DNA from: Saccharopolyspora sp. NFXS83
GTDB taxonomy: Bacteria > Actinomycetota > Actinomycetes > Mycobacteriales > Pseudonocardiaceae
Length of the DNA: 64,000 nucleotides
Assembly (NCBI RefSeq): GCF_026241095.1
Contig: NZ_JAPFGB010000017.1
Location: 62,001 to 126,000, forward strand
Reading direction: 5' to 3'
Of the stretch, positions 1 to 64,000 are shown piece by piece (position 1 is the first letter of the stretch; each line of letters opens with the position of its first letter). The position numbers and the translations under genes are program-made. The notes beneath the pieces were generated by a model. The model was not told the DNA's origin. It was given only the letters and a program-made list of their open reading frames with translations, and did not search any database.

Positions 1-59
1 GGCGAACGGTCTTGTCAGGCCGGCGCGGCCTGCCGTTCACTCCCGTCGGGAGCTCGACG

Positions 60-1343
60 TCACTTCGGGATGTGCTCTTCGGCGGTGGGGATGGTGCCGG
101 AGAGGCGGTGCGAGGTGTCGTAGTAGTTCGTTCCGTTGTCCTCGTCGTAGGTCTGCTCGTGGTACTGCTCCGAGCCGAACGCGCCGCGCGCGATCTGGCT
201 TTCCGCCTTGCGCACGTCGGACACGGTCTCCGCCGTTTCACGGGCGGCGGCGTTGTTGATGCCGCCGCCTTCCCGCCACAGCGTGGCGTCGTCGACGAAG
301 GACTTGGTGGCGTTCTGCGCCGACCGGCCCAGGTCGTCGGCGTTGCCCATCATCCCGACGCCGCGTCCGCCCAGTTGTTCGGCGCTCTTGCCCAGTCCTG
401 CCGCCGCGTCGGCGCCGCGCGTCCCGGCGCTGCCGAGCGCTTCGCCGCCCTTGCCGACGGCGCTCGCGGTGGAGCCCAACGCGTCCGAAGCGCGGGAGGT
501 GGCCTGCCCGGCTGCGGTCGCGGCCCCGCCCAGCGTCGGCGAGGCCGGGAACGCCTTCGCGCCACCGGTGGTGAGCTTGGCGCCGACCTTCGCGCCCGCC
601 TCGGCCATGTCGTCGAGGGCCTTGGCCAGGTGCGTTCCGGCTTTGCCGAGCTTGCCGAGCAGCTGGCTGATCTTCGTGGCGATCTTGGACAGGGTCATCC
701 CGATCCGCCCGGCCGCGTAGCCGAGGTAGCCCGCGACGGTCGCGCCGAAGCTGATGACGGAGCCCGCGAGCGCGGCCAGCGCGCCCTTGATGAGTTCGGC
801 GACGATGGCGGCGATGATGTCCCGGATCAGGCCGCGGCAGGTGGCGACCATGGTGCCCGCGGTCGCCATCGCGCCCGAGGCGGTGCCCGCGCTGACCGAC
901 ATGGCTTCGACGCCTTCGGCGAGTTCCGCGGACCGCTGCCGGTAGGCGTCGCAGGCCTGGCCTTGCCACTCGGCGCAGTCCGACTGGACCTGACCGGGGA
1001 TCTCCGCGGCCAGCTTCTCCAGGTCCGCCTTCACCTGCTGCCAGGTGTCCGCGCCCGCTTTGATCGCGTTCGGGTCGCCCGCGAGGAAGTCGAGCACTTC
1101 GCGCAGCGGCGCGAAGTGCTCCATGAGCCAGCCGACTCCGGCGGCCAGCGCGGAACCGATCGGGTCGATGGCGGTGATCAGCCCGTCCAGCGCGAGCACT
1201 CCGGCGCTGGCGGCGAATTCGCCCCAGTCCTCGTTGTTGAACGCGGTCCAGGTCGCCCGAGCGGAATCGACGATCCCGGCGCCCGCGGTCACCGCACCGG
1301 ATTGGACCGCCGCGCTGTCGGTATCGGTGAACATCCCGGTCAT
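60..1343 (-). CDS. WXG100-like putative type VII secretion substrate/scaffold
   Basis: The 427-residue product has an N-terminal alpha-helical region with a WQG motif at residues 126-128, resembling the W-x-G turn of the WXG100/LXG superfamily exported by type VII (ESX) systems. A long Ala/Gly-rich low-complexity region follows (about residues 265-330), and the tail is acidic and Tyr-rich. A hydrophobic stretch lies around residues 185-215. I see no recognisable toxin domain at the C terminus. The ATG overlaps the stop of the EspC-like gene upstream by four bases, so the two are probably translationally coupled. Export by an ESX machine is inferred from family resemblance; no EccC or EccD gene lies in the window. 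Confidence 0.7.
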   Translation of the reverse strand: MTGMFTDTDSAAVQSGAVTAGAGIVDSARATWTAFNNEDWGEFAASAGVLALDGLITAIDPIGSALAAGVGWLMEHFAPLREVLDFLAGDPNAIKAGADTWQQVKADLEKLAAEIPGQVQSDCAEWQGQACDAYRQRSAELAEGVEAMSVSAGTASGAMATAGTMVATCRGLIRDIIAAIVAELIKGALAALAGSVISFGATVAGYLGYAAGRIGMTLSKIATKISQLLGKLGKAGTHLAKALDDMAEAGAKVGAKLTTGGAKAFPASPTLGGAATAAGQATSRASDALGSTASAVGKGGEALGSAGTRGADAAAGLGKSAEQLGGRGVGMMGNADDLGRSAQNATKSFVDDATLWREGGGINNAAARETAETVSDVRKAESQIARGAFGSEQYHEQTYDEDNGTNYYDTSHRLSGTIPTAEEHIPK

Positions 1344-1639
1344 ATCTGCACCTGCCCGAGATCGTCGGAGTTCTTGTCGTCGATGTCCTGGTAGTCCGCC
1401 GCGGTCGCGCTCACCCGATCACCGAGGTCCGCGGTCAGCTCGGAGAACTTCTGGATCTCGGCGGCGGCCTGCTGCGAGGTCTGCCGGGCCTGATCGGCGA
1501 ACAGCTGGCCCACCAGGCCGAAGCTGTCGGCGCCGAACGAGACTCCCGCGCCCTGCTGGCCCGCCGCGGCGATGTCGCCGGCGAGTCCGGCGAGCCACTG
1601 CGAATGCGTGGTCAGCCGCGATGGCATGACGTTGAACAT
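1340..1639 (-). CDS. EspC-like (DUF2580) small ESX-associated protein
   Basis: This 99-residue helical protein resembles the EspC/DUF2580 group of small type VII secretion-associated proteins: N-terminal helix, Gly-rich turn (about residues 26-42), second helix, and no signal peptide. These proteins are thought to be exported in pairs or to act as partners of larger WXG-type substrates. Its last codons overlap the start of the 427-residue WXG-like gene by four bases, supporting a substrate/partner pair. It starts at an ATG 20 bases downstream of the YbaB-like gene, on the same strand. The family assignment is moderately secure; the secretion role is inferred. Confidence 0.7.
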   Translation of the reverse strand: MFNVMPSRLTTHSQWLAGLAGDIAAAGQQGAGVSFGADSFGLVGQLFADQARQTSQQAAAEIQKFSELTADLGDRVSATAADYQDIDDKNSDDLGQVQI

Positions 1640-1658
1640 GGTTGCTGCTCCCCAGTGA

Positions 1659-2069
1659 TCAGCGAAGGTAGCTTCGCGGCGGCTCGTCGTCGAAGTCCGG
1701 ATCGTCGTTCCGACTCGCGGCGCCCTCGTCTGGTTCCGCCGGGAGCTGAGTTCGCAGGAATTCCATCGCGGAGGCGCCCGCGAACGGCTCCACGGTCTGC
1801 GCGACCTTGTGCGCGACCGCGCCCTGCGCTTGCGCGGACAGCCGCAGGATCGCGGCGCGCAGCTCGGACGGGCCGCGCTGCATCGAGCTCCGGTCGAACT
1901 GCACGTCCTGGAGCGCGCCGTTGGAGCCGACGGTGACCGAGACGCCGTCCTCGGTGGCGGTCTCGGCGAGGGAACCGAGCTGTTCCTGGATCTGCTGGGA
2001 CTGCTGGACCATCTCGTCGGCGCGGCTTTGCAGCGATTCGAGGAACTGCTGCGGTGACTGCTGATTCAC
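1659..2069 (-). CDS. YbaB/EbfC family DNA-binding-like protein
   Basis: This 136-residue protein has the YbaB/EbfC layout: an N-terminal coiled helix (about residues 6-35), a beta core with an alternating T-V-x-V-G-x-x-G-x-L pattern (about residues 42-60), then a helix. The C-terminal tail is acidic and disordered. YbaB proteins are dimeric nucleoid-associated factors. Actinomycetes often carry divergent copies beside WXG100/EspC genes, and this one is first in a three-gene minus-strand run with the EspC-like and WXG-like genes. The true housekeeping YbaB sits beside recR elsewhere in most genomes, so this is probably the ESX-linked paralogue. Its local role is unknown. Confidence 0.75.
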   Translation of the reverse strand: MNQQSPQQFLESLQSRADEMVQQSQQIQEQLGSLAETATEDGVSVTVGSNGALQDVQFDRSSMQRGPSELRAAILRLSAQAQGAVAHKVAQTVEPFAGASAMEFLRTQLPAEPDEGAASRNDDPDFDDEPPRSYLR

Positions 2070-2301
2070 GTCATTACCCCCAGGTGCGGTGCTTGGTGCG
2101 GCGCGGAGTGCGCGGTCTCGTGCCGGTCGAGATCAGACCGGGGCCACCGAGATCGACGATCCGAGGTGCCCGGACGGTTCCATCCGCATTCCCGGACACG
2201 AATCCTCGGAACTCTTCGCAGGAGGGCGAACCCACCGGCACGAGCGCCCCCAGCGCTCGCCCCCCATCTTCATGCCACGGCTGAACGGGCGTGCTCCGGG
2301 G

Positions 2302-3231
2302 TCAGCTCAGGTCGCGCAGGCGCCCGGCGACGAGTCGGCCGCGGACGCCGAATCCGGCGGCGACCAGGGGCAACGCGGTGAGCGCGGCGATCCCGGCCGG
2401 GGGCTGCCCGCTGAGCAGCCCGCCCACGACGCCTAGGACGCCGAGGCCGAGCAGCAGGTTCGCGCGCAGCAGCAGCCCGCCGACGGCGACGGGCGGTTCC
2501 CGGTCCGGGTAGCCGTGGCGCCGCCTGGCGATGGCGAACGCGGCGCCGACGGCGAGGAACACGTGACCGGCGACGATCACGACCACCGGGAGCCAGGCCA
2601 GGACGTCGAGCCGCCCGCTGCCCAGCCCGCCCGCGATGACCAGCCACCACCCGGCGGCGAGGATCGCGGGCGGCCAGATCCCCAGCCGCGCCCGCCTGCG
2701 GCGCTCCGGATCCGGGCCGCGCGGCGGGACGCCGGGGATGCGAACTCCGAGCAGGGCGAGCCCGAGCAGCGGGACGAACAGCGCCCAGCCCAGCGCGGCG
2801 GGCGCGGTGGGGTCGGCGATGACGACGTTGCTGCCGCGGTTGTCGAGCTCGCGGCGTTCGACCGGGGCCGGTGTCGTGCGGTTGTCCGGGGTGAGGTCGG
2901 AGAACTTGAAGGTGCGCTGCTCGCTGGAGCCGTCCTCCCAGGTGACGGTGGCGTCGCAGACCCACCACCAGCCCAGGCCGGACATGCTGACCGGGCCGAC
3001 CTGCTCGCACCGGGTGGCCAGCGCCGTGCCGCGCTCGGTGGGCGTGCCGTCGGTCGTCGTGATCCCGGTGGCGCCCATGACCGTGTGGAACACCAGCAGC
3101 ACCAGCAGCCGGACCACGATCTGCGAGGCGATGTACCCGAGGCGCGAGCCCCGCCCGGCGGAGCCGTCCGGCTCGCGCGGAGCGCGCCGGGGCTCGGTGT
3201 GTCCGGGCAGCATGTCGTCGGAAGGTGCCAC
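2302..3231 (-). CDS. multi-pass membrane protein, DUF6346-like
   Basis: The product has 309 residues. A hydrophilic N terminus of about 30 residues is followed by one transmembrane helix (about residues 35-55), then an extracytoplasmic domain with a conserved-looking Cys pair (CEQVG...WVCDATV, roughly residues 77-95), then four more hydrophobic segments (about residues 143-300). This layout matches actinomycete proteins annotated as DUF6346, often found next to WXG100-type genes. It lies 232 bases upstream of the YbaB-like gene on the same strand and is likely part of the same secretion-associated neighbourhood. No catalytic motif is seen, so the function is unknown. Confidence 0.65.
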   Translation of the reverse strand: MAPSDDMLPGHTEPRRAPREPDGSAGRGSRLGYIASQIVVRLLVLLVFHTVMGATGITTTDGTPTERGTALATRCEQVGPVSMSGLGWWWVCDATVTWEDGSSEQRTFKFSDLTPDNRTTPAPVERRELDNRGSNVVIADPTAPAALGWALFVPLLGLALLGVRIPGVPPRGPDPERRRRARLGIWPPAILAAGWWLVIAGGLGSGRLDVLAWLPVVVIVAGHVFLAVGAAFAIARRRHGYPDREPPVAVGGLLLRANLLLGLGVLGVVGGLLSGQPPAGIAALTALPLVAAGFGVRGRLVAGRLRDLS

Positions 3232-3398
3232 GTTCGCGTCCTGTTCCCCCAGTGTCGCCTGCGGCGCGAACGTAGCAGGGCAGCGTCCGGGATCGGTGCG
3301 GGACCTGCGCGATCACCGCAGTGCGGGCTGGTCCGGTGGCGTTTCGGCGAGGCCTCCGCCGCACGCCGGGGCCCCGCCGAACGCTTTCGAGGACCGGA

Positions 3399-3611
3399 TC
3401 AACGCGCGCAGAGGGCTTCGACGATCGTCTCCGCGTCGGCTTGGAACGCCATGTCGAGGAAGTAGAGCTTGTCGGCGACCTCGCCGAGCTGCTCCTTCAT
3501 GATCTTGACCTCCGTGTCCCCTTGGGTGACCGAGATGCTCTGGCAGCCGAGCGAGATGGTGATGCCTCCCGCTTTCGCCGCCGCCGGAATCTCCCAAGTG
3601 GTGTCGGACAT
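3399..3611 (-). CDS. small hypothetical protein
   Basis: This is a 70-residue protein beginning MSDTTWEIP. I chose the ATG ending at 3611 because a clear GGAGG-type ribosome site (complement of 3613-3620) lies just upstream; a longer reading frame to 3677 would run into the regulator on the other strand. The sequence is mixed alpha/beta with a single Cys near residue 29 and a Cys at the C terminus; no known family is recognised. It heads the minus-strand type VII-like run and is divergent from the XRE regulator. Confidence 0.55.
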   Translation of the reverse strand: MSDTTWEIPAAAKAGGITISLGCQSISVTQGDTEVKIMKEQLGEVADKLYFLDMAFQADAETIVEALCAR

Positions 3612-3763
3612 TGCGCCTCCCGATGAGTCGAATCCTGTTGGTGCGGAGGACTCTCCCGAGCCTCCGTGGCGGCACACAACGATTCTTTCGGGTGATCAGG
3701 GTGGTTTGCCACGGTGGAGACCCGGCACAGTCCTCCTGGAATCAACGCGATCGATCATCGGGG

Positions 3764-4621
3764 GTGAATGTGTTGGGGCACAAGGGAATGCCGGTCCGGG
3801 TCCGGCGCGTTTCCAGCGAGCTCAAGGAGCTCCGGCTGCGCAGTGGCCTGTCCGGTGAGGAGGTCGCTGCTGCGCTGGGCATGTCGATGAGCAAGCTCAG
3901 CCGCATGGAAACGGGCCAGCGCGGGCTGTACGCGGACGACGTGTCAGCGCTGCTGGGGCTGTACCGAGTACCGGCGAAGCGCCGCGAGGAGATCCTCGCG
4001 CTGGTGCGAAACGGGATGGACCGCAATTGGTGGCAAGTGCGGGACGGCGGATTGCCACGAATGTGGCAGGACCTGATCCGCTTCGAGAAAGAAGCCACGT
4101 CGATCTGCAACTACGAGTCGATGTTCATTCCGGGATTGCTCCAAACATCCGAGTACGCGGCGACGATCGCTGAAGCGACGGACCCTGACCTGACACCACC
4201 GCAGGTCGATTCGCTGGTCACCGCGCGCATGACCAGGCAGACGCTGCTCCACGCCGCCGGCCACCCGACCTTGGAGTTTTTAGTGGAGGAGAGTGTGCTC
4301 CGGAGGCCGGTCGGAACCGGCGGGCTCATGTACCGCCAGCTCCGGCACGCGATCACCGCGGGGAGCCGAGCGAACGTAGCGATCAGAGTGCTGCCCTCGG
4401 CAGCAGGCGCACATCCTGGGCTGGAAGGGCCGTTCGTGCTGCTGGATTTCGGCCAGCAGCCGTCGCTCGTCTACCTGGAGAACCGGTGGAGCAGCGCGTT
4501 CCTGGAAGAGGCCGAACACGTCGTCGCAGCGAGGGAGTCCTTTCGCTTGCTGCGGGACGTTGCCCTGCCGGAATCGGCTTCTCTAGAGTTCATGGCACGC
4601 GTAGCCGACGAGTTGGCATGA
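3764..4621 (+). CDS. XRE-family regulator with DUF5753
   Basis: This 285-residue protein has an N-terminal helix-turn-helix of the XRE type (SGEEVAAALGMSMSKLSRMETG, split over about residues 20-42), followed by a DUF5753 ligand/effector domain containing the hallmark NYESMFIPGLLQT segment. Such genes are characteristic of actinomycetes and are almost always followed by DUF397 genes, as here, where the stop overlaps the next ATG by four bases. The start is uncertain: GTG at 3764, GTG at 3770 and ATG at 3788 are all in frame, and none has a strong ribosome site. These pairs are linked to developmental control (BldB/WhiJ-like systems). Confidence 0.85.
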   Translation: MNVLGHKGMPVRVRRVSSELKELRLRSGLSGEEVAAALGMSMSKLSRMETGQRGLYADDVSALLGLYRVPAKRREEILALVRNGMDRNWWQVRDGGLPRMWQDLIRFEKEATSICNYESMFIPGLLQTSEYAATIAEATDPDLTPPQVDSLVTARMTRQTLLHAAGHPTLEFLVEESVLRRPVGTGGLMYRQLRHAITAGSRANVAIRVLPSAAGAHPGLEGPFVLLDFGQQPSLVYLENRWSSAFLEEAEHVVAARESFRLLRDVALPESASLEFMARVADELA

Positions 4622-4845
4622 CGACCGGCGAGGAGCACTTCGTGGCACAACCCGATTTCTCCGGCCTCCCGTGGCGGAAGAGCAGCCGCAGCAGCAACTA
4701 CGGCAACTGCGTAGAGGTGGCCCACACCGGCCACGCCGTCGCGGCCCGCGACTCGAAGGCTCCCGATGACGAAGTCCTGCTGGTGAGTGCCACGTCTTGG
4801 TCGTCGTTCCTGCACGGCATCCGCGAAGGCCGCTTCGACGGTTGA
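4618..4845 (+). CDS. DUF397 domain protein
   Basis: This 75-residue protein has the DUF397 signature: WRKSSRSSNYGNCVEVA, then RDSK, then a C-terminal W-x-x-F motif (WSSFLHGIREG). DUF397 proteins are small partners of XRE/DUF5753 regulators in actinomycetes, and this gene overlaps that regulator by four bases (ATGA), so the two are made together. WhiJ-like pairs of this type have been proposed to form repressor/anti-repressor modules; that role here is inferred. An in-frame extension upstream lies inside the regulator and is not used. Confidence 0.9.
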   Translation: MTTGEEHFVAQPDFSGLPWRKSSRSSNYGNCVEVAHTGHAVAARDSKAPDDEVLLVSATSWSSFLHGIREGRFDG

Positions 4846-4947
4846 TCTCCCCGCTCGGGAGGCGGCGCTTCCTTCCACCTGGGCGTGCCCGCTCACCGGC
4901 GAGGCAACTGGGCGATCAGCTGCCGGTGCTGGTGCGGAGTTCGTCGG

Positions 4948-5373
4948 TCACTCGGAGCCCGGTTTCAAGCCGAGGGCGAGTTGGCCGCCGTCGAGGGCGA
5001 CCAGCGGTGTGAACGGATCTTGACCGCCCGCCAGGCAGCGGGCGCAGTCGACGGGGGCGGTCACCGCCTCCGAGTCCCCGGCTACGGCCGGGGTGTCCAG
5101 CGGTTGGTGGCACGCGGGTCCGGGGAGCTTCAGCCCGCCGACCCAGTCCTGGAGCTCGACCCGGTGCACTCGTCGTCGGCGGCCCGGTTGGCGCAGGTTG
5201 CGGTTGCGGAACCGCGCGCACTCGCGTTCGGACAAGCCGCGCAGTGCCACCGAGGTCGGGTCGGTGCCGTGCTCGATCGCTGACACGCCTTCCAGCGTTC
5301 TGATCAGCGTGAACGACGCATACCGCAGGAGCGGTGATCCGACTGCGGCGAACGGGTGGGGTCGGCCGCGCAC
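4948..5373 (-). CDS. hypothetical protein with Cys pair; possibly truncated
   Basis: This is a 141-codon frame with strong actinomycete codon bias (G/C at most third positions). It contains a basic stretch (RFRNRNLRQPGRRRRVHRVE) and a CARC pair near the C terminus, but I recognise no family. It opens with GTG directly after a TGA in the same frame (TGAGTG) and has no good ribosome site. The stretch upstream also looks coding, but in other minus-strand frames, so the 5' part may be frameshifted. Alternative: a complete small gene starting at an internal codon. Confidence 0.45.
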   Translation of the reverse strand: MRGRPHPFAAVGSPLLRYASFTLIRTLEGVSAIEHGTDPTSVALRGLSERECARFRNRNLRQPGRRRRVHRVELQDWVGGLKLPGPACHQPLDTPAVAGDSEAVTAPVDCARCLAGGQDPFTPLVALDGGQLALGLKPGSE

Positions 5374-5720
5374 TCATCGGAAGAAGCGGGGGGTGGTGCC
5401 TGCTCCGGGCGGGTCAAGTGGAGGCGGACCAGAAGCGTGGCCGCGTCGTCGGTGCTCAGCAGACGGTCGGTCTCCGGATTGCCGGAGAGAAGGCGACATG
5501 GCAGGGCGGGACCTCCGCGTCGCTCGCCCCGTCCAGGCCTTCGCGATCAGCGAATCCGTGACCCCGCGCTGCCTCCTCCCAGAGCGGGCCGGGAGCTCCG
5601 CGAACGAGCATTCGGTCCGACCATACGTCGTCATCTGGTGTTGCGGAGATTTCATTGCTGGCACTTCGCTGGTAACTCACGCAGCCGTGACGACAGCCCG
5701 GCTGCGGCACACTGTCCTGG
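5374..5720 (-). other. intergenic stretch with possible frameshifted coding remnant
   Basis: This 347-base stretch holds no intact gene I trust. On the minus strand, codon bias is gene-like in one frame around 5540-5500 (reads ADREGLDGASDAEVPPCHVAF) and then in another from about 5500 to 5380 (reads LLSGNPETDRLLSTDDAAT and onward into LLVRLHLTRP). The downstream hypothetical gene uses the third frame. This pattern suggests an ancestral longer gene with one or two indels, but chance cannot be excluded. The promoter of the NACHT gene should also lie in its right-hand end. Confidence 0.3.
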
Positions 5721-7793
5721 GTGACTGAAAACGAGACGCACAACTTCAACGAGTACAGCGGGTACGGTGCCGAAACAGTCGTTCAGGCCAACGTCTTGCA
5801 CGGCGACGTGGTGTTCTTGCCGCGATCAGCGGCATTGCTGAGTGCGAGCGACGAACAGGTGTCCTGGGCGCGCCAACTTGCCCAAGAAGTGCAGGCACTC
5901 AGCGCGCAGGAAGTGAAGCAGCGGGGGATCAGCGGATCCGACGCTTTAGCGGTGAGGTGGAGTATCGCATCCGATGATCTCGTCGATCACTGGGAGAACG
6001 TTCATGGCTCCGCAGCAGGTACCTGGTCCCTTCCGCTTGCGGGCCATTTTACGGCCGTTCGGCAGACCTATCAGGCAATACACTCCAAGCGCTTGGTGAT
6101 TCTAGGTCAGGCCGGTGCGGGTAAAACAGTGCTCGCACACCGCCTCATCTTGGATTTGCTTGAAACCACCGCGACCTCGGGTCCAGTGCCGGTGTTGTTC
6201 AGCCTCAGCGACTGGAATCCTTCCACGACACCACTTCAAATGTGGCTTGCTGACAGGCTCGCCCGGGACTTTCCTTTTCTGGGGGTGCCCGGGTCTTATC
6301 CACGTTCGAACGCCGCCAACTGGCTCGTGGACCACGGCCTGATCCTCCCGGTGCTCGATGGATTCGACGAGATTCCTGACAAGTACCACTCGGATGCTAT
6401 AGACGAGATTACCGGAGCTGATTGCCCGCTCGTGCTCACGAGCCGCAAAACGGAGTACGCAAGAGCTGTACGTGCGGCCAAAGCGGTTGGCAGAGCTGCG
6501 GCAATCGAGATTCAAGATCTTGACCTGGCTGAAGCCAGGCGTTATTTGGTGCTCGGCACCAACAAGTCTCGCGCCGGGGCTTGGGGCGCGGTGTTCGACC
6601 ACCTGAATGAAAGTCCCGATAGTCCGGCTAGTCGGAACCTCATCTCGGCCCTGACAGCGCCCCTCATGGTCATGCTCGTGCGCGTCATCTACGGTGCCAG
6701 TCCCGATCGCTCCCCGGAGGAGCTCCTTGATACTCGCATTTTCCCCACGTACAAGAGCTTGGAAGACTACCTGCTCGGCGCCTATTTGAGCGTCTCCTAC
6801 GGGGCTCGTCGCAGAACGGTTTCCTGGCGCCCGAAGTTGAGTCCCGGTCAGGCTCATGACTGGCTAGGGTATCTCGCCAATCATCTATCTCGTCGAGACA
6901 CGCATGACTTGGTGTGGTGGCGCTTGTCCAGATCGCTCCACCCGTATGGTCGTTTCTTCGTTACCACTGCAAGCTACGGATTTGCGTATGCTGTCGCATT
7001 TTGTGGGATGGACTGGATCCACCGTCAGGTCGTGGCTGGGCTCGTGTCCGGTGTAGTCGACGAGCTCGTGGGGGGTCGCGTGTCGATTCTTGCGGGTGGA
7101 ATGATATTCGGGTTGACCGGTGGTATCGCGATCGGGATCGTTGTCGAATCCGGTTTCCGTTTCGGTCGTACCGGTCCGGAGCCCGAGCGATTTCGGCTGA
7201 CGCTGCGTCGGAAACGTGAAGAAAGTTGGCTCGCTTCATCGCGGCTCAAGAAGCTTCTTAATTCTTTCGCCAAGGGGCTCGCGTTCGGTCTGATGTTCGG
7301 ATTTTCCTTTGTTTTGGCGGTGAGTGCTTTAAATGATGCGAGTCGGCTGATTCTGGGGTTTGCGCCGGACATTGGCCTAGCTGTCGGATTGGCGGGCGGT
7401 TTTGGGAACCTGGTCATTTCGGGGTTCAGCGACAACCATCATTCGCAGGCCGCGAGTCCGTGGGGTCTCTTGAGGATCGATCGTGGGGTGGCGCTGCTCC
7501 GCGTGTTCGTCGTCAGTGCGTTCGTCGGGACATTTTTCGCGTTCAGGGAGTCGATCTTGGCTGCCATTCTTCTCGGGATTCTCACGGGTGCGGCAACGCT
7601 AGCGCTTTCGGCGTGGGGTCACTGGTTGCTGTACGTGCGTTTCTGGCTTGCCTTGACCGGTCGTCTGCCGTGGCGCCTGAAAGAATTTCTGGAAGATGCG
7701 TACGATCGTGGTGTGCTTCGTCAATCGGGTGCGGTCTACCAGTTTCGCCACGCGTATATTCGCGACTACCTCGTTCGGCGCCATCGATCCTAA
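5721..7793 (+). CDS. NACHT-domain STAND NTPase with membrane domain
   Basis: The 690-residue product starts at a GTG. The N terminus has a short motif (VVQANVLHGDVVF, residues 20-32) like the VVQAGxIHGDVHF element common at the start of actinomycete NACHT and effector-associated-domain proteins. Walker A is GQAGAGKT (129-136) and Walker B is LPVLDGFDEIP (about 208-218), typical of NACHT. From about residue 410 several hydrophobic helices follow, with a soluble loop at about 475-510, and the protein ends in a short basic tail. Base composition is clearly lower in GC than its neighbours, with many A/T third positions, suggesting recent transfer. Bacterial NACHT proteins include phage-defence factors; that role is plausible but unproven here. 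Confidence 0.85.
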   Translation: MTENETHNFNEYSGYGAETVVQANVLHGDVVFLPRSAALLSASDEQVSWARQLAQEVQALSAQEVKQRGISGSDALAVRWSIASDDLVDHWENVHGSAAGTWSLPLAGHFTAVRQTYQAIHSKRLVILGQAGAGKTVLAHRLILDLLETTATSGPVPVLFSLSDWNPSTTPLQMWLADRLARDFPFLGVPGSYPRSNAANWLVDHGLILPVLDGFDEIPDKYHSDAIDEITGADCPLVLTSRKTEYARAVRAAKAVGRAAAIEIQDLDLAEARRYLVLGTNKSRAGAWGAVFDHLNESPDSPASRNLISALTAPLMVMLVRVIYGASPDRSPEELLDTRIFPTYKSLEDYLLGAYLSVSYGARRRTVSWRPKLSPGQAHDWLGYLANHLSRRDTHDLVWWRLSRSLHPYGRFFVTTASYGFAYAVAFCGMDWIHRQVVAGLVSGVVDELVGGRVSILAGGMIFGLTGGIAIGIVVESGFRFGRTGPEPERFRLTLRRKREESWLASSRLKKLLNSFAKGLAFGLMFGFSFVLAVSALNDASRLILGFAPDIGLAVGLAGGFGNLVISGFSDNHHSQAASPWGLLRIDRGVALLRVFVVSAFVGTFFAFRESILAAILLGILTGAATLALSAWGHWLLYVRFWLALTGRLPWRLKEFLEDAYDRGVLRQSGAVYQFRHAYIRDYLVRRHRS

Positions 7794-7856
7794 GATCGCC
7801 ATGGCGTTCCTCGGTGGAACAAGGGCGAAGTTGGGCGTCGGCCTCCCGCTCCTGGC

Positions 7857-8597
7857 CTAGCCCTGCCTGGTGGGGCGGATGGTCAGGTCGCCGATTTCGA
7901 CGTCGTCGGGTTGCTCGATGGCGAACGCGATGGCGCGTGCCACGGCGTCCGGGCTGATGCCGAGCTCCGCCATCGTCCGCTGCACCTGTTCCCGCTGCTC
8001 GGGGTCTTGCACGTGGTCGACGAGCTCGGTGCGCACGAACCCCGGCGAGATCGACGTGGTGCGCAGGACGCCGTCGGTGGACTCCTGGCGCAGCGCCTCC
8101 AGGACCGTGCGCACGGCGTTCTTGGTGCCCGCGTAGACGGCCTGCGACGGGACGATCTTCAGCCCGGACGTCGACACGGTGGTGACGAGGTGCCCGCGGC
8201 CCTGCTCGCGGAACACCGGCAGCGCGGCGGCGATGCCGTGCAGCACGCCGCGCACGTTGACGTCGATCATCTGGTCCCAGTCGTCGACGTCGAGGTCGGC
8301 GACCGGTGCGACGCGGGCGACTCCGGCGTTGGCCACCAGCACGTCGAGACGTCCGAACCGGTCCACGGCCGACGCCACCAGTCGGTCGAGGTCGGCGCGG
8401 TCGGTGACGTCGACGTCCAGCATCTCCGCCCGGCCGCCCCCGTCCCGGATCCGCGCCACGAGCGAGCCGAGCCGGTCGGTGCGCCGGGCGCCGAGCACGA
8501 CCGCCGCGCCGCGGTTCGCCAGCTCCAGTGCGGTCGCCGCGCCGATGCCGCTGCTGGCTCCGGTGATGGCGACGACTTTGCTGTCCAGTCCGGTCAT
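7857..8597 (-). CDS. SDR-family NAD(P)-dependent oxidoreductase
   Basis: This 246-residue classical short-chain dehydrogenase/reductase has the cofactor motif TGASSGIG near the N terminus, NAG at about residues 86-88, an active-site Ser (VSTSGLK) and YAGTK as the catalytic YxxxK. The substrate cannot be told from sequence. I prefer the ATG ending at 8597 over the GTG nine bases upstream because GAGGA sits at proper distance from the ATG and abuts the GTG. It is divergent from a TetR gene, and the 95-base gap holds a perfect 14-bp inverted repeat, so it is almost certainly the target of that repressor. Confidence 0.9.
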   Translation of the reverse strand: MTGLDSKVVAITGASSGIGAATALELANRGAAVVLGARRTDRLGSLVARIRDGGGRAEMLDVDVTDRADLDRLVASAVDRFGRLDVLVANAGVARVAPVADLDVDDWDQMIDVNVRGVLHGIAAALPVFREQGRGHLVTTVSTSGLKIVPSQAVYAGTKNAVRTVLEALRQESTDGVLRTTSISPGFVRTELVDHVQDPEQREQVQRTMAELGISPDAVARAIAFAIEQPDDVEIGDLTIRPTRQG

Positions 8598-8617
8598 CGG
8601 TACCACTCCTCTAAACT

Positions 8618-8660
8618 GACAACTGTCCGGTTACGACGTCGACTGTACCGGACAGTTGTC
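8618..8660. promoter_or_regulatory. inverted-repeat operator between SDR and TetR genes
   Basis: Arms GACAACTGTCCGGT (8618-8631) and ACCGGACAGTTGTC (8647-8660) are exact reverse complements separated by 15 bases. The element sits in the middle of the divergent promoter region. Perfect repeats of this size in such a place are typical TetR-family operators that control both the regulator and the neighbouring enzyme. Binding itself is inferred. Confidence 0.75.
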
Positions 8661-8692
8661 CGTTTGATTGCGGGGAAGGTCGAGGTGGCGTT

Positions 8693-9253
8693 GTGCCAGG
8701 TCGTGAACGCAGGTCGGACGCGGTCGCCAACCGCGACCGCATCGTCGAGGTCGCGCGGGCCGAGCTGAGCGAGGCCAACGGCGCGGTCGCCGACCTGAAG
8801 CTGCACCGCGTCGCCAAAGCGGCGGGCGTCGGGCAGGGCACGCTCTACCGGCACTTCCCGACGCGCGAACACCTGCTCGCGGAGGTGTACCGGCACGAGC
8901 TGACCCAACTCGTCGACGCGGTGGCGCCGCTGCTGGCGGAACACGCCCCGCTGCGCGCGCTGACCTGCTGGTTGCAGCGGCTGGTCGAGTACGTGCGGGT
9001 CAAACGCGGTGTCATGGCGGCGATCGAGGCGTCCGCGTGGCACGACCTGCACGCGGACCAGGGCCACCGGCTCGACGAAGCGCTCGAAGCGCTGCTCGAC
9101 GCTGGCAGGAACTCCGGTGAACTGCGCGCCGAGGTCGACGCGGCCGACGTCCTGCTCCTGCTGGGCGCGTTGGCGCGCATCCCGGAAGCGGAGTGGGGCG
9201 CGCGGGCGCACACCGTCGTGACCGTCGTCGTCGACGGCCTCCGGCCCCGCTGA
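8693..9253 (+). CDS. TetR/AcrR-family transcriptional regulator
   Basis: This 186-residue regulator has an N-terminal TetR helix-turn-helix (about residues 12-58; VAKAAGVGQGTLYRHFPTRE is the recognition part) and a helical ligand-binding domain ending near residue 180. It begins with GTG. It is transcribed away from an SDR oxidoreductase, with a perfect inverted repeat between them, suggesting autorepression and repression of the SDR. The C-terminal part resembles the TetR subgroup that controls SDR or quinone-type oxidoreductases. The ligand is unknown. Confidence 0.9.
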   Translation: MPGRERRSDAVANRDRIVEVARAELSEANGAVADLKLHRVAKAAGVGQGTLYRHFPTREHLLAEVYRHELTQLVDAVAPLLAEHAPLRALTCWLQRLVEYVRVKRGVMAAIEASAWHDLHADQGHRLDEALEALLDAGRNSGELRAEVDAADVLLLLGALARIPEAEWGARAHTVVTVVVDGLRPR

Positions 9254-9353
9254 CGCCTCGCACCGCCGGGGCGTCCGTTCCGGTGACCGGGCTCGTTCTG
9301 CCCACGGCCGCGATGGAGTCGGGCATGCTCGGTGACGGTGGGAGGAGGCTCGG

Positions 9354-10543
9354 ATGCGGGTGTTGCTGGCGACCATCGGGTCGCGGGGTGAGGTGCAGCC
9401 GGTGGTGGCGTTGGCGCTGCGGCTGCGGGCGCTCGGGCACGACGCGCGGGTGAGCGTCTCGCCGGACTTCAGCGACTGGGCCGGCGATCTGGGGGTGCCG
9501 GTCGTCCCGCTCGCGCCGCGGATGCGCGCGGGGGAGTCCTGGGACCTGTCGTCGCCCGAAGGCAAGCGGCGTGCGGCGGAGGAGGCGGTGGCCGCGCAGT
9601 TCGCCACGCTCCGGGAGGCCGCTCGGGGCTGCGACGTCCTGGTGGGGTGCGGGGCGGTGATGGTCGCCGCGCGATCGGTGGCGCAACTGCTGGGGATCGG
9701 CCACGTGCACGCGCACTTCTGCCCCGCCACCTTGCCGTCACCTCGGCACGCACCGGCGCCGTGGCCCGGTTGGCCGCAGGACGAGGCCGGAGATCACCGC
9801 GACGCGTGGGCCGCCGACGCGCGGCGTTGGGAGGGCACCTGGGGAGCCGCGCTCAACGCGCACCGCGTCGACGCGGGGCTGGCGCCGGTCGAGGACGTGC
9901 GGGGGCACGTCCTGACGGATCGGCCTTGGCTGGCCGCCGACCCGTGCTGGGGCCGTGGTCCGAACCCGGTGATCCCGGCGTGTTCCAGGCGGGCGCCTGG
10001 CTCCTGCCGGGCGGCAGGGCGCTTCCCGCTGCGATCGAGTCCTTTGTGGACGATGGCGAGCCGCCCGTCTACTTCGGATTGGGCAGCATGCCCGCTCCCG
10101 GCGGCGACGTCGGGTAGGTGGTGCTCACGGCTGCGCGGGAGGCCGGGCGCCGCGTGATCGTGTCGCAGGGATGGGCCGAGCTGGACGTCGATCGCGGTGA
10201 TGACCTCCTGGTGGTCGGCGAGGTCGACCACCAGGCGTTGTTCCCGCGGGTCGCCGCCGTCGTGCACCACGGCGGCGCGGGCACGACCACCACCGCCGCG
10301 CGGGCCGGAGTGCCGCAGGTCGTGCTTCCTCAGGTCTACGACCAGCACTACTGGGCCGGGCGCGTCGATCTGCTCGGGATCGGAGCCGGGCACCCGGCGG
10401 GGATGCCGACCGCCGCGTCGCTGCTCGACGCGCTCGAACGCGTGTCGAGGCCGAGCGTGGCCGCCCGCGCTCGTGCCGTCGCCGCCGAGGTGCGCACCGA
10501 CGGCGCTCGGGCCGCGGCGGAGCGGCTGGTGGGCACGGGCTGA
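9354..10543 (+). pseudogene. broken macrolide-type/GT1 glycosyltransferase
   Basis: The region encodes a GT-B glycosyltransferase of the MGT/GT1 type in pieces. The N-terminal part starts at ATG 9354 (MRVLLATIGSRGEVQPVVAL) and runs in frame to about 9944. There the sense frame shifts: a missing G in the run CCCGTGCTG would restore LAADPVLGPWSEP. The second frame continues (VFQAGAWLLPGG, PVYFGLGSMPAPGGD) to an in-frame TAG at 10115-10117. After it the same frame goes on to 10543 with the conserved sugar-nucleotide motif VVHHGGAGTTTTAARAGVPQ. Two separate lesions argue for a true pseudogene rather than a sequencing slip. In intact form it would be about 400 residues. Confidence 0.85.
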
Positions 10544-10652
10544 CGTCACGCCCTGGTCGGGACGAACGGGTGGATCGCGCGGTCCTTCGGGTGGTCCGCC
10601 GCTTCGCGGCTGGATCTCCCCGCTGATTTCCGGGACTCCTGATGGGCCCTTG

Positions 10653-10689
10653 GCGCGGGGAACCCCGCCGGAAATCCGGTTCCCCGCGC
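10653..10689. terminator. hairpin downstream of glycosyltransferase pseudogene
   Basis: Arms GCGCGGGGAACC (10653-10664) and GGTTCCCCGCGC (10678-10689) pair perfectly over 12 bp with a 13-base loop. No T-run follows, which is normal for high-GC actinomycete terminators. The position after the 3' end of the glycosyltransferase remnant suggests termination. Confidence 0.5.
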
Positions 10690-10764
10690 GTTTCCGGAGG
10701 GCACGGCATTGCTTGCGCGATGTTCGAGGAGTACGAGAAGCACCGATGACGGTGCGGACGGCCA

Positions 10765-10794
10765 CGCATCGGACGGTTCGAACCGTCCGATGCG
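10765..10794. promoter_or_regulatory. 30-bp perfect palindrome in leader of small secreted protein
   Basis: The half-sequence CGCATCGGACGGTTC (10765-10779) is followed directly by its exact reverse complement (10780-10794) with no spacer. It lies 21 bases upstream of the ATG at 10816, just before the ribosome site GGAAGAAGGA. It could be a dimeric regulator's operator, an RNA hairpin occluding translation, or a leftover terminator. The absence of a loop favours a DNA-binding site. Confidence 0.55.
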
Positions 10795-10815
10795 GTGATC
10801 GGAAGAAGGACGTCG

Positions 10816-11040
10816 ATGAAGAAGTTCGTGACCGGTGCGCTGCTCGGTTTCGGGATGCTGGTGGCCACTGCCACGCCCGCCGCGGCCGTCGGCTGGTACT
10901 ACACGGGGTACTGGTACCCCTCGGCCGCCGCGTGCGAGCAGGGCTACCAGGGCCTCGTGAACAACCCGGGCGGCGCCGACCTGCCGCACGAGTGCAGGCA
11001 CACCGGCGTCGGCGTGTACGAGCTCTGGCGCGTCGGCTGA
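10816..11040 (+). CDS. small secreted protein
   Basis: This 74-residue protein has a clear Sec signal peptide: a KK-containing n-region, a hydrophobic core (about residues 4-18) and an AAA-V cleavage site near residues 23-25. The mature part, about 50 residues, is rich in Trp and Tyr with two Cys (ACEQGYQG and HECRH), probably forming a disulfide. Start chosen at ATG 10816, preceded by [11 protein letters not shown] recognise no family. It is preceded by a striking palindrome that may control it. Several actinomycete secreted mini-proteins with this Tyr-Trp/Cys pattern are known only as hypotheticals. Confidence 0.7.
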   Translation: MKKFVTGALLGFGMLVATATPAAAVGWYYTGYWYPSAAACEQGYQGLVNNPGGADLPHECRHTGVGVYELWRVG

Positions 11041-11199
11041 CACCTCGCGGTGACCGCATGATCGGCGAGGCCTCCGCGAACCGGAACGAGGCTTCGCCGA
11101 ACTCCGCCATGATCTCCAGCGCGCATCCGTCACGGTTCTGATCTCGGCGAACGTGAGGAGTGATCCGTGCCCGCCACCACCGGATTCGAAGTGTCCGGA

Positions 11200-11740
11200 G
11201 AAGCCTCCGCTCGTCCTGCGTCCGGGCATGTTCCAGCTCGGTGAGCACTGGACCCGGTCCGGTTGCACCTCGCGGCTGGCGGACGGCCACACGGTGATCA
11301 CCGTGGACCCGCTGGGCGCGGGACCTGGTGACGGGCCACGGGATCCAGCCGCGTGCTCAAGGGGCCTGCGTCGTAAGGCCGTGCGGAGCGCGTGGCAGCG
11401 GGGTGGTCACCGCAGCGATGCGGAGGGACTTCACGAGCCGCTGACTCTCCCGTTGGTCCGTTCGACCGTCCTTGAGGGGAACCTCGTCGTGGGCATGGCG
11501 AACCGGCGCGCGGGCGGGCGGTTCACGGTGCTCGCGCGGTCGCGTCTCCGGTGAGCCGGTTCGACACCCGCCGGGGCCGGCGGTCGTGGAGGGCGCCTGG
11601 ATGAGCATCGCCCTGACCGGCGATCAGCGCACCGGGTCGCCGAGCTGCTGTCCACAGTGGCTTGAGGGGATCGGTGAGACGCTGCCGGTTTCTCGTCGCC
11701 GCGGGCGCATGTCCGCCCATCGGGAGCGCCCGCCGCGCCC
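11200..11740 (+). pseudogene. probable alpha/beta-hydrolase relic
   Basis: From about 11213 one frame reads LVLRPGMFQLGEHWTR, then RLADGHTVITVDPLGAGPGDGPRDPAA. This is the pattern of the N-terminal part of an alpha/beta-hydrolase (oxyanion-side strand followed by the D-P-L-G-x-G-x-S-D-x-P loop), with good codon bias. Bias then fades and further hydrolase-like scraps (EGAWMSIALTGDQ, near 11590-11635) appear in other frames with stops between. No Ser nucleophile elbow survives in one frame. I read this as a decayed gene; the identification is tentative. Confidence 0.4.
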
Positions 11741-12262
11741 GGCGCCGAGTTAAGAATTGATTTCGGCGCGTGCCGAGAATTGCTCCGGAGCGGATCTAAT
11801 GGGCGTCCGGTATTCGACTCCCGCCGGATTCAACACCGCGCTGTCAGGGTTGACGCCGGGTGAACGGCTCGGATACCCAGTGTTTCGGGAAACCCCTCAC
11901 CGGGCGGGGATTGGGCCTGTGGCCTGCGGGTTCGGCGACGAGTCCGTGACCTAGGGAAACATGCGCGGACTGCGACTTTCATTACACTTTCACCGGGGAA
12001 ATACTGCTCAATTCGGGTGATGTGCTGTGGATCTTGACAACTCAGCGTGTGCGCTTCACCATTCCGTCCCAAGCATCGGAACGGGTTGTGCGGGCCGCTG
12101 AAACGTGGTTGCCCGGCCCGGTGCGCCCCGAGAAAGACCCTCCGCGCCGGCGACTCCGCGCATCGAGGCGAACCCCCGAGCGTCCGGAACGACGACCCTG
12201 AGGCGTCGCGAGCAACCACGCGGACTTCCGCGTGGACGAGCAGAACGGAAATTCCGGGCACC
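11741..12262. other. non-coding stretch upstream of amino-acid permease
   Basis: No convincing gene lies here. The first 300 bases are less GC-rich than the surroundings. TTGACA at 12034-12039 with CACCAT about 17 bases on (12057-12062) could be a sigma-70-type promoter for the permease that starts at 12263, but this is a weak match. The rest shows nothing I can name. Confidence 0.35.
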
Positions 12263-13699
12263 GTGAGCCAAGAAACCCTCCAGACCGGCGGCGACTCGGA
12301 CGGGCAGCCGCCCGTCGACGCCGGGGACGCCGGCTACAGCAAATCGCTGAAAGCACGGCACATCAACATGATCGCCATCGGTGGCGCGATCGGCACCGGG
12401 CTCTTCCTCGGTGCGGGCGGCCGGCTCGTGCAGGCCGGGCCCGCCCTCGCCATCGCCTACGCGGTGTGCGGGCTGTTCGCGTTCTTCGTGGTGCGCTCGC
12501 TCGGTGAGCTCATCCTCTACCGCCCCTCCTCCGGCGCGTTCGTGTCCTACGCGCGGGAGTTCATGGGCGAGAAGGGCGCCTACACCGCGGGCTGGATGCA
12601 CTTCCTGAACTGGTCCACCACCGGCATCGCCGACATCACCGCGATCGCGCTCTACGCGCACTTCTGGGCGATGTTCTCGCCGATCCCGCAGTGGGTGCTG
12701 GCGCTGATCGCCCTGGCGATCGTGCTCGCGCTGAACATGGTCTCGGTGCGGCTGTTCGGCGAGATGGAGTTCTGGTTCGCCATCGTCAAGGTCGGCGCGC
12801 TGGTGGTGTTCATGCTCGTCGGCATCTACCTGATCGTCACCGGCCACGCCATCGACGGCCACCAGGCCGGGTTCTCGATCATCTCCGACAACGGCGGCAT
12901 CTTCCCGGCCGGGATCGTGCCGGTCGTGCTGATCATGCAGGGCGTCGTGTTCGCCTACGCCTCGGTCGAGCTCGTCGGCGTCGCCGCCGGTGAGACCGAG
13001 AACCCCGAGAAGATCATGCCGAAGGCGATCAACTCGATCATGTGGCGGATCGGGATCTTCTACGTCGGTTCCGTCGCGCTGCTGACCATGCTGATGCCGT
13101 GGAGCTCCTACAAGGACGGCGAGAGCCCGTTCGTCACCGTGCTGGCCAACCTCGGCGTTCCCTACGCCGGTGACGTGATGAACCTCGTGGTGCTCACCGC
13201 GGCCATGTCCAGCCTCAACTCGGGGCTGTACTCCACCGGCCGCATCCTGCGCTCCATGTCGCTGGCCGGGTCGGCGCCGAAGTTCACCGGTGCGATGAAC
13301 AAGAGCCAGGTGCCCTACGGCGGCATCCTGCTCACCGCCGCGGTCTGCGTCGTCGGCGTCGGGCTCAACGCGGTCGTACCGGAGCAGGCGTTCGAGATCG
13401 TGCTGAACTTCGCCTCGATCGGCATCCTCGCGACCTGGGCGATCATCGTGCTCAGCCACCTGCTGTTCGTGCGCAAGGCCAACCGGGGCGAGGTCACGCG
13501 GCCCGGCTACCGGCTGCCGTTCTCCCCGTACATCGAGTACGTCACGCTGGCCTTCCTGGCTTCCGTGGTGGTGCTGATGGGCTTCGACGAGATCGGGCAG
13601 ATCACCCTCATGTCGCTGCCGCTGATCCTCATCGCGCTGGTCATCGGCTGGTTCTGCGTCCGAGGGCGCATCGACATGTCCGCGATGGAGCGCGACTAG
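12263..13699 (+). CDS. amino-acid permease, AnsP-like (APC superfamily)
   Basis: This 478-residue protein has about twelve transmembrane helices and the APC signature in helix 1 ([16 protein letters not shown]). The YRPSSGAF, FGEMEFWFA and LAGSAPKF motifs resemble the L-asparagine/GABA/aromatic amino-acid permease subgroup, with AnsP the closest memory match. It is probably a proton symporter in the cytoplasmic membrane. Start chosen at GTG 12263 (protein begins MSQETLQTGGDS), because the frame further upstream is Arg/Pro-rich and unlike the family. A strong hairpin follows the gene. Confidence 0.85.
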   Translation: MSQETLQTGGDSDGQPPVDAGDAGYSKSLKARHINMIAIGGAIGTGLFLGAGGRLVQAGPALAIAYAVCGLFAFFVVRSLGELILYRPSSGAFVSYAREFMGEKGAYTAGWMHFLNWSTTGIADITAIALYAHFWAMFSPIPQWVLALIALAIVLALNMVSVRLFGEMEFWFAIVKVGALVVFMLVGIYLIVTGHAIDGHQAGFSIISDNGGIFPAGIVPVVLIMQGVVFAYASVELVGVAAGETENPEKIMPKAINSIMWRIGIFYVGSVALLTMLMPWSSYKDGESPFVTVLANLGVPYAGDVMNLVVLTAAMSSLNSGLYSTGRILRSMSLAGSAPKFTGAMNKSQVPYGGILLTAAVCVVGVGLNAVVPEQAFEIVLNFASIGILATWAIIVLSHLLFVRKANRGEVTRPGYRLPFSPYIEYVTLAFLASVVVLMGFDEIGQITLMSLPLILIALVIGWFCVRGRIDMSAMERD

Positions 13700-13716
13700 T
13701 TCCAAGCGGGTGCGCG

Positions 13717-13746
13717 GGCCGTCCGACCAGCAGGTCGGGCGGCCCG
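13717..13746 (+). terminator. hairpin terminator after permease
   Basis: Arms GGGCCGTCCGACC (13717-13729) and GGTCGGGCGGCCC (13734-13746) pair with one G-U pair around an AGCA loop, starting 17 bases after the permease stop. A short pyrimidine-rich tract (TCTCCATTT) follows. This is a good candidate intrinsic terminator. Confidence 0.7.
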
Positions 13747-13838
13747 TCTCCATTTCGGGACGTTGCAGTGATCCACGGGAGGAACCGCTTCGGTTAGGGT
13801 TTCCGGCGGTTGATCGAGTGGACCGTTCGGAGGCCCGG

Positions 13839-14900
13839 ATGACTGACGCGGCACCGCCGCTGCTGGCCGGTCGGTACCGGCTCGGCAGGCGCTTGGGACG
13901 CGGTGGGATGTCCGAGGTGTACCGCGCGGTGGACACCCGGCTGCGACGGCCCGTCGCCGTCAAGGTGTTCCGCTCCAACGCCGACGAGTCCTCCCGCCGC
14001 CGCTTCGAGGACGAAGCTCGGCTGCTGGCCCGGTTGAGCCATCCCGGCCTGGTCACGGTGCACGACTTCGGCGCGGAGTCCGGCGACGGCGAGCCCTTCC
14101 TGGTGATGCAGCTCGTGGAGGGGCGCACCCTCACCAACGTCATCGAGTCGGGTGTCGTCGAGCCTGATCAGGTGCGGGAGCTCGGCAGGCGGATCGCGGT
14201 GGTGCTCGCGTACGTGCACGAGAACGGCATCGTGCACCGGGACGTGAAGCCCTCCAACGTGCTGATCACGGAGGGAGGGCAGGTCTTCCTCGCCGACTTC
14301 GGCATCTCCCGGCTCGCGGACGCGGTGGGCCGGATGACGGACTCCGGCATCATCATGGGTTCCGCGCATTACATGGCGCCCGAGCAGGTCCGCGACGAGG
14401 AGATCGGCTATGCCGCCGACCTGTACTCGCTGGCCCTGGTGCTGCTGGAATGCCTCACCGGTCGCGCCGAGTACGACGGCACCAAGGCCGAGGCCGCGGT
14501 GGCGCGCCTGACCCGCAAGCCGCGCATCCCCGACTCGCTGCCCGAGCCGCTCGCCGGGACGTTGCGCGCGATGACCGCCGATGATCCCGACGAACGGCCC
14601 TCCGCGGTCCGCTGCGTGCGGCTGCTGTCCGGGGAGATCAGTCCGCCCGCGCCGCGCGCGGACAAGGTGGAGGCCAACCCGACGCTGCCCGTGCACGCTG
14701 CCGACGAGGAGCCCGCTCGGCGCCGGATCAGGTGGCCGTGGCTGGGATTGCCGGTCGCGGCGCTGGTCCTCGGTGCGGTGTTCCTGCTGCCGGTGGAGAG
14801 CGCGCCGGACCTGCCGATGCCGCCGCCCGTCACCGGCCCTCCCGGGGCGGACCGGCTGCCCGTCGATCTGGCCAACCTGAGTGAGCTGGTGGACCAATGA
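13839..14900 (+). CDS. membrane Ser/Thr protein kinase (PknB type, no PASTA)
   Basis: This 353-residue Hanks-type kinase has the Gly loop [10 protein letters not shown] (19-28), Lys42 in VAVKVF, catalytic loop HRDVKPSN (133-140), DFG at 153-155, and APE as MAPEQV. All catalytic residues are present. After a proline-rich linker a single transmembrane helix lies at about residues 303-323, leaving a short Pro-rich extracytoplasmic tail without PASTA repeats. Start chosen at ATG 13839 after CGGAGG. The stop overlaps the next gene by four bases, coupling the kinase to a putative lipoprotein that may act in the same signalling pathway. Confidence 0.92.
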
Positions 14901-15565
14901 GAACACCGATGTGGACGGTGCTGGCCGCGTTGCTGCTCAGTTCGTGCAGCGGTGCTCCGCGAACGCTCGTCGAACCGGATGTGCGCGCCGAACTGATGGC
15001 CGCCGTGTCCGAAGTGGACGGTGCGGCGCGGCGGCACGACCGAGTGGCGTCCGAGTTCGCGCTCGCGGAGCTGACCAGGAGCATCGCCGACGCCCAGGCC
15101 CGCGGCCGGCTGGATCCGGCCTACGCCCGCAGCCTGCTGACGGCCGCCGGCCGCGTGGCCGAGGACGTCGCGACCCTCCCGCTGCCCGGGCCCCCGCCGC
15201 CGGTGGTGGTCACCGTGCCGGGGCCACCGCCCGTGCCAGGGCAGCCGCCCGCGCCGGGTCAGGTGGTCACGGTGCCCGGCACGACGGTCACGGCACCTCC
15301 GGGCGTGGCGCTGCCGCCGGGACAGGCCAAGAAGCAGACCGAGGGGGCCCAGGAGCCGGCGCCGTCGCCGAACTCGCCGGGGAGCCCTCCGGCGAACGAG
15401 CAGAACGGTCAGAGCGGGGACAACGTCGGCAACGACGAGTCGCAGAACGGCCAGGGCAATTCCAGCGGCCAGGGCAACGCCAACAGCCAGGGCAACGCCA
15501 ACAGCCAAGGCGATGCCAGCGGCCAGAGCGTTCCGGGCGATCAGGGCTACTCCGGCGGCCGGTGA
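14897..15565 (+). CDS. putative lipoprotein with Pro- and Gln/Asn/Gly-rich tail
   Basis: This 222-residue protein starts with a short hydrophobic segment ending in a lipobox-like LLSSC (Cys about residue 18), so it is probably lipid-anchored outside the membrane. A helical domain (about residues 28-92) follows, then a Pro/Val-rich spacer (VTVPGPPPVPGQPPAPGQ) and a tail of repeated GQGN/NANSQGN units (about residues 185-215). The ATG overlaps the kinase stop (ATGA). The tail looks like an extended spacer reaching into the cell wall. No enzyme motif is visible. Partnership with the kinase is inferred from coupling. Confidence 0.7.
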   Translation: MRTPMWTVLAALLLSSCSGAPRTLVEPDVRAELMAAVSEVDGAARRHDRVASEFALAELTRSIADAQARGRLDPAYARSLLTAAGRVAEDVATLPLPGPPPPVVVTVPGPPPVPGQPPAPGQVVTVPGTTVTAPPGVALPPGQAKKQTEGAQEPAPSPNSPGSPPANEQNGQSGDNVGNDESQNGQGNSSGQGNANSQGNANSQGDASGQSVPGDQGYSGGR

Positions 15566-15765
15566 GGCGCCGGGCGGACCGAGTCCCGAAACACCGTTCC
15601 TCCGCGCCGATTCGCCTGCCCGTGAAGTCGATCTTCACCGGGATTGCCCGGGTTGTCGTGCTACGAAACGTTGTCGGCTCCGGCCGGTGTTGCGCCAACG
15701 TCGGGCGCAGTGGGACGGAGCTGCCGGCGGCGCAACGGTGCCCCGGCGACAGCGAGGAGCGGTCG

Positions 15766-16074
15766 GTGCACGACGACATGGGGGCATGGCGGGTACGAGG
15801 GCCGCGAGATCCGCACAGCGGCGAACCGAGGTCCTGCGTCGAGGCCGTGTGGGCGGAGGTCGTCCGGACCGCGACCGCCGGGGCGGAACCGAGGATCCCG
15901 GAGCAGTCGGCGTGTTCCCCGTTCTGCCTGGACGTGCCGGACGACGGTGAACCGGCTCATCTCGACGGTGCGGGCGAGGAGTGCTGGGCCGGTGCCATCA
16001 AGGGCGATCCGGGCTTCTTCGACGGCGATCTCTGGGGAGTCGTGCTGCCCGCGGCGGGCGAGCGCGAACACTGA
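15766..16074 (+). CDS. small hypothetical protein
   Basis: This is a 102-codon frame with strong third-position G/C bias. GTG 15766 is preceded at six bases by GAGGAG (15754-15759), which supports that start; ATG 15778 is the alternative. The product is acidic, with three Cys (near residues 24, 52 and 56) and several Trp, and has no membrane segment. No family is recognised. It stands alone between the lipoprotein gene and the mihF promoter region. The good ribosome site and codon bias are the main reasons to call it real. Confidence 0.5.
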   Translation: MHDDMGAWRVRGPRDPHSGEPRSCVEAVWAEVVRTATAGAEPRIPEQSACSPFCLDVPDDGEPAHLDGAGEECWAGAIKGDPGFFDGDLWGVVLPAAGEREH

Positions 16075-16658
16075 CGGGCGGCCGGAGCGCGGTGTTCGCG
16101 CTCCGGACGACGCGCCGGGTGGGGATCATCGCGGTGCGTCCTCCGAGGCGGTGCGGTGGTGGCGGGAGCGTGCCGATCGCGCGGCGACCTGCGCGGAACG
16201 GGCTCCGATCATGATCATTTCATTGCCGCCTCGGCGGGCTCGGGCCGGGCCCGGATGCGGCGCCGTTCGGCGGGTCGAGTACGAATTCCGGGCGGGATCG
16301 GTGAAAAAGCCCGGCAAGATCGAGGGGAAGTCGGATTCGATCTTGATCGACTTCCCGTCGCCGTGGTATCGGTCTCCCTGTGACCTGCGAGGACGCACCC
16401 AGCGTCGCTCAACCGCCCGGAAATCGGACAGATCGGAAGAGTTTTCTCCCAGGTTAGTGCACTTCAGCGCCATTGTTGGTAGTAGTTGCAGCGACCCGAG
16501 TGTTCGTGCACCCCTTGTACGAACCGTCCGAAGGGTCAGGCGGCGGGATCTTCCCCGAAACGTCCGCTCGACAAGCCGGACCCGCGTGGAACCCGGTGGG
16601 CGGGAGTCGGTACCGTCGCCGCACCGATCAAGAGAAACCCCACATCACGGAGGACATG
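16075..16658. other. intergenic region upstream of mihF
   Basis: This 584-base stretch has no gene I can support. An inverted repeat GGGAAGTCG (16325-16333) / CGACTTCCC (16348-16356) with a 14-base loop could be a terminator for an upstream transcript. The more A/T-rich segment around 16415-16490 is the likely site of the promoter for the mihF-gmk-rpoZ run, but no clear -35/-10 pair is seen. Confidence 0.4.
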
Positions 16659-16976
16659 GTGGCCCTTCCCCAGCTGACCGAGGAGCAGCGGGCAGCAGCT
16701 TTGGAAAAGGCGGCTGCCGCCCGTCGCGCCCGAGCCGAGCTCAAAGAGCGCCTCAAGCGCGGTGGAACCAGCCTGGCAGAGGTCCTGGACACCGCCGACA
16801 ACGACGAGGTCTTGGGCAAGATGAAGGTGTCCGCGCTGCTTGAGGCCCTTCCCGGCGTGGGCAAGGTCCGCGCACAGCAGATCATGGAGCGGCTGGAGAT
16901 CGCTAACAGCCGCCGGCTCCGCGGGCTGGGTGAGCGTCAGCGCAAGGCGCTGCTCACCGAGTTCGCCGCCGAGTGA
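16659..16976 (+). CDS. mihF: integration host factor, actinobacterial type (mIHF)
   Basis: This 105-residue protein matches mIHF/sIHF: an N-terminal helix ([18 protein letters not shown]), then the conserved [26 protein letters not shown] helix-two-turn-helix region (split over about residues 55-80). It is an essential nucleoid-associated DNA-binding protein of actinobacteria, unrelated to proteobacterial IHF. GTG 16659 is chosen because GGAGG at 16649-16653 is five bases away; the ATG at 16656 would be only two. The stop overlaps gmk by four bases, the usual actinobacterial arrangement. Confidence 0.95.
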
Positions 16977-17575
16977 TCGACACCCGTACCGGTGTCGAGC
17001 CGGGGTCGGTCCGTCAGGACGGGCCCCGGCTCACCGTCGTTTCCGGCCCTTCCGGCGTCGGGAAGTCCAGCGTGCTGAACGAGCTGCGCGAGCAGGCACC
17101 GGAGATCTACTTCAGCGTTTCGGTGACCACCAGGCGCCCCCGCGCGGGCGAGGTGGACGGCGCGCACTACCACTTCGTCGGCGTCACCGAGTTCGAGCGG
17201 ATGGTCGCCGCGGGCGAACTGCTCGAACACGCGCGGTACGCCGGCAACTACTACGGCACGCCCCGCGGCCCCGTCGAGCGCGCGCTCGCCGCCGGCCGCG
17301 ACGCCGTGCTGGAGATCGAACTGCAAGGCGCCCGGCAGGTGCGCGAGTCGATGCCCGAGGCTCGGCTCGTGATGCTGCTGCCGCCTTCCTGGGAGGAACT
17401 CGTGCAGCGGCTCACCGGCCGCGGCACCGAAGATCCCGAGGTGGTCGAGGCCCGCTTGCAGACGGCGCGGGAAGAGCTCGCCGCCGAACCGGAGTTCGAC
17501 GACACCGTGGTCAACGCCGATGTGCGGTCCGCGACCAGCGAATTGATACGATTGGTGACCGGTCGCCGGGTCTGA
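16973..17575 (+). CDS. gmk: guanylate kinase
   Basis: This 200-residue enzyme phosphorylates GMP to GDP with ATP in purine nucleotide synthesis. The P-loop is [10 protein letters not shown] (about residues 24-33), followed by the GMP-binding motifs SVTTRRPR and YGTPRGPVE, and the [12 protein letters not shown] segment with the conserved Asp-to-Glu type position. It starts at a GTG inside the mihF stop (GTGA), so it is translationally coupled. Length matches the family. The order mihF-gmk-rpoZ-coaBC is conserved in actinobacteria. Confidence 0.97.
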
Positions 17576-17681
17576 GCCCGTGCTCGGATGCCGGACCGGC
17601 GCCAGCCGTCGGCCGAGCCGAGTCGCCGCGGTCCACGCGCCGGCGCCCACCGCATTCTTCGTTCAGAGCAGGAGCCACCAC

Positions 17682-17975
17682 GTGACCACGCCCAACGCGC
17701 TCGCCGCCCTCAACACCCGGTCCTCGCTGACCTCGCCCGAGGGCATCACCAACCCGCCGATCGACGACCTGCTCGAGCAGGTCAGCTCGAAGTACGCGCT
17801 GGCGATCTACGCGGCCAAGCGCGCCCGGCAGATCAACGACTACTACGCCCAGCTCGGCGAAGGCCTGCTGGAGTACGTCGGACCGCTGGTGGAGCCGGGC
17901 CCGCGGGAGAAGCCGCTGTCCATCGCGCTGCGCGAGATCCACTCCGGCGTTCTCGAGCACACCGAAGGCGAGTGA
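17682..17975 (+). CDS. rpoZ: RNA polymerase omega subunit
   Basis: This 97-residue subunit helps assemble and stabilise RNA polymerase by binding the beta-prime subunit. The conserved segment [20 protein letters not shown] and the RARQIN motif near residue 49 are typical of omega, as is the C-terminal PLSIALREI. Start chosen at GTG 17682 after GGAG, because the longer frame upstream is Arg/Ser-rich and not conserved. It sits between gmk and coaBC, the usual actinobacterial position. Confidence 0.96.
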
Positions 17976-17988
17976 GCCGGGACTCTCC

Positions 17989-19242
17989 GTGACACAGCAA
18001 CCTTCCGGGGAACGCCCTCGGGTCGTGCTGGGCGTCAGCGGCGGTATCGCGGCCTACAAGGCCTGCGACGTGCTGCGGCGGCTGACCGAATCCGGCCACG
18101 ACGTGCGGGTGGTGCCCACCGAGTCGGCGCTGAACTTCGTCGGCTCCGCCACCTTCGAGGCGTTGTCCGGGCATCCGGTGCGCACCGGGGTGTTCACCGA
18201 CGTCGACCAGGTGCAGCACGTGCGGCTCGGCCAGGAGGCCGAGCTCGTCGTGGTCGCGCCGGCCACCGCGGACCTGCTCGCGCGCGCCGCGCACGGCCAA
18301 GCCGACGACCTGCTCACCTCGACGCTGCTCACCGCGCGGTGCCCGGTGCTGATGGTGCCCGCGATGCACACCGAGATGTGGGAGCACCCGGCGACCCGGC
18401 AGAACGTGGCGACGTTGCGCTCCAGGGGAGTGGTCGTCGCGGAACCGGCCAGCGGCAGGCTCACCGGCAAGGACACCGGCAAGGGCCGGTTGCCGGACCC
18501 GGTGGAGATCGTCGACCTGGGCCGGTTGCTGCTGTCCTCGGCGTCCGCGCTGCCCCGGGACCTCGAAGGCCGCCGGGTGGTGATCTCCGCGGGAGGCACC
18601 CGGGAACCGCTGGATCCGGTGCGGTACCTGGGGAACCGTTCGTCCGGTCGGCAGGGCTACGCGTTGGCTCGGGTCGCCGCGCACCGCGGTGCCGAGGTCG
18701 TGCTGATCTCCGCGCACACCGCGGACCTGGTGGAGCCCGCCGGAGTTCGGGTGGTGCACGTGGGCACCGCCGAGCAGCTGCGGGAGTCCGTGCTGGCCGA
18801 GTCGCAGGGGGCGGACGCGGTCGTGATGGCCGCGGCCGTCGCCGACTTCCGGCCCGTCGACCTCGCCCAGCACAAGATCAAGAAGGTGGACGCGGACCCG
18901 GCTCCGGTGAAGCTGACCCGGAACCCGGACATCCTCGCCGAGCTCGTCGAGCGGCGCCGCGACGGCGAGCTCGACGCCGGTCTGATCGTCGGTTTCGCCG
19001 CCGAGACCGGTGACCCGGACACCCCGGTGCTCGACCACGGCCGCCGCAAGCTCGCCCGCAAGGGCTGCGACCTGCTGGTGGTGAACACCGTCGGCGACGG
19101 CAAGGCCTTCGAGATGGAGGACAACGCGGGCTGGCTGCTGTCCACCGACGGCACCGAGACCCCGCTGCCGCACGGCGCGAAGTCCCTGCTCTCGGCGCGG
19201 CTGTGGGATGCTGTGACCCGGCGGCTCGACGCGCGGAGCTGA
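17989..19242 (+). CDS. coaBC: bifunctional CoaBC (PPC decarboxylase / PPC synthetase)
   Basis: This 417-residue fusion performs two steps of coenzyme A synthesis: ligation of cysteine to 4'-phosphopantothenate, then decarboxylation. The N-terminal flavin-dependent CoaC domain (about residues 1-185) shows [19 protein letters not shown] and the conserved [12 protein letters not shown] loop. The C-terminal CoaB domain (about 190-417) shows [22 protein letters not shown] (split) and the KIKK motif in its substrate loop. It starts at GTG 17989, 13 bases after rpoZ, in the standard gmk-rpoZ-coaBC-metK order. Confidence 0.97.
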
Positions 19243-19277
19243 GTCCGGGCCGCACCCGTTCTCCCAGGGGGTGGGTC

Positions 19278-20459
19278 GTGCGGCGGCTGTTCACCAGCGA
19301 ATCGGTGACCGAGGGGCACCCGGACAAGGTCTGCGACGCCCTCAGCGACGCGGTGCTGGACGCGCTGCTCGCGCAGGACCCGCGGTCCCGCGTCGCCGTG
19401 GAGGCGATGGTCACCACCGGGCAGGTGCACATCGCGGGCGAGGTCACCAGCGAGGCCTACGTCGACATCCCGGCGCTCGTGCGGGAACGCGTGCTGGAGA
19501 TCGGGTACGACTCCTCCGCGAAGGGCTTCGACGGGAACTCCTGCGGCGTGAACGTCGCCATCGGAGCGCAATCACCGGACATCGCCCGCGGTGTGGACCG
19601 CGGTTACGAATCCCGCCTCGAAGGACTCGACGACGAAGTCGCGCGGCAGGGCGCCGGAGACCAGGGCCTGATGTTCGGCTACGCCTGCGTCGACACCCCG
19701 GAGCGGATGCCGCTGCCCATCGCGCTGGCGCACCGGCTCGCCCGGCGGTTGGCGGGGGTGCGCAAGGACGGGTTGCTGCCACACCTGCGCCCGGACGGCA
19801 AGACGCAGGTGACCATCGAGTACGCCGGGGATCGGCCGGTGGCGCTGGACACCGTGGTCGTGTCCACCCAGCACGCGGCCGACGTCGATCCGGCCCGGAT
19901 CGACGCCGAGGTGCGCGAACTGGTCGTCGCCCCGGAAGTGGCCGCGCTGGAGCTGGACGAATCGGGGATGCGGGTGCTGGTGAACCCGACGGGGCGGTTC
20001 GTGGTGGGCGGGCCGATGGGCGATGCCGGGCTCACCGGGCGGAAGATCATGGTGGACACCTACGGAGGCATGGCCCGTCATGGCGGCGGCGCCTTCTCCG
20101 GCAAGGATCCGTCCAAAGTCGACCGGTCCGCGGCGTACGCGCTGCGGTGGATCGCGGGCAACGTCGTGGCCGCGGGGCTCGCCGAACGCGTCGAGGTGCA
20201 GGTGGCCTACGCCATCGGCGCCGCCGCTCCTGTCGGGTTGTCGGTGGCGACCTTCGGCACCGAAACCGTTGCGCCGCAACGGATCCAGGACGCCATCGGC
20301 GTCGTGTTCGACCTGCGGCCCGCCGCGATCATCCGCGACCTCGACCTGCTGCGGCCGATCTACGCGCAGACCGCCGCCTACGGCCACTTCGGGCGCACCG
20401 ACATCGACCTGCCCTGGGAACGCGCGGATCGCGCCGCGGCGTTGCGCGCCGCGGTCTGA
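19278..20459 (+). CDS. metK: S-adenosylmethionine synthetase
   Basis: This 393-residue enzyme makes S-adenosylmethionine from ATP and methionine. Conserved motifs are present: [16 protein letters not shown] at the N terminus, [12 protein letters not shown] around residue 118, and the P-loop-like [19 protein letters not shown] about residue 270. Start chosen at GTG 19278 because family members begin directly with [14 protein letters not shown]. Its stop is immediately followed on the other strand by the stop of a Nudix gene, so the two genes meet tail to tail with no spacer. Confidence 0.97.
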
Positions 20460-20891
20460 TCAGCTCCAGCCGTGGATCGAGAACGGGACTCCGGTGCGCA
20501 GCGCCCGGATGCCCAGCGCCGCGTACCCGATCATCGGTTCGGGCAGCGCGTCCACCTCGAACCAGTCGAGGCCGTGGCACTTGGCGGGTTCCCGGTTCGA
20601 CGGCTCCCCGGTCCAGCGGGTGGTGCGGAAGAACAGCCCGAACCGCGGCTCCTGGCCGGGACCGGTGATGTGCACGGTGTGCACGTGCGCGAGGTCCACC
20701 GGGTCGATCCGCACCCCGACCTCCTCCCACGCCTCCCGGACGGCGGCCGAGAGCACGTCCTCGCCCGCGTCGACCTTGCCCGCGGGCAGGTGCCACCTGC
20801 CGTCGAAGGCGTCGCCCCGGCGCTTGCTGAGCAGGACCCGGTCCTCGCGCACCAGCACGATGTGGGCGTCGACGAGATGTCGATCAGGCAT
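20460..20891 (-). CDS. Nudix hydrolase
   Basis: This 143-residue protein contains a full Nudix box, GKVDAGEDVLSAAVREAWEEVGV (split in reading; G, E, REAWEEVG all present), at about residues 38-60, so it should cleave a nucleoside diphosphate linked to another moiety. The substrate cannot be read from the sequence. ATG start at 20891. The gene is convergent with metK, and its start faces hisG across a 534-base region that contains one copy of the dispersed repeat. Confidence 0.9.
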   Translation of the reverse strand: MPDRHLVDAHIVLVREDRVLLSKRRGDAFDGRWHLPAGKVDAGEDVLSAAVREAWEEVGVRIDPVDLAHVHTVHITGPGQEPRFGLFFRTTRWTGEPSNREPAKCHGLDWFEVDALPEPMIGYAALGIRALRTGVPFSIHGWS

Positions 20892-20943
20892 GGGCGGGAA
20901 TCCTCACCATCTGTTTGCGAGAACTGGGTCTGCGTAGCGGGTC

Positions 20944-21169
20944 GGGTGGCGGAACCTCAGCGGCTTCCTCGCTGCGGGATCGATTTCTCATGCACGCCGT
21001 GCACGGCGACATGGCTCTCCGCGCGAGGAAGGCGCAGAGAAGCCGCCGGTGGTCGTCCTGCTCCAGCCGGTCGCTGCTCAGCGGCTTCGCCGCGGACAAG
21101 ACAATGATCAAGAACACTGGTCACCTGGAGAAGACGACTTCACGGACAGGCTCCGAGGTTCCGCCACCC
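20944..21169 (+). repeat. dispersed intergenic repeat, copy A (226 bp with terminal inverted repeats)
   Basis: It begins GGGTGGCGGAACCTC (20944-20958) and ends with the exact reverse complement GAGGTTCCGCCACCC (21155-21169). Inside are the hairpin part (degenerate), the GCCGCCGGTGG module and TGCTCAGCGGCTTCGCCGCGGACAAG (split), all shared with the other copies. It is the only copy bounded by the conserved end at both sides. Confidence 0.75.
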
Positions 21170-21308
21170 GGCCCCATCGCACCAGGAGTCGAAAGGCGGG
21201 TCGTTCGCCCGGCACGTGAGGACGGACATGCTCCCGGACCACGCGGCGCCTCGGTGTGCCACCATTCTGGACGTGCGAAATCCGGTCGGGGCGAGGAGGA
21301 CGAAGTCG

Positions 21309-21383
21309 ATGTGCGGTGGTCAGCGCCATAGCGGGTTCCGCCCGCAGCGTGCAGCGGGTGGAACGCCCCGCCGCCCCGCCTGA
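21309..21383 (+). CDS. possible leader peptide / upstream ORF of hisG
   Basis: ATG 21309 is preceded at eight bases by a very strong ribosome site, GAGGAGGA (21293-21300), and opens a 24-codon frame beginning MCGGQRHSGFRPQ and ending at TGA 21381-21383, 42 bases before hisG. The peptide has one Cys and one His, so it is not a classic His-rich attenuator. It may be a translated leader affecting hisG, or simply a chance frame behind a strong site. Confidence 0.35.
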   Translation: MCGGQRHSGFRPQRAAGGTPRRPA

Positions 21384-21425
21384 ACCGGGGCCGTCCCGTC
21401 CACTGAACTCGGCAAAGGAACCACC

Positions 21426-22286
21426 ATGCTTCGGGTCGCCGTGCCCAACAAGGGATCGCTGAGCGCTCCCGCCATCCAGCTGCTCTCGGACGCCGGCTAC
21501 CGCGTGCACCGCGAGCACAAGGCCCTGTTCGCCATCGACACGGCCAACGACGTGCAGTTCGTCTTCCTCCGCCCCACCGACATCGCCCGCACAGTCGGCA
21601 GCGGCGTTCTCGACGTCGGCATCACCGGCCAGGACCTGCTGCAGGCAGCGGGCACCGACGTGAGCACGAAGGAACTGCTGCCGCTGGACTTCGGGGTGTC
21701 GCGGTTCTTCTTCGCCGCCCCCACCGGGCAGGTCGGCGCGCTCACCGAGCTCGACGGCAAGCGCATCGCCACCTCGTTCGCGCCGCTGGTGTCGGCCGCG
21801 GCGGCCGACCTGGGCATCGAGGTGGACGTCATCGAGCTCGACGGGGCGGTGGAGACCGCCGTCGAACTCGGGCTCGCCGACGCCATCGCCGACGTCGTGG
21901 AGACCGGGGCGTCGCTGCGCGAAGCCGGGCTGCAGACCATCGGGGAGCCGATCCTGCGCTCCGAGGCAGTGCTGGTGCGCGGTGCCCGCGATCTGCCGGA
22001 GGACAGCGAGCAGGCCGTGGAGGTGCTGATCCAGCGGCTGCGCGGCGTCCTGATCGCCCGGCAGTACGTGATGATGGACTACAACTGCCCCACCGCGGCC
22101 CTCGAGGACGTCCGCAAGATCACGCCCGGCATGGAGGCGCCGACGGTGTCCCCGCTCGACGAGCAGGGCTGGGTGGCGGTGCGCGTGATGGTGCCGCGCC
22201 ACCAAGCCCAGGCGATCATGGACAGGTTGTGGGCGGAGGGCGCGCGCGCCATCCTCGTCACCCCGCTGGAAGCCTGCCGGCTGTAG
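21426..22286 (+). CDS. hisG: ATP phosphoribosyltransferase, long form
   Basis: This 286-residue enzyme catalyses the first, feedback-controlled step of histidine synthesis, joining ATP and PRPP. It starts MLRVAVPNKGSLS, shows DVGITGQDLLQ at about residue 60-70 and the PRPP-type segment ADAIADVVETGASLREAGL. The C-terminal 75 residues (from about 210) form the ACT/PII-like regulatory domain of the long form, which works without HisZ. Unlike the usual actinobacterial hisE-hisG pair, no hisE is seen upstream. A hairpin follows, facing the convergent trmL. Confidence 0.96.
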   Translation: MLRVAVPNKGSLSAPAIQLLSDAGYRVHREHKALFAIDTANDVQFVFLRPTDIARTVGSGVLDVGITGQDLLQAAGTDVSTKELLPLDFGVSRFFFAAPTGQVGALTELDGKRIATSFAPLVSAAAADLGIEVDVIELDGAVETAVELGLADAIADVVETGASLREAGLQTIGEPILRSEAVLVRGARDLPEDSEQAVEVLIQRLRGVLIARQYVMMDYNCPTAALEDVRKITPGMEAPTVSPLDEQGWVAVRVMVPRHQAQAIMDRLWAEGARAILVTPLEACRL

Positions 22287-22300
22287 AACGTCCAGGTGAG

Positions 22301-22337
22301 CGCCTCCTCCACCCGGTCTTGCCGGGCGGAGGGGGCG
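22301..22337. terminator. hairpin between convergent hisG and trmL
   Basis: GCCTCCTCCACCCGG (22302-22316) can pair imperfectly with CCGGGCGGAGGGGGC (22322-22336) around a short loop. It fills the gap between the two convergent stop codons, as expected for a shared terminator. The pairing includes mismatches, so confidence is modest. Confidence 0.45.
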
Positions 22338-22339
22338 TG

Positions 22340-22798
22340 CTACATGGCGTAGCCCTGCTGGCGCCAGGCCTCGTAGACGGCGACGGCCGCGGAGTTCGCG
22401 AGGTTCATCGACCGGATGCCCGGCAGCATCGGGATGCGGACCCGGTCGGTGATGCGCTCCGAGTCGAGCACCTCCGCGGGCAGGCCGGTGGCCTCCGGGC
22501 CGAACAGCAGCGCGTCACCGGGCCGGTAGGCGACCTGCTCCAGCGAGGTCGTGGCGCCGGTGGTGAAGGCGAACATCCGCGGCGGCGCCACCTCGCGCAG
22601 CATCGAGTCCCAATCCTCGTGCACCCGCAGCGCGGCGCGGTCGTGGTAGTCCAGGCCCGCTCGCCGCAGCCGCGCGTCCTCCACGCTGAACCCCAACGGC
22701 CGCACCAGGTGCAGCACGCACCCGGAACCGGCGGCCATCCGGATCGCGTTGCCCGTGTTGCCGGGGATCTCGGGGTGGTAGAAGACGACGTCGAACAC
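22340..22798 (-). CDS. trmL: tRNA (cytidine/uridine-34-2'-O)-methyltransferase TrmL-like (SPOUT)
   Basis: This 152-residue SPOUT methyltransferase is of the TrmL (YibK) type, which methylates the ribose of the wobble base in certain tRNAs. The knot motifs are clear: PEIPGNTGNAIRMAA at the N terminus, FGPEATGLP in the middle and IPMLPGIRSMNLANSAAVAVYE (split) near the end. I placed the start at GTG 22798, preceded by AAAGGA; the longer frame upstream is not conserved and would overlap priA. It is divergent from priA and convergent with hisG. Confidence 0.93.
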   Translation of the reverse strand: MFDVVFYHPEIPGNTGNAIRMAAGSGCVLHLVRPLGFSVEDARLRRAGLDYHDRAALRVHEDWDSMLREVAPPRMFAFTTGATTSLEQVAYRPGDALLFGPEATGLPAEVLDSERITDRVRIPMLPGIRSMNLANSAAVAVYEAWRQQGYAM

Positions 22799-22902
22799 GC
22801 GGGGTCCTTTCACGAATGCTGCCCGACGCATCGTAGTGACCGGCTCGCTCGGCGCGGACCGGGTACGCGGTGCGGCCGACGGGCTCTGGTAGAGAAGTAG
22901 GC

Positions 22903-24924
22903 ATGGCGGCGGGCGGGTCCAAGACGACGAAGAACACGGAGCGCACGGCCGCTCCGTCGCTGCCGGTCGCCAGCGTCCTGGTGGAGGTGTCGCTGCCCGC
23001 GCACTTGGACCGCGCCTTCGACTACCTGATCCCGGACCGGTTGCACGACGCGGCGGTCGCGGGCTGCCGGGTGCGGGTGCGGTTCCGCGGCAAGCTCGTC
23101 GACGGGTATCTGCTGGAGCGCAAGGAGAACTCGGACTTCGCCGGGACCTTGCAGTGGGTGGACCGGGTGATCTCCTCGGAGGTGGTGCTGCCGCCGCGGC
23201 TGCTGGAGCTGTGCCGCTCGGTCGCCGCGCGCTACGGCGGGATGCTCGCCGACGTGGTGCGGCTGGCCGTGCCGCCCCGGCACGCCCGCGCGGAGAAGCA
23301 GACCGCCGAGTCCGCGCCGCCACCGCCGAAGCCGGAGGTCGAGGCGTGGTCGCGCTACCAGCACGGCCCGGCGCTGCTGGAGGCGGTGCACGCGGGCAAA
23401 CCGGCCCGCGCGGTGTGGCAGGCGTTGCCGGGGGAGCAGTGGACCGACCGCCTCGCCGAGGCCGCCGCGATGGCCGCCTCGGGGGGCCGGGGCGCGTTGA
23501 TCGTGGTGCCCGACCACCGGGACGTGACGCGGTTGCAGGCCGCGTGCGCGCGGTTGCTGGGCGATGACGGGGTCGTGGCGCTCACCTCGGAACTGGGGCC
23601 GGGGGAGCGCTACAAGCGGTGGCTGGCGGTGTTGCGCGGCACGGCGCGGGTGGTGCTGGGGACCAGGGCCGCCATGTTCGCCCCGGTGCACGACCTCGGG
23701 CTCGCGGTGGTGTGGGACGACGGCGACACCATGCACAGCTACCCGCAGATGCCCTACCCGCACGCGCGCGACGTGCTCACCCACCGCGCGCACTCCGCCG
23801 GGGCCGCGCTGCTCGTGGCCGGGTTCGCGCGCACGGCGGAGGCCGCGCTGCTGGTGGAGACCGGGTGGGCGCGGCAGGTGGTGGCGCTGCGCGATCAGGT
23901 CCGGGCCGCCGCGCCGCACGTGGTCGCGATCGGCGCCGACGACACCCAGCTCGCCCGCGACCCGGCGGCCCGTGCCGCGCGGCTGCCGTCGGTGGCGTTC
24001 GACGCGGCCCGCGCGGCGCTGAGCAAGGACGCCCCGGTGCTGGTGCAGGTGCCGCGCCGGGGTTACGTGCCCGCGCTGGCCTGCGGGGATTGCCGGGAGC
24101 AGGCGCGCTGCCGCCGGTGCGCGGGACCGCTGGGGTTGCCCGGCGGCACCGAGGACGGCGCCCCGAAACCCGCCGCGTGCCGGTGGTGCGGTGCGGCGGA
24201 GGCCGCGTTCCGCTGCGGTTCCTGCGGGTCGCGGCGGCTGCGCGCGATCGCGATCGGCGCGGGGCGCACCGCGGAGGAGCTGGGCAGGGCGTTCAGCAAC
24301 GTCACCGTGCGCACCTCCGGCGGCAAGGAGATCTTGTCGAGCGTCCCGGCGAAACCGGCGCTGATCGTGTGCACGCCCGGCGCGGAACCCGTCGTCGAAG
24401 GCGGCTACGGCGCGGCGCTGCTGCTGGACGGGCGCACCTTGCTGTCCCGGCCGGAGCTGCGGGCCACCGAGGAGACGTTGCGGTTGTGGCTGGCGGCGGC
24501 GGCGATGGTGCGGCCGGCGCGGGACGGCGGGCGGGTCGTGGTGATGGCCGATTCCACGTTGCAACCGGTGCAGGCGCTGGTGCGCTGGGACCCGGCGTGG
24601 CACGCGCAGATCGAACTGGCCGGGCGTGCCGAGCTCGGCTTCCCGCCAGCGATGCGGGTGGCGGCGGTCGACGGCTCGCCGGACGCGGTGAACGACCTGC
24701 TGGACTGCCTGGAGCTGCCGGGCACCGGCGAGGTCCTGGGCCCGGTGCCGCTCGGCGAGGTCGACGAGGACGGCAATTCCGAGCAGGAACGGGCGCTCGT
24801 CCGCGTCTCCCGCGCCGAGGGGCGCGAGCTCGCGGCGGCGATGCACGCGGCGCAGGCGGTCCGCGCCTCCCGCCGCCCGAAGGAGACCATCAAGATCAGA
24901 GTCGACCCGCTCGAACTGCTCTGA
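22903..24924 (+). CDS. priA: primosomal protein PriA, actinobacterial degenerate form
   Basis: This 673-residue protein matches PriA (replication restart) over its full length. The N-terminal 3' DNA-binding domain is present, and the eight zinc-ligand Cys are kept (CGDCREQARCRRC ... CRWCGAAEAAFRCGSC). The helicase motifs are lost: the expected GxGKT is replaced by a segment reading ALPGEQWTDRLAEA, and the DEAH box by VWDDGD. Actinobacterial PriA proteins are known to lack these motifs, so it is probably a structural primosome loader rather than a helicase. Start at ATG 22903; the GTG at 22870 is the alternative. Confidence 0.93.
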   Translation: MAAGGSKTTKNTERTAAPSLPVASVLVEVSLPAHLDRAFDYLIPDRLHDAAVAGCRVRVRFRGKLVDGYLLERKENSDFAGTLQWVDRVISSEVVLPPRLLELCRSVAARYGGMLADVVRLAVPPRHARAEKQTAESAPPPPKPEVEAWSRYQHGPALLEAVHAGKPARAVWQALPGEQWTDRLAEAAAMAASGGRGALIVVPDHRDVTRLQAACARLLGDDGVVALTSELGPGERYKRWLAVLRGTARVVLGTRAAMFAPVHDLGLAVVWDDGDTMHSYPQMPYPHARDVLTHRAHSAGAALLVAGFARTAEAALLVETGWARQVVALRDQVRAAAPHVVAIGADDTQLARDPAARAARLPSVAFDAARAALSKDAPVLVQVPRRGYVPALACGDCREQARCRRCAGPLGLPGGTEDGAPKPAACRWCGAAEAAFRCGSCGSRRLRAIAIGAGRTAEELGRAFSNVTVRTSGGKEILSSVPAKPALIVCTPGAEPVVEGGYGAALLLDGRTLLSRPELRATEETLRLWLAAAAMVRPARDGGRVVVMADSTLQPVQALVRWDPAWHAQIELAGRAELGFPPAMRVAAVDGSPDAVNDLLDCLELPGTGEVLGPVPLGEVDEDGNSEQERALVRVSRAEGRELAAAMHAAQAVRASRRPKETIKIRVDPLELL

Positions 24925-24928
24925 GCCC

Positions 24929-25173
24929 GACAGCGGCGAAGCCTGCGAAGGCCGTGCCTTGCGGCCGAAGGCCGTGCTTTGGGCGAGCGAAGCGATGCCT
25001 TGCCTTGCGGCCGAAGGCCGTGCCTGTAATCGCGCAGCGATTAGCCCACGTCGAAAAGCCGCTCACCGGCGGGTTCTCAGTTGTCTTCTCGCGAGGACAG
25101 CTTTTTCCCTCGTGGCGGAGCCACTTGGGAAAAAGATCCCGCAGCGAGAAGACAACTGAGGTTCCGCCACCCG
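24929..25173 (-). repeat. dispersed intergenic repeat, copy B
   Basis: In reverse orientation it ends GAGGTTCCGCCACCCG (25158-25173). A perfect 17-bp stem, CTCAGTTGTCTTCTCGC (25076-25092) with 25144-25160, encloses inner arms CTTTTTCCC / GGGAAAAAG and a GTGGCGGAGCCAC tip. The module ACAGCGGCGAAGCCTGC lies at 24930-24946. Between them are imperfect repeats of GGCCGAAGGCCGTGC. It sits right after priA and may serve as its terminator. The rest of the priA-deacetylase gap is empty. Confidence 0.8.
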
Positions 25174-25199
25174 ACCCCCAAAGCAACAAGAGCCGTGAA

Positions 25200-26228
25200 T
25201 CAGTACAGGTAAACCCCAGGGACGCCGGCAGCGACCGTGCCAGCGGACCGAGGCGCAGAAACCCGCCCGGAATCCCCGTCGGAGGTGTAGCGGGAGTCCG
25301 GGTCGGCGGCGAGCTTGTCGAGCCACTGGGTGGATCCGTACTCGGCCTCCTCCCCGGTGGCGGCCTGCGAGCGGATGCGCGGGATGTTCTCGCGGTCGAA
25401 GTCCGCGTCGAACGGGGACGGGGCGGGGTTGGAGCCGACGAGGAACACGCTGTCGTGGTGGTAGGTGATCCCGTCGGCGCTGCCGTCGGCGGCGAGCGCC
25501 TCGTCGTCGGGGTGCATGCCCAGCGGCAGCGCCAGCGAGCGCACCGGCACGTCCGGCAGCGCTTCGTTGATGACCCGCTGCATGGAGGCGATCTCCTGCT
25601 GCGCCTCGGCGGAGCCGACCTGGCCGAGGTTGGGGTGGTCGAGCGTGTGGTTGCCGATCTCGAACCCGTGCTCGTGCAGCCAAGGCAGCGTGACGCGACC
25701 GCCGGGGTCCTCGAACGGCGGGTTGAAGACGAAGAAGGTCGCGGTGGCGCGGAACTCCGGGTGCGCGGCGGCGGTGTCGAGCATGATGCGCACCGCGGTG
25801 TCCGGGGCGGGTTGTCCGGTTTCGTCCACAGTGAACTGACCGGTGGATCCGTCGTCGAAGGTGAGCACTACGGGATGCCTGCCCGCCGGGATGTCGATGC
25901 GGCCGTCGGCGAACTCGCTCGCCGTGATCGGCGTGTACTTCTCGGCGTTGAGCCGTTCCAGTTCGGCGCGGAAGTCCTGCGGCGTGCGGTCGTAGACGCT
26001 GCTCGGGTCGGTGGTGATCCGGTGGTACATGAGCACCGGAACGTCGCCGAGTTCGTTGGCGTGAACCGATTCCGGAGCGGGCGGTGGCGGCGGTGGAGGT
26101 GGCGGTGGAGGTGCGGCCGCGACGTTGGGGGCTTCTGGGGCGGGGGCTTGTGCGCTACATGCGGCGCCGGACAGGGCGAGCAGCGCCACCGCCGTCACGG
26201 CGCAGGTGCGCTCGATCACGCTCAACAT
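25200..26228 (-). CDS. polysaccharide deacetylase lipoprotein
   Basis: This 342-residue protein has a lipoprotein signal (lipobox LSGAAC, Cys about residue 25), a run of eleven prolines (about residues 40-51) as a spacer, and a NodB-type carbohydrate esterase 4 domain. Metal-binding and catalytic motifs are LTFDDGS and HTLDHPN. It should remove acetyl groups from cell-wall or other surface polysaccharides outside the membrane. Start at ATG 26228; no strong ribosome site is visible. It is divergent from a membrane-anchored glycoside-hydrolase-like gene that may act in the same envelope process. Confidence 0.9.
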   Translation of the reverse strand: MLSVIERTCAVTAVALLALSGAACSAQAPAPEAPNVAAAPPPPPPPPPPPAPESVHANELGDVPVLMYHRITTDPSSVYDRTPQDFRAELERLNAEKYTPITASEFADGRIDIPAGRHPVVLTFDDGSTGQFTVDETGQPAPDTAVRIMLDTAAAHPEFRATATFFVFNPPFEDPGGRVTLPWLHEHGFEIGNHTLDHPNLGQVGSAEAQQEIASMQRVINEALPDVPVRSLALPLGMHPDDEALAADGSADGITYHHDSVFLVGSNPAPSPFDADFDRENIPRIRSQAATGEEAEYGSTQWLDKLAADPDSRYTSDGDSGRVSAPRSAGTVAAGVPGVYLY

Positions 26229-26382
26229 CGGTTCGCACGTTAGTGGAGTCAGTGCCCGATGTGGATACTCCAAGTGACTTGTTGATCTGTTGGTTATTAC
26301 CTGGAAGGGTGGCGCGAGCATTCGACCGGCAACGTAACGTGTTTGGTTGTCCGGGTTCGCCGACGTCGGGGAGGCGAAAGCT

Positions 26383-28008
26383 GTGACCGATCCTGCGCCC
26401 GAAGGGCCTTCAGGAACCACAAAGACCAGCCGTGGCAACGGGTTGGGCGGTATCCCGCAGTGGGCCGTCGTAGCCGTGGCCACACTCGTGCTGCTGATCG
26501 CGGGGTACTTCGTGCTCCGCATGTTGTCCACAGAGGACGTTCGGGTGGGCGGATTGCCGTCGCACCCGGTCCGTTCCGAGACGACCTCGGATGGATCCAT
26601 TCAGATCCGCTCCGAAACCACTGCATCGACGCAGATCCTGCTCGACGGACGCCCCGTCCCCACATCGGAGCAAGGCGGCGCGCTCGCCGTGCACGCTCCG
26701 TCGGCGTCCGACGGCACCCACGTGCTGGAGGTCGTCACTCCGCGGGCGGTGTCCTGGCTCGGCTCCTCCAGCACCACGCAGGAATTCACAGTGGACAGTG
26801 CGGCGCCGGAGCTCCGGGTCGAGGATTCGCTGCGGCCGAACAAGCTCGGTGAGCCGGTGACCGTGCACGGCAAGGCCGCCGGTGCCGACGAGGTGACCGT
26901 GGCGGGCAAGGCGGTCGAGCCGGGACCGGACGGCGCGTTCTCCGCCGTCGTGGACAAGCCGGAACGCGAAGTGCAGGTCGTGGCCACCGACCTCGCGGGC
27001 AACCGCACCGAGCGCACGATGACCGTGCACATCAAGCACCCGGGCATGCGCGCCGTGCACATGACCGGGCTCGCCTGGACCAGCGACACCCTGCGCGAAC
27101 CGGTCCTCGACATGGCCAGGCAAGGCCGGATCGACACCGTCGAACTCGACATCAAGGACGAGAGCGGCGAGATCCCCTACGGCTCGGCGGTGCCCGAGGC
27201 GAACCGGATCGGGGCGGTGAAGAACTACTACGACGCCCGCGAAGCCATCGACCAGCTGCACGGCATGGGCGTGCGGGTGGTCGGCCGCCTCGTGGCGTTC
27301 AAGGACCCGGTGCTGGGTGAGGCGTCCTGGCGCGAAGGGCACCCGGAACGGGTCGTGCAGACCGCAGGCGGACAACCGTGGAGCAGCGGCTACGGCGACT
27401 TCGCCTTCACGAACTTCGCCGACCCGGCGGTGCAGAAGTACAACATCGACATCGCCGCCGAAGCTGCCTCGCTGGGCTTCGACGACATCCTGTACGACTA
27501 CGTGCGCAGGCCCGACGGCGGCATCGAGAAGATGCGCTTCGCCGGGCTCACCACCACCCCGGAGACGGGCATCGCGGAGTTCCTGCGCGAATCGCAGGCC
27601 GCGGTGCGCTCCCAGGGCGCGCTGCTGGGCGCTTCGGTGTTCGGCATCGCCGTGGACCGGCCCACGCAGATCGCCCAGGACATCCCGCAGATGGCGAAGT
27701 ACGTGGACTACATCGCGCCGATGGTCTACCCCTCGCACTGGGGGCCGGGCGAGTTCGGCGTGGCCGATCCGAACACCGCGCCCTACGACATCGTGCGGCG
27801 GTCCCTGGACAAGTTCTCCCAGGCCGTCGCCGGGACCGACGTGCAGATCATCCCGTGGTTGCAGGACTTCAGCCTCGGCGCCAGCTACGGGCCCGCGGAG
27901 GTGGGCGCGCAGATCGATGCCGCCCGCGACGGCGGCATGCCGTCGTACCTGCTGTGGGCCCCGAACTGCCGCTACCACGGCGAAGCACTGGTACCGCAGA
28001 AGCCGTAG
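26383..28008 (+). CDS. membrane-anchored putative glycoside hydrolase (DUF4015 type)
   Basis: The 541-residue product has a cytoplasmic N terminus, one transmembrane helix (about residues 25-47), two Ig-like beta domains (about 70-225; VTVHGKAAGADEVTVAGKAV is typical), and a C-terminal putative glycoside hydrolase TIM barrel of the DUF4015 family (about 228-535). Motifs are DTVELDIKDESGEIPY, FDDILYDYVRRPDG and VDYIAPMVYPSHW. The barrel carries acidic residues where retaining hydrolases have catalysts, but the substrate is unknown. GTG 26383 is chosen after GGAG. It is divergent from the deacetylase lipoprotein. Confidence 0.85.
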   Translation: MTDPAPEGPSGTTKTSRGNGLGGIPQWAVVAVATLVLLIAGYFVLRMLSTEDVRVGGLPSHPVRSETTSDGSIQIRSETTASTQILLDGRPVPTSEQGGALAVHAPSASDGTHVLEVVTPRAVSWLGSSSTTQEFTVDSAAPELRVEDSLRPNKLGEPVTVHGKAAGADEVTVAGKAVEPGPDGAFSAVVDKPEREVQVVATDLAGNRTERTMTVHIKHPGMRAVHMTGLAWTSDTLREPVLDMARQGRIDTVELDIKDESGEIPYGSAVPEANRIGAVKNYYDAREAIDQLHGMGVRVVGRLVAFKDPVLGEASWREGHPERVVQTAGGQPWSSGYGDFAFTNFADPAVQKYNIDIAAEAASLGFDDILYDYVRRPDGGIEKMRFAGLTTTPETGIAEFLRESQAAVRSQGALLGASVFGIAVDRPTQIAQDIPQMAKYVDYIAPMVYPSHWGPGEFGVADPNTAPYDIVRRSLDKFSQAVAGTDVQIIPWLQDFSLGASYGPAEVGAQIDAARDGGMPSYLLWAPNCRYHGEALVPQKP

Positions 28009-28040
28009 CGGTTCGTCCGCGACGACCCGCGCTGCTGGTC

Positions 28041-28080
28041 GTGCGGCGGAACCTCAGCGGCTTCGCCGCTGACAGGGGGC
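28041..28080 (+). repeat. dispersed intergenic repeat, copy C (deletion derivative)
   Basis: The left end GGCGGAACCTCAG (28046 on) runs straight into CGGCTTCGCCGCTGACAGG, the module that lies at the far end of full copies. TCAGCGG (28054-28060) and CCGCTGA (28066-28072) form a perfect 7-bp stem. The middle hairpin is missing, as if deleted between two TCAG sequences. The remaining 28009-28289 gap holds nothing else I can name. Confidence 0.6.
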
Positions 28081-28289
28081 AGACGAAGAACGACGCTGCT
28101 CACCTGGAACGACAAGTTCAGGACCGGCACTTCAGGTGCTGCCAGGAGCGCCGCGAGCTCAGTGCTCGCGGCGCTCGTGTGCGTGCGGTCACCGCCGGTC
28201 GGGTTCGGAGTTGGTGGCGGGCGGCCTGCGAGGTAGGTTCTCGCCCTTGTGACCAGGAAGGCGTGCGCGCGTCCCGCTCGGAGGACGCG

Positions 28290-29684
28290 ATGCGGATGAC
28301 CGCGCGGGACCAGGTGCGGACCGCGTGGACGGCGCTGCGGCGCACCGACCGCTCCCGCTCGCGCACGCGGCACCCCGCCCGGCTGGTCGTGGCCGGGTTC
28401 GGGGGCGTGATGCTGCTCGGCACCGTCCTGCTGATGCTGCCGGTGGCGAGCGAGAGCGGCGCGGCCACGTCGTGGAACCTGGCGCTGTTCACCGCCACCT
28501 CGGCGGTGTGCGTGACCGGGCTGGTCGTCGTCGACACCCACGCGCACTGGTCGGCGTTCGGCGAGGGGGTCGTGCTCGGCCTCATCCAGGTCGGCGGGTT
28601 CGGCATCATGACCCTGGCCTCGCTGCTGGGACTGCTGGTCACCCGCCGGTTGGGCCTGCGGATGCAGCGCGGCGCGCAGGCCGAGACCAAGAGCTTCGGG
28701 CTCGGAGAGGTGCGCAGGGTCCTCGTCGGCGTGGTGGCGCTGAGCCTCGTCGTCGAAGCGCTCACCGCCCTGGTGCTGGCGGCCAGGTTCGCCGCGCACT
28801 ACGGCGAGCCGCTGGGGCGCGCGATCTACCTGGGCGTGTTCCACGCCGTGTCCGCGTTCAACAACGCGGGGTTCGCGCTGTTCTCGGACAGCTTGATGCG
28901 CTACGCGACGGACGCGTGGGTGTGCCTGCCGATCGTGGCGGCGTTCGTGCTCGGCGGACTCGGATTCCCCGTGCTGTTCGAGATCCTGCGCCACGCGCGC
29001 GGACGAGCGCGCCGCTGGACGCTGCACACCCGCATCACCCTGAGCACGTACGCCGCGCTCGCCGTGCTCGGCACGGTCGCGGTCACCGCCATCGAGTGGG
29101 ACAACCCGGACACGCTCGGCCGGTTCGGCTTCGGCGGCAAGCTGCTGGCCGGGTTCTTCCAAGGCATGTCGCCGCGCACCGCGGGCTTCAACAGCGTCGA
29201 CACCGGCGAACTGCACGGGGCCACGCTGCTGATCACCAACGTGCTGATGTTCATCGGCGGCGGCAGCGCGGGCACCGCGGGCGGGATCAAGGTGACCACC
29301 TTCGCGCTGCTGGCGTTCGTGATGCTCGCCGAGATCCGGGGCGAACCGAACGTGCACATCGCCGACCGCAAGCTCCCGCGCGAGGTGCACCGGCAGGCGC
29401 TGACGGTGGTGCTGGGCGGCGTCGGCCTGATCTTCACCGCCACCCTCGCGCTGCTGGTGCTCACCCCGTTCTCCCTCGACGCGGTCCTGTTCGAGTCGGT
29501 CTCCGCGTTCGGCACCGGGCTCTCGACCGGCATCACCGATGAGCTGCCGGTCGCCGGGCAGCTCATCCTGGTCGTGGTGATGTTCACCGGCCGCGTCGGA
29601 CCCGTCACCCTCGCTTCCGCGCTCGCGCTGCGCGAGCGCCTCCGCCGCTACGACCTCCCGGAGGAACGACCCATTGTCGGCTAG
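28290..29684 (+). CDS. ktrB: K+ transporter membrane subunit (KtrB/TrkH)
   Basis: This 464-residue pore-forming subunit of a Ktr/Trk potassium uptake system has all four selectivity-filter loops: TSAVCVTGL, VSAFNNAGF, MSPRTAGFN and VSAFGTGLSTG, each followed by a hydrophobic helix. Start chosen at ATG 28290, five bases after GAGG; the ORF could be extended upstream but the sequence there is not family-like. Its last codons overlap the start of the regulatory subunit gene, so the two are coupled. Confidence 0.94.
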   Translation: MRMTARDQVRTAWTALRRTDRSRSRTRHPARLVVAGFGGVMLLGTVLLMLPVASESGAATSWNLALFTATSAVCVTGLVVVDTHAHWSAFGEGVVLGLIQVGGFGIMTLASLLGLLVTRRLGLRMQRGAQAETKSFGLGEVRRVLVGVVALSLVVEALTALVLAARFAAHYGEPLGRAIYLGVFHAVSAFNNAGFALFSDSLMRYATDAWVCLPIVAAFVLGGLGFPVLFEILRHARGRARRWTLHTRITLSTYAALAVLGTVAVTAIEWDNPDTLGRFGFGGKLLAGFFQGMSPRTAGFNSVDTGELHGATLLITNVLMFIGGGSAGTAGGIKVTTFALLAFVMLAEIRGEPNVHIADRKLPREVHRQALTVVLGGVGLIFTATLALLVLTPFSLDAVLFESVSAFGTGLSTGITDELPVAGQLILVVVMFTGRVGPVTLASALALRERLRRYDLPEERPIVG

Positions 29685-30348
29685 GAAACCCCGCGCCAAC
29701 GCCTCGCGCGTGGTCGTCATCGGGCTCGGCCGGTTCGGCGGCTCGCTGGCGATGGAACTCATCGAACGCGGCACCGACGTGCTGGCGCTCGACAACCGCC
29801 CGGACGTCGTGCAGCGGTATGCCGACTCGGTGACGCACGCCGCCGTCGCCGACAGCACCGACCCGGGGGTGCTGCGGCAGCTCGACGTGCCCGAGTTCGA
29901 CCGCGCCGTCGTGGCCATCGGGGACGACCTGGAGGCCAGCATCCTGACGACCTCGCTGCTCGCGGAGTTCGAGGTCGGCCACATCTGGGCCAAGGCCGTC
30001 AGCCGCCAGCACGGGCGCATCCTCGAACGGGTCGGCGCCCACCACGTGGTGCTGCCCGAGCACGACATGGGCGAGCGGGTCGCACACCTGGTCACCGGCC
30101 GGATGCTGGACTACATCGAGTTCGAGGACGACTACGCCATGGTCAAGACGCGGGCTCCCACGATGGCCGCCGGGCACGCGCTGGGGGAGAGCAGGCTGCG
30201 CAGCAAGTACGGGGTCACCGTCGTCGCCATCAAGCGCCCCGGTGAGGACTTCACCTACGCCACCCAGGACACGCGGCTCCACGAGGGCGACATCCTCATC
30301 GTCTCCGGACGCTCCCGGGACGTCGAACGCTTCGCCGATCTGACCTGA
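29674..30348 (+). CDS. ktrA: K+ transporter regulatory subunit (KtrA/TrkA, RCK domains)
   Basis: This 224-residue cytoplasmic gating ring subunit carries an RCK_N Rossmann domain (IGLGRFGGSLA, then acidic D at the end of strand 2 for nucleotide binding) and an RCK_C domain (about residues 140-222, VTVVAIKRPGEDF ... LHEGDILIVSG). It binds NAD(H)/ATP and c-di-AMP-type ligands in characterised relatives. It starts with TTG 29674, preceded by GGAGG at about ten bases, and overlaps the ktrB stop by eleven bases. Confidence 0.93.
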   Translation: MSARKPRANASRVVVIGLGRFGGSLAMELIERGTDVLALDNRPDVVQRYADSVTHAAVADSTDPGVLRQLDVPEFDRAVVAIGDDLEASILTTSLLAEFEVGHIWAKAVSRQHGRILERVGAHHVVLPEHDMGERVAHLVTGRMLDYIEFEDDYAMVKTRAPTMAAGHALGESRLRSKYGVTVVAIKRPGEDFTYATQDTRLHEGDILIVSGRSRDVERFADLT

Positions 30349-30472
30349 CGCGGCCCCGGCCGAGCGCGGCGCCTCCGTTGATGATCTCGGTCCGCCAACG
30401 ATGGGCGGATCGTGTTGTCCGGCGGGCCGTCGCTCGGCACAGTGACGGGCACGTTCTGATCGGAGGCGCGCG

Positions 30473-32260
30473 ATGGTGGGAGCAAGGCCCGTTCGGATCA
30501 CGCTCGCGGCGGTGACCTCGTGCGCGTTGATCACCCCGATGGCGCAGGCGGCGCCGCAGCCGCCGAAGAGCGCCGAGGCCGTCGGCTACGGGGGCGCGGT
30601 CTCCAGCGTCGACCCGGACGCCACCCGCGCGGGCATCGAAGTGCTGCGCCGCGGCGGGACCGCCGCCGACGCCGCCGTCGCGGTGGCCGCCGCGCTCGGC
30701 GTCACCGAGCCCTACTCCGCCGGCATCGGGGGTGGTGGCTACTTCGTGCACTACGACGCCGACACCGGCGAGGTCTCCACCATCGACGGGCGGGAGACCG
30801 CTCCCGCCGCCGCGCACCCGGAGATGTTCCTGGAGGACGGCGAGCGCATCCCCAGCGCGGAGGCGATCACCAGCGGTCTCGGCGTCGGCGTCCCCGGCAC
30901 CCCCGCGACCTGGCAGGAGGCGCTGCGCGAGTGGGGCCGCCAGGACCTCGGCGACGTGCTGCGCCCCGCCGAGCGGCTGGCCCGCGACGGCTTCGTCGTC
31001 GACGACACCTTCCGCGAGCAGACCGCCGACAACCAGGAGCGCTTCGCCGCGTTCCCCGCCACCCGCGACCTGTTCCTGCCCGGCGGGCAGCCGCCGGCCA
31101 CGGGCACCGTGTTCCGCAACCCCGACCTCGCCGAGACCTACCGCACGTTCGCGGAGGAGGGCTTCGACCCGCTGTACCGGGGCGAGATCGGCGCGGACGT
31201 CGTCGAGACCGTGCGCAACCCGCCGGTCGACCCGGCCGCGGGACGCACCGTGCGCCCCGGCGGCATGACCGAGGCCGACCTGCGCGACTACCGCACCGCC
31301 GAGCCCGCTCCCACGCACGTCGAGTACCGGGGCCTCGACGTGTACGGGATGGCGCCGTCGTCCTCCGGTGGCACCACCGTCGGCGAAGCGCTCAACATCC
31401 TGGAGCGCACCGACCTCGGCGACCTGGACGAGGCGCAGTACCTGCACCGGTTCCTGGAAGCGAGCAAGATCGGCTTCGCGGACCGCAACCGCTGGGTCGG
31501 CGACCCCGCGTTCGGCGACGTGCCCACCGAGGAGCTCACCGGCCAGGAGTTCGCCGACTCCCGCGCCTGCCTGATCACGCCGGACGCGGTGCTGCCCGCC
31601 CCGGTAGCGGCGGGCGACCCGCGCGACCCCGCGCCGTGCGCGCCGCAGGAGCCCGCGCGCGGCGGCGTGCCCTACGAGGGGCCGAACACCACGCACCTCA
31701 CCGTCGCCGACGCCGACGGTGACGTCGTGTCCTACACGCTGACGATCGAGCAGACCGGTGGCAGCGGCATCACCGTGCCCGGCCGCGGGTTCCTGCTCAA
31801 CAACGAGCTCACCGACTTCTCGTTCGAGCCCACCACTCCCGGCGAGCCCGATCCGAACCTGCCCGGCCCCGGCAAGCGACCGCGCAGCTCGATCAGCCCG
31901 ACGATCGTGCTCCAGGACGGGCGACCGCTGCTCGCGGCGGGCAGCCCCGGCGGGTCCACGATCATCACCACCGTGCTCCAGGTGCTCACCGGCAGGCTGG
32001 ACCGCGGACTGTCCCTCGTGGACGCCATCGCGGAACCGCGCGCTTCGCAGCGGAACTCGGCGGCCACCGAGGCAGAACCGGGATTCCTCGCGAGGCCCGA
32101 AGCCGGCAAGCTGCGCGCCCTCGGCCACGAGCTCGCCCCGAGCGAGGAGATCGGCGCCGCCACCGGCGTGGAACGACTGCCCGACGGCCGCTGGATCGCC
32201 GCAGCCGAGCGAGACCGCCGCGGCGGCGGCTCGGCAGCGGTCGTGTCCCCGTCCCCGTGA
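30473..32260 (+). CDS. ggt: gamma-glutamyltransferase
   Basis: This 595-residue enzyme hydrolyses or transfers the gamma-glutamyl group of glutathione-like thiols and gamma-glutamyl peptides. It has a secretion signal (about residues 1-26). The autoprocessing site is NTTHLTV, with Thr406 expected to become the N-terminal nucleophile of the small subunit, and the PRSSISPTIVL and GSPGGSTI substrate loops are present. ATG 30473 follows CGGAGG. Actinomycetes use mycothiol rather than glutathione, so its natural substrate may be exogenous peptides. A dispersed-repeat copy follows. Confidence 0.95.
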   Translation: MVGARPVRITLAAVTSCALITPMAQAAPQPPKSAEAVGYGGAVSSVDPDATRAGIEVLRRGGTAADAAVAVAAALGVTEPYSAGIGGGGYFVHYDADTGEVSTIDGRETAPAAAHPEMFLEDGERIPSAEAITSGLGVGVPGTPATWQEALREWGRQDLGDVLRPAERLARDGFVVDDTFREQTADNQERFAAFPATRDLFLPGGQPPATGTVFRNPDLAETYRTFAEEGFDPLYRGEIGADVVETVRNPPVDPAAGRTVRPGGMTEADLRDYRTAEPAPTHVEYRGLDVYGMAPSSSGGTTVGEALNILERTDLGDLDEAQYLHRFLEASKIGFADRNRWVGDPAFGDVPTEELTGQEFADSRACLITPDAVLPAPVAAGDPRDPAPCAPQEPARGGVPYEGPNTTHLTVADADGDVVSYTLTIEQTGGSGITVPGRGFLLNNELTDFSFEPTTPGEPDPNLPGPGKRPRSSISPTIVLQDGRPLLAAGSPGGSTIITTVLQVLTGRLDRGLSLVDAIAEPRASQRNSAATEAEPGFLARPEAGKLRALGHELAPSEEIGAATGVERLPDGRWIAAAERDRRGGGSAAVVSPSP

Positions 32261-32280
32261 GAGCAGTCGATCTTCATCTC

Positions 32281-32434
32281 GCCGGCGGCGAAGCCGCTGA
32301 GCAGTGACCACCCGAGGGCGGTGACCACCCGCGGGTTCTCGGTGGTCTTCTCGCGAGGGTGGCGATCGTGCGCGCGGCGGGGCCGCTCGGAAAGTGATCC
32401 CGCGGCGAGAAGACCGCTGAGGTTCCGCCACCCG
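32281..32434 (-). repeat. dispersed intergenic repeat, copy D
   Basis: In reverse orientation it ends GAGGTTCCGCCACCCG (32419-32434), with stem GGTCTTCTCGC (32344-32354) / GCGAGAAGACC (32405-32415) and the end module GGCGGCGAAGCCGCTGAGCA at 32284-32303. The inner arms are more degenerate than in copies B and F. It fills most of the gap between ggt and def. Confidence 0.75.
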
Positions 32435-32531
32435 CTCCACCGCGCAGATCAATGTGAAGGGCCCCCTCGCGCCGGGTAGGCGGCGACTAGACTCGGCGGG
32501 TCAGCCTGCCGAGCCCGACCCGGGAGCCCGC

Positions 32532-33077
32532 GTGACCGTCCAGCCCGTCCGACTCTTCGGCGACCCCGTCCTGCGGACGCGCGCCGACGAGGTCGTGGAC
32601 TTCGACAAGGAATTGCACACCCTGGTCCGCGACCTGTGGGACACGATGCACCAGCAGGGCGGCGCCGGGCTGGCCGCGCCGCAGCTGGGCGTGGGGCTGC
32701 GCGTGTTCACCTACCGCTGCGACGGGTTCGAAGGCCACCTGATCAACCCGGGCTGGGAGGTCGTCGGCGAGCAGATGCAGGACGGCCCCGAGGGCTGCCT
32801 GTCCATCCCCGGCATGACCTGGGACTGCCTGCGCCACCAGCACGTCGTGGCCCGCGGCTGGAACATGCACGGCGACCCCGTCGAGGTCGAGGGCACCGAT
32901 CTGCTGGCGCGGTGCATCCAGCACGAGACCGACCACCTCGACGGCGTGCTGTTCGTGGACCGGCTCGACGCGGAGACCCGCAAGTCCGCGCTGCGCGAGA
33001 TCCGCCAGGCCGACTGGTTCGACGGCCAGGTCCCCGTGGTGAAGGAAAGCCCGCATCCGTTCTTCGGGAAGCGCTGA
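32532..33077 (+). CDS. def: peptide deformylase
   Basis: This 181-residue metalloenzyme removes the formyl group from nascent proteins. All three motifs are present: [14 protein letters not shown] and HETDHLDG, the last providing two metal ligands and the catalytic Glu. Start chosen at GTG 32532, since the extension upstream is not conserved. It is followed two bases later by fmt and then rsmB, the classic formylation/rRNA methylation operon. Confidence 0.97.
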
Positions 33078-33079
33078 TC

Positions 33080-34006
33080 ATGCGGCTCGTCTTCGCCGGG
33101 ACCCCGGCGCCCGCCGTGCCCTCGTTGCAGGCGCTCATCGACTCCGAGCGGCACGAGGTCGCGGCCGTGATCACCCGGCCGGACGCGCGCGCCGGACGTG
33201 GCCGCAAGGTGCTGCGCTCACCGGTCGGCGAGCTCGCCGACGAGCACGGCATCGAGGTCCTCACGCCGCCGCGCGCCACCGACCCGGACTTCCTGGCGCG
33301 GCTGGACGAACTCGCCCCGGACTGCTGCCCGGTGGTGGCCTACGGGGCGCTGCTGCGGCAGCGGGCGCTCGACGTTCCCCGGCACGGCTGGGTCAACCTG
33401 CACTTCTCGCTGCTGCCCGCGTGGCGCGGCGCGGCGCCGGTGCAGTCCGCGATCCGGCACGGCGACGAGATCACCGGCGCGTCCACGTTCCACCTGGTGC
33501 CGGAGCTCGACGCCGGACCGGTCTACGGCGTGGTCACCGAGGACGTGCGGGACACCGACACCTCGGGCGACCTGCTGGACCGGCTGGCGATCTCCGGGGC
33601 GAAGCTGGTGGTCGCCACGCTCGACGGCATCGAGGACGGCACGCTGCAGCCGCAGCCGCAGCCCGCCGAGGGCGTCAGCTACGCGCCGAAGGTCACCCCG
33701 GAGGACGCCAAGGCGGACTTCACCGCGCCCGCGCTCGCCGTGGACCGGCTGATCCGCTCGGTGACGCCCGATCCCGGCGCCTGGGCGTGGTTGCGCGAGG
33801 AGCGGTTCAAGCTCGGTCCGGTGACGCGCACCGAGGAGACCGGCCTCGCCCCCGGCGAGATCAGCGTGCAGCGCCGCCGGGTGCTGGTCGGCACCGCCAC
33901 CGAGGCGGTCGCGCTGGGCGAAGTGCAGGCGCAGGGCAAGAAACGCATGGCGGCCACGGATTGGGCGCGCGGAACCCGCATCGAGCAAGGAGAACGTCTG
34001 CAGTGA
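33080..34006 (+). CDS. fmt: methionyl-tRNA formyltransferase
   Basis: This 308-residue enzyme formylates Met-tRNA(fMet) for initiation. It starts [16 protein letters not shown]. The hydrolase core has the SLLP motif ([18 protein letters not shown]) with the formyl-transfer residues (N, H, D) of the GART fold, and a C-terminal tRNA-recognition domain begins near residue 205. It follows def by two bases, and its stop overlaps the rsmB start, so the three genes are probably one operon. Confidence 0.97.
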
Positions 34007-35427
34007 ACGACCACCGTCCCCGCCGCCCGTCCCGGCCTGGCGGCAGCCGCCCGCCGCAGCGCGGCAAGACTCCCGCCCGGCCGCCCGAGCAGGACCCGGC
34101 GCGGATGGCGGCGCTGGAAACGCTGCGCGCGGTGCGCGAGCGCGACGCCTACGCGAACCTGACGCTGCCGGGCCTGCTGCGCAAGCGCAAGCTCGACGGC
34201 AGGGACGCGGGGCTGGCCACCGAGCTCGCCTACGGCACCTGCCGCGCCACCGGCCTGCTCGACGCGGTGATCGCCGACTGCAGCGGGCGCGACGTGTCCG
34301 AAGTGGACCCGACCACGCTGGACGTGCTGCGGATGGGCGTGTACCAGTTGCTGCGCACCAGGATTCCGGACCACGCCGCCGTCGCGTCCACCGTGGACAT
34401 CGTGCGCGGGGAGGCGGGGTCGAAGCTCGCCGGGTTCGCGAACGCGGTCATGCGCCGCGCCAGCGAACGCGACGAGCAGGAGTGGGTCGAGCGCCTCGCG
34501 CCCGCCCGCGACACCGACCCGGTCGGGCACCTCGCGCTGCGCCACGCGCACCCGCGCTGGGTGGCGCAGGCGTTCGCCGACGCGCTCGGCGACACCGGCG
34601 GCGGCCTCGCCGCCGCGCTCGCCGCCGACGACGCGCGGCCCGCGGTGCACCTCGCCGCGCGGCCCGGCGAGATCAGCAACGAGGAGCTCGCCGCCATCAC
34701 CGGTGGCGACGAAGCGCCGTACTCGCCCTACGGCGTGCACCTGGAGGCGGGCGCCGGCGACCCCGGTGACCTGGAACCGGTGCGCGAAGGGTTCGCCGCC
34801 GTGCAGGACGAGGGCAGCCAGCTCGCCGCCCTCGCCCTCACCAAGCCCGAGGTGACCGGCTCCGACACCCGCTGGCTGGACCTGTGCGCGGGCCCCGGTG
34901 GCAAGGCCGGGCTGCTCGGCGCGCTGGTCACGCTCGACGGCGGCACGCTCGACGCCGTCGAGCAGTCCGAGCACCGCGCGGAACTCATCCGCAAGGTCAC
35001 CCGCGACCTCGCCGTCACCGTGCACGTCGCCGACGGCCGGGAACCCGGCCTCGAACCCGGCTACGACCGGGTGCTCGTCGACGCGCCCTGCACCGGGCTC
35101 GGCGCGCTGCGCCGCCGCCCGGAGGCCCGCTGGCGGCGGCAGCCCTCGGACGTGGCGGAACTGGCGAAGTTGCAGCGCTCGCTGCTGCTGTCGGCCGTCG
35201 GGCTCACCCGCTCCGGCGGTGTCGTCGCCTACGTCGTGTGCTCGCCGCACCTGTCGGAGACCGACGGCGTCATCTCCGACGTGGTGCGCCGCAGCGGCGC
35301 GGAACTGCTCGACGCGCGCGAGGCGTTCCCCGGCGTCCCCGACCTCGGCGACGGCCCCACGGTCCAGCTCTGGCCCCACCTCCACGGCACGGACGCGATG
35401 TTCTGCGCCTTGCTGCGGGTTCCCTGA
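34003..35427 (+). CDS. rsmB: 16S rRNA m5C967 methyltransferase (RsmB/Fmu)
   Basis: This 474-residue enzyme has an N-terminal NusB-like RNA-binding domain (about residues 30-170) and a C-terminal SAM-dependent methyltransferase domain. SAM motif I is [14 protein letters not shown]. The catalytic pair consists of the PC motif (VDAPCTGLG) and the Cys in VVCSPH that attacks C6. A basic, disordered N terminus ([15 protein letters not shown]) precedes. GTG 34003 overlaps the fmt stop (GTGA) and is preceded by AAGGAG. Confidence 0.95.
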
Positions 35428-35431
35428 GCCC

Positions 35432-35887
35432 GTGGTGGAAGGGGAGCACCGGCGGTGGCTGGAGGTCGCCGCGGCGGAGGCCCGGGCGGGTGCCGTTGAA
35501 GGCGGGATTCCGATCGGGGCCGCGCTCATCGGAGCGGACGGTTCGGTGCTCGGGAGGGGGCGCAACCGGCGGGTCCAGGACGACGACCCGTCGGTGCACG
35601 GGGAGACCGCCGCGTTCCGCGCCGCGGGCAGGCAGCGCGGTTACGCGGACACCACGATGGTCACCACCCTGTCGCCCTGCTGGTACTGCAGCGGACTCGT
35701 GCGGCAGTTCGGCATCGGCACCGTCGTGATCGGCGAGGCCCGCAACTTCCACGGCGGGCACGACTGGCTCGCCGAACACGGGGTGCGGATCGTGCTGCTC
35801 GACGACCCCGAGTGCGCCCGCATGATGTCGGAGTTCATCACCGCGCACCCGCGCCTGTGGCACGAGGACATCGGCGAAGCGGACTGA
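35432..35887 (+). CDS. nucleoside/cytosine deaminase (CDA fold)
   Basis: This 151-residue zinc deaminase of the cytidine/CMP deaminase superfamily has HGE (proton-shuttling Glu, about residues 56-58) and SPCWYC (zinc ligands, about 78-83). The WYCSG variant and the FHGGHDWLAEHGV tail resemble yeast-type cytosine deaminases more than tRNA adenosine deaminases. Start is GTG 35432 or 35435, with no good ribosome site, only four bases after rsmB, so it is probably co-transcribed. The substrate is not proven by sequence. Confidence 0.85.
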   Translation: MVEGEHRRWLEVAAAEARAGAVEGGIPIGAALIGADGSVLGRGRNRRVQDDDPSVHGETAAFRAAGRQRGYADTTMVTTLSPCWYCSGLVRQFGIGTVVIGEARNFHGGHDWLAEHGVRIVLLDDPECARMMSEFITAHPRLWHEDIGEAD

Positions 35888-35890
35888 TCC

Positions 35891-36607
35891 TCACGCCGCC
35901 CGGCGGTACGCCGTGGGGCGCAGGTGCGGCGGCGCCTGGTCGGGGGCGAGTTCCGGTGCCGAGCCGTCGCCCGCCGTGCCGGAGCCGCCGTCGTGGCCCG
36001 CGTCCGCCGGGGCCGGGCCGCCACCGCCGCGCCGGTGCACCGCGAACAGCAGGCCCAGGCCCACCAGCAGCAGGGCGTGCGAGGCGACCCGTTCGACGGT
36101 CGCGGCGCCGACGATCAGGTCGTGCACCGAGAAGCCGGCGAGCGCGGCCACGAACGCGCTCAGCACCGGCAGCACGCCACCCGCGGTGCGGTCCCGCCAC
36201 GACGCCCACAGCATTCCGACGCCCAGCGCGAGGTTCCAGGCGGTGCTCTCGTTGAACAGGTGCTCGGTCATCCCGCTGTGCCCCGCGTGCCCGTGCAGCC
36301 CGACCACTCCCACCATCTGGGCCAGCGCGAGCAGGATCTGGGCGGTCGCGGCGACCGCCAGCGCCCCGCGCAGCACGCCGCGCACCCGGTCCCGGCGCGG
36401 CACCCGCGCCAGCACCGCCCCCGCGAGGTCCGGAGTCGGTGCGACCAGCCGAACCCGCAGGTGGCGCGTCAGCTCGCCCGCCTCGGCCTGGAAGGCCCGG
36501 CAGGCCGCGCACGTCTCCAGGTGGGCGTCGACCTCGGCTTCGGGGAACTCCGGCGGCTCCCCGTCCAGCATGGCCGACACCGAGTTCCGGCAACTTTCAC
36601 AGTTCAC
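35891..36607 (-). CDS. zinc-finger anti-sigma factor with membrane domain
   Basis: This 238-residue protein has an N-terminal ZAS zinc finger (CESC, then HLETCAAC at about residues 27-34), followed by several hydrophobic helices (about residues 80-185). A His-rich loop, GLHGHAGHSGMTEH, sits near residue 95-110. The C-terminal tail is Gly/Pro/Asp-rich. It should bind and hold the ECF sigma factor encoded divergently 64 bases away. The His-rich stretch suggests metal (copper or zinc) sensing, an inference. GTG start at 36607. The gene converges with the deaminase, with only three bases between stops. Confidence 0.85.
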   Translation of the reverse strand: MNCESCRNSVSAMLDGEPPEFPEAEVDAHLETCAACRAFQAEAGELTRHLRVRLVAPTPDLAGAVLARVPRRDRVRGVLRGALAVAATAQILLALAQMVGVVGLHGHAGHSGMTEHLFNESTAWNLALGVGMLWASWRDRTAGGVLPVLSAFVAALAGFSVHDLIVGAATVERVASHALLLVGLGLLFAVHRRGGGGPAPADAGHDGGSGTAGDGSAPELAPDQAPPHLRPTAYRRAA

Positions 36608-36671
36608 GGTCAGATTGTCGGCCGAGCAGGGGGAGGAGTTCCCGGCGGGGTTTCGACTACTCTCAGGCCCC

Positions 36672-37232
36672 GTGACGCACTCGGAGGCCGAAGACACTCG
36701 TGTGACCGAGCTCGCGCTGGCCGCCGGGAAAGGTGATCGACGCGCCCTGGAGGAGTTCGTCCGGGCCACCCAGCGAGACGTGTGGCGGTTCCTCGCCCAC
36801 CTCGCCGGCGTGCCCGCCGCCGACGACCTGGCCCAGGAGACGTACCTGCGCGCGATGCGGGCGGTGCGCACGTTCCGCGGCACCGCCACCGCGCGGACCT
36901 GGCTGCTGTCCATCGCGCGCCGCGTCGTCGTCGACCAGATCCGCTCCGAACGCGCCCGGCCGCGCACCGTCGCCGCCGACTGGGTGCGGGCCGCGGAGAG
37001 CGGTGGCCGCGCGGGCCGCGGCTTCGAAGAACTCGTCGAGGTGAACGTGCTGCTCGACGCCCTCGCCCCGGACCGGCGGGAAGCCCTCGTGCTCACCCAG
37101 GTCCTCGGCCTGTCCTACCAGGAGGCCGCGGAGGTCAGCGGCTGCGAGCTGGGCACGGTCCGCTCCCGAGTGGCCCGAGCCCGCGAAGACCTCCTCGCCC
37201 GCAGCCGCGGCCAGGACACCGGCACCGGCTGA
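36672..37232 (+). CDS. ECF RNA polymerase sigma factor
   Basis: This 186-residue group IV sigma factor has region 2 (about residues 20-88, with DDLAQETYLRAMRAVRTFRG) and region 4 (about 125-178, LSYQEAAEVSGCELGTVRSRV). It resembles SigC-type ECF factors. GTG 36672 is the start. A putative anti-sigma factor gene is transcribed away from it across a 64-base shared promoter region, an unusual layout since most ECF/anti-sigma pairs are in one operon. Release probably depends on a membrane or metal signal. Confidence 0.9.
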   Translation: MTHSEAEDTRVTELALAAGKGDRRALEEFVRATQRDVWRFLAHLAGVPAADDLAQETYLRAMRAVRTFRGTATARTWLLSIARRVVVDQIRSERARPRTVAADWVRAAESGGRAGRGFEELVEVNVLLDALAPDRREALVLTQVLGLSYQEAAEVSGCELGTVRSRVARAREDLLARSRGQDTGTG

Positions 37233-37239
37233 CATCTTG

Positions 37240-37448
37240 CCGTTGGCGAAGCCCGCGACCGACGAGTGAAGCCCGCCCAACGGCCGAAGGCCGTTCCCGC
37301 CGATCGCGGGAGCGCTTCAGCCCGCGCACGCAGGCCGATCACCGGCGGGTTCTCGGCGCCCTCTCGCGAGGACCGCGATTTCCCTCGTGGCGGAGCCGTT
37401 CGGGAGAGTGATCCGGCAACGAGAACAACGCAGAAGTTCCGCCACCCG
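37240..37448 (-). repeat. dispersed intergenic repeat, copy E (degenerate)
   Basis: In reverse orientation it ends GAAGTTCCGCCACCCG (37433-37448). It contains CACCGGCGGGTTCTCGG (37341-37356), TCTCGCGAGGACCGCGATTT, CCCTCGTGGCGGAGCCG and TGATCCGGCAACGAGAA in the same order as copy B, plus the module GGCGAAGCCCGC near 37245-37256. The outer stem is largely lost. It separates the sigma gene from the OsmC gene. Confidence 0.65.
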
Positions 37449-37490
37449 ACCACCGAGCCCGCTCACCCCTGGCGAGAGAAGAGGACGAAC

Positions 37491-37904
37491 ATGGCTGGTA
37501 CTCCGGTAGAAGTGCACCGCACCGGCGAGCACACCTTCACCGCGAGCAACGGGCGCGGTGGTGAGGTGGCGATCGGCGGCGACGGTGCCCCCGACTCGTT
37601 CACGCCGGGCGAGCTGCTGCTGGCGGCGATCGCCGGGTGCTCCGCGGTCACCAGCGAGAACCTGCTGGTGCGCCGCGCCGGGCAGGACGCGGACATCGTG
37701 GTGCACGCCGACCGGGACAAGACGGCGGAGGACCCGAACAAGTTCTCCGAGGTGCGGGTGCGGTTCGACGTGGACCTGGGCGCCGTCGAAGGGGTGGATC
37801 GGGCGAAGCTGCTCGACGCGGTGGAACGCGCCATCGAGCGGTACTGCACCGTGAGCCGCTCCGTGGCGGAGGGCACCCCGATCACTCTCGAACTGCCCCG
37901 CTGA
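37491..37904 (+). CDS. OsmC/Ohr-family peroxiredoxin
   Basis: This 137-residue OsmC-family protein reduces organic hydroperoxides using two conserved Cys: one in AAIAGCSAV (about residue 46) and one in RYCTVSRS (about residue 119). The GELLLAAIAGC motif is typical of the OsmC subgroup. ATG 37491 is preceded by AGAGGACG. It stands alone between the sigma gene and an amino-acid permease. Confidence 0.88.
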   Translation: MAGTPVEVHRTGEHTFTASNGRGGEVAIGGDGAPDSFTPGELLLAAIAGCSAVTSENLLVRRAGQDADIVVHADRDKTAEDPNKFSEVRVRFDVDLGAVEGVDRAKLLDAVERAIERYCTVSRSVAEGTPITLELPR

Positions 37905-38016
37905 TCCCGGCCGCCGCTCGATTCGGGCGGATGCGCACGAGACTGTCGCAACTCTCCTGATACCGGCGCCGTATTGTGCTGTGCGCGCGAACGCGTGCAC
38001 AGCGAGGAGGCGTCGA

Positions 38017-39432
38017 GTGGATCAGGCGGGCGGAACCGGACCGGGGGGCTCACCGAGCGGTGGCGGACTGCGGCGCGACCTCAGCGGCCGTCAGGTCGGC
38101 ATGATCGCGATCGGCGGTGCGATCGGCACCGGGCTGTTCCTCGGCTCCGGGCTCGCCATCAACATCGCGGGCCCTGCCGTGATCATCGCCTACGCGGTGG
38201 CCGCGTTCGCCGCGCTCGCGCTGGCCTACGCGCTGGCCGAGATGGTCGTGGTGCATCCGGAAGCGGGCGGCTTCGGCCCCATCGCGCAGCGCTACCTCGG
38301 TGGCCTCGCCGGGTTCGTGCAGCGCTGGATCTACTGGGCCGCGCAGGTCGTCAACATCGGCAGCGAGGTCGTCGCCGCCGGGCTCTACGTGCAGTTCTGG
38401 TACCCGCAGCTGCCGCTGTGGCTGCCCGTCGTGGTGTTCTCCGTGGTGATGTTGGCGATCAACGCCTCGGCGGTGAAGTACTTCGGCGAGTTCGAGTACT
38501 GGTTCGCGCTGATCAAGGTCGTCACCATCGTCGTGTTCGTGCTGCTGGGCATCACCTACATCGTGTTCGGCCTGCCCGGCCGCCCCGCCACGGGTGTGGG
38601 CGCGCTGACCGAGCACGGCGGGTTCCTGCCCAACGGCATCGGCGCGGTGTGGCTGGCGCTGACCGTCGTCACCTTCTCCTACCTCGGCACCGAGGCCGTC
38701 GCCGTCACCGCCTCCGAATCCCGCGACCCGCGCCGCGACGTGCCGCGCGCCGCGCGGAACATGGTGCTGCGGCTCGGCTTGTTCTACGTGCTCGGCATGC
38801 TGGTGGTCGTCTCGATCCTGCCGTGGAACCAGGTCTCCACCGAGGAGGACGTGACGGAGAGCCCGTTCGTCGCCCTGTTCGCCACCGCGGGAATCCCGGC
38901 CGCCGCCGGGATCATGAACTTCGTCGTGCTCACGGCCGCGCTGTCGGCGATGAACACGAACCTCTACGTCACCGCTCGGATGACGTACTCGCTGGCCGTC
39001 GACGGCTATGCGCCGAAGTGGTTCGCGGGGCTGAGCCCGAACGGGGCGCCCCGGCGGGCGCTGCTGCTGTCGGCCGGAGGGCTGGTGCTGGCGGCGGGCA
39101 TCTCGGTGTCCGCGGAGTCCACGGCGTTCCCGCTGCTGCTGGGGTTGGCGCTGTTCGGCGCGCTGATCACCTGGCTGATCATCTTCGCGAGCCACCTCGC
39201 GTTCCGGCGCCACCGCGCCGCGCACGACCTGCCCGCCTCGCCGGTGCGGCTGCCGGGGGCGCCGGTGACGACGCTGCTGGCGATGCTGTTCGTGGCGGCC
39301 GTGCTGCTCACGACCCCGTTCACCGAGCAGTTCAACACCGCGTGGAAGGCCGGAGTGCCGTTCCTGCTGGTGCTCTGCCTGGCCTACTACCTCCTGCGCC
39401 GCCGCGCGGCCCGCACCGACGCCTCCGGCTGA
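38017..39432 (+). CDS. amino-acid permease (APC superfamily)
   Basis: This 471-residue transporter has about twelve helices and the APC motif [23 protein letters not shown] at the first helix (split here only by reading). [13 protein letters not shown] and [19 protein letters not shown] place it near the GABA/proline/histidine permease group, distinct from the asparagine-type permease at 12263. Substrate unknown. GTG 38017 is chosen because AGGAGG lies about eight bases upstream and the extra N-terminal codons are not conserved. Confidence 0.88.
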
Positions 39433-39532
39433 GGAGAGCTCCAGTGCGTTCGGTGGTAAGAACGTCCGAGGTCGGAGTGGCTCCGGCGGGTGGTGGGCTG
39501 CGGTTGCGGGCGTGAGATTTACACTCCCGCAT

Positions 39533-40213
39533 GTGTCGAACCAGCCGATGATCGCGCCCTCCATCCTGTCCGCGGACTTCGCCCGCCTCGCCGCCGAGCT
39601 CGACGCCGTCAAGGGCGCCGACTGGGTGCACGTGGACGTGATGGACGCGCACTTCGTGCCGAACCTGACCTTGGGGCTCCCGGTGGTGGAGTCGCTGCTC
39701 AAGGTCACGGACATCCCGCTGGACTGCCACCTCATGATCGAGGACCCGGACCGCTGGGCGATCGGCTACGCCGAGGCGGGCGCGCACAACGTCACCGTGC
39801 ACGCCGAAGCCGCGCACGACCCGATCAAGGTGGCCAAGGACCTGCGCGCCGCCGGCGCCAAGGCAGGCCTGTCGATCAAGCCGGGCACGCCGTTCGACCA
39901 GTACGTCGAGGTGCTCAAGCACTACGACACGCTGCTGGTGATGTCGGTGGAGCCCGGTTTCGGCGGCCAGAAGTTCATCACCGAGGTGCTGGAGAAGGCC
40001 CGCGCCGCGCGGAACCTGGTCGACACCGGGCACCTGAACCTGATCGTGGAGATCGACGGCGGCATCAACACCGCCACCATCGAGCAGGCCGCCGAAGCCG
40101 GTGTCGACTGCTTCGTGGCGGGCTCCGCGGTCTACGGGGCCGAGGACCCGGCGCGCGCCATCGAAGCGCTGCGCTCCCAGGCCGCCCCGAACTTCGCGCA
40201 CGCCCGGCAGTGA
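39533..40213 (+). CDS. rpe: ribulose-phosphate 3-epimerase
   Basis: This 226-residue TIM-barrel enzyme interconverts ribulose 5-phosphate and xylulose 5-phosphate. Motifs are [46 protein letters not shown] and EIDGGIN, with the metal ligands and catalytic Asp pair all present. GTG 39533 (begins [10 protein letters not shown]) is preferred; an in-frame GTG at 39512 would add seven residues. Its stop overlaps ribD (GTGA), linking pentose-phosphate supply, the source of the riboflavin precursor ribulose 5-phosphate, to riboflavin synthesis. Confidence 0.96.
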
Positions 40214-41247
40214 CCGGACCGGGCTCCGCGCCGGACCCGGTGCGCACCGCGATGCTCACCGCGCTCGCCGCGAGCGAGCGGGTGCGCGGCACCACGAGCC
40301 CGAACCCGCCAGTGGGCTGCGTGGTGCTCGACGCGGCGGGCGACGTCGCCGGAACGGGAGCCACCCAGCCCCCGGGCGGCCCGCACGCCGAGGTGATGGC
40401 GCTGGCCGCGGCGGGGGAACGCGCTCGCGGCGGCACCGCCGTGGTGACCCTCGAACCCTGCACGCACACCGGCCGCACCCCGCCGTGCACCTCGGCGCTG
40501 CTGGCCGCCGGGGTGGCCCGCGTGGTGCACGCGGTGTCCGACCCCAACCCGAAGGCCGCGGGCGGCGCGGAAGTCCTGCGCGCGGCCGGGATCCAGGTCG
40601 AGTCGGGACTGCTCGGAGACCAGGTCGCGCGCGGCCCGCTGCGGGCGTGGCTGCACTTCGCGCGGACCGGCCGTCCGCACGTGACCTGGAAGTACGCCGC
40701 CAGCTTGGACGGCCGATCGGCCGCCGCCGACGGCAGCAGCAAGTGGATCAGCTCCGCGACCTCCCGAGCAGAGGTGCACGAACTGCGCGGCCGGGTCGAC
40801 GCGATCGTCGCCGGGACCGGCACCGTGCTCGCCGACGACCCGCAGCTCACCGCCCGGGAGGCCGACGGTGGCCCGCGCCCGCGCCAGCCGTTGCGCGTCG
40901 TCGTCGGCGACCGCCCCGTCCCGGACGGCGCGCGGGTGCTCGACGACTCGGCGGCCACGATCGCCCTGCCCGGCGGCGACCCGGTCGCGGTGCTCGACGA
41001 GCTCGCGCGACGCGGCGTGGTGGACGTGCTGCTGGAAGGCGGACCGACGCTGGCCGGGGCGTTCGTCGCTGCCGAACGCGTCGACCGGGTCCTGGCCTAC
41101 CTCGCGCCCGCGCTGCTGGGCTCGGGGCCGGCCGCGCTCGGCGACGCCGGGGTGGCGAGTGTCTCGCAGGCATGGTGGTGGGACATCGAAGAGACCACGA
41201 TGAGCGGACCGGACGTGCGCGTCAGCGCCGTGCCGGCTCGTCGCTGA
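40210..41247 (+). CDS. ribD: bifunctional riboflavin deaminase/reductase
   Basis: This 345-residue enzyme carries an N-terminal zinc deaminase domain ([18 protein letters not shown]) and a C-terminal DHFR-like reductase domain (from about residue 148, [22 protein letters not shown], split) that reduces the ribose side chain. Both steps belong to riboflavin synthesis. It starts at GTG 40210, overlapping the rpe stop. It is followed by ribE, ribBA and ribH in one direction. No FMN riboswitch is seen ahead of the cluster. Confidence 0.95.
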
Positions 41248-41258
41248 GGAGGAGACCC

Positions 41259-41870
41259 ATGTTCACCGGGATCGTCGAGGAACTCGGCACGGTCGTGTCC
41301 GTCGAGGACACCGGCGACGGGGTGCGGCTGGCAGTGGACGGCCCGCTGGTGACCTCCGACGCGAAGCGCGGTGACTCGATCGCGGTGAACGGCGTGTGCC
41401 TGACCGTGGTGGAGTCCGGCGGTGGCCGGTTCACCGTGGACGTCGTCCAGGAGACGGTGCGCCGCAGCGCGATCAGGAACGTCGGCGCCGGGGACCGGGT
41501 GAACCTGGAGCGCGCGATGGCGCTCGGCGACCGGCTCGGCGGGCACATCGTGCAGGGCCACGTGGACGGCACCGCGGTGCTGCGCGGCTCGGACGGTGAC
41601 CTCACCCGCTTCGAACTGCCCGCGGAGCTGTCGCACTACCTGGTGGAGAAGGGCTCGATCACGGTCGACGGGATTTCGCTGACCGTGGTGGACGCGGGAC
41701 CCACCGAGTTCAGCGTCGCCCTGATTCCCACCACTCGGGAACTCACCACTTTGGGGGTGCGCCAGCCGGGTGAAGAGGTCAACATCGAGGTGGACGTGCT
41801 GGCCAAGCACCTGGAACGGCTCGCCGCCGCGCAGCTCGATCAGTTCCGCGCCGGAGCATCCGGGTCCTGA
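41259..41870 (+). CDS. ribE: riboflavin synthase alpha chain
   Basis: This 203-residue enzyme dismutates two 6,7-dimethyl-8-ribityllumazines to riboflavin. It shows the two tandem lumazine-binding repeats: first [12 protein letters not shown] with NGVCLTVV, then [12 protein letters not shown] with [11 protein letters not shown] 41259 is preceded by GAGGAGGAG. It lies 11 bases after ribD and 143 bases before ribBA. Confidence 0.96.
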
Positions 41871-42013
41871 CCCACGGCGATCTCGCCCGAGCGGACCACC
41901 AGCATCCGGGCGGCGAGAGGACAATGACGGTGCCGGGCACGTTCCCGGCAGGCCGAACCGAGGGCCGGCGTTCCAGTCGCGCCGCCGCCCCAGAGCGAGA
42001 GAGACCGGACACG

Positions 42014-43776
<1,763 letters not shown>

Positions 43777-43871
43777 CGCCGCCTCCGCGGGCGGGCTCCC
43801 GCCCCGCCGTCCGGGACGGCGAGCGTGAGGGCTGCCGACGGCTCCTCTGCGAGGACGGGCAAACTGGACAC

Positions 43872-44441
43872 ATGCAGTCAGGCGAGGCGCGCGAGGAACC
43901 GGCCGGTGCGGAACCGGCGGACGCGGCGGACACAGCGGCAGGAAGCGTGACGACGGTGGACGAACGGCCCGAGGGCGCGGCCCGCACCTTGACGGTGCGG
44001 CCGGTCAAGATCCGCCGGGTGGCGATCCCGGTGGCGATCGTGCTGGTGGTGGTGTTCGTCGTGGTCGCGGTGCTGCTGCGCAACACCCCGACGGGCGTGT
44101 ACTTCCGGATCTCCGACCAGGTGGCGATGGCGGGGCTCGGCGTGCTGCTGGCCTGCGGCGCCCTGCTGCTGACCCGGCCGCGGCTGCGCGCGGACCTGGA
44201 CGGGATCGAAGTGCGCAACATCATCAACACCCAGCACTACTCGTGGGACGAGGTGCAGGCGATCAGCTTCCCCGACGGCGCGGCATGGGCGCGGCTGGAA
44301 CTGCCCCAGGACGAGTACGCCTCGGTCATGGCCGTCCAGTCCACCGACGGGGCGCACGCCGTGCAGGCCATGCGCGACCTGCGGGACCTGCGTCGCGCGG
44401 TCGACGCCCGGCGGGACGCGGACGGTTCCGCCGCGGAGTGA
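43872..44441 (+). CDS. PH-domain-containing membrane protein
   Basis: This 189-residue protein has an acidic N terminus (about 35 residues), two transmembrane helices (about residues 54-76 and 90-108), and a C-terminal bacterial PH-like domain (about 110-180, LDGIEVRNIINTQHYSWDEVQAISFPDG, split). Such proteins directly follow ribH in many actinobacteria. The function is unknown and may be membrane or lipid sensing. ATG 43872 is the start. A strong hairpin lies between this gene and the convergent GlsB-like gene. Confidence 0.85.
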   Translation: MQSGEAREEPAGAEPADAADTAAGSVTTVDERPEGAARTLTVRPVKIRRVAIPVAIVLVVVFVVVAVLLRNTPTGVYFRISDQVAMAGLGVLLACGALLLTRPRLRADLDGIEVRNIINTQHYSWDEVQAISFPDGAAWARLELPQDEYASVMAVQSTDGAHAVQAMRDLRDLRRAVDARRDADGSAAE

Positions 44442-44545
44442 CGCAGCGGTCCGGTGGACCCCCGCAAGCGGGTCCTCGACCTTCGCCGTCTCGGTGGCGA
44501 GGCCGTCGAGCGGCTACGCGGTTCACCGCGAAGATCCCCGAACGA

Positions 44546-44580
44546 ACGGTGCCCGGAAGCCGAGGGCTTCCGGGCACCGT
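44546..44580. terminator. perfect 16-bp hairpin between convergent genes
   Basis: Arms ACGGTGCCCGGAAGCC (44546-44561) and GGCTTCCGGGCACCGT (44565-44580) pair perfectly around a GAG loop. It lies 104 bases past the PH-domain gene and 17 bases past the GlsB-like gene stop, and probably ends both transcripts. Confidence 0.8.
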
Positions 44581-44597
44581 CGTGTCGGGTCTTGAGG

Positions 44598-44858
44598 TCA
44601 GGACCGCGACTTGTTGAAGACCAGGCGGTAGGCGATCAGCAGGATGAGCGAGCCGATCACTGCCCACACGAAGCTCATCAGGCTGAAGTCGTTCACACCG
44701 GCGCCGCCGAACTTGCTGCTCAGCCAGCCGCCGAGCAGGCCACCGACGATGCCGATGAGGATCGTGACGATGATTCCGCCCGGGTCCTTGCCGGGCAGGA
44801 TGAACTTCGCGATCGCGCCCGCGATCAGGCCGAAGATGATCCAGCTGAGGATGCCCAC
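44598..44858 (-). CDS. GlsB/YeaQ/YmgE family membrane protein
   Basis: This 86-residue protein is almost entirely membrane-embedded, with three helices and the family signature IIFGLIAGAIAKFILPGKDPGG and IGIVGGLLGGWL. The family is linked to stress responses (once called transglycosylase-associated), with no proven biochemical role. ATG start with an AAGGAGAC-type site upstream. It is a single-gene unit, convergent with the PH-domain gene. Confidence 0.92.
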   Translation of the reverse strand: MGILSWIIFGLIAGAIAKFILPGKDPGGIIVTILIGIVGGLLGGWLSSKFGGAGVNDFSLMSFVWAVIGSLILLIAYRLVFNKSRS

Positions 44859-45016
44859 AGCGTCTCCTTCCGATTAGCGCGCCGAACTCCGGCGCGCTCA
44901 GCACAACGCCCGCTCATCGGACTACCCGCGGCGACGTCGATCAACCAATGATCCCCGCCGGTCGCGTTCATCCGATCAAGCGTCCCGGAGGCTACGCCGT
45001 TACCCCGAGTGCGTGA

Positions 45017-46213
45017 TCACGCCCGTCCGGACGCCGGTTCGCCGGCGGGCCGCGGGCGCACCGCGTTCGCCGCGACCGCGACCAGCAGCGCCAGCGCGGC
45101 GGGCACCGCCAGTCCCACCGACAGGCCGAAGCCCTGCGCGAGCAGGCCGATGAACACCGGGCCCGCGAGCAGACCGCCGTAGGACAACGTGCTGACCTGC
45201 GCCAAGTCCCGTCCGCTGCGGGCCGGGTCGCGGTGTCCGGCGGCGCTGAAGATCTGCGGCACGATGCACGAGAGCCCGACGCCGAACAGCGCGAACCCGG
45301 CCAGCGCCGCCACCGGGTGGTGCAGCAGCAGCGCCACCCCGAGCCCGGTGCCCGCGATCACGCCGCAGACCCGGACCAGCGGCACCGGTCCGAACCGCCG
45401 CACCAGGCCGTCGCCGAGGAACCGGAACAGCCCCATCGTGGCGGAGAACACGGCGTAGCCCAGCGCCGCGAACGCGAGGCTCGAACCGAGCTCGTCGTGC
45501 AGGTACACCGAGGACCAGTCGGCCATCGACCCCTCGCCGACCGAGCAGAAGAACCCGAGCACGCCGAGGAACACGATCGCCATCGGGATGCCGCGGGCGC
45601 GCGCGCCCGACTCGGCGGGCGGCGCCGGCTCAGGCGGCAGCAGCGCGGCCCGCGCGACCAGGGACAGCGCCACCAGGCCCACCCCGGTGAGCGCGAAGTG
45701 CACGGCGGGGCTGAGGCCGAGCTGGGCGGCCAGCGCGCCCGATCCGGCGCCGAGCAGGCCGCCGAGGCTGAACGTGGCGTGGAAGGTGCTCATGATCGGC
45801 CGCCGGTAGCGCTGCTCGACGCGCACCGCGTGCGAGTTCATCGCCACGTCGATCGTCCCGTGCGCGGCGCCGAACACCAGCAGGCCCGCGACCAGCGTCG
45901 GGAGACCTCCCGCGAGCCCCGGCGTCACCCCGGACAGGGCGACCAGCACCCCGGCGGGCGGCATCACGCGGGCACTGCCGAACCGGTCGGTGAGGTGTCC
46001 GCAGACCTGCATGGCCAGCACCGATCCGGCGGCGACCGCGAACAGCGCCAGCGTCACCCCGGCGTCGTCGAGACCCAGGTCCCGCTTGATGGTGGGGATG
46101 CGCGCCGTCCAGGACGCCAGTGCGAAGCCGCTCACCACGAAGTACGCGGTCACCGCCCAGCGCGCGCGCCGCAAGGTCGCGTCCGGCTCGACCGGGGTAG
46201 TCGTCTCGGGCAC
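45017..46213 (-). CDS. MFS transporter
   Basis: This 398-residue protein has twelve predicted helices of the major facilitator type. The loop between helices 2 and 3 reads GHLTDRFGSARV, matching the MFS G-x-x-x-D-R-x-G-x-R pattern. The overall sequence resembles the fucose/YbjJ-like subgroup seen in actinomycetes; the substrate is unknown. GTG 46213 is chosen after AGGAGAG at about eight bases; upstream codons in the ORF are not conserved. It is divergent from the DHOD-like gene. Confidence 0.88.
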   Translation of the reverse strand: MPETTTPVEPDATLRRARWAVTAYFVVSGFALASWTARIPTIKRDLGLDDAGVTLALFAVAAGSVLAMQVCGHLTDRFGSARVMPPAGVLVALSGVTPGLAGGLPTLVAGLLVFGAAHGTIDVAMNSHAVRVEQRYRRPIMSTFHATFSLGGLLGAGSGALAAQLGLSPAVHFALTGVGLVALSLVARAALLPPEPAPPAESGARARGIPMAIVFLGVLGFFCSVGEGSMADWSSVYLHDELGSSLAFAALGYAVFSATMGLFRFLGDGLVRRFGPVPLVRVCGVIAGTGLGVALLLHHPVAALAGFALFGVGLSCIVPQIFSAAGHRDPARSGRDLAQVSTLSYGGLLAGPVFIGLLAQGFGLSVGLAVPAALALLVAVAANAVRPRPAGEPASGRA

Positions 46214-46524
46214 CGGTTGTCCTCTCCTGTCCGCCTGGTGGCGCTCGTCGGCCCGCGGTTCCCGCGCTCGCCGTGGATTCCCGCCTCGCCGCACATCCCA
46301 CACAGCGCCACGGCCGGGCGAGGAACGCGGGTGGACGTCCGGCTCGGACCGAGTCGTCCGCCTGTTCGACTCCAACTGATCACCGCGGCACCGCGCCTGT
46401 GAAGGGGACGAACGGGTGAGGGACAATGGTGGCGGCATCGAGCGCCGGAGATCCCGGCACGCGCACCGAGACCGGCGGGCACCGGAGGCGGCGGTGCGGC
46501 CGGGCGGCGATGGAGGAGGAGACC
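46214..46524. other. divergent intergenic region, MFS / DHOD-like genes
   Basis: This 311-base stretch holds the two divergent ribosome sites and presumably promoters. I saw no clear operator, riboswitch or hairpin in it. Confidence 0.4.
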
Positions 46525-47547
46525 GTGAGCGTGGCCCAGGAGCGAAATCTTCGGGTGGTGCGGGACGAACCCCGTGCGCCCGCCGTCCGGCTCGGTGACG
46601 TCCACCTGCGCAACCGGCTGGTCACCTCGTCCAGCCTGCTGGGCTACGGCGTCGCGAACGCGAGCCTGGTGCCCTACGGCATGAGCCCGATCTCGAAGTT
46701 CGTGCCGCTGGACCGGTTCGGCGCGATCACCACCCGCACCGTCACCGTCGAGCCGCGCGAGGGCCACTTCACCACCCAGGACGTGTGGCCGCTGCACGAG
46801 CTCCCGGCGCTGCTCAAGCGCTACGGCGAGGCGCTGCGGCAGGTCGACGGCGGCTGGTTGAACGCGTTCGGCTGGTGCAACGTCGGCATCGACGCCTACC
46901 TGCGCGACTACTACCCGCGCACCCGCCGCCAGAACACGATCATCTCGGTGGGCGGGTTCTCCCCCGAGGAGTTCGTCACGCTCGTCGACAAGGTCAACAA
47001 GGCGGTGCCCGCCGGGGACATCGCGGCCGTCGAGTTCAACGTGTCCTGCCACAACGTGAACTTCGACTTCAACGCCATCATCGAGCAGGTGCTGGCGCAG
47101 GCGGTGCCGCGCAGCAACCACCCGGTGATCCTCAAGCTCTCCTCGGACTACGACTACATCGGCCACGCCAAGCTCGCCGCCAAGCACGGGGTGTCCGCGC
47201 TGACCGCGATCAACACGGTCAAGGGCCTGCGGCTGGACCCGAACACCGGGCAGCCGCTGCTGAAGAACGGTTTCGGCGGGCTCTCCGGGCGGGCGATCAA
47301 GCCGATCGGGCTGCGCGTGGTGAAGGAGCTGCGCGACTCCGGCTCGAAGCTGCCGATCATCGCCACCGGCGGCATCCGCAGCTTCGACGACTGCCGCGAG
47401 TACTTCTGGGCGGGCGCCGACGCCGTGAGCATGGGCAGCGCCAGCTGGTTCGCCAGCTACCCCGGCTACGCGCTCTCCCCGGTGCACGCCGCCCGGATCC
47501 GCAGCGTCCTGCGCCGCATCGAGCACTACCGCCCGCCGAACGGCTGA
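46525..47547 (+). CDS. class 1 dihydroorotate dehydrogenase-like FMN enzyme
   Basis: This 340-residue TIM-barrel protein matches the DHOD family. It keeps the class-1 catalytic loop (FNVSCHNVNFDFN, Cys present, usually NxSCPN), the FMN-phosphate binding IATGGIRSFDDCREY, and the Lys in LKLSSDYDYIG. Actinobacteria normally use a membrane class-2 PyrD, so this is probably a secondary enzyme, perhaps with a different substrate. GTG 46525 is chosen because GGAGGAG (46512-46518) is at the right distance. No pyrimidine genes are nearby. Confidence 0.8.
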   Translation: MSVAQERNLRVVRDEPRAPAVRLGDVHLRNRLVTSSSLLGYGVANASLVPYGMSPISKFVPLDRFGAITTRTVTVEPREGHFTTQDVWPLHELPALLKRYGEALRQVDGGWLNAFGWCNVGIDAYLRDYYPRTRRQNTIISVGGFSPEEFVTLVDKVNKAVPAGDIAAVEFNVSCHNVNFDFNAIIEQVLAQAVPRSNHPVILKLSSDYDYIGHAKLAAKHGVSALTAINTVKGLRLDPNTGQPLLKNGFGGLSGRAIKPIGLRVVKELRDSGSKLPIIATGGIRSFDDCREYFWAGADAVSMGSASWFASYPGYALSPVHAARIRSVLRRIEHYRPPNG

Positions 47548-47638
47548 TCGGGTGGTCCCTCCCCGAAATCCGGGGATGGCGGGCCCGCTGCACCGCTAAC
47601 TTCCGTGGTTCGACGTCGTCGGATCGGGGAGGTGCCGG

Positions 47639-50600
47639 ATGGCGGGTCTGGACGACGACGTGGGTCTCGTCGGCCGGGAGACCACGGCCGAGCTGATCGA
47701 CCACTTGGTGCTGCACGTGCGGGACCGGCCGATGCCGATCGTGGTGCTGCACGGCGCGGGCGGTGTCGGCAAGACCGCCGTGATCGAGCACGTGGAACGG
47801 CGCTACGACAAGGCCGTGCCGATGGCGCGCGTCGACTTCGACGAACCCCGCTCCAAGAGCACCTGGGACGTGCTGGAGGCGGTGTACCGGCAGCTCGGCG
47901 CCGAATCGCACCGCGAATTCGGCAGGCTCGTGCTGCCGCGCTACGAACTCGCCCGCACCGTCCACGCCACGCTGCGCTCGCCGGAGCACGGACCGGTCGC
48001 CGAGGGCGAAGCCGAGCGCGGCGAACCGGCCGAGGTCGCGACCTCCGCGCAGCGCCGCCGCCAGGTCCGGGAACAGCTCGCACGACGGCTCGCCAGCGTG
48101 GAGCTGATGACCGACGTGGTGGGGGAGGCCGGTGACTCGGCCCCGGCGCCGGTCGCGGGCCTGCTGCTGCGGATGGCGCGCCCGGTCCTGCACCGGCTCA
48201 CCGCGATCGGGGTGGGGGCGCCGCGCTGGGCGCGGTGGTTGCTCGCCGGGCCGCGCAGCGCCGCCGCGCTGAGCTGGTTCGAGGCCGCGGCGGCCGAGCC
48301 GCAGCACTTCGAGGGGATCAGCGACCGGGTCCGCATCGACGACGTGGTGCTGCACATCCAGGGCCGGTTCGAGTCCTCCGACGCTCGCGCGGCCGAATCC
48401 GCCGACAAGTGGCACCGGCTCGCGCTGGCGGCGCTGCTGGCCGATCTGCGCGCCGCCTACCTGCGCAGGCGTACGCGCACGGTGAACTGCGTGCTGCTGC
48501 TCGACGACGCGGACCTGCTCTCCCCGGACAAGGCGGAGCGGGTGGCGCTGAGCACGCCGCCCACCGAGCCGGGCGGGGACCCGGACTTCCTGGACCTGCT
48601 CGCGGAGGCGATGCGGGCCGACCCGCGGATTCCGCTGCTGGTGGTGGCGACCAAGCAATCCGGTGCCCCGGCGGGCGCGGCCGTGGAGCCCGCCGCACCG
48701 GGAACCGACCCGGAGCGGACGTGGCGGCGCCGGTACGACGAGTGGGCGGAGCAATTCCGCGGTGACGGGCCGCGGACGCCCGAACTTCCCGTTCAGCTGA
48801 CGAACTTCGGTCTGGAGGACACCCGCCGGTTCTTCATCGAACGCAGCCGCAGCGAAGAGGCCACCGTGCTCAGCGAGCGGTACGTGCGCGAACTGCACTG
48901 CGCCACGCACGGCCACCCGCTGGCGCTGACGCTGGTCAGCGACCGGATCGACTGGAGCTTCCGCCGGGACCGCCGGGTTCCGTCGGCGCGTTCCACCCTG
49001 GGCATGCGGGTCCCGCCTGGCTTGCGCGGCGCGGACCTGGAGGACACCGTCCGCGGCTACCTGCTGATGCGGATGCTGCACCGCTTCAGGACGAACGCGC
49101 CGTCGGAGGACGAGGACGTGGACGACGGGGTGCGCGACCGCACGGTCACCCTGTTCGCCAAGCTGGCCGCGCCGCTGCTGCTCGACGAGCCGGTGGTGCG
49201 GTTGCTCGCCGGTGACCGCGGTTCCGGCGGCGTGCGGCAGATCACCGAGGCGCTGGACATCCTGAGCTTCGTGCGACCGGGACCGGTGGAACCGGGCGGG
49301 AACCGGACCTGGACCCTCGATCCGCTGCTGCGCGACCTCCTGGTGCGGGAGCTGCTCGACAGATCCGACCACTCCTACGAGCAGGTCCACCGGGACCTGG
49401 CCGAGCACTACGAATCGATCGAGCGGCACGACCCGGCGGCCTACCTGCGCGCCCAGTACCACCGGCTCGCGCTCGGGGAGGTCGGCCGCGTCGCCAAAGT
49501 GCTGGCCAACCGCGCCGGCAGCGGTGACGTGAGCTGGCAGCGCGACTTGGCCCGAGTGCTGGCGTGGGCGCCGGTCGCGGTGTTCCGGCGGCCGTACCAG
49601 GTGCGCGACCTGGTGCAGCGCGCCTGGTCGCCGGTGGCGCGCGGCGAGAGCGCCGAGGCCATCGCGGACCTGCTGCGGGCCGTGCAGGCGCTGTGCTCCT
49701 GCACGGTCGTGGGGCCGTGGGACGACAAGGCGTTCGCGGAGGTCGCCCGCGCGCAGCGGGAAGCTCCCGGCACGGTGGGCGTCGACCTGGGGAAGTGGAA
49801 CTCCGCGTTCGCGCGGCTGCGCCCGCTGAACTCGCAGGACGAACGGGGACTGCCGGACAGCTCGGCGGCGAACCGCAAGTTCGGCTACCCGGTGGTGTGG
49901 CCGCGGCGGGGCACGATCCCGCGGTTCACCGCGGTCGCGCTGGTGCTGGCGCTCGTCGGCTACGGCTCCGCATTCGCCGTGCATTCGGTGTGGGACTGCG
50001 ACGAGGACGGCAGCCCGTGGGACGTGGCCGGGATCGGCCGCTCCGCCCTCCGCGATCCGCTGCGGCTGACGAAGGCGGGTACCCAGTGCATCGGCGTGAC
50101 CGACCGCCCCAGCTCGTTCACCGCGGCGGCCGAGGAACCGTCCGCGGCCACCGAGGAGATCGCCGCGCTGACGGCCGAAGCCGTGGCCGAGAACGGCAGG
50201 GTCGCTCGCGAGAAGGACCCGCACCGCCGCCGGCCGCTGGTCAAGATCGTCGTGGCGACCATGCTCAGCAGCACCCAGGAGGGCGAGCGCCGGGAACTTG
50301 CCGTCGGCGTCAACGAATTGCGCGGGGCGGTGCTCGCGCAGCGGGAGTGGAACGGCGGGGAGCTGGTCGACAAGCACACCCCGGACGTGAAGGTGCAGTT
50401 GCTGTTCGCCAATCTCGGTGGCAGCTCCGAGCACGCCTTCGACGTGGCCGGTGCCGTGCGCGCGCTGGCGAAGCGGGACCCGTCGATCGTGGCGGTCACC
50501 GGGCTCGGGCAGAGCCGCACCACCACGGTCGACGCGGTCGAGCGGCTGGGCGCTCCGCCAGACGACGCGGGTGCGCCGGTGCCGATGATCGCCTCCGCGG

Positions 50601-51517
50601 CCTCGGGCACCGCGTTGACCGGCAAGCCCTGGTTCTTCCGGATCGCCGCGACCAATCAGCGGCAGGCCGAGGTCGCGGTGCGGTACGGCTCCGAGGAGTT
50701 CCCGGATCGCGCGGTGCACGTGCTCAGAGATGACGACGACGCCTACAGCGAAGATCTCTCCACGTGGCAGATCAACGAGCTCGTGGCTCGCAAGAAGTGG
50801 CCCGACATCAAGAGGTTCACCCCGTCGTCGGACTCGCTGAGCACCAGGATCGAGGAGATCTGCGGGCAGGACCGGCCGTTGATCTACTACAGCGGTCGCG
50901 CCAACGACTTCCCGGTGATGCTGAACAAGCTCAAGGACGTCGACTGCGCTGAGCGCGCCGTGGTGATCGCCGGGGACGACCTCACCCAGTTCGCCAACGG
51001 GGAATGGGAGGACGCGAATTCGGTCCCCGGTGGTTATCCGCCGGAACGGCTGTTCTTCACCAGTCTCGGCCCGAGCGCCCCGGCGCCGGGCGATCCGGGG
51101 TGGGCGCAGGGGCTGTGCGATGGGCCGGAGCCGATCCGAGGTCACCAGCGGTGCCGCTTCTTCGTGAGCTACGAGCGGCTCGAAGCGGAGCCGAGCCCCC
51201 ACATCGCGGGCACCGGCCCGAACGGGCACGTGCTCGTCGCCTACGACGCGGTGCACCTGGCGCTGCGGTCGGCGGAGCGGGCGCAGGGGGCCGAGGGCGC
51301 CGCTGTGCCGTCGCGCCGCGGTGTGCTGGAAGAACTGCGCGGCACCAGCGGCTCGGAGGCGTTCGCGGGAACGGCCGGGCTGGTCGATTTCGGCGTGCCG
51401 TCGCCGGGACGTGGTGGGGCCGACCCGCAGCGGAAGCTGATCGTGGTGCAGAGCATCGACATCGCCGGGGACGAGGTGGCCGGTGCCGAGGTGGTCGACC
51501 ACGACGGGCAGCCGTGA
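47639..51517 (+). CDS. STAND-like ATPase / transmembrane / periplasmic-binding fusion
   Basis: The 1292-residue protein has three parts. Part 1 is cytoplasmic: a P-loop NTPase with Walker A GAGGVGKT (39-46), Walker B VLLLDDADLL (about 283-292), and a helical/winged-helix-type region to about residue 745 (STAND-like). Part 2 is a single transmembrane helix at about 758-780. Part 3 is outside: a type I periplasmic-binding domain resembling LivJ/branched-chain-amino-acid receptors (about 862-1290; TGLGQSRTTTVDAVERLGAP and PMIASAASGTALTG are typical). It therefore looks like a membrane receptor: ligand outside, NTPase switch inside. No ABC permease genes are adjacent. ATG 47639 follows GGGGAGG. 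Confidence 0.85.
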   Translation: MAGLDDDVGLVGRETTAELIDHLVLHVRDRPMPIVVLHGAGGVGKTAVIEHVERRYDKAVPMARVDFDEPRSKSTWDVLEAVYRQLGAESHREFGRLVLPRYELARTVHATLRSPEHGPVAEGEAERGEPAEVATSAQRRRQVREQLARRLASVELMTDVVGEAGDSAPAPVAGLLLRMARPVLHRLTAIGVGAPRWARWLLAGPRSAAALSWFEAAAAEPQHFEGISDRVRIDDVVLHIQGRFESSDARAAESADKWHRLALAALLADLRAAYLRRRTRTVNCVLLLDDADLLSPDKAERVALSTPPTEPGGDPDFLDLLAEAMRADPRIPLLVVATKQSGAPAGAAVEPAAPGTDPERTWRRRYDEWAEQFRGDGPRTPELPVQLTNFGLEDTRRFFIERSRSEEATVLSERYVRELHCATHGHPLALTLVSDRIDWSFRRDRRVPSARSTLGMRVPPGLRGADLEDTVRGYLLMRMLHRFRTNAPSEDEDVDDGVRDRTVTLFAKLAAPLLLDEPVVRLLAGDRGSGGVRQITEALDILSFVRPGPVEPGGNRTWTLDPLLRDLLVRELLDRSDHSYEQVHRDLAEHYESIERHDPAAYLRAQYHRLALGEVGRVAKVLANRAGSGDVSWQRDLARVLAWAPVAVFRRPYQVRDLVQRAWSPVARGESAEAIADLLRAVQALCSCTVVGPWDDKAFAEVARAQREAPGTVGVDLGKWNSAFARLRPLNSQDERGLPDSSAANRKFGYPVVWPRRGTIPRFTAVALVLALVGYGSAFAVHSVWDCDEDGSPWDVAGIGRSALRDPLRLTKAGTQCIGVTDRPSSFTAAAEEPSAATEEIAALTAEAVAENGRVAREKDPHRRRPLVKIVVATMLSSTQEGERRELAVGVNELRGAVLAQREWNGGELVDKHTPDVKVQLLFANLGGSSEHAFDVAGAVRALAKRDPSIVAVTGLGQSRTTTVDAVERLGAPPDDAGAPVPMIASAASGTALTGKPWFFRIAATNQRQAEVAVRYGSEEFPDRAVHVLRDDDDAYSEDLSTWQINELVARKKWPDIKRFTPSSDSLSTRIEEICGQDRPLIYYSGRANDFPVMLNKLKDVDCAERAVVIAGDDLTQFANGEWEDANSVPGGYPPERLFFTSLGPSAPAPGDPGWAQGLCDGPEPIRGHQRCRFFVSYERLEAEPSPHIAGTGPNGHVLVAYDAVHLALRSAERAQGAEGAAVPSRRGVLEELRGTSGSEAFAGTAGLVDFGVPSPGRGGADPQRKLIVVQSIDIAGDEVAGAEVVDHDGQP

Positions 51518-51660
51518 ACCGCCCGAAAACGGTGATCTTGGGAAATGCCGATCGGATGAATGATCTCGACACGAACGGGTTGAAGATCGTTGACTTTGCG
51601 AGGCGGTATCTCACCGGCCGAATTCGGTGACGCAGCAGCGTGGTGATCGGGGAGGGGCGC

Positions 51661-52740
51661 ATGTCCGGGTACGGGACGTTCGGGAGCAGCTTGCGGGATC
51701 TGCCGAGGCTCCGGCAGTCCAGGCGGGGGCGGGTGTCCAGCTGGGACCGGACCGGGGGCAACACCGACAACATCCGGCTGCAACCGGGGGAGAGCCGCGA
51801 ACTCGCGCGCCTCACCGGGCCGGGGGCGGTGACCCACGTCTGGTGCACCGTGGCGGTGGAGGACGGGCCGCACAAGCCCGAGGTGGAGGGCGACTACCTG
51901 CGCAGGCTCGTCCTCAAGATCACGTGGGACGACGCGGCGCACCCGAGCGTGCTGGTGCCGCTGGGGGACTTCTTCGGCATCGGCCACGGGCGCACCGAGA
52001 ACTTCGTGTCCGCGCCGCTGCAGATGAGCCCGCAGGACGGCAAGGGGTTCAACTGCTGGTTCGCGATGCCCTTCGCCGAGGGCGCCCGGTTCGAGCTGAT
52101 CAGCGAGATGAGCCTCAAGCCGGTGATCTTCTACTACTACATCGACTACGAGCAGTACCAGCAGGTCGACCCGGAGCTGGGCTACTTCCACGCCCAGTGG
52201 CGCCGCGAAGACCCCACCGACGGAGTGGAGCAGGGCGACCAGACCAACGACGAGTTCCTGTTCGGCGGCATCAACCTCGACGGGACCGGCAACTACACGA
52301 TCCTGGAGGCGGAGGGCCGCGGGCACTACGTCGGGTCGGTGCTCAACGTGCACAACCTGCGCTCCACGACCGACTGGAACTGGTACGGCGAGGGCGACGA
52401 CATGATCTTCATCGACGGTGAGCCGTGGCCGCCGCGGCTGCACGGCACCGGGACGGAGGACTACTTCAACACCGCCTGGTGTCCCAGCCAGCCGTACCAC
52501 GCCCCGTACCACGGGCTCACGTTGCCGGGCGGGCGGAACTGGAGCGGGCAGGTGTCCTACTACCGGTTCCACGTGGAGGACCCGATCACCTTCGACTCCT
52601 CGATCCTGGTGAGCATCGAGCACGGGCACGCGAACAAGCGCAGCGACGACATCTCCTCCGTCGCCTACTGGTACCAGACCCTCCCGTCGAAGCCCTTCGG
52701 CCTCCTCCCCGTCCACGACCGCCTCCCCCGCCCCCTCTGA
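51661..52740 (+). CDS. DUF2961 / GH172 glycoside hydrolase
   Basis: This 359-residue protein matches DUF2961, now glycoside hydrolase family GH172 (alpha-fructofuranosidases and exo-alpha-D-arabinofuranosidases). Characteristic motifs are GPGAVTHVWCTV, PLGDFFGIGHG, DGEPWPPRLHGTGTEDYFN (a conserved Glu-containing stretch in GH172) and RFHVEDPITFDSSI. It has no signal peptide. In a mycolic-acid-type actinomycete the natural target could be D-arabinan or fructans. ATG 51661 follows GGGGAGGG. It lies 143 bases after the receptor-like fusion gene, suggesting joint expression and a sugar-related signal. Confidence 0.85.
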   Translation: MSGYGTFGSSLRDLPRLRQSRRGRVSSWDRTGGNTDNIRLQPGESRELARLTGPGAVTHVWCTVAVEDGPHKPEVEGDYLRRLVLKITWDDAAHPSVLVPLGDFFGIGHGRTENFVSAPLQMSPQDGKGFNCWFAMPFAEGARFELISEMSLKPVIFYYYIDYEQYQQVDPELGYFHAQWRREDPTDGVEQGDQTNDEFLFGGINLDGTGNYTILEAEGRGHYVGSVLNVHNLRSTTDWNWYGEGDDMIFIDGEPWPPRLHGTGTEDYFNTAWCPSQPYHAPYHGLTLPGGRNWSGQVSYYRFHVEDPITFDSSILVSIEHGHANKRSDDISSVAYWYQTLPSKPFGLLPVHDRLPRPL

Positions 52741-52822
52741 CGCTGCCCGCGGACATCCGCACCGTCGCGAAGCGAGGATCACCGCGAAGGCCCTGACCTG
52801 GTGTCCTGGTGACGATCGGCGA

Positions 52823-52858
52823 GCGCCCCCGCAACTCCTCGCGAGATCGCGGGGGCGC
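52823..52858. terminator. hairpin between GH172 and DUF7144 genes
   Basis: Arms GCGCCCCCGC (52823-52832) and GCGGGGGCGC (52849-52858) pair perfectly over 10 bp with a 16-base loop, in the gap between two convergent genes. It is probably a bidirectional terminator. Confidence 0.55.
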
Positions 52859-52893
52859 GAGCAGGGTTCGGCCGGGACTCGGGGTCGCGATCG

Positions 52894-53304
52894 TCAGTCC
52901 TGCTCCGGGTGGCCGTGCACGGCCAAGGCCCAGATGACGGCCACGTCCACGGCGACGATCAGCAGGGACCACAGGGGCTGGTACGGGATGAACAGGAACG
53001 CGGCGAGCGCGCTCAGGACCACGACGATCATGGCCGACGCCCGGGTCCCGGGCAGGCCCGCCAGCAGCACCGTTCCCGCCACCGCCGCCACCGCGCCCAG
53101 CGCTAGGTGCACCCAGCCCCACACGGTCACGTCGTAGCTGAAGACGTAGCTGTTGAGCACCACCGCGAACGACTCCTGGAACAACGTCGCCGTCGCCACC
53201 CCCGCGTGGAACACCCCGATGAGCACCATGACGATCCCGGCGAACACCGCGAGCCCGTCCTCCCGGCGCACGGCGTGCGCGCTCCCGCGCCCGGCCTGAG
53301 CCAT
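52894..53304 (-). CDS. DUF7144-type four-helix membrane protein
   Basis: This 136-residue protein has four hydrophobic helices: about 22-42, 58-80 (with the YVFSYDVTVWGWVHL motif), 86-105 and 108-128. It matches a common actinobacterial membrane family annotated as DUF7144. Function unknown. ATG at 53304 is chosen because GGAGGGG lies about nine bases upstream; the ATG nine bases earlier is too close to it. It is divergent from uvrC. Confidence 0.75.
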   Translation of the reverse strand: MAQAGRGSAHAVRREDGLAVFAGIVMVLIGVFHAGVATATLFQESFAVVLNSYVFSYDVTVWGWVHLALGAVAAVAGTVLLAGLPGTRASAMIVVVLSALAAFLFIPYQPLWSLLIVAVDVAVIWALAVHGHPEQD

Positions 53305-53555
53305 CCGTATCATCCCCTCCGATCCCGCGCCCCGGCGCTCCGCCGGGTGACCGTCCGTGCACCCTCCGCCGGAGTTCGGCCGGGTGCGCGAGCGCCGCCG
53401 AGCCCGACCCCCTCCGGCTCGTGCCGCGCTGCGCACGAGCCCGAAGTCGGACACTCAGGACAACGCGCCCGGCTCCGATGACCAAGGGGCGAAGGTCCCC
53501 GCGCAGGCCGCGATGCCGTGACGGGGAGTGTCGGTCGCGCACGTAGGGTGGAGCC

Positions 53556-55604
53556 GTGGCCGACCCGTCGACGTACCGCCCCGCACCCGGAACCGTTCCG
53601 GACGCGCCCGGCGTGTACCGCTTCCACGACGCCGAGGGGCGGATCATCTACGTCGGCAAGGCGAAGAGCCTGCGCAGCCGGCTCGCGAACTACTTCGCCG
53701 ACCTCTCGGGGCTGCACCCGCGGACCCGCCAGATGGTCACCACCGCCACCGGGGTGCGCTGGACGGTGGTCGGCACCGAGGTCGAGGCGCTGCAGCTGGA
53801 GTACTCCTGGATCAAGGAGTACGACCCCCGGTTCAACGTGCGCTACCGGGACGACAAGTCCTACCCGGTGCTCGCCGTGACCCTGCACGAGGAGTACCCG
53901 CGGCTGCACGTCTACCGCGGCCCGCGGCGCAAGGGCGTCCGCTACTTCGGCCCGTACGCGCACGCGTGGGCGATCCGCGAAACCCTCGACATGCTGCTGC
54001 GCGTGTTCCCCGCCCGCACCTGCTCCAGCGGCGTGTTCAAGCGCCACGGCCAGATCGGGCGCCCCTGCCTGCTCGGCTACATCGGGAAGTGCGCCGCGCC
54101 GTGCGTGGGCCGCGTCGACGCCGACGAGCACCGGGCGATCGTGGACGACTTCTGCGACTTCCTCAGCGGTCGCACCGACACGTTGACGCGCAAGCTGGAC
54201 CGCGAGATGAAGCAGGCTTCCGCGGAACTCGAATTCGAACGCGCCGCCCGGCTGCGCGACGACCTGGAAGCGCTGCGCCGCGCGATGGAGAAGCAGGCCG
54301 TGGTGCTCGGCGATGGCACCGACGCCGACGTGATCGCCTTCGCCCAGGACGAGCTCGCCGCCGCCGTGCAGGTCTTCCACATCCGCGGCGGCCGGGTGCG
54401 CGGGCAGCGCGGCTGGGTCATCGACCTGGAGGCGGAGGCCGGCCTCGGGGAGCTCACCGGCCGGTTCCTCAGCCAGTTCTACGGGGAGCAGGCCGCGCTG
54501 GCCGACCAGGCCGACGCGGGCGGAACCCCGGTGCCGCGCGAAGTGCTCGTCCCCGAACTGCCGGAGGACGCCCCGGCGCTGGCGCAGTGGCTCGGCGAGC
54601 TGCGCGGCAGCCGGGTCGACCTGCGGGTGCCGCAGCGCGGCGACAAGCGGGCCTTGATGGACACGGTGGAGCGCAACGCGAAGGAGGCGTTCACCCAGTA
54701 CAAGCTGCGCCGCGCGGGCGACCTCACGGCGCGCTCCGCGGCGCTGCAGGAGCTGCAGGAGGCGCTGGACCTGGACACCGCGCCGCTGCGGATCGAATGC
54801 GTGGACGTGAGCCACGTGCAGGGCAGCGACGTGGTGGCCTCGCTGGTCGTGTTCGAGGACGGGGTGGCGCGCAAGTCCGAGTACCGGCGGTTCTCGGTGC
54901 GCGAGGGCGCCGAAGGCGGCGACGTCGGCTCCATCGACGAGGTGGTGCGCCGCCGATTCGCCCGCTACCTCAAGGAAGTGGGCTCGGACGAGTCGGAGTC
55001 CGAAGTGGACGCTCCGAACGTGGCGGCCTCGCACGGCACCGGCGCGGACCAGGCCGAGACCACCGGCGACGGCGGAACCGCGCCCGGCATCGACCCCGAG
55101 ACCGGCAGGCCGCGCAAGTTCGCCTACCCGCCGAACCTGCTGGTCATCGACGGCGGCGCACCGCAGGCGAACGCGGCGGCCGACGCCCTCACCGAACTCG
55201 GCATCACCGACGTTGCCGTGATCGGCCTGGCCAAGCGCCTCGAAGAGGTGTGGCTGCCCGCCGAACCCGACCCGGTGATCCTGCCGCGCACCAGTGAGGC
55301 GCTGTACCTGCTGCAACGGGTGCGCGACGAGGCGCACCGGTTCGCCATCAACTACCACCGGCAGAAGCGCTCCAAGCGGCTCAGCCGGTCCGTGCTCGAT
55401 TCGGTACCCGGACTTGGGGAGGCCCGGAAAACCGCTCTGCTCAAGCACTTCGGTTCGGTGCGCAAGCTGAAGCAGGCGGGGATCGAGGACATCATGGCGG
55501 TGCCCGGCTTCGGCCGGCGCACCGCCGAGACCGTGTGCGCGGCCCTGGCCACTGAGGCCGGGGCAGGCGGGGGAGACACCAGCACTGAAGGGGAGAATCA
55601 GTGA
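53556..55604 (+). CDS. uvrC: UvrABC excinuclease subunit C
   Basis: This 682-residue nuclease makes both incisions in nucleotide excision repair. Domains in order are a GIY-YIG domain ([24 protein letters not shown], about 16-95), a UVR motif for UvrB contact (about 205-240), an RNase H-like nuclease domain (about 390-560, [16 protein letters not shown] and [14 protein letters not shown]), and a C-terminal helix-hairpin-helix pair. An Ala/Gly-rich insert of about 40 residues lies inside the RNase H part, common in actinobacteria. GTG start. It opens a four-gene overlapping run with rapZ, yvcK and whiA. Confidence 0.96.
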
Positions 55605-56479
55605 GCGAGGAGAAGTCGGGCATCGAGGTCGCCGTGGTCAGCGGCCTTTCCGGCGCCGGGCGCAGCACCGCCGCCAAATGCCTGGAGGACCTGGGCTGGT
55701 TCGTCGTGGACAACCTGCCCCCGGAACTGATCGCGACGATGGTGGAGCTGGGGGCGCGCTCCAGCGGCGCGATCACCCGCGTCGCGGTCGTGATGGACGT
55801 GCGCAGCCGCGCGTTCACCGAAGACCTCGGATCGGTGATCAAGGATCTGGACGCCCGCGGCTACAAGCCGAAGGTGCTGTTCCTGGAGGCCACCGACGAG
55901 GTGCTGATCCGCCGCTTCGAGCAGGTGCGCCGCGGCCACCCGCTGCAGGGCGAGGGGCGGCTCGCCGACGGCATCGCCAACGAGCGCGCGCTGCTGTCGC
56001 GGCTGCGCTCCGAGGCGGACCTCGTGGTGGACACGACGGGGCTGTCCGTGCACCAGCTGCGCACGAAGATCGAGGACGCGTTCGGCACGGAGGCCGAGAC
56101 CCGCACGCGGGTCACCGTGCTGTCCTTCGGCTACAAGTACGGCCTGCCGATGGACGCCGACCTGGTGATGGACTGCCGCTTCCTGCCCAACCCGTTCTGG
56201 ATCCCGGAGCTGCGCGAGTTCAACGGCCTCGACGAGGAGGTCCGCAACTACGTGCTCGGCCAGGAAGGCGCCGAGGAGTTCCTGGAGAGCTACCAGGGAC
56301 TGCTGCGGCTGGTCGGCGCGGGCTACCACCGCGAAGGCAAGCGGTACCTGACGCTGGCGCTGGGCTGCACGGGCGGCAAGCACCGCAGCGTCGCGCTCGT
56401 CGAGGAGATGGCCCGCAGGCTCGCCGATGACGAAGGGATGATGGTCAAGACCGTCCATCGGGACCTGGGGCGCGAGTGA
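55601..56479 (+). CDS. rapZ: RNase adapter RapZ (YvcJ) family nucleotide-binding protein
   Basis: This 292-residue P-loop protein has the actinobacterial form of the Walker A motif, [10 protein letters not shown] (residues 14-23, with Arg in place of Lys), then [12 protein letters not shown]. The C-terminal domain with [15 protein letters not shown] binds GlcN6P and an RNA in E. coli. In actinobacteria its partner is unknown, but the rapZ-yvcK-whiA order is conserved. It overlaps both neighbours by four bases (GTGA), so expression is tightly coupled. Confidence 0.93.
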
Positions 56480-57483
56480 GCCCGGCCGCACCACCGAACG
56501 ACCCGCCCGCCGAGCGCCCGCTGCGCGCGGTCGCGCTCGGCGGCGGCCACGGCCTGCAAGCCACGCTCGCCGCGTTGACCCGGCTCACCTCCGACGTCAC
56601 GGCGGTGGTCACCGTCGCCGACGACGGCGGATCCTCCGGGCGGCTTCGCCGCGAACTCGGCATGCTGCCGCCCGGTGATCTGCGCAAGGCGCTCGCCGCG
56701 CTGGCCGCACCGGACGACAACGGCAGGCGCTGGGCGCAGGTGTTCCAGCACCGCTTCGGCGGCAACGGAGCGCTGGCCGGGCACGCCGTCGGCAACCTGC
56801 TGCTGGCCGGGCTGCTCGACGTGGTCGGCGATCCCGTCGACGTCCTCGACGAGGCCTGCCGGCTGGTCGGCGCCCGCGGCCGGGTGCTGCCGATGTCCAT
56901 CGAGCCGCTCGACATGGAGGCCGAGGTCGTCGGCCTCGACGCGGATCCCGATGCGGTGCGCACCATCCGCGGCCAGGTCGCCATCGCGAGCACGCCGGGC
57001 CGGGTCAAGCAGGTCCGCCTCGCCGCCGCGAACGGCGAGCAGGGCACCCCGCGGGGCTGTCCCCAGGCGGTGCGGGCCGTGCTCGACGCGGACGTCGTGC
57101 TGCTCGGGCCGGGTTCCTGGTTCACCAGCGTGCTGCCGCACCTGCTCGTCCCGGAACTGCACGAGGCGCTCGTGACGACCGCCGCGAGCCGCGTCGTGGT
57201 GCTCAACCTGATCCCACAACCGGGCGAAACCGCGGGGTTCTCCCCGGAACAACATCTCGACGTACTCTCGCAGCACGCACCCCGGCTGACCGTGGACGCT
57301 GTTCTCGCGGACGCCGGATCGGTGCCGACACCTGATCGGCTTCGTGCTGCGGCGACCGGGCTGGGTGCGCAAACTCTGCTCGACACAGTCGCCTCGCCCG
57401 CCTCGCCGGGCAGGCACGATCCGGAGGCGCTCGCGGCGAGCCTGGAGGCCGCGTTGGAGAGGAGGAGTGACCGGTGGCGATGA
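56476..57483 (+). CDS. yvcK: YvcK/CuvA-type gluconeogenesis factor
   Basis: This 335-residue protein resembles 2-phospho-L-lactate transferase (CofD) but belongs to the YvcK family needed for cell-wall growth on gluconeogenic carbon sources, and it binds UDP-sugars in Bacillus and Mycobacterium relatives. It starts with the [15 protein letters not shown] motif, followed by [16 protein letters not shown] and [14 protein letters not shown]. It overlaps rapZ by four bases and whiA by ten. Confidence 0.93.
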
Positions 57484-58460
57484 CCGCGGCGGTCAAAGAC
57501 GAACTGAGCCGGTTGCCGGTGACCAAGACCTGCTGCCGCAGATCCGAGGTCTCCTCGCTGCTGCGGTTCGCGGGCGGGCTGCACATCGTCGCCGGCCGCG
57601 TCGTGGTGGAAGCCGAACTCGACAGCGGTTCCTCGGCCCGCAGGCTGCGCAAGGAAGTCCACGAGCTGTTCGGGCACCACTCCGACGTGCACATGATCAC
57701 CTCCGGTGGCTTGCGCAAGGGCACCCGGTACGTGGTGCGCGTGGTCAAGGACGGCGAGAGCCTCGCCCGCCAGACGGGCCTGCTCGACCCGCGGGGACGC
57801 CCGGTGCGCGGCCTGCCCGCGCACGTGGTCTCCGGCGGATCGTGCGATTCGGAATCCGCGTGGCGCGGGGCGTTCCTCGCCCACGGCTCGCTCACCGAAC
57901 CGGGCCGCTCCTCGGCTCTGGAGGTGACCTGCCCCGGACCGGAGGCGGCGCTCGCCCTCGTCGGGGCGGCGCGCAGGCTCGGCGTGCAGGCGAAGTCCCG
58001 CGAGGTCCGCGGCGCCGACCGCGTCGTGGTCCGCGACGGCGACGCCATCGGCGCGCTGCTGACCAAGCTCGGCGCGCACTCCAGCGTGCTGTCCTGGGAG
58101 GAGCGGCGGATGCGCCGCGAGGTGCGGGCCACCGCGAACCGGCTCGCGAACTTCGACGACGCGAACCTGCGCCGGTCCGCCCGCGCGGCGGTCGCCGCGG
58201 CGGCCCGCGTGCAGCGCGCCCTGGATCTGCTCGGGCCCACCGCACCCGATCACCTGCTGGTCGCCGGTCGGCTCCGGCTCGCGCACCGGCAGGCGTCGCT
58301 GGACGAGTTGGGGCAGCTCGCCGATCCGCCGATGACCAAGGACGCGGTGGCGGGCCGCATAAGGCGTCTGCTGGCGATGGCCGACAAGCGGGCGAGGGAG
58401 CTCAACCTCCCCGACACCGAATCAGCCGTCACTTCAGAGCTCCTCGAAGCCGAGGTCTGA
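57474..58460 (+). CDS. whiA: sporulation/cell-division regulator WhiA
   Basis: This 328-residue protein has an N-terminal LAGLIDADG-like fold that has lost nuclease activity ([26 protein letters not shown]) and a C-terminal helix-turn-helix (about residues 255-315, [25 protein letters not shown], split). In Streptomyces WhiA works with WhiB to start sporulation septation, which fits a filamentous organism. It starts at GTG 57474 after GAGGAG. A strong hairpin terminator follows and ends the uvrC-whiA run. Confidence 0.95.
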
Positions 58461-58480
58461 AGGAACCCGAGCGCTGAGCG

Positions 58481-58517
58481 AGCGGACCGTTCGCCCGAGG
58501 TGGGCGAACGGTCCGCT
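58481..58517 (+). terminator. hairpin terminator after whiA
   Basis: Arms AGCGGACCGTTCGCCC (58481-58496) and GGGCGAACGGTCCGCT (58502-58517) pair perfectly over 16 bp with a GAGGT loop, followed by TTCCGTT. It lies between whiA and the convergent GH16 gene. Confidence 0.8.
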
Positions 58518-58552
58518 TTCCGTTCCAGCGCCCGGATCACCGGGCGGTCAGG

Positions 58553-59527
58553 TCACTTGTTGTAGACGGCGATGTAGTCCACGAGCATCGGGTGACCGCC
58601 CTCGGTGGCCTCGGTCGGCGTGGTGATGCCCGAGTTCTTGTCCGGGAACTGGCCGCCGATCGCGACGTTGAGCAGCACGAAGTAGCCCTCGTGCGAAGTC
58701 ATGTTCGTCCACGCGGTCGGGTTCACGTCGGTTTCCTTCACCGAGTGGTACTGCTGGCCGTCCACGTACCAGCGGAGTTCCTCGACGTCACCGGTGCGGT
58801 CCCATTCGAACCGGTAGGTGTGGAAGGCCTCCTGGCAGGTGCTGTCCGGGCATTCCCGGCTGTTGACCAGGCCGTCGGTCTCCAAGCAGGAACCGCCGGG
58901 GGAGACGTCGCAGTGCAGCACGCCGTACACGCGGTTCTCGGCGTTGACGTTCTCCATGATGTCGTACTCGCCGATGCCGGGCCAGCTCCAGAGATCTTCG
59001 CGGTACGGCGATCCGAGCGCCCAGAACGCGGGCCAGTACCCGAGCGCCTTGTCCGCCGCCACGTCCGGCATCTGGATGCGGCCCTCGATGCGCATCACGC
59101 CGCCTTCTTCGGCTTTGAAGTCGCCGCGCTGCGTCTCGATGCGCGACGACGTCCAGCCGCCCGCGTCGTCCTTCTGCGGGGTGATCACCAGGTTGCCGTT
59201 GCCGTCCTGGCCCAGGTTGGAGGGGTCGGCGGTGTAGTTCTGGATCTCACCGGTGCCCCAGTTGCCGGGGCCGCCGGGGTAGCCGTGACCGGTGTCGACC
59301 TTCCAGTCCTCGCCGGGAGGCGCACCGGCTTCGCCGGTGAAGTCGTCGCCGAAGCTGAGCGTCCAGCCCTCGTCCGGCGGCGGGACGTCCGCTCCGGCAG
59401 GGGCGTTGACCAGGCCGGTGAGGCCGATGCCCGCGGCGAGCGCGACGGCGGCCACGCGGCCTCGCCGCCTCGGCGCGAGTGCGGTCGCGCCCTCGTTGGT
59501 GTGCCGCGACTTTCCGGGCAGCGCCAT
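58553..59527 (-). CDS. secreted glycoside hydrolase family 16 (beta-glucanase type)
   Basis: This 324-residue secreted enzyme has a twin-arginine-rich n-region followed by a hydrophobic core and an AGA cleavage-type site (about residues 40-47). The GH16 domain (about 55-322) carries the catalytic E-x-D-x-x-E motif in GIGEYDIMENVN, with the flanking Trp-rich loops GYWPAFWALG. It should hydrolyse a beta-1,3- or mixed-linkage glucan outside the cell. ATG 59527 follows GGAGGAAGGA. A perfect palindrome of the LacI-family glucan type sits about 120 bases upstream, suggesting sugar-induced control. Confidence 0.9.
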   Translation of the reverse strand: MALPGKSRHTNEGATALAPRRRGRVAAVALAAGIGLTGLVNAPAGADVPPPDEGWTLSFGDDFTGEAGAPPGEDWKVDTGHGYPGGPGNWGTGEIQNYTADPSNLGQDGNGNLVITPQKDDAGGWTSSRIETQRGDFKAEEGGVMRIEGRIQMPDVAADKALGYWPAFWALGSPYREDLWSWPGIGEYDIMENVNAENRVYGVLHCDVSPGGSCLETDGLVNSRECPDSTCQEAFHTYRFEWDRTGDVEELRWYVDGQQYHSVKETDVNPTAWTNMTSHEGYFVLLNVAIGGQFPDKNSGITTPTEATEGGHPMLVDYIAVYNK

Positions 59528-60895
<1,368 letters not shown>

Positions 60896-60918
60896 CGGGC
60901 TCGTTCTGCTCTGAGCTC

Positions 60919-61076
60919 GGGTGGCGGAACCTCAGTGGTCCTCCCGCTGCGGGATCAATTTCCCAAGTGGCTCCGCCACGAGGGAAATTGCTGTCCTCGC
61001 GAGAGGACCACTGAGAACCCGCCGGTGGTGCGGCTGCGTGCGCGGTCACTGCTCATCGGCTTCGCCGCTGACAGGA
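60919..61076 (+). repeat. dispersed intergenic repeat, copy F (best preserved)
   Basis: It starts GGGTGGCGGAACCTCAG (60919-60935). Outer stem CTCAGTGGTCCTC (60931-60943) pairs exactly with 61003-61015, middle arms CAATTTCCC (60956-60964) with GGGAAATTG (60982-60990), and tip GTGGC/GCCAC (60967-60971, 60975-60979). GAACCCGCCGGTG follows, then the end module ATCGGCTTCGCCGCTGACAGG at about 61054-61074. It occupies most of the 304-base gap between gap and pgk; the rest is empty. Confidence 0.85.
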
Positions 61077-61199
61077 CGATGGGCGGTTGTGGTCGGACGC
61101 TCGGACGGCGGGATCACGAGTTCGGATGGTCGGAAGCTTTGTGAAGGTCCCGCATGAGCCGTGCTCGTGCGGGACTTCTCTTTCATGTGAGGAGCAGAC

Positions 61200-62402
61200 G
61201 TGAACAACCTCGACGATCTGCTGTCCGAAGGGGTCCGGGGGCGACGCGTGCTGGTGCGCGCCGACCTCAACGTTCCGCTGGACGGCGACAAGATCACCGA
61301 CGACGGCCGGGTGCGGGCGTCGCTGCCGACGATCGAGAAGCTGACCGGGGCCGGTGCGCGGGTCGTCGTGACCGCCCACCTCGGCCGCCCGAAGGGCGAG
61401 CCGGACCCGCAGTTCTCGCTGGCCCCGGTGGCGCGGAGGCTCGGCGAACTGCTGGGCACCGAGGTGCCGGTCGCCGGTGACGTGACCGGCGACTCCGCCC
61501 GCTCGGTGGTGGACGGCCTGGCCGACGGTTCGGTGGCGCTGCTGGAGAACGTGCGCTTCGACGCCCGCGAGACCAGCAAGGACGAGGCCGAGCGCGGCGC
61601 GTTCGCCCGCGAACTGGCCGACCTCGTCGGCGATGGCGCGGCGTTCGTGTCCGACGGATTCGGCGTCGTGCACCGCAAGCAGGCCTCCGTCTACGACGTG
61701 GCGAAGCTGCTGCCGGGTTACGCGGGCGGCCTGGTGCTGTCCGAAGTGGACGTGCTGCGCACGCTCACCGGTCACCCGAAGCGGCCGTACGTGGTGGTGC
61801 TGGGCGGTTCCAAGGTCTCCGACAAGTTCGGCGTGATCGAGGCGCTGCTGCCGAAGGTGGACAAGCTGCTCATCGGCGGCGGCATGGCCTACACCTTCCT
61901 GGCCGCCCAAGGCCACCAGGTCGGCTCCTCGCTGCTGCAGAACGACCAGCTCGACGCCACCCGCGAGCTGCTGGCGAACCACGCCGACAAGCTGGTGCTG
62001 CCGGTGGACGTGGTGGCCGCAGATGCTTTCGCGGCCGATGCGAAGACCCAGGTGGTCGACGCCGACGCGATCCCCGAAGGCTGGATGGGCCTGGACATCG
62101 GCCCCCGCAGCGTGGAGCTGTTCGCCGAGACGCTGCGCGCGGCCAAGACCGTGTTCTGGAACGGGCCCGCGGGCGTGTTCGAGTTCGAGGCGTTCGCGGC
62201 GGGCACCCGCGGCGTGGCGCAGTCCATCGTCGACTCGGACGCGTTCAGCGTCGTCGGCGGCGGCGACTCGGCGGCTGCGGTGCGCAGCCTGGGCCTGCCC
62301 GAGGACGGCTTCTCGCACATCTCCACCGGCGGCGGTGCCTCGTTGGAGTTCCTGGAAGGCAAGGACCTGCCGGGCGTCGCGGTGTTGGAGGGGAACGACT
62401 GA
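61200..62402 (+). CDS. pgk: phosphoglycerate kinase
   Basis: This 400-residue enzyme makes ATP from 1,3-bisphosphoglycerate. Motifs are [13 protein letters not shown] (substrate loop), [10 protein letters not shown], the [12 protein letters not shown] hinge and [12 protein letters not shown] with GGGDSAAA for nucleotide binding. GTG 61200 follows GAGGAG. Its stop codon TGA shares its last base with the tpiA start ATG, so the two are coupled. Confidence 0.98.
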
Positions 62403-63187
62403 TGGCCAGAACTCCGCTGATCGCGGGCAACTGGAAGATGAACCTGAACCACCTCGAGGCGATCGCCCTGGTGCAGAAGGTCGCCTTCGCGTTGCCGGAG
62501 AAGTACTTCGCGAAGGTCGAGGTGGCGGTGATCCCGCCGTTCACCGACATCCGCAGCGTGCAGACCCTCATCGACGGCGACAAGCTGCTGCTCAAGCACG
62601 GCGCGCAGGACGTCTCCGAGCACGACTCCGGCGCCTACACCGGTGACGTGTCCGGACCGATGCTGGCCAAGCTCGGCTGCAGCTACGTGGTCGTCGGGCA
62701 CTCCGAGCGCCGCGAGTACCACGCGGAGACCGACGAGGTCGTGAACCGCAAGGTGCGGGCGACGCTGAAGAACGGCATGTCGCCGATCCTGTGCGTGGGC
62801 GAGCAGCTCGACGTCCGCGAATCCGGCGGGCACGTCGAGCACTGCACCGCGCAGTTGATCAACGCGCTCAAGGGCCTCAAGGCCGAGCAGATCCGCGAGG
62901 TCGTGGTGGCCTACGAACCGGTGTGGGCCATCGGCACCGGCAAGGTCGCCACCGCCGACGACGCGCAGGAGGTGTGCGCGGCGCTGCGGGCGGCGCTGGC
63001 CGAGAAGTACGGCAAGGAGATCGCCGACGAGGTCCGCGTGCTCTACGGCGGCTCGGTGAAGTCCAGCAACATCGGTGAGCTGATCGGCCAGACCGACGTG
63101 GACGGCGCACTGGTCGGCGGCGCGAGCCTCAACGGCGACGAGTTCACCAAGCTCAGCGCCATGGCGGCGGGCGGCCCGCTGCCGTGA
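62402..63187 (+). CDS. tpiA: triosephosphate isomerase
   Basis: This 261-residue TIM-barrel enzyme interconverts dihydroxyacetone phosphate and glyceraldehyde 3-phosphate. It has GNWKMNLN (catalytic Lys), VGHSERREY (His), [12 protein letters not shown] (Glu) and [12 protein letters not shown] 62402 overlaps the pgk stop by one base. It is followed by secG after 225 bases in which I saw nothing notable. Confidence 0.98.
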
Positions 63188-63412
63188 TCGCGCACCGGCG
63201 GTGACCCGGTCCGCGCGGCGTCGTCCGATCGACCCGCGCGGACCGGTACCCTCACCACCCGTGCCCGCCCGGGGAGCGGGTCCTGCGCGGCCGGAGCGGT
63301 CGTCGCACCGACCCGAACTCGATGGAACACCGGCGCTAAGGCGGACGGCGGTCCACCGGATGAACGCCACCCGGTACTCTCGGTGGCGAACCGCTGTGTG
63401 AACGAGGACGTG

Positions 63413-63646
63413 ATGAATCTAATCCTGCAGATCGGCCTGATCCTGACGAGCGTGCTGCTGGTGCTGCTGGTCCTGCTGCACCGGGCCAAGGGCGGCGGGC
63501 TCTCCTCGCTCTTCGGCGGCGGCATGCAGTCGAGCCTGTCCGGTTCCAGCGTGGCGGAGAAGAACCTGGACCGGATCACGATGGTGGTCATCGCGGTCTG
63601 GGTGATCTGCATCATCGGAACCGGGCTGCTGATCAAGATCGGTTGA
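63413..63646 (+). CDS. secG: protein translocase subunit SecG
   Basis: This 77-residue Sec translocon component has two transmembrane helices (about residues 2-22 and 54-74) and the conserved loop LLHRAKGGGLSSLFGGG between them. Start chosen at ATG 63413 because GAGGA sits just upstream and homologues begin close to LILQI; ten extra in-frame codons upstream are not conserved. Position after tpiA is usual for actinobacteria. Confidence 0.95.
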   Translation: MNLILQIGLILTSVLLVLLVLLHRAKGGGLSSLFGGGMQSSLSGSSVAEKNLDRITMVVIAVWVICIIGTGLLIKIG

Positions 63647-63731
63647 CGGTCCGGCGAGCTGGCAGCGGTCAACCAACAGCGGCCGGCCGGTGGGCGGCCG
63701 GTCCTCCGTGCGGCTTGGTGGGTGAGAGTGC

Positions 63732-64000
63732 ATGACTGGCGGTAACGCGATCCGGGGCACGCGCGTCGGCGCGGGCCCGATGGGCGAGACCGAGCGAGGC
63801 GAGTCTGCCCCGCGCAGGCGAGTGGACTACTGGTGCGCCAACGGCCACCACACGCGGCCGTTCTTCTCGATGGACGCCGAGGTACCGGACCAGTGGGACT
63901 GCCCCCGTTGTGGTCTACCCGCGGGCCAGGACGAGCAGAACCCGCCGGAGGCGCGGCGCAACGAGCCGTACAAGAGCCACTTGGCGTACGTCAAGGAGCG
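63732..64000 (+). CDS. rbpA: RNA polymerase-binding protein RbpA (3' end cut off)
   Basis: This is the first 89 codons of RbpA, an actinobacterial protein that binds the principal sigma factor and RNA polymerase and stabilises the open complex. It shows the N-terminal tail GGNAIRGTRVGAGPMGE, the zinc site WCANGHHTRPFFSMDAE ... WDCPRCG, and the start of the sigma-interaction part (YKSHLAYVKER). The window ends before its stop codon; full-length relatives are about 110-125 residues. Confidence 0.95.
   Translation, partial: MTGGNAIRGTRVGAGPMGETERGESAPRRRVDYWCANGHHTRPFFSMDAEVPDQWDCPRCGLPAGQDEQNPPEARRNEPYKSHLAYVKE

Follow-up and report, generated by a model that had tools for sequence, protein, structure and literature searches.

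A probable single-pass STAND-type receptor with a LivK-like outer domain in Saccharopolyspora sp. NFXS83

MalT, a STAND NTPase, is a soluble protein that senses inside the cell, which, to our knowledge, is also where characterised STAND switches sense their ligands. In actinobacteria, a periplasmic-binding protein (PBP) can act in signal transfer to an enzyme inside the cell instead of in transport; in the GlnH-GlnX-PknG system (PMC9769921), this involves a separate lipoprotein PBP, the four-TM protein GlnX and a kinase as output. Furthermore, in the EACC1 two-gene systems of Kaur et al. (2020, PMC7159879), some of the second-gene proteins are described as having transmembrane helices followed by a C-terminal extracellular PBP domain, and actinobacteria are among the hosts of these PBP-bearing proteins. 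Searches of open-access literature gave no description of a receptor such as the one reported here, the nearest being one sentence on the PBP domains of EACC1 systems.

The window analysed here is a stretch of 64,000 nucleotides from Saccharopolyspora sp. NFXS83. It contains a gene whose product shares the P-loop, Walker B motif and helical arm with MalT-type STAND NTPases, in the same order and with a putative winged-helix region before the arm, but in contrast to these proteins, the chain runs on through a transmembrane helix to an outer binding domain. The features of the gene are as follows, with window coordinates and strand:

47628..47632, +: GGAGG, ribosome-binding-site-like from its sequence, six bases 5' of the ATG
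47639..51517, +: whole gene (STAND-like NTPase, transmembrane helix and type I binding domain), a single open reading frame with ATG start, 1292 amino acids
47753..47776, +: Walker A motif at residues 39-46 (GAGGVGKT); K45 and T46 identical in all 20 rows, AAA_16 match at 2.7e-9
48146..48295, +: residues 170-219, the hydrophobic helical portion of an insert that separates strand 2 from Walker B; model helices and hydropathy
48494..48520, +: Walker B LLLDDADLL, residues 286-294; D289 and D292 invariant
48632..48658, +: strand PLLVVATKQ, residues 332-340, conserved, at a sensor-1-like position
48905..48925, +: GxP motif at residues 423-429 (THGHPLA); G425, H426 and P427 identical in all 20 rows
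49121..49360, +: winged-helix-like region, residues about 495-574; helix-helix-helix-strand-strand in the model, MalT alignment
49361..49861, +: helical arm, residues about 575-741, from the model
49913..49996, +: single transmembrane helix, residues 759-786; hydropathy, model and relatives
49997..50089, +: outer pair of cysteines (C787, C817) with CxGV motif; Cys in 20/20 rows and 17/17 modules
50237..51508, +: type I periplasmic-binding (LivK-like) domain, residues about 867-1290; model, structure and profile matches

In each of 13 blocks of at most 100 codons, the third-position GC content lies between 0.87 and 0.97, and an antisense open reading frame at 47357-51502 is regarded as mirroring this high-GC codon bias. 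Along the chain, the P-loop NTPase is followed by the GxP motif, the winged-helix-like region, the helical arm, the transmembrane helix and the LivK-like fold. A Pfam scan of the 1292 residues found no effector domain of known type, neither before the P-loop nor elsewhere, and no caspase or cNMP cyclase domain, which sets the protein apart from the EACC1 systems, whose constant domain is one of these two. A tblastn search against plasmids (1e-5) gave no match. A PDB search with the single sequence returned 0 matches, whereas searches with profiles returned some, the best one in one such search being a designed phosphate-loop protein (4.5e-5) that aligned with the P-loop alone.

Judged by its sequence, the inner half is STAND-like because its AAA_16 match (38.2 bits) exceeds the Pfam cut-off (32.6) and because it contains a MalT-like region. 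In a profile alignment, residues 389-625 fall onto MalT 185-380 with an E-value of 2.5e-4 and a probability of only 43%, compared to E-values of at least 0.25 for seven controls; the match of the winged-helix region to 8bob is weak (E 0.11). The GHP residues of the GxP motif are present in 20/20 aligned rows and also in the 21 rows of a second alignment that have letters there, and we infer that the strand PLLVVATKQ is sensor 1. The hydropathy of residues 170-219 is 1.04 in the window protein and reaches up to 2.13 in relatives, and this part of the modelled insert may contact the membrane. The original prediction had placed both Walker motifs in the first 300 residues of a STAND-like ATPase, and the positions hold and the STAND-like type is supported, with nothing that points to a transport ATPase.

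It had also proposed a single transmembrane helix at about residues 758-780, in good agreement with the one clear helix in the hydropathy profile (763-781, mean 2.06; next best window 1.44) and with the helix at 759-786 in the structure model. The ATPase is likely inside and the binding domain outside because the four cysteines that are invariant in 20 rows all lie C-terminal of the helix and the positive charge lies mostly before it, the count of lysine and arginine being higher before than after the helix in 20/20 rows. This sidedness, which was computed as likely, is as originally predicted, and neither the charge nor the cysteine pattern gave a same-side outcome.

The C-terminal part was modelled as a full two-lobed type I PBP fold (pLDDT 81.4, pTM 0.86), again as foreseen, and a comparison of the model with the PDB gave 969 matches at E<=0.001, led by LivK (3td9, E 3.5e-18). 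Peripla_BP_6 scored 17.1 bits on this part, which is under the Pfam cut-off of 31.7, and ANF_receptor did not reach its cut-off either; this is a limit of the Pfam models, and the fold itself is present. The LivK pocket residues T102, Y150 and Y202 align with S989, Y1036 and R1087, positions that are conserved over 17 divergent modules. The ligand is probably a small, amino-acid-like molecule. In contrast to LivK and LivJ, the window domain has an arginine in place of Y202, is located C-terminal to a transmembrane anchor and possesses two invariant cysteine pairs. S959 was rejected as the counterpart of LivK S79, as the alignment pairs S959 with C78 and R960 with S79, and so were D1113 and D1114 as counterparts of E226, for which the alignment gives A1119, directly preceded by a gap of six residues.

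An ATPase and a binding domain of the ABC transporter type on one chain could suggest a transport protein joined to its own substrate-binding domain. However, there is only one transmembrane helix, a Pfam scan of the protein gave no ABC domain, and the sole permease encoded in 16 scanned neighbouring frames (one of them matchless) is a major-facilitator protein, so that this reading is very improbable. A transport ATPase was rejected on the single helix and on the lack of an ABC domain and of any ABC permease among the genes found, and an ABC substrate-binding protein, free or lipid-anchored and encoded beside permease and ATPase genes, because the domain is joined to a transmembrane helix and an NTPase. 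The claim that no transporter genes are adjacent thus stands for ABC transporters, none of which is encoded in the 16 frames, but has to be qualified for the major-facilitator gene, which lies two genes upstream (45017-46438, minus strand).

Taken together, the protein is probably a ligand-gated, single-pass STAND receptor that signals from outside to inside. As to which ligand class is bound, how the halves are coupled, and the nucleotide cycle, oligomerisation and output that follow, we infer this course: outside the cell, the LivK-type domain would close on a small ligand, and the single helix would relay this movement to the inner NTPase through its helical arm and winged helix, so that the nucleotide state would depend on the ligand state; self-assembly, originally proposed as NTP-driven oligomerisation, might then, by analogy with other STAND proteins, engage a downstream partner. 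The STAND sensor would thus be placed across the membrane from its switch, with both halves on one chain in the window gene and in two adjacent genes in many relatives. The conserved LivK-like pocket residues would also suit a nutrient sensor that tunes metabolism without switch-type assembly, for which the PBP-to-kinase cascade responding to Asp/Glu in Corynebacterium (PMC9769921) offers a precedent. However, GlnH is not part of a larger chain but a protein of its own, and the window domain is partnered by a STAND-like NTPase instead of a kinase, which makes such a role possible but doubtful.

The STAND receptor architecture is not confined to the window. A search for the same domain order, as originally suggested, found it in 15/150 genomes of the family (own genome counted), which is more than chance; among 21 loci from named genomes, 18 are uninterrupted full-length frames, and a congener carries a decayed copy. 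The outer module, whatever its head, is present in 76/150 genomes of the family and 61/296 of the class. Heads were classified in 80 loci, which were hand-picked rather than random (60/138 and 20/97 of the matches listed, mostly high-scoring) and omit family-A matches and most matches already collected. In 50 of these 80, an NTPase relative is encoded just upstream of the outer-module gene: 46 were identified through a profile match in the upstream gene (GK[ST] present in 34, absent from 12), three (L113, L131 and L137) were called by eye, and in one (L093) the head encoded upstream is P-loop-less. The other heads comprise 21 fused P-loop-less relatives, six P-loop heads, two with TIR plus kinase and one left unassigned (L070). 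Among the six fused P-loop heads, the head profile is reached at 1e-3 by L087 alone, four (L090, L091, L098 and L104) were judged by eye to be STAND-like, and L119 is a NACHT domain by Pfam (31.3 bits, cut-off 26.7). The source genome itself encodes two adjacent NTPase and receptor gene pairs, one of which, C34, matches the NTPase profile at E 6.7e-35 and the receptor profile at E 7.8e-30. The inner half is therefore akin to the paired NTPases, and the window gene looks like a fused form of the receptor and switch genes that relatives commonly carry as a pair. The idea of a one-protein receptor applies to the window gene, but two adjacent genes are the commonest form in the hand-picked sample.

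The P-loop-less heads are homologous to the window head by hhalign (12-396, E 3.8e-22), although the individual subgroups match unevenly (E 3.6e-13 to 6.7e-5), the L055 subgroup over 40 columns only. In addition, arginine replaces the P-loop lysine in about 10/47 paired NTPases by a loose pattern, with L136 and L128 being chance-like. The nucleotide cycle is thus not universal, and since families with the same receptor have lost the P-loop, NTP use is, by these sequences, not essential to every receptor of this kind. Both observations would fit an NTPase half that acts as a scaffold, in which the ligand rearranges a dimer and the head is a docking platform with no working nucleotide cycle. However, every family row that covers Walker A, Walker B and GHP has them in intact form, which argues for selection on nucleotide binding and renders a scaffold unlikely for the window protein.

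A further alternative is an immune or cell-death receptor, the outer-sensing counterpart of bacterial NLR-like defence proteins. The NACHT and TIR-plus-kinase versions of the receptor, its patchy presence and the decayed copy are consistent with this role, as is the N-half model, which is of moderate confidence (pTM 0.71) and gave 0 Foldseek matches at E<=0.001 but, as a hint only, weakly resembles CED-4, plant NLRs and AVAST5 in its fold. NACHT/NLR-like proteins such as CED-4 and Avs differ from the window protein, in which no effector domain was found before the P-loop. Furthermore, PADLOC matches are at the level of the P-loop alone (QatA E 0.043, Avs4 E 0.049), and NCBIfam scores are 9.8 bits for both Avs4 (cut-off 1500) and QatA (cut-off 600); membership of the anti-phage families Avs and Qat was rejected on these grounds. 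Most of the scanned neighbours belong to housekeeping functions (riboflavin synthesis, uvrC, rapZ, whiA, glycolysis), and the conserved small-ligand pocket equally fits nutrient or signal sensing, so that immunity is a rather improbable function.

If the STAND receptor model is correct, placing the sensor across the membrane would link a small molecule outside the cell directly to an NLR-like switch. Tentatively, actinobacteria might possess a widespread, undescribed class of outside-in STAND receptors in which one conserved extracellular amino-acid-type module controls what lies inside the cell, be it an NLR-like switch, a kinase or a TIR domain, in fused, paired and P-loop-less versions, with an external small molecule controlling NLR-like assembly at the membrane. 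Since the pocket is conserved, ligand discovery is feasible with the outer domain in isolation, and the role of the nucleotide cycle has natural tests in the fused, paired and P-loop-less forms.

The tree (FastTree, midpoint root) omits L042, L052 and several family-B loci, and the join of L022 with L029 was flagged as suspect. None of the 19 other genes around the window gene recurs as a conserved partner in the flanks of the 21 loci. Apart from a small number of clusters with three or four loci each, shared neighbours are limited to Lentzea-like genomes, Umezawaea, Goodfellowiella and individual pairs of close relatives.

The receptor gene is a single frame, with a GC content at third codon positions of 0.87-0.97 in 13 of 13 blocks:

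47639-51517, plus strand, receptor gene of 1292 codons (ATG start, GGAGG six bases 5' of the ATG)

An antisense open frame of 1381 codons on the minus strand (window 47357-51502) overlaps it and is probably a by-product of GC-rich codons. The encoded protein contains one strong hydrophobic helix, which hydropathy places at residues 763-781 and the structure model at 759-786. Pfam assigned AAA_16 (2.7e-9; 38.2 bits against a cut-off of 32.6) and AAA_22 (29.5 bits against 27) to the protein, and a Peripla_BP_6 match remained under its cut-off. In the model of residues 1-790 (pLDDT 75.7, pTM 0.71), a core is followed by a long helical insert (about 75-273), GxP, three helices and two strands, a helical arm and the transmembrane (TM) helix. 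Foldseek returned zero matches at E<=0.001 for this model; the top four rows, none of which reached this threshold, were CED-4 (three) and a plant NLR (one), and RuvB, AVAST5 and Dark were found in the top ten, with unrelated rows interspersed. Residues 389-625 align to E. coli MalT 185-380 (E 2.5e-4, probability 43%), with the P-loop regions aligning as a weak second match, and the controls rpoH, malP and five shuffled MalTs gave E values of at least 0.25. In family A, the relatives with the full domain order, GHP is invariant and Walker B is mostly LLLDGADLL. Support for a STAND-like inner half is good, if not complete.

Lysine and arginine are more abundant in the 15 residues before the TM helix than after it in 20 of 20 rows holding the region. 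The same rows all contain cysteines at 787, 817, 1075 and 1103, which may be paired into disulfides, and no all-cysteine column before the helix. The pattern after the helix fits an oxidised outer side. Because of the charge bias and cysteine placement around the helix, we place the NTPase inside and the binding domain outside.

The model of residues 735-1292, based on a 20-row alignment (pLDDT 81.4, pTM 0.86), matches LivK 3td9 (E 3.5e-18, TM-score by target 0.79) as well as LivJ and the outer domains of class C GPCRs; a profile search against PDB sequences also found 3td9 (1.2e-7), covering a short C-terminal stretch. When profiles were aligned with those of LivK/LivJ from E. coli (probability 57.5%, E 1e-4), S989, Y1036 and R1087 fell on LivK T102, Y150 and Y202, residues that line the amino-acid pocket of LivK. 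Across 17 divergent modules, only S or T stands at position 989 and only Y at 1036, and 16 of them have R at 1087. S959 (S/T in 16) and D1114 (D in all but one, which has E) are also conserved and are not aligned with LivK S79 and E226 in the profile alignment. The arginine at 1087, where LivK has a tyrosine, may favour an acidic ligand.

We propose that ligand binding would shut the outer domain, the TM helix would shift the winged helix together with the helical arm, and nucleotide state and assembly of the STAND core would then change. Of this, computation backs the domain order, sidedness, outer fold, conservation of the pocket, intactness of the nucleotide motifs and the occurrence of both parts in adjacent genes; the ligand, the output and every dynamic step we infer. 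In some relatives the insert is hydrophobic, reaching 1.8 in 8 of 21 heads (the part N-terminal of the TM-periplasmic-binding (PBP) module) that lack a P-loop and in 3 of 47 paired NTPases, and that of L055 has two likely TM helices, which hints at a core near the membrane.

According to a profile built from 17 TM-PBP modules, 76 of 150 family genomes and 61 of 296 class genomes carry the module, own genome included in both. Of 80 loci picked by hand, mostly high-scoring matches, 50 encode a STAND-like NTPase directly upstream (one a P-loop-less form). The module is fused in 21 loci to a head relative that has no P-loop, in six to a P-loop head (one NACHT by Pfam) and in two to TIR plus protein kinase; one locus has no assigned head class. 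L143:3040-6534 and L144:868-3801 each encode TIR_2, protein kinase, TM helix and the same outer binding module in one chain, and in L119:851-4492 this TM-PBP module is joined to a NACHT domain that has several hydrophobic stretches. L056 carries a further distinct head without a Pfam match. In the upstream NTPases of L077, L109, L126, L127, L129 and L138, which belong to several lineages, R replaces the P-loop K. The own genome has four modules: two NTPase-receptor gene pairs (C34 and C6, the latter L095), a P-loop-less fusion (L116) and the window's gene.

Over residues 12-396, the window's head and the P-loop-less head are homologous (hhalign E 3.8e-22, against at least 0.17 for five shuffles and one reversal); subgroups of the P-loop-less head taken singly gave 3.6e-13 to 6.7e-5. 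In a midpoint-rooted FastTree phylogeny of 114 rows, the 20 family A rows form one clade (support 100) within a 52-row group containing all 30 P-loop-less fusions, and the other group (62 rows) takes 53 of 54 paired rows. The P-loop fusions in the 62-row group require two more changes, so fusion probably arose more than once. Under the midpoint root, P-loop-less heads may derive from an A-like fusion.

Searches of an open-access library gave no paper that connects a STAND NTPase with a PBP receptor. The nearest reports there are Kaur et al. 2020 (PMC7159879), in a single sentence, and work on the GlnH-GlnX-PknG cascade (PMC9769921). Inactive STAND domains are proposed as nucleic-acid sensors in PMC8195603, in passages that do not mention PBP.

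A protein search of the 150 genomes gave matches in 41, with the full-length domain order in 15, own genome counted. A scan of named genomes, a sample overlapping the first so that the counts are not additive, identified 21 loci: 18 have an uninterrupted full-length frame, the frame of L042 (Lentzea atacamensis) is interrupted, and the other two are contig-end fragments of a single MAG. The hosts are labelled as Crossiella, Allokutzneria, Saccharopolyspora, Goodfellowiella, Lentzea, Solihabitans, Umezawaea, Actinopolymorpha, one Nocardia, a Dactylosporangium MAG and one Melainabacteria bin. Identity to the window's protein is 36-79% in 10 relatives and 34-39% across the 21 named-genome loci. 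Three further congeners gave no match at 1e-10. The congener G137 retains a remnant of 200 residues (L066:5834-6433), matching residues 1-141 and 1265-1291, in the same chromosomal place with the same neighbours; its P-loop lysine is gone. A DUF2961 gene (window 51640-52740) lies directly downstream of the receptor gene and adjoins the G137 remnant too.
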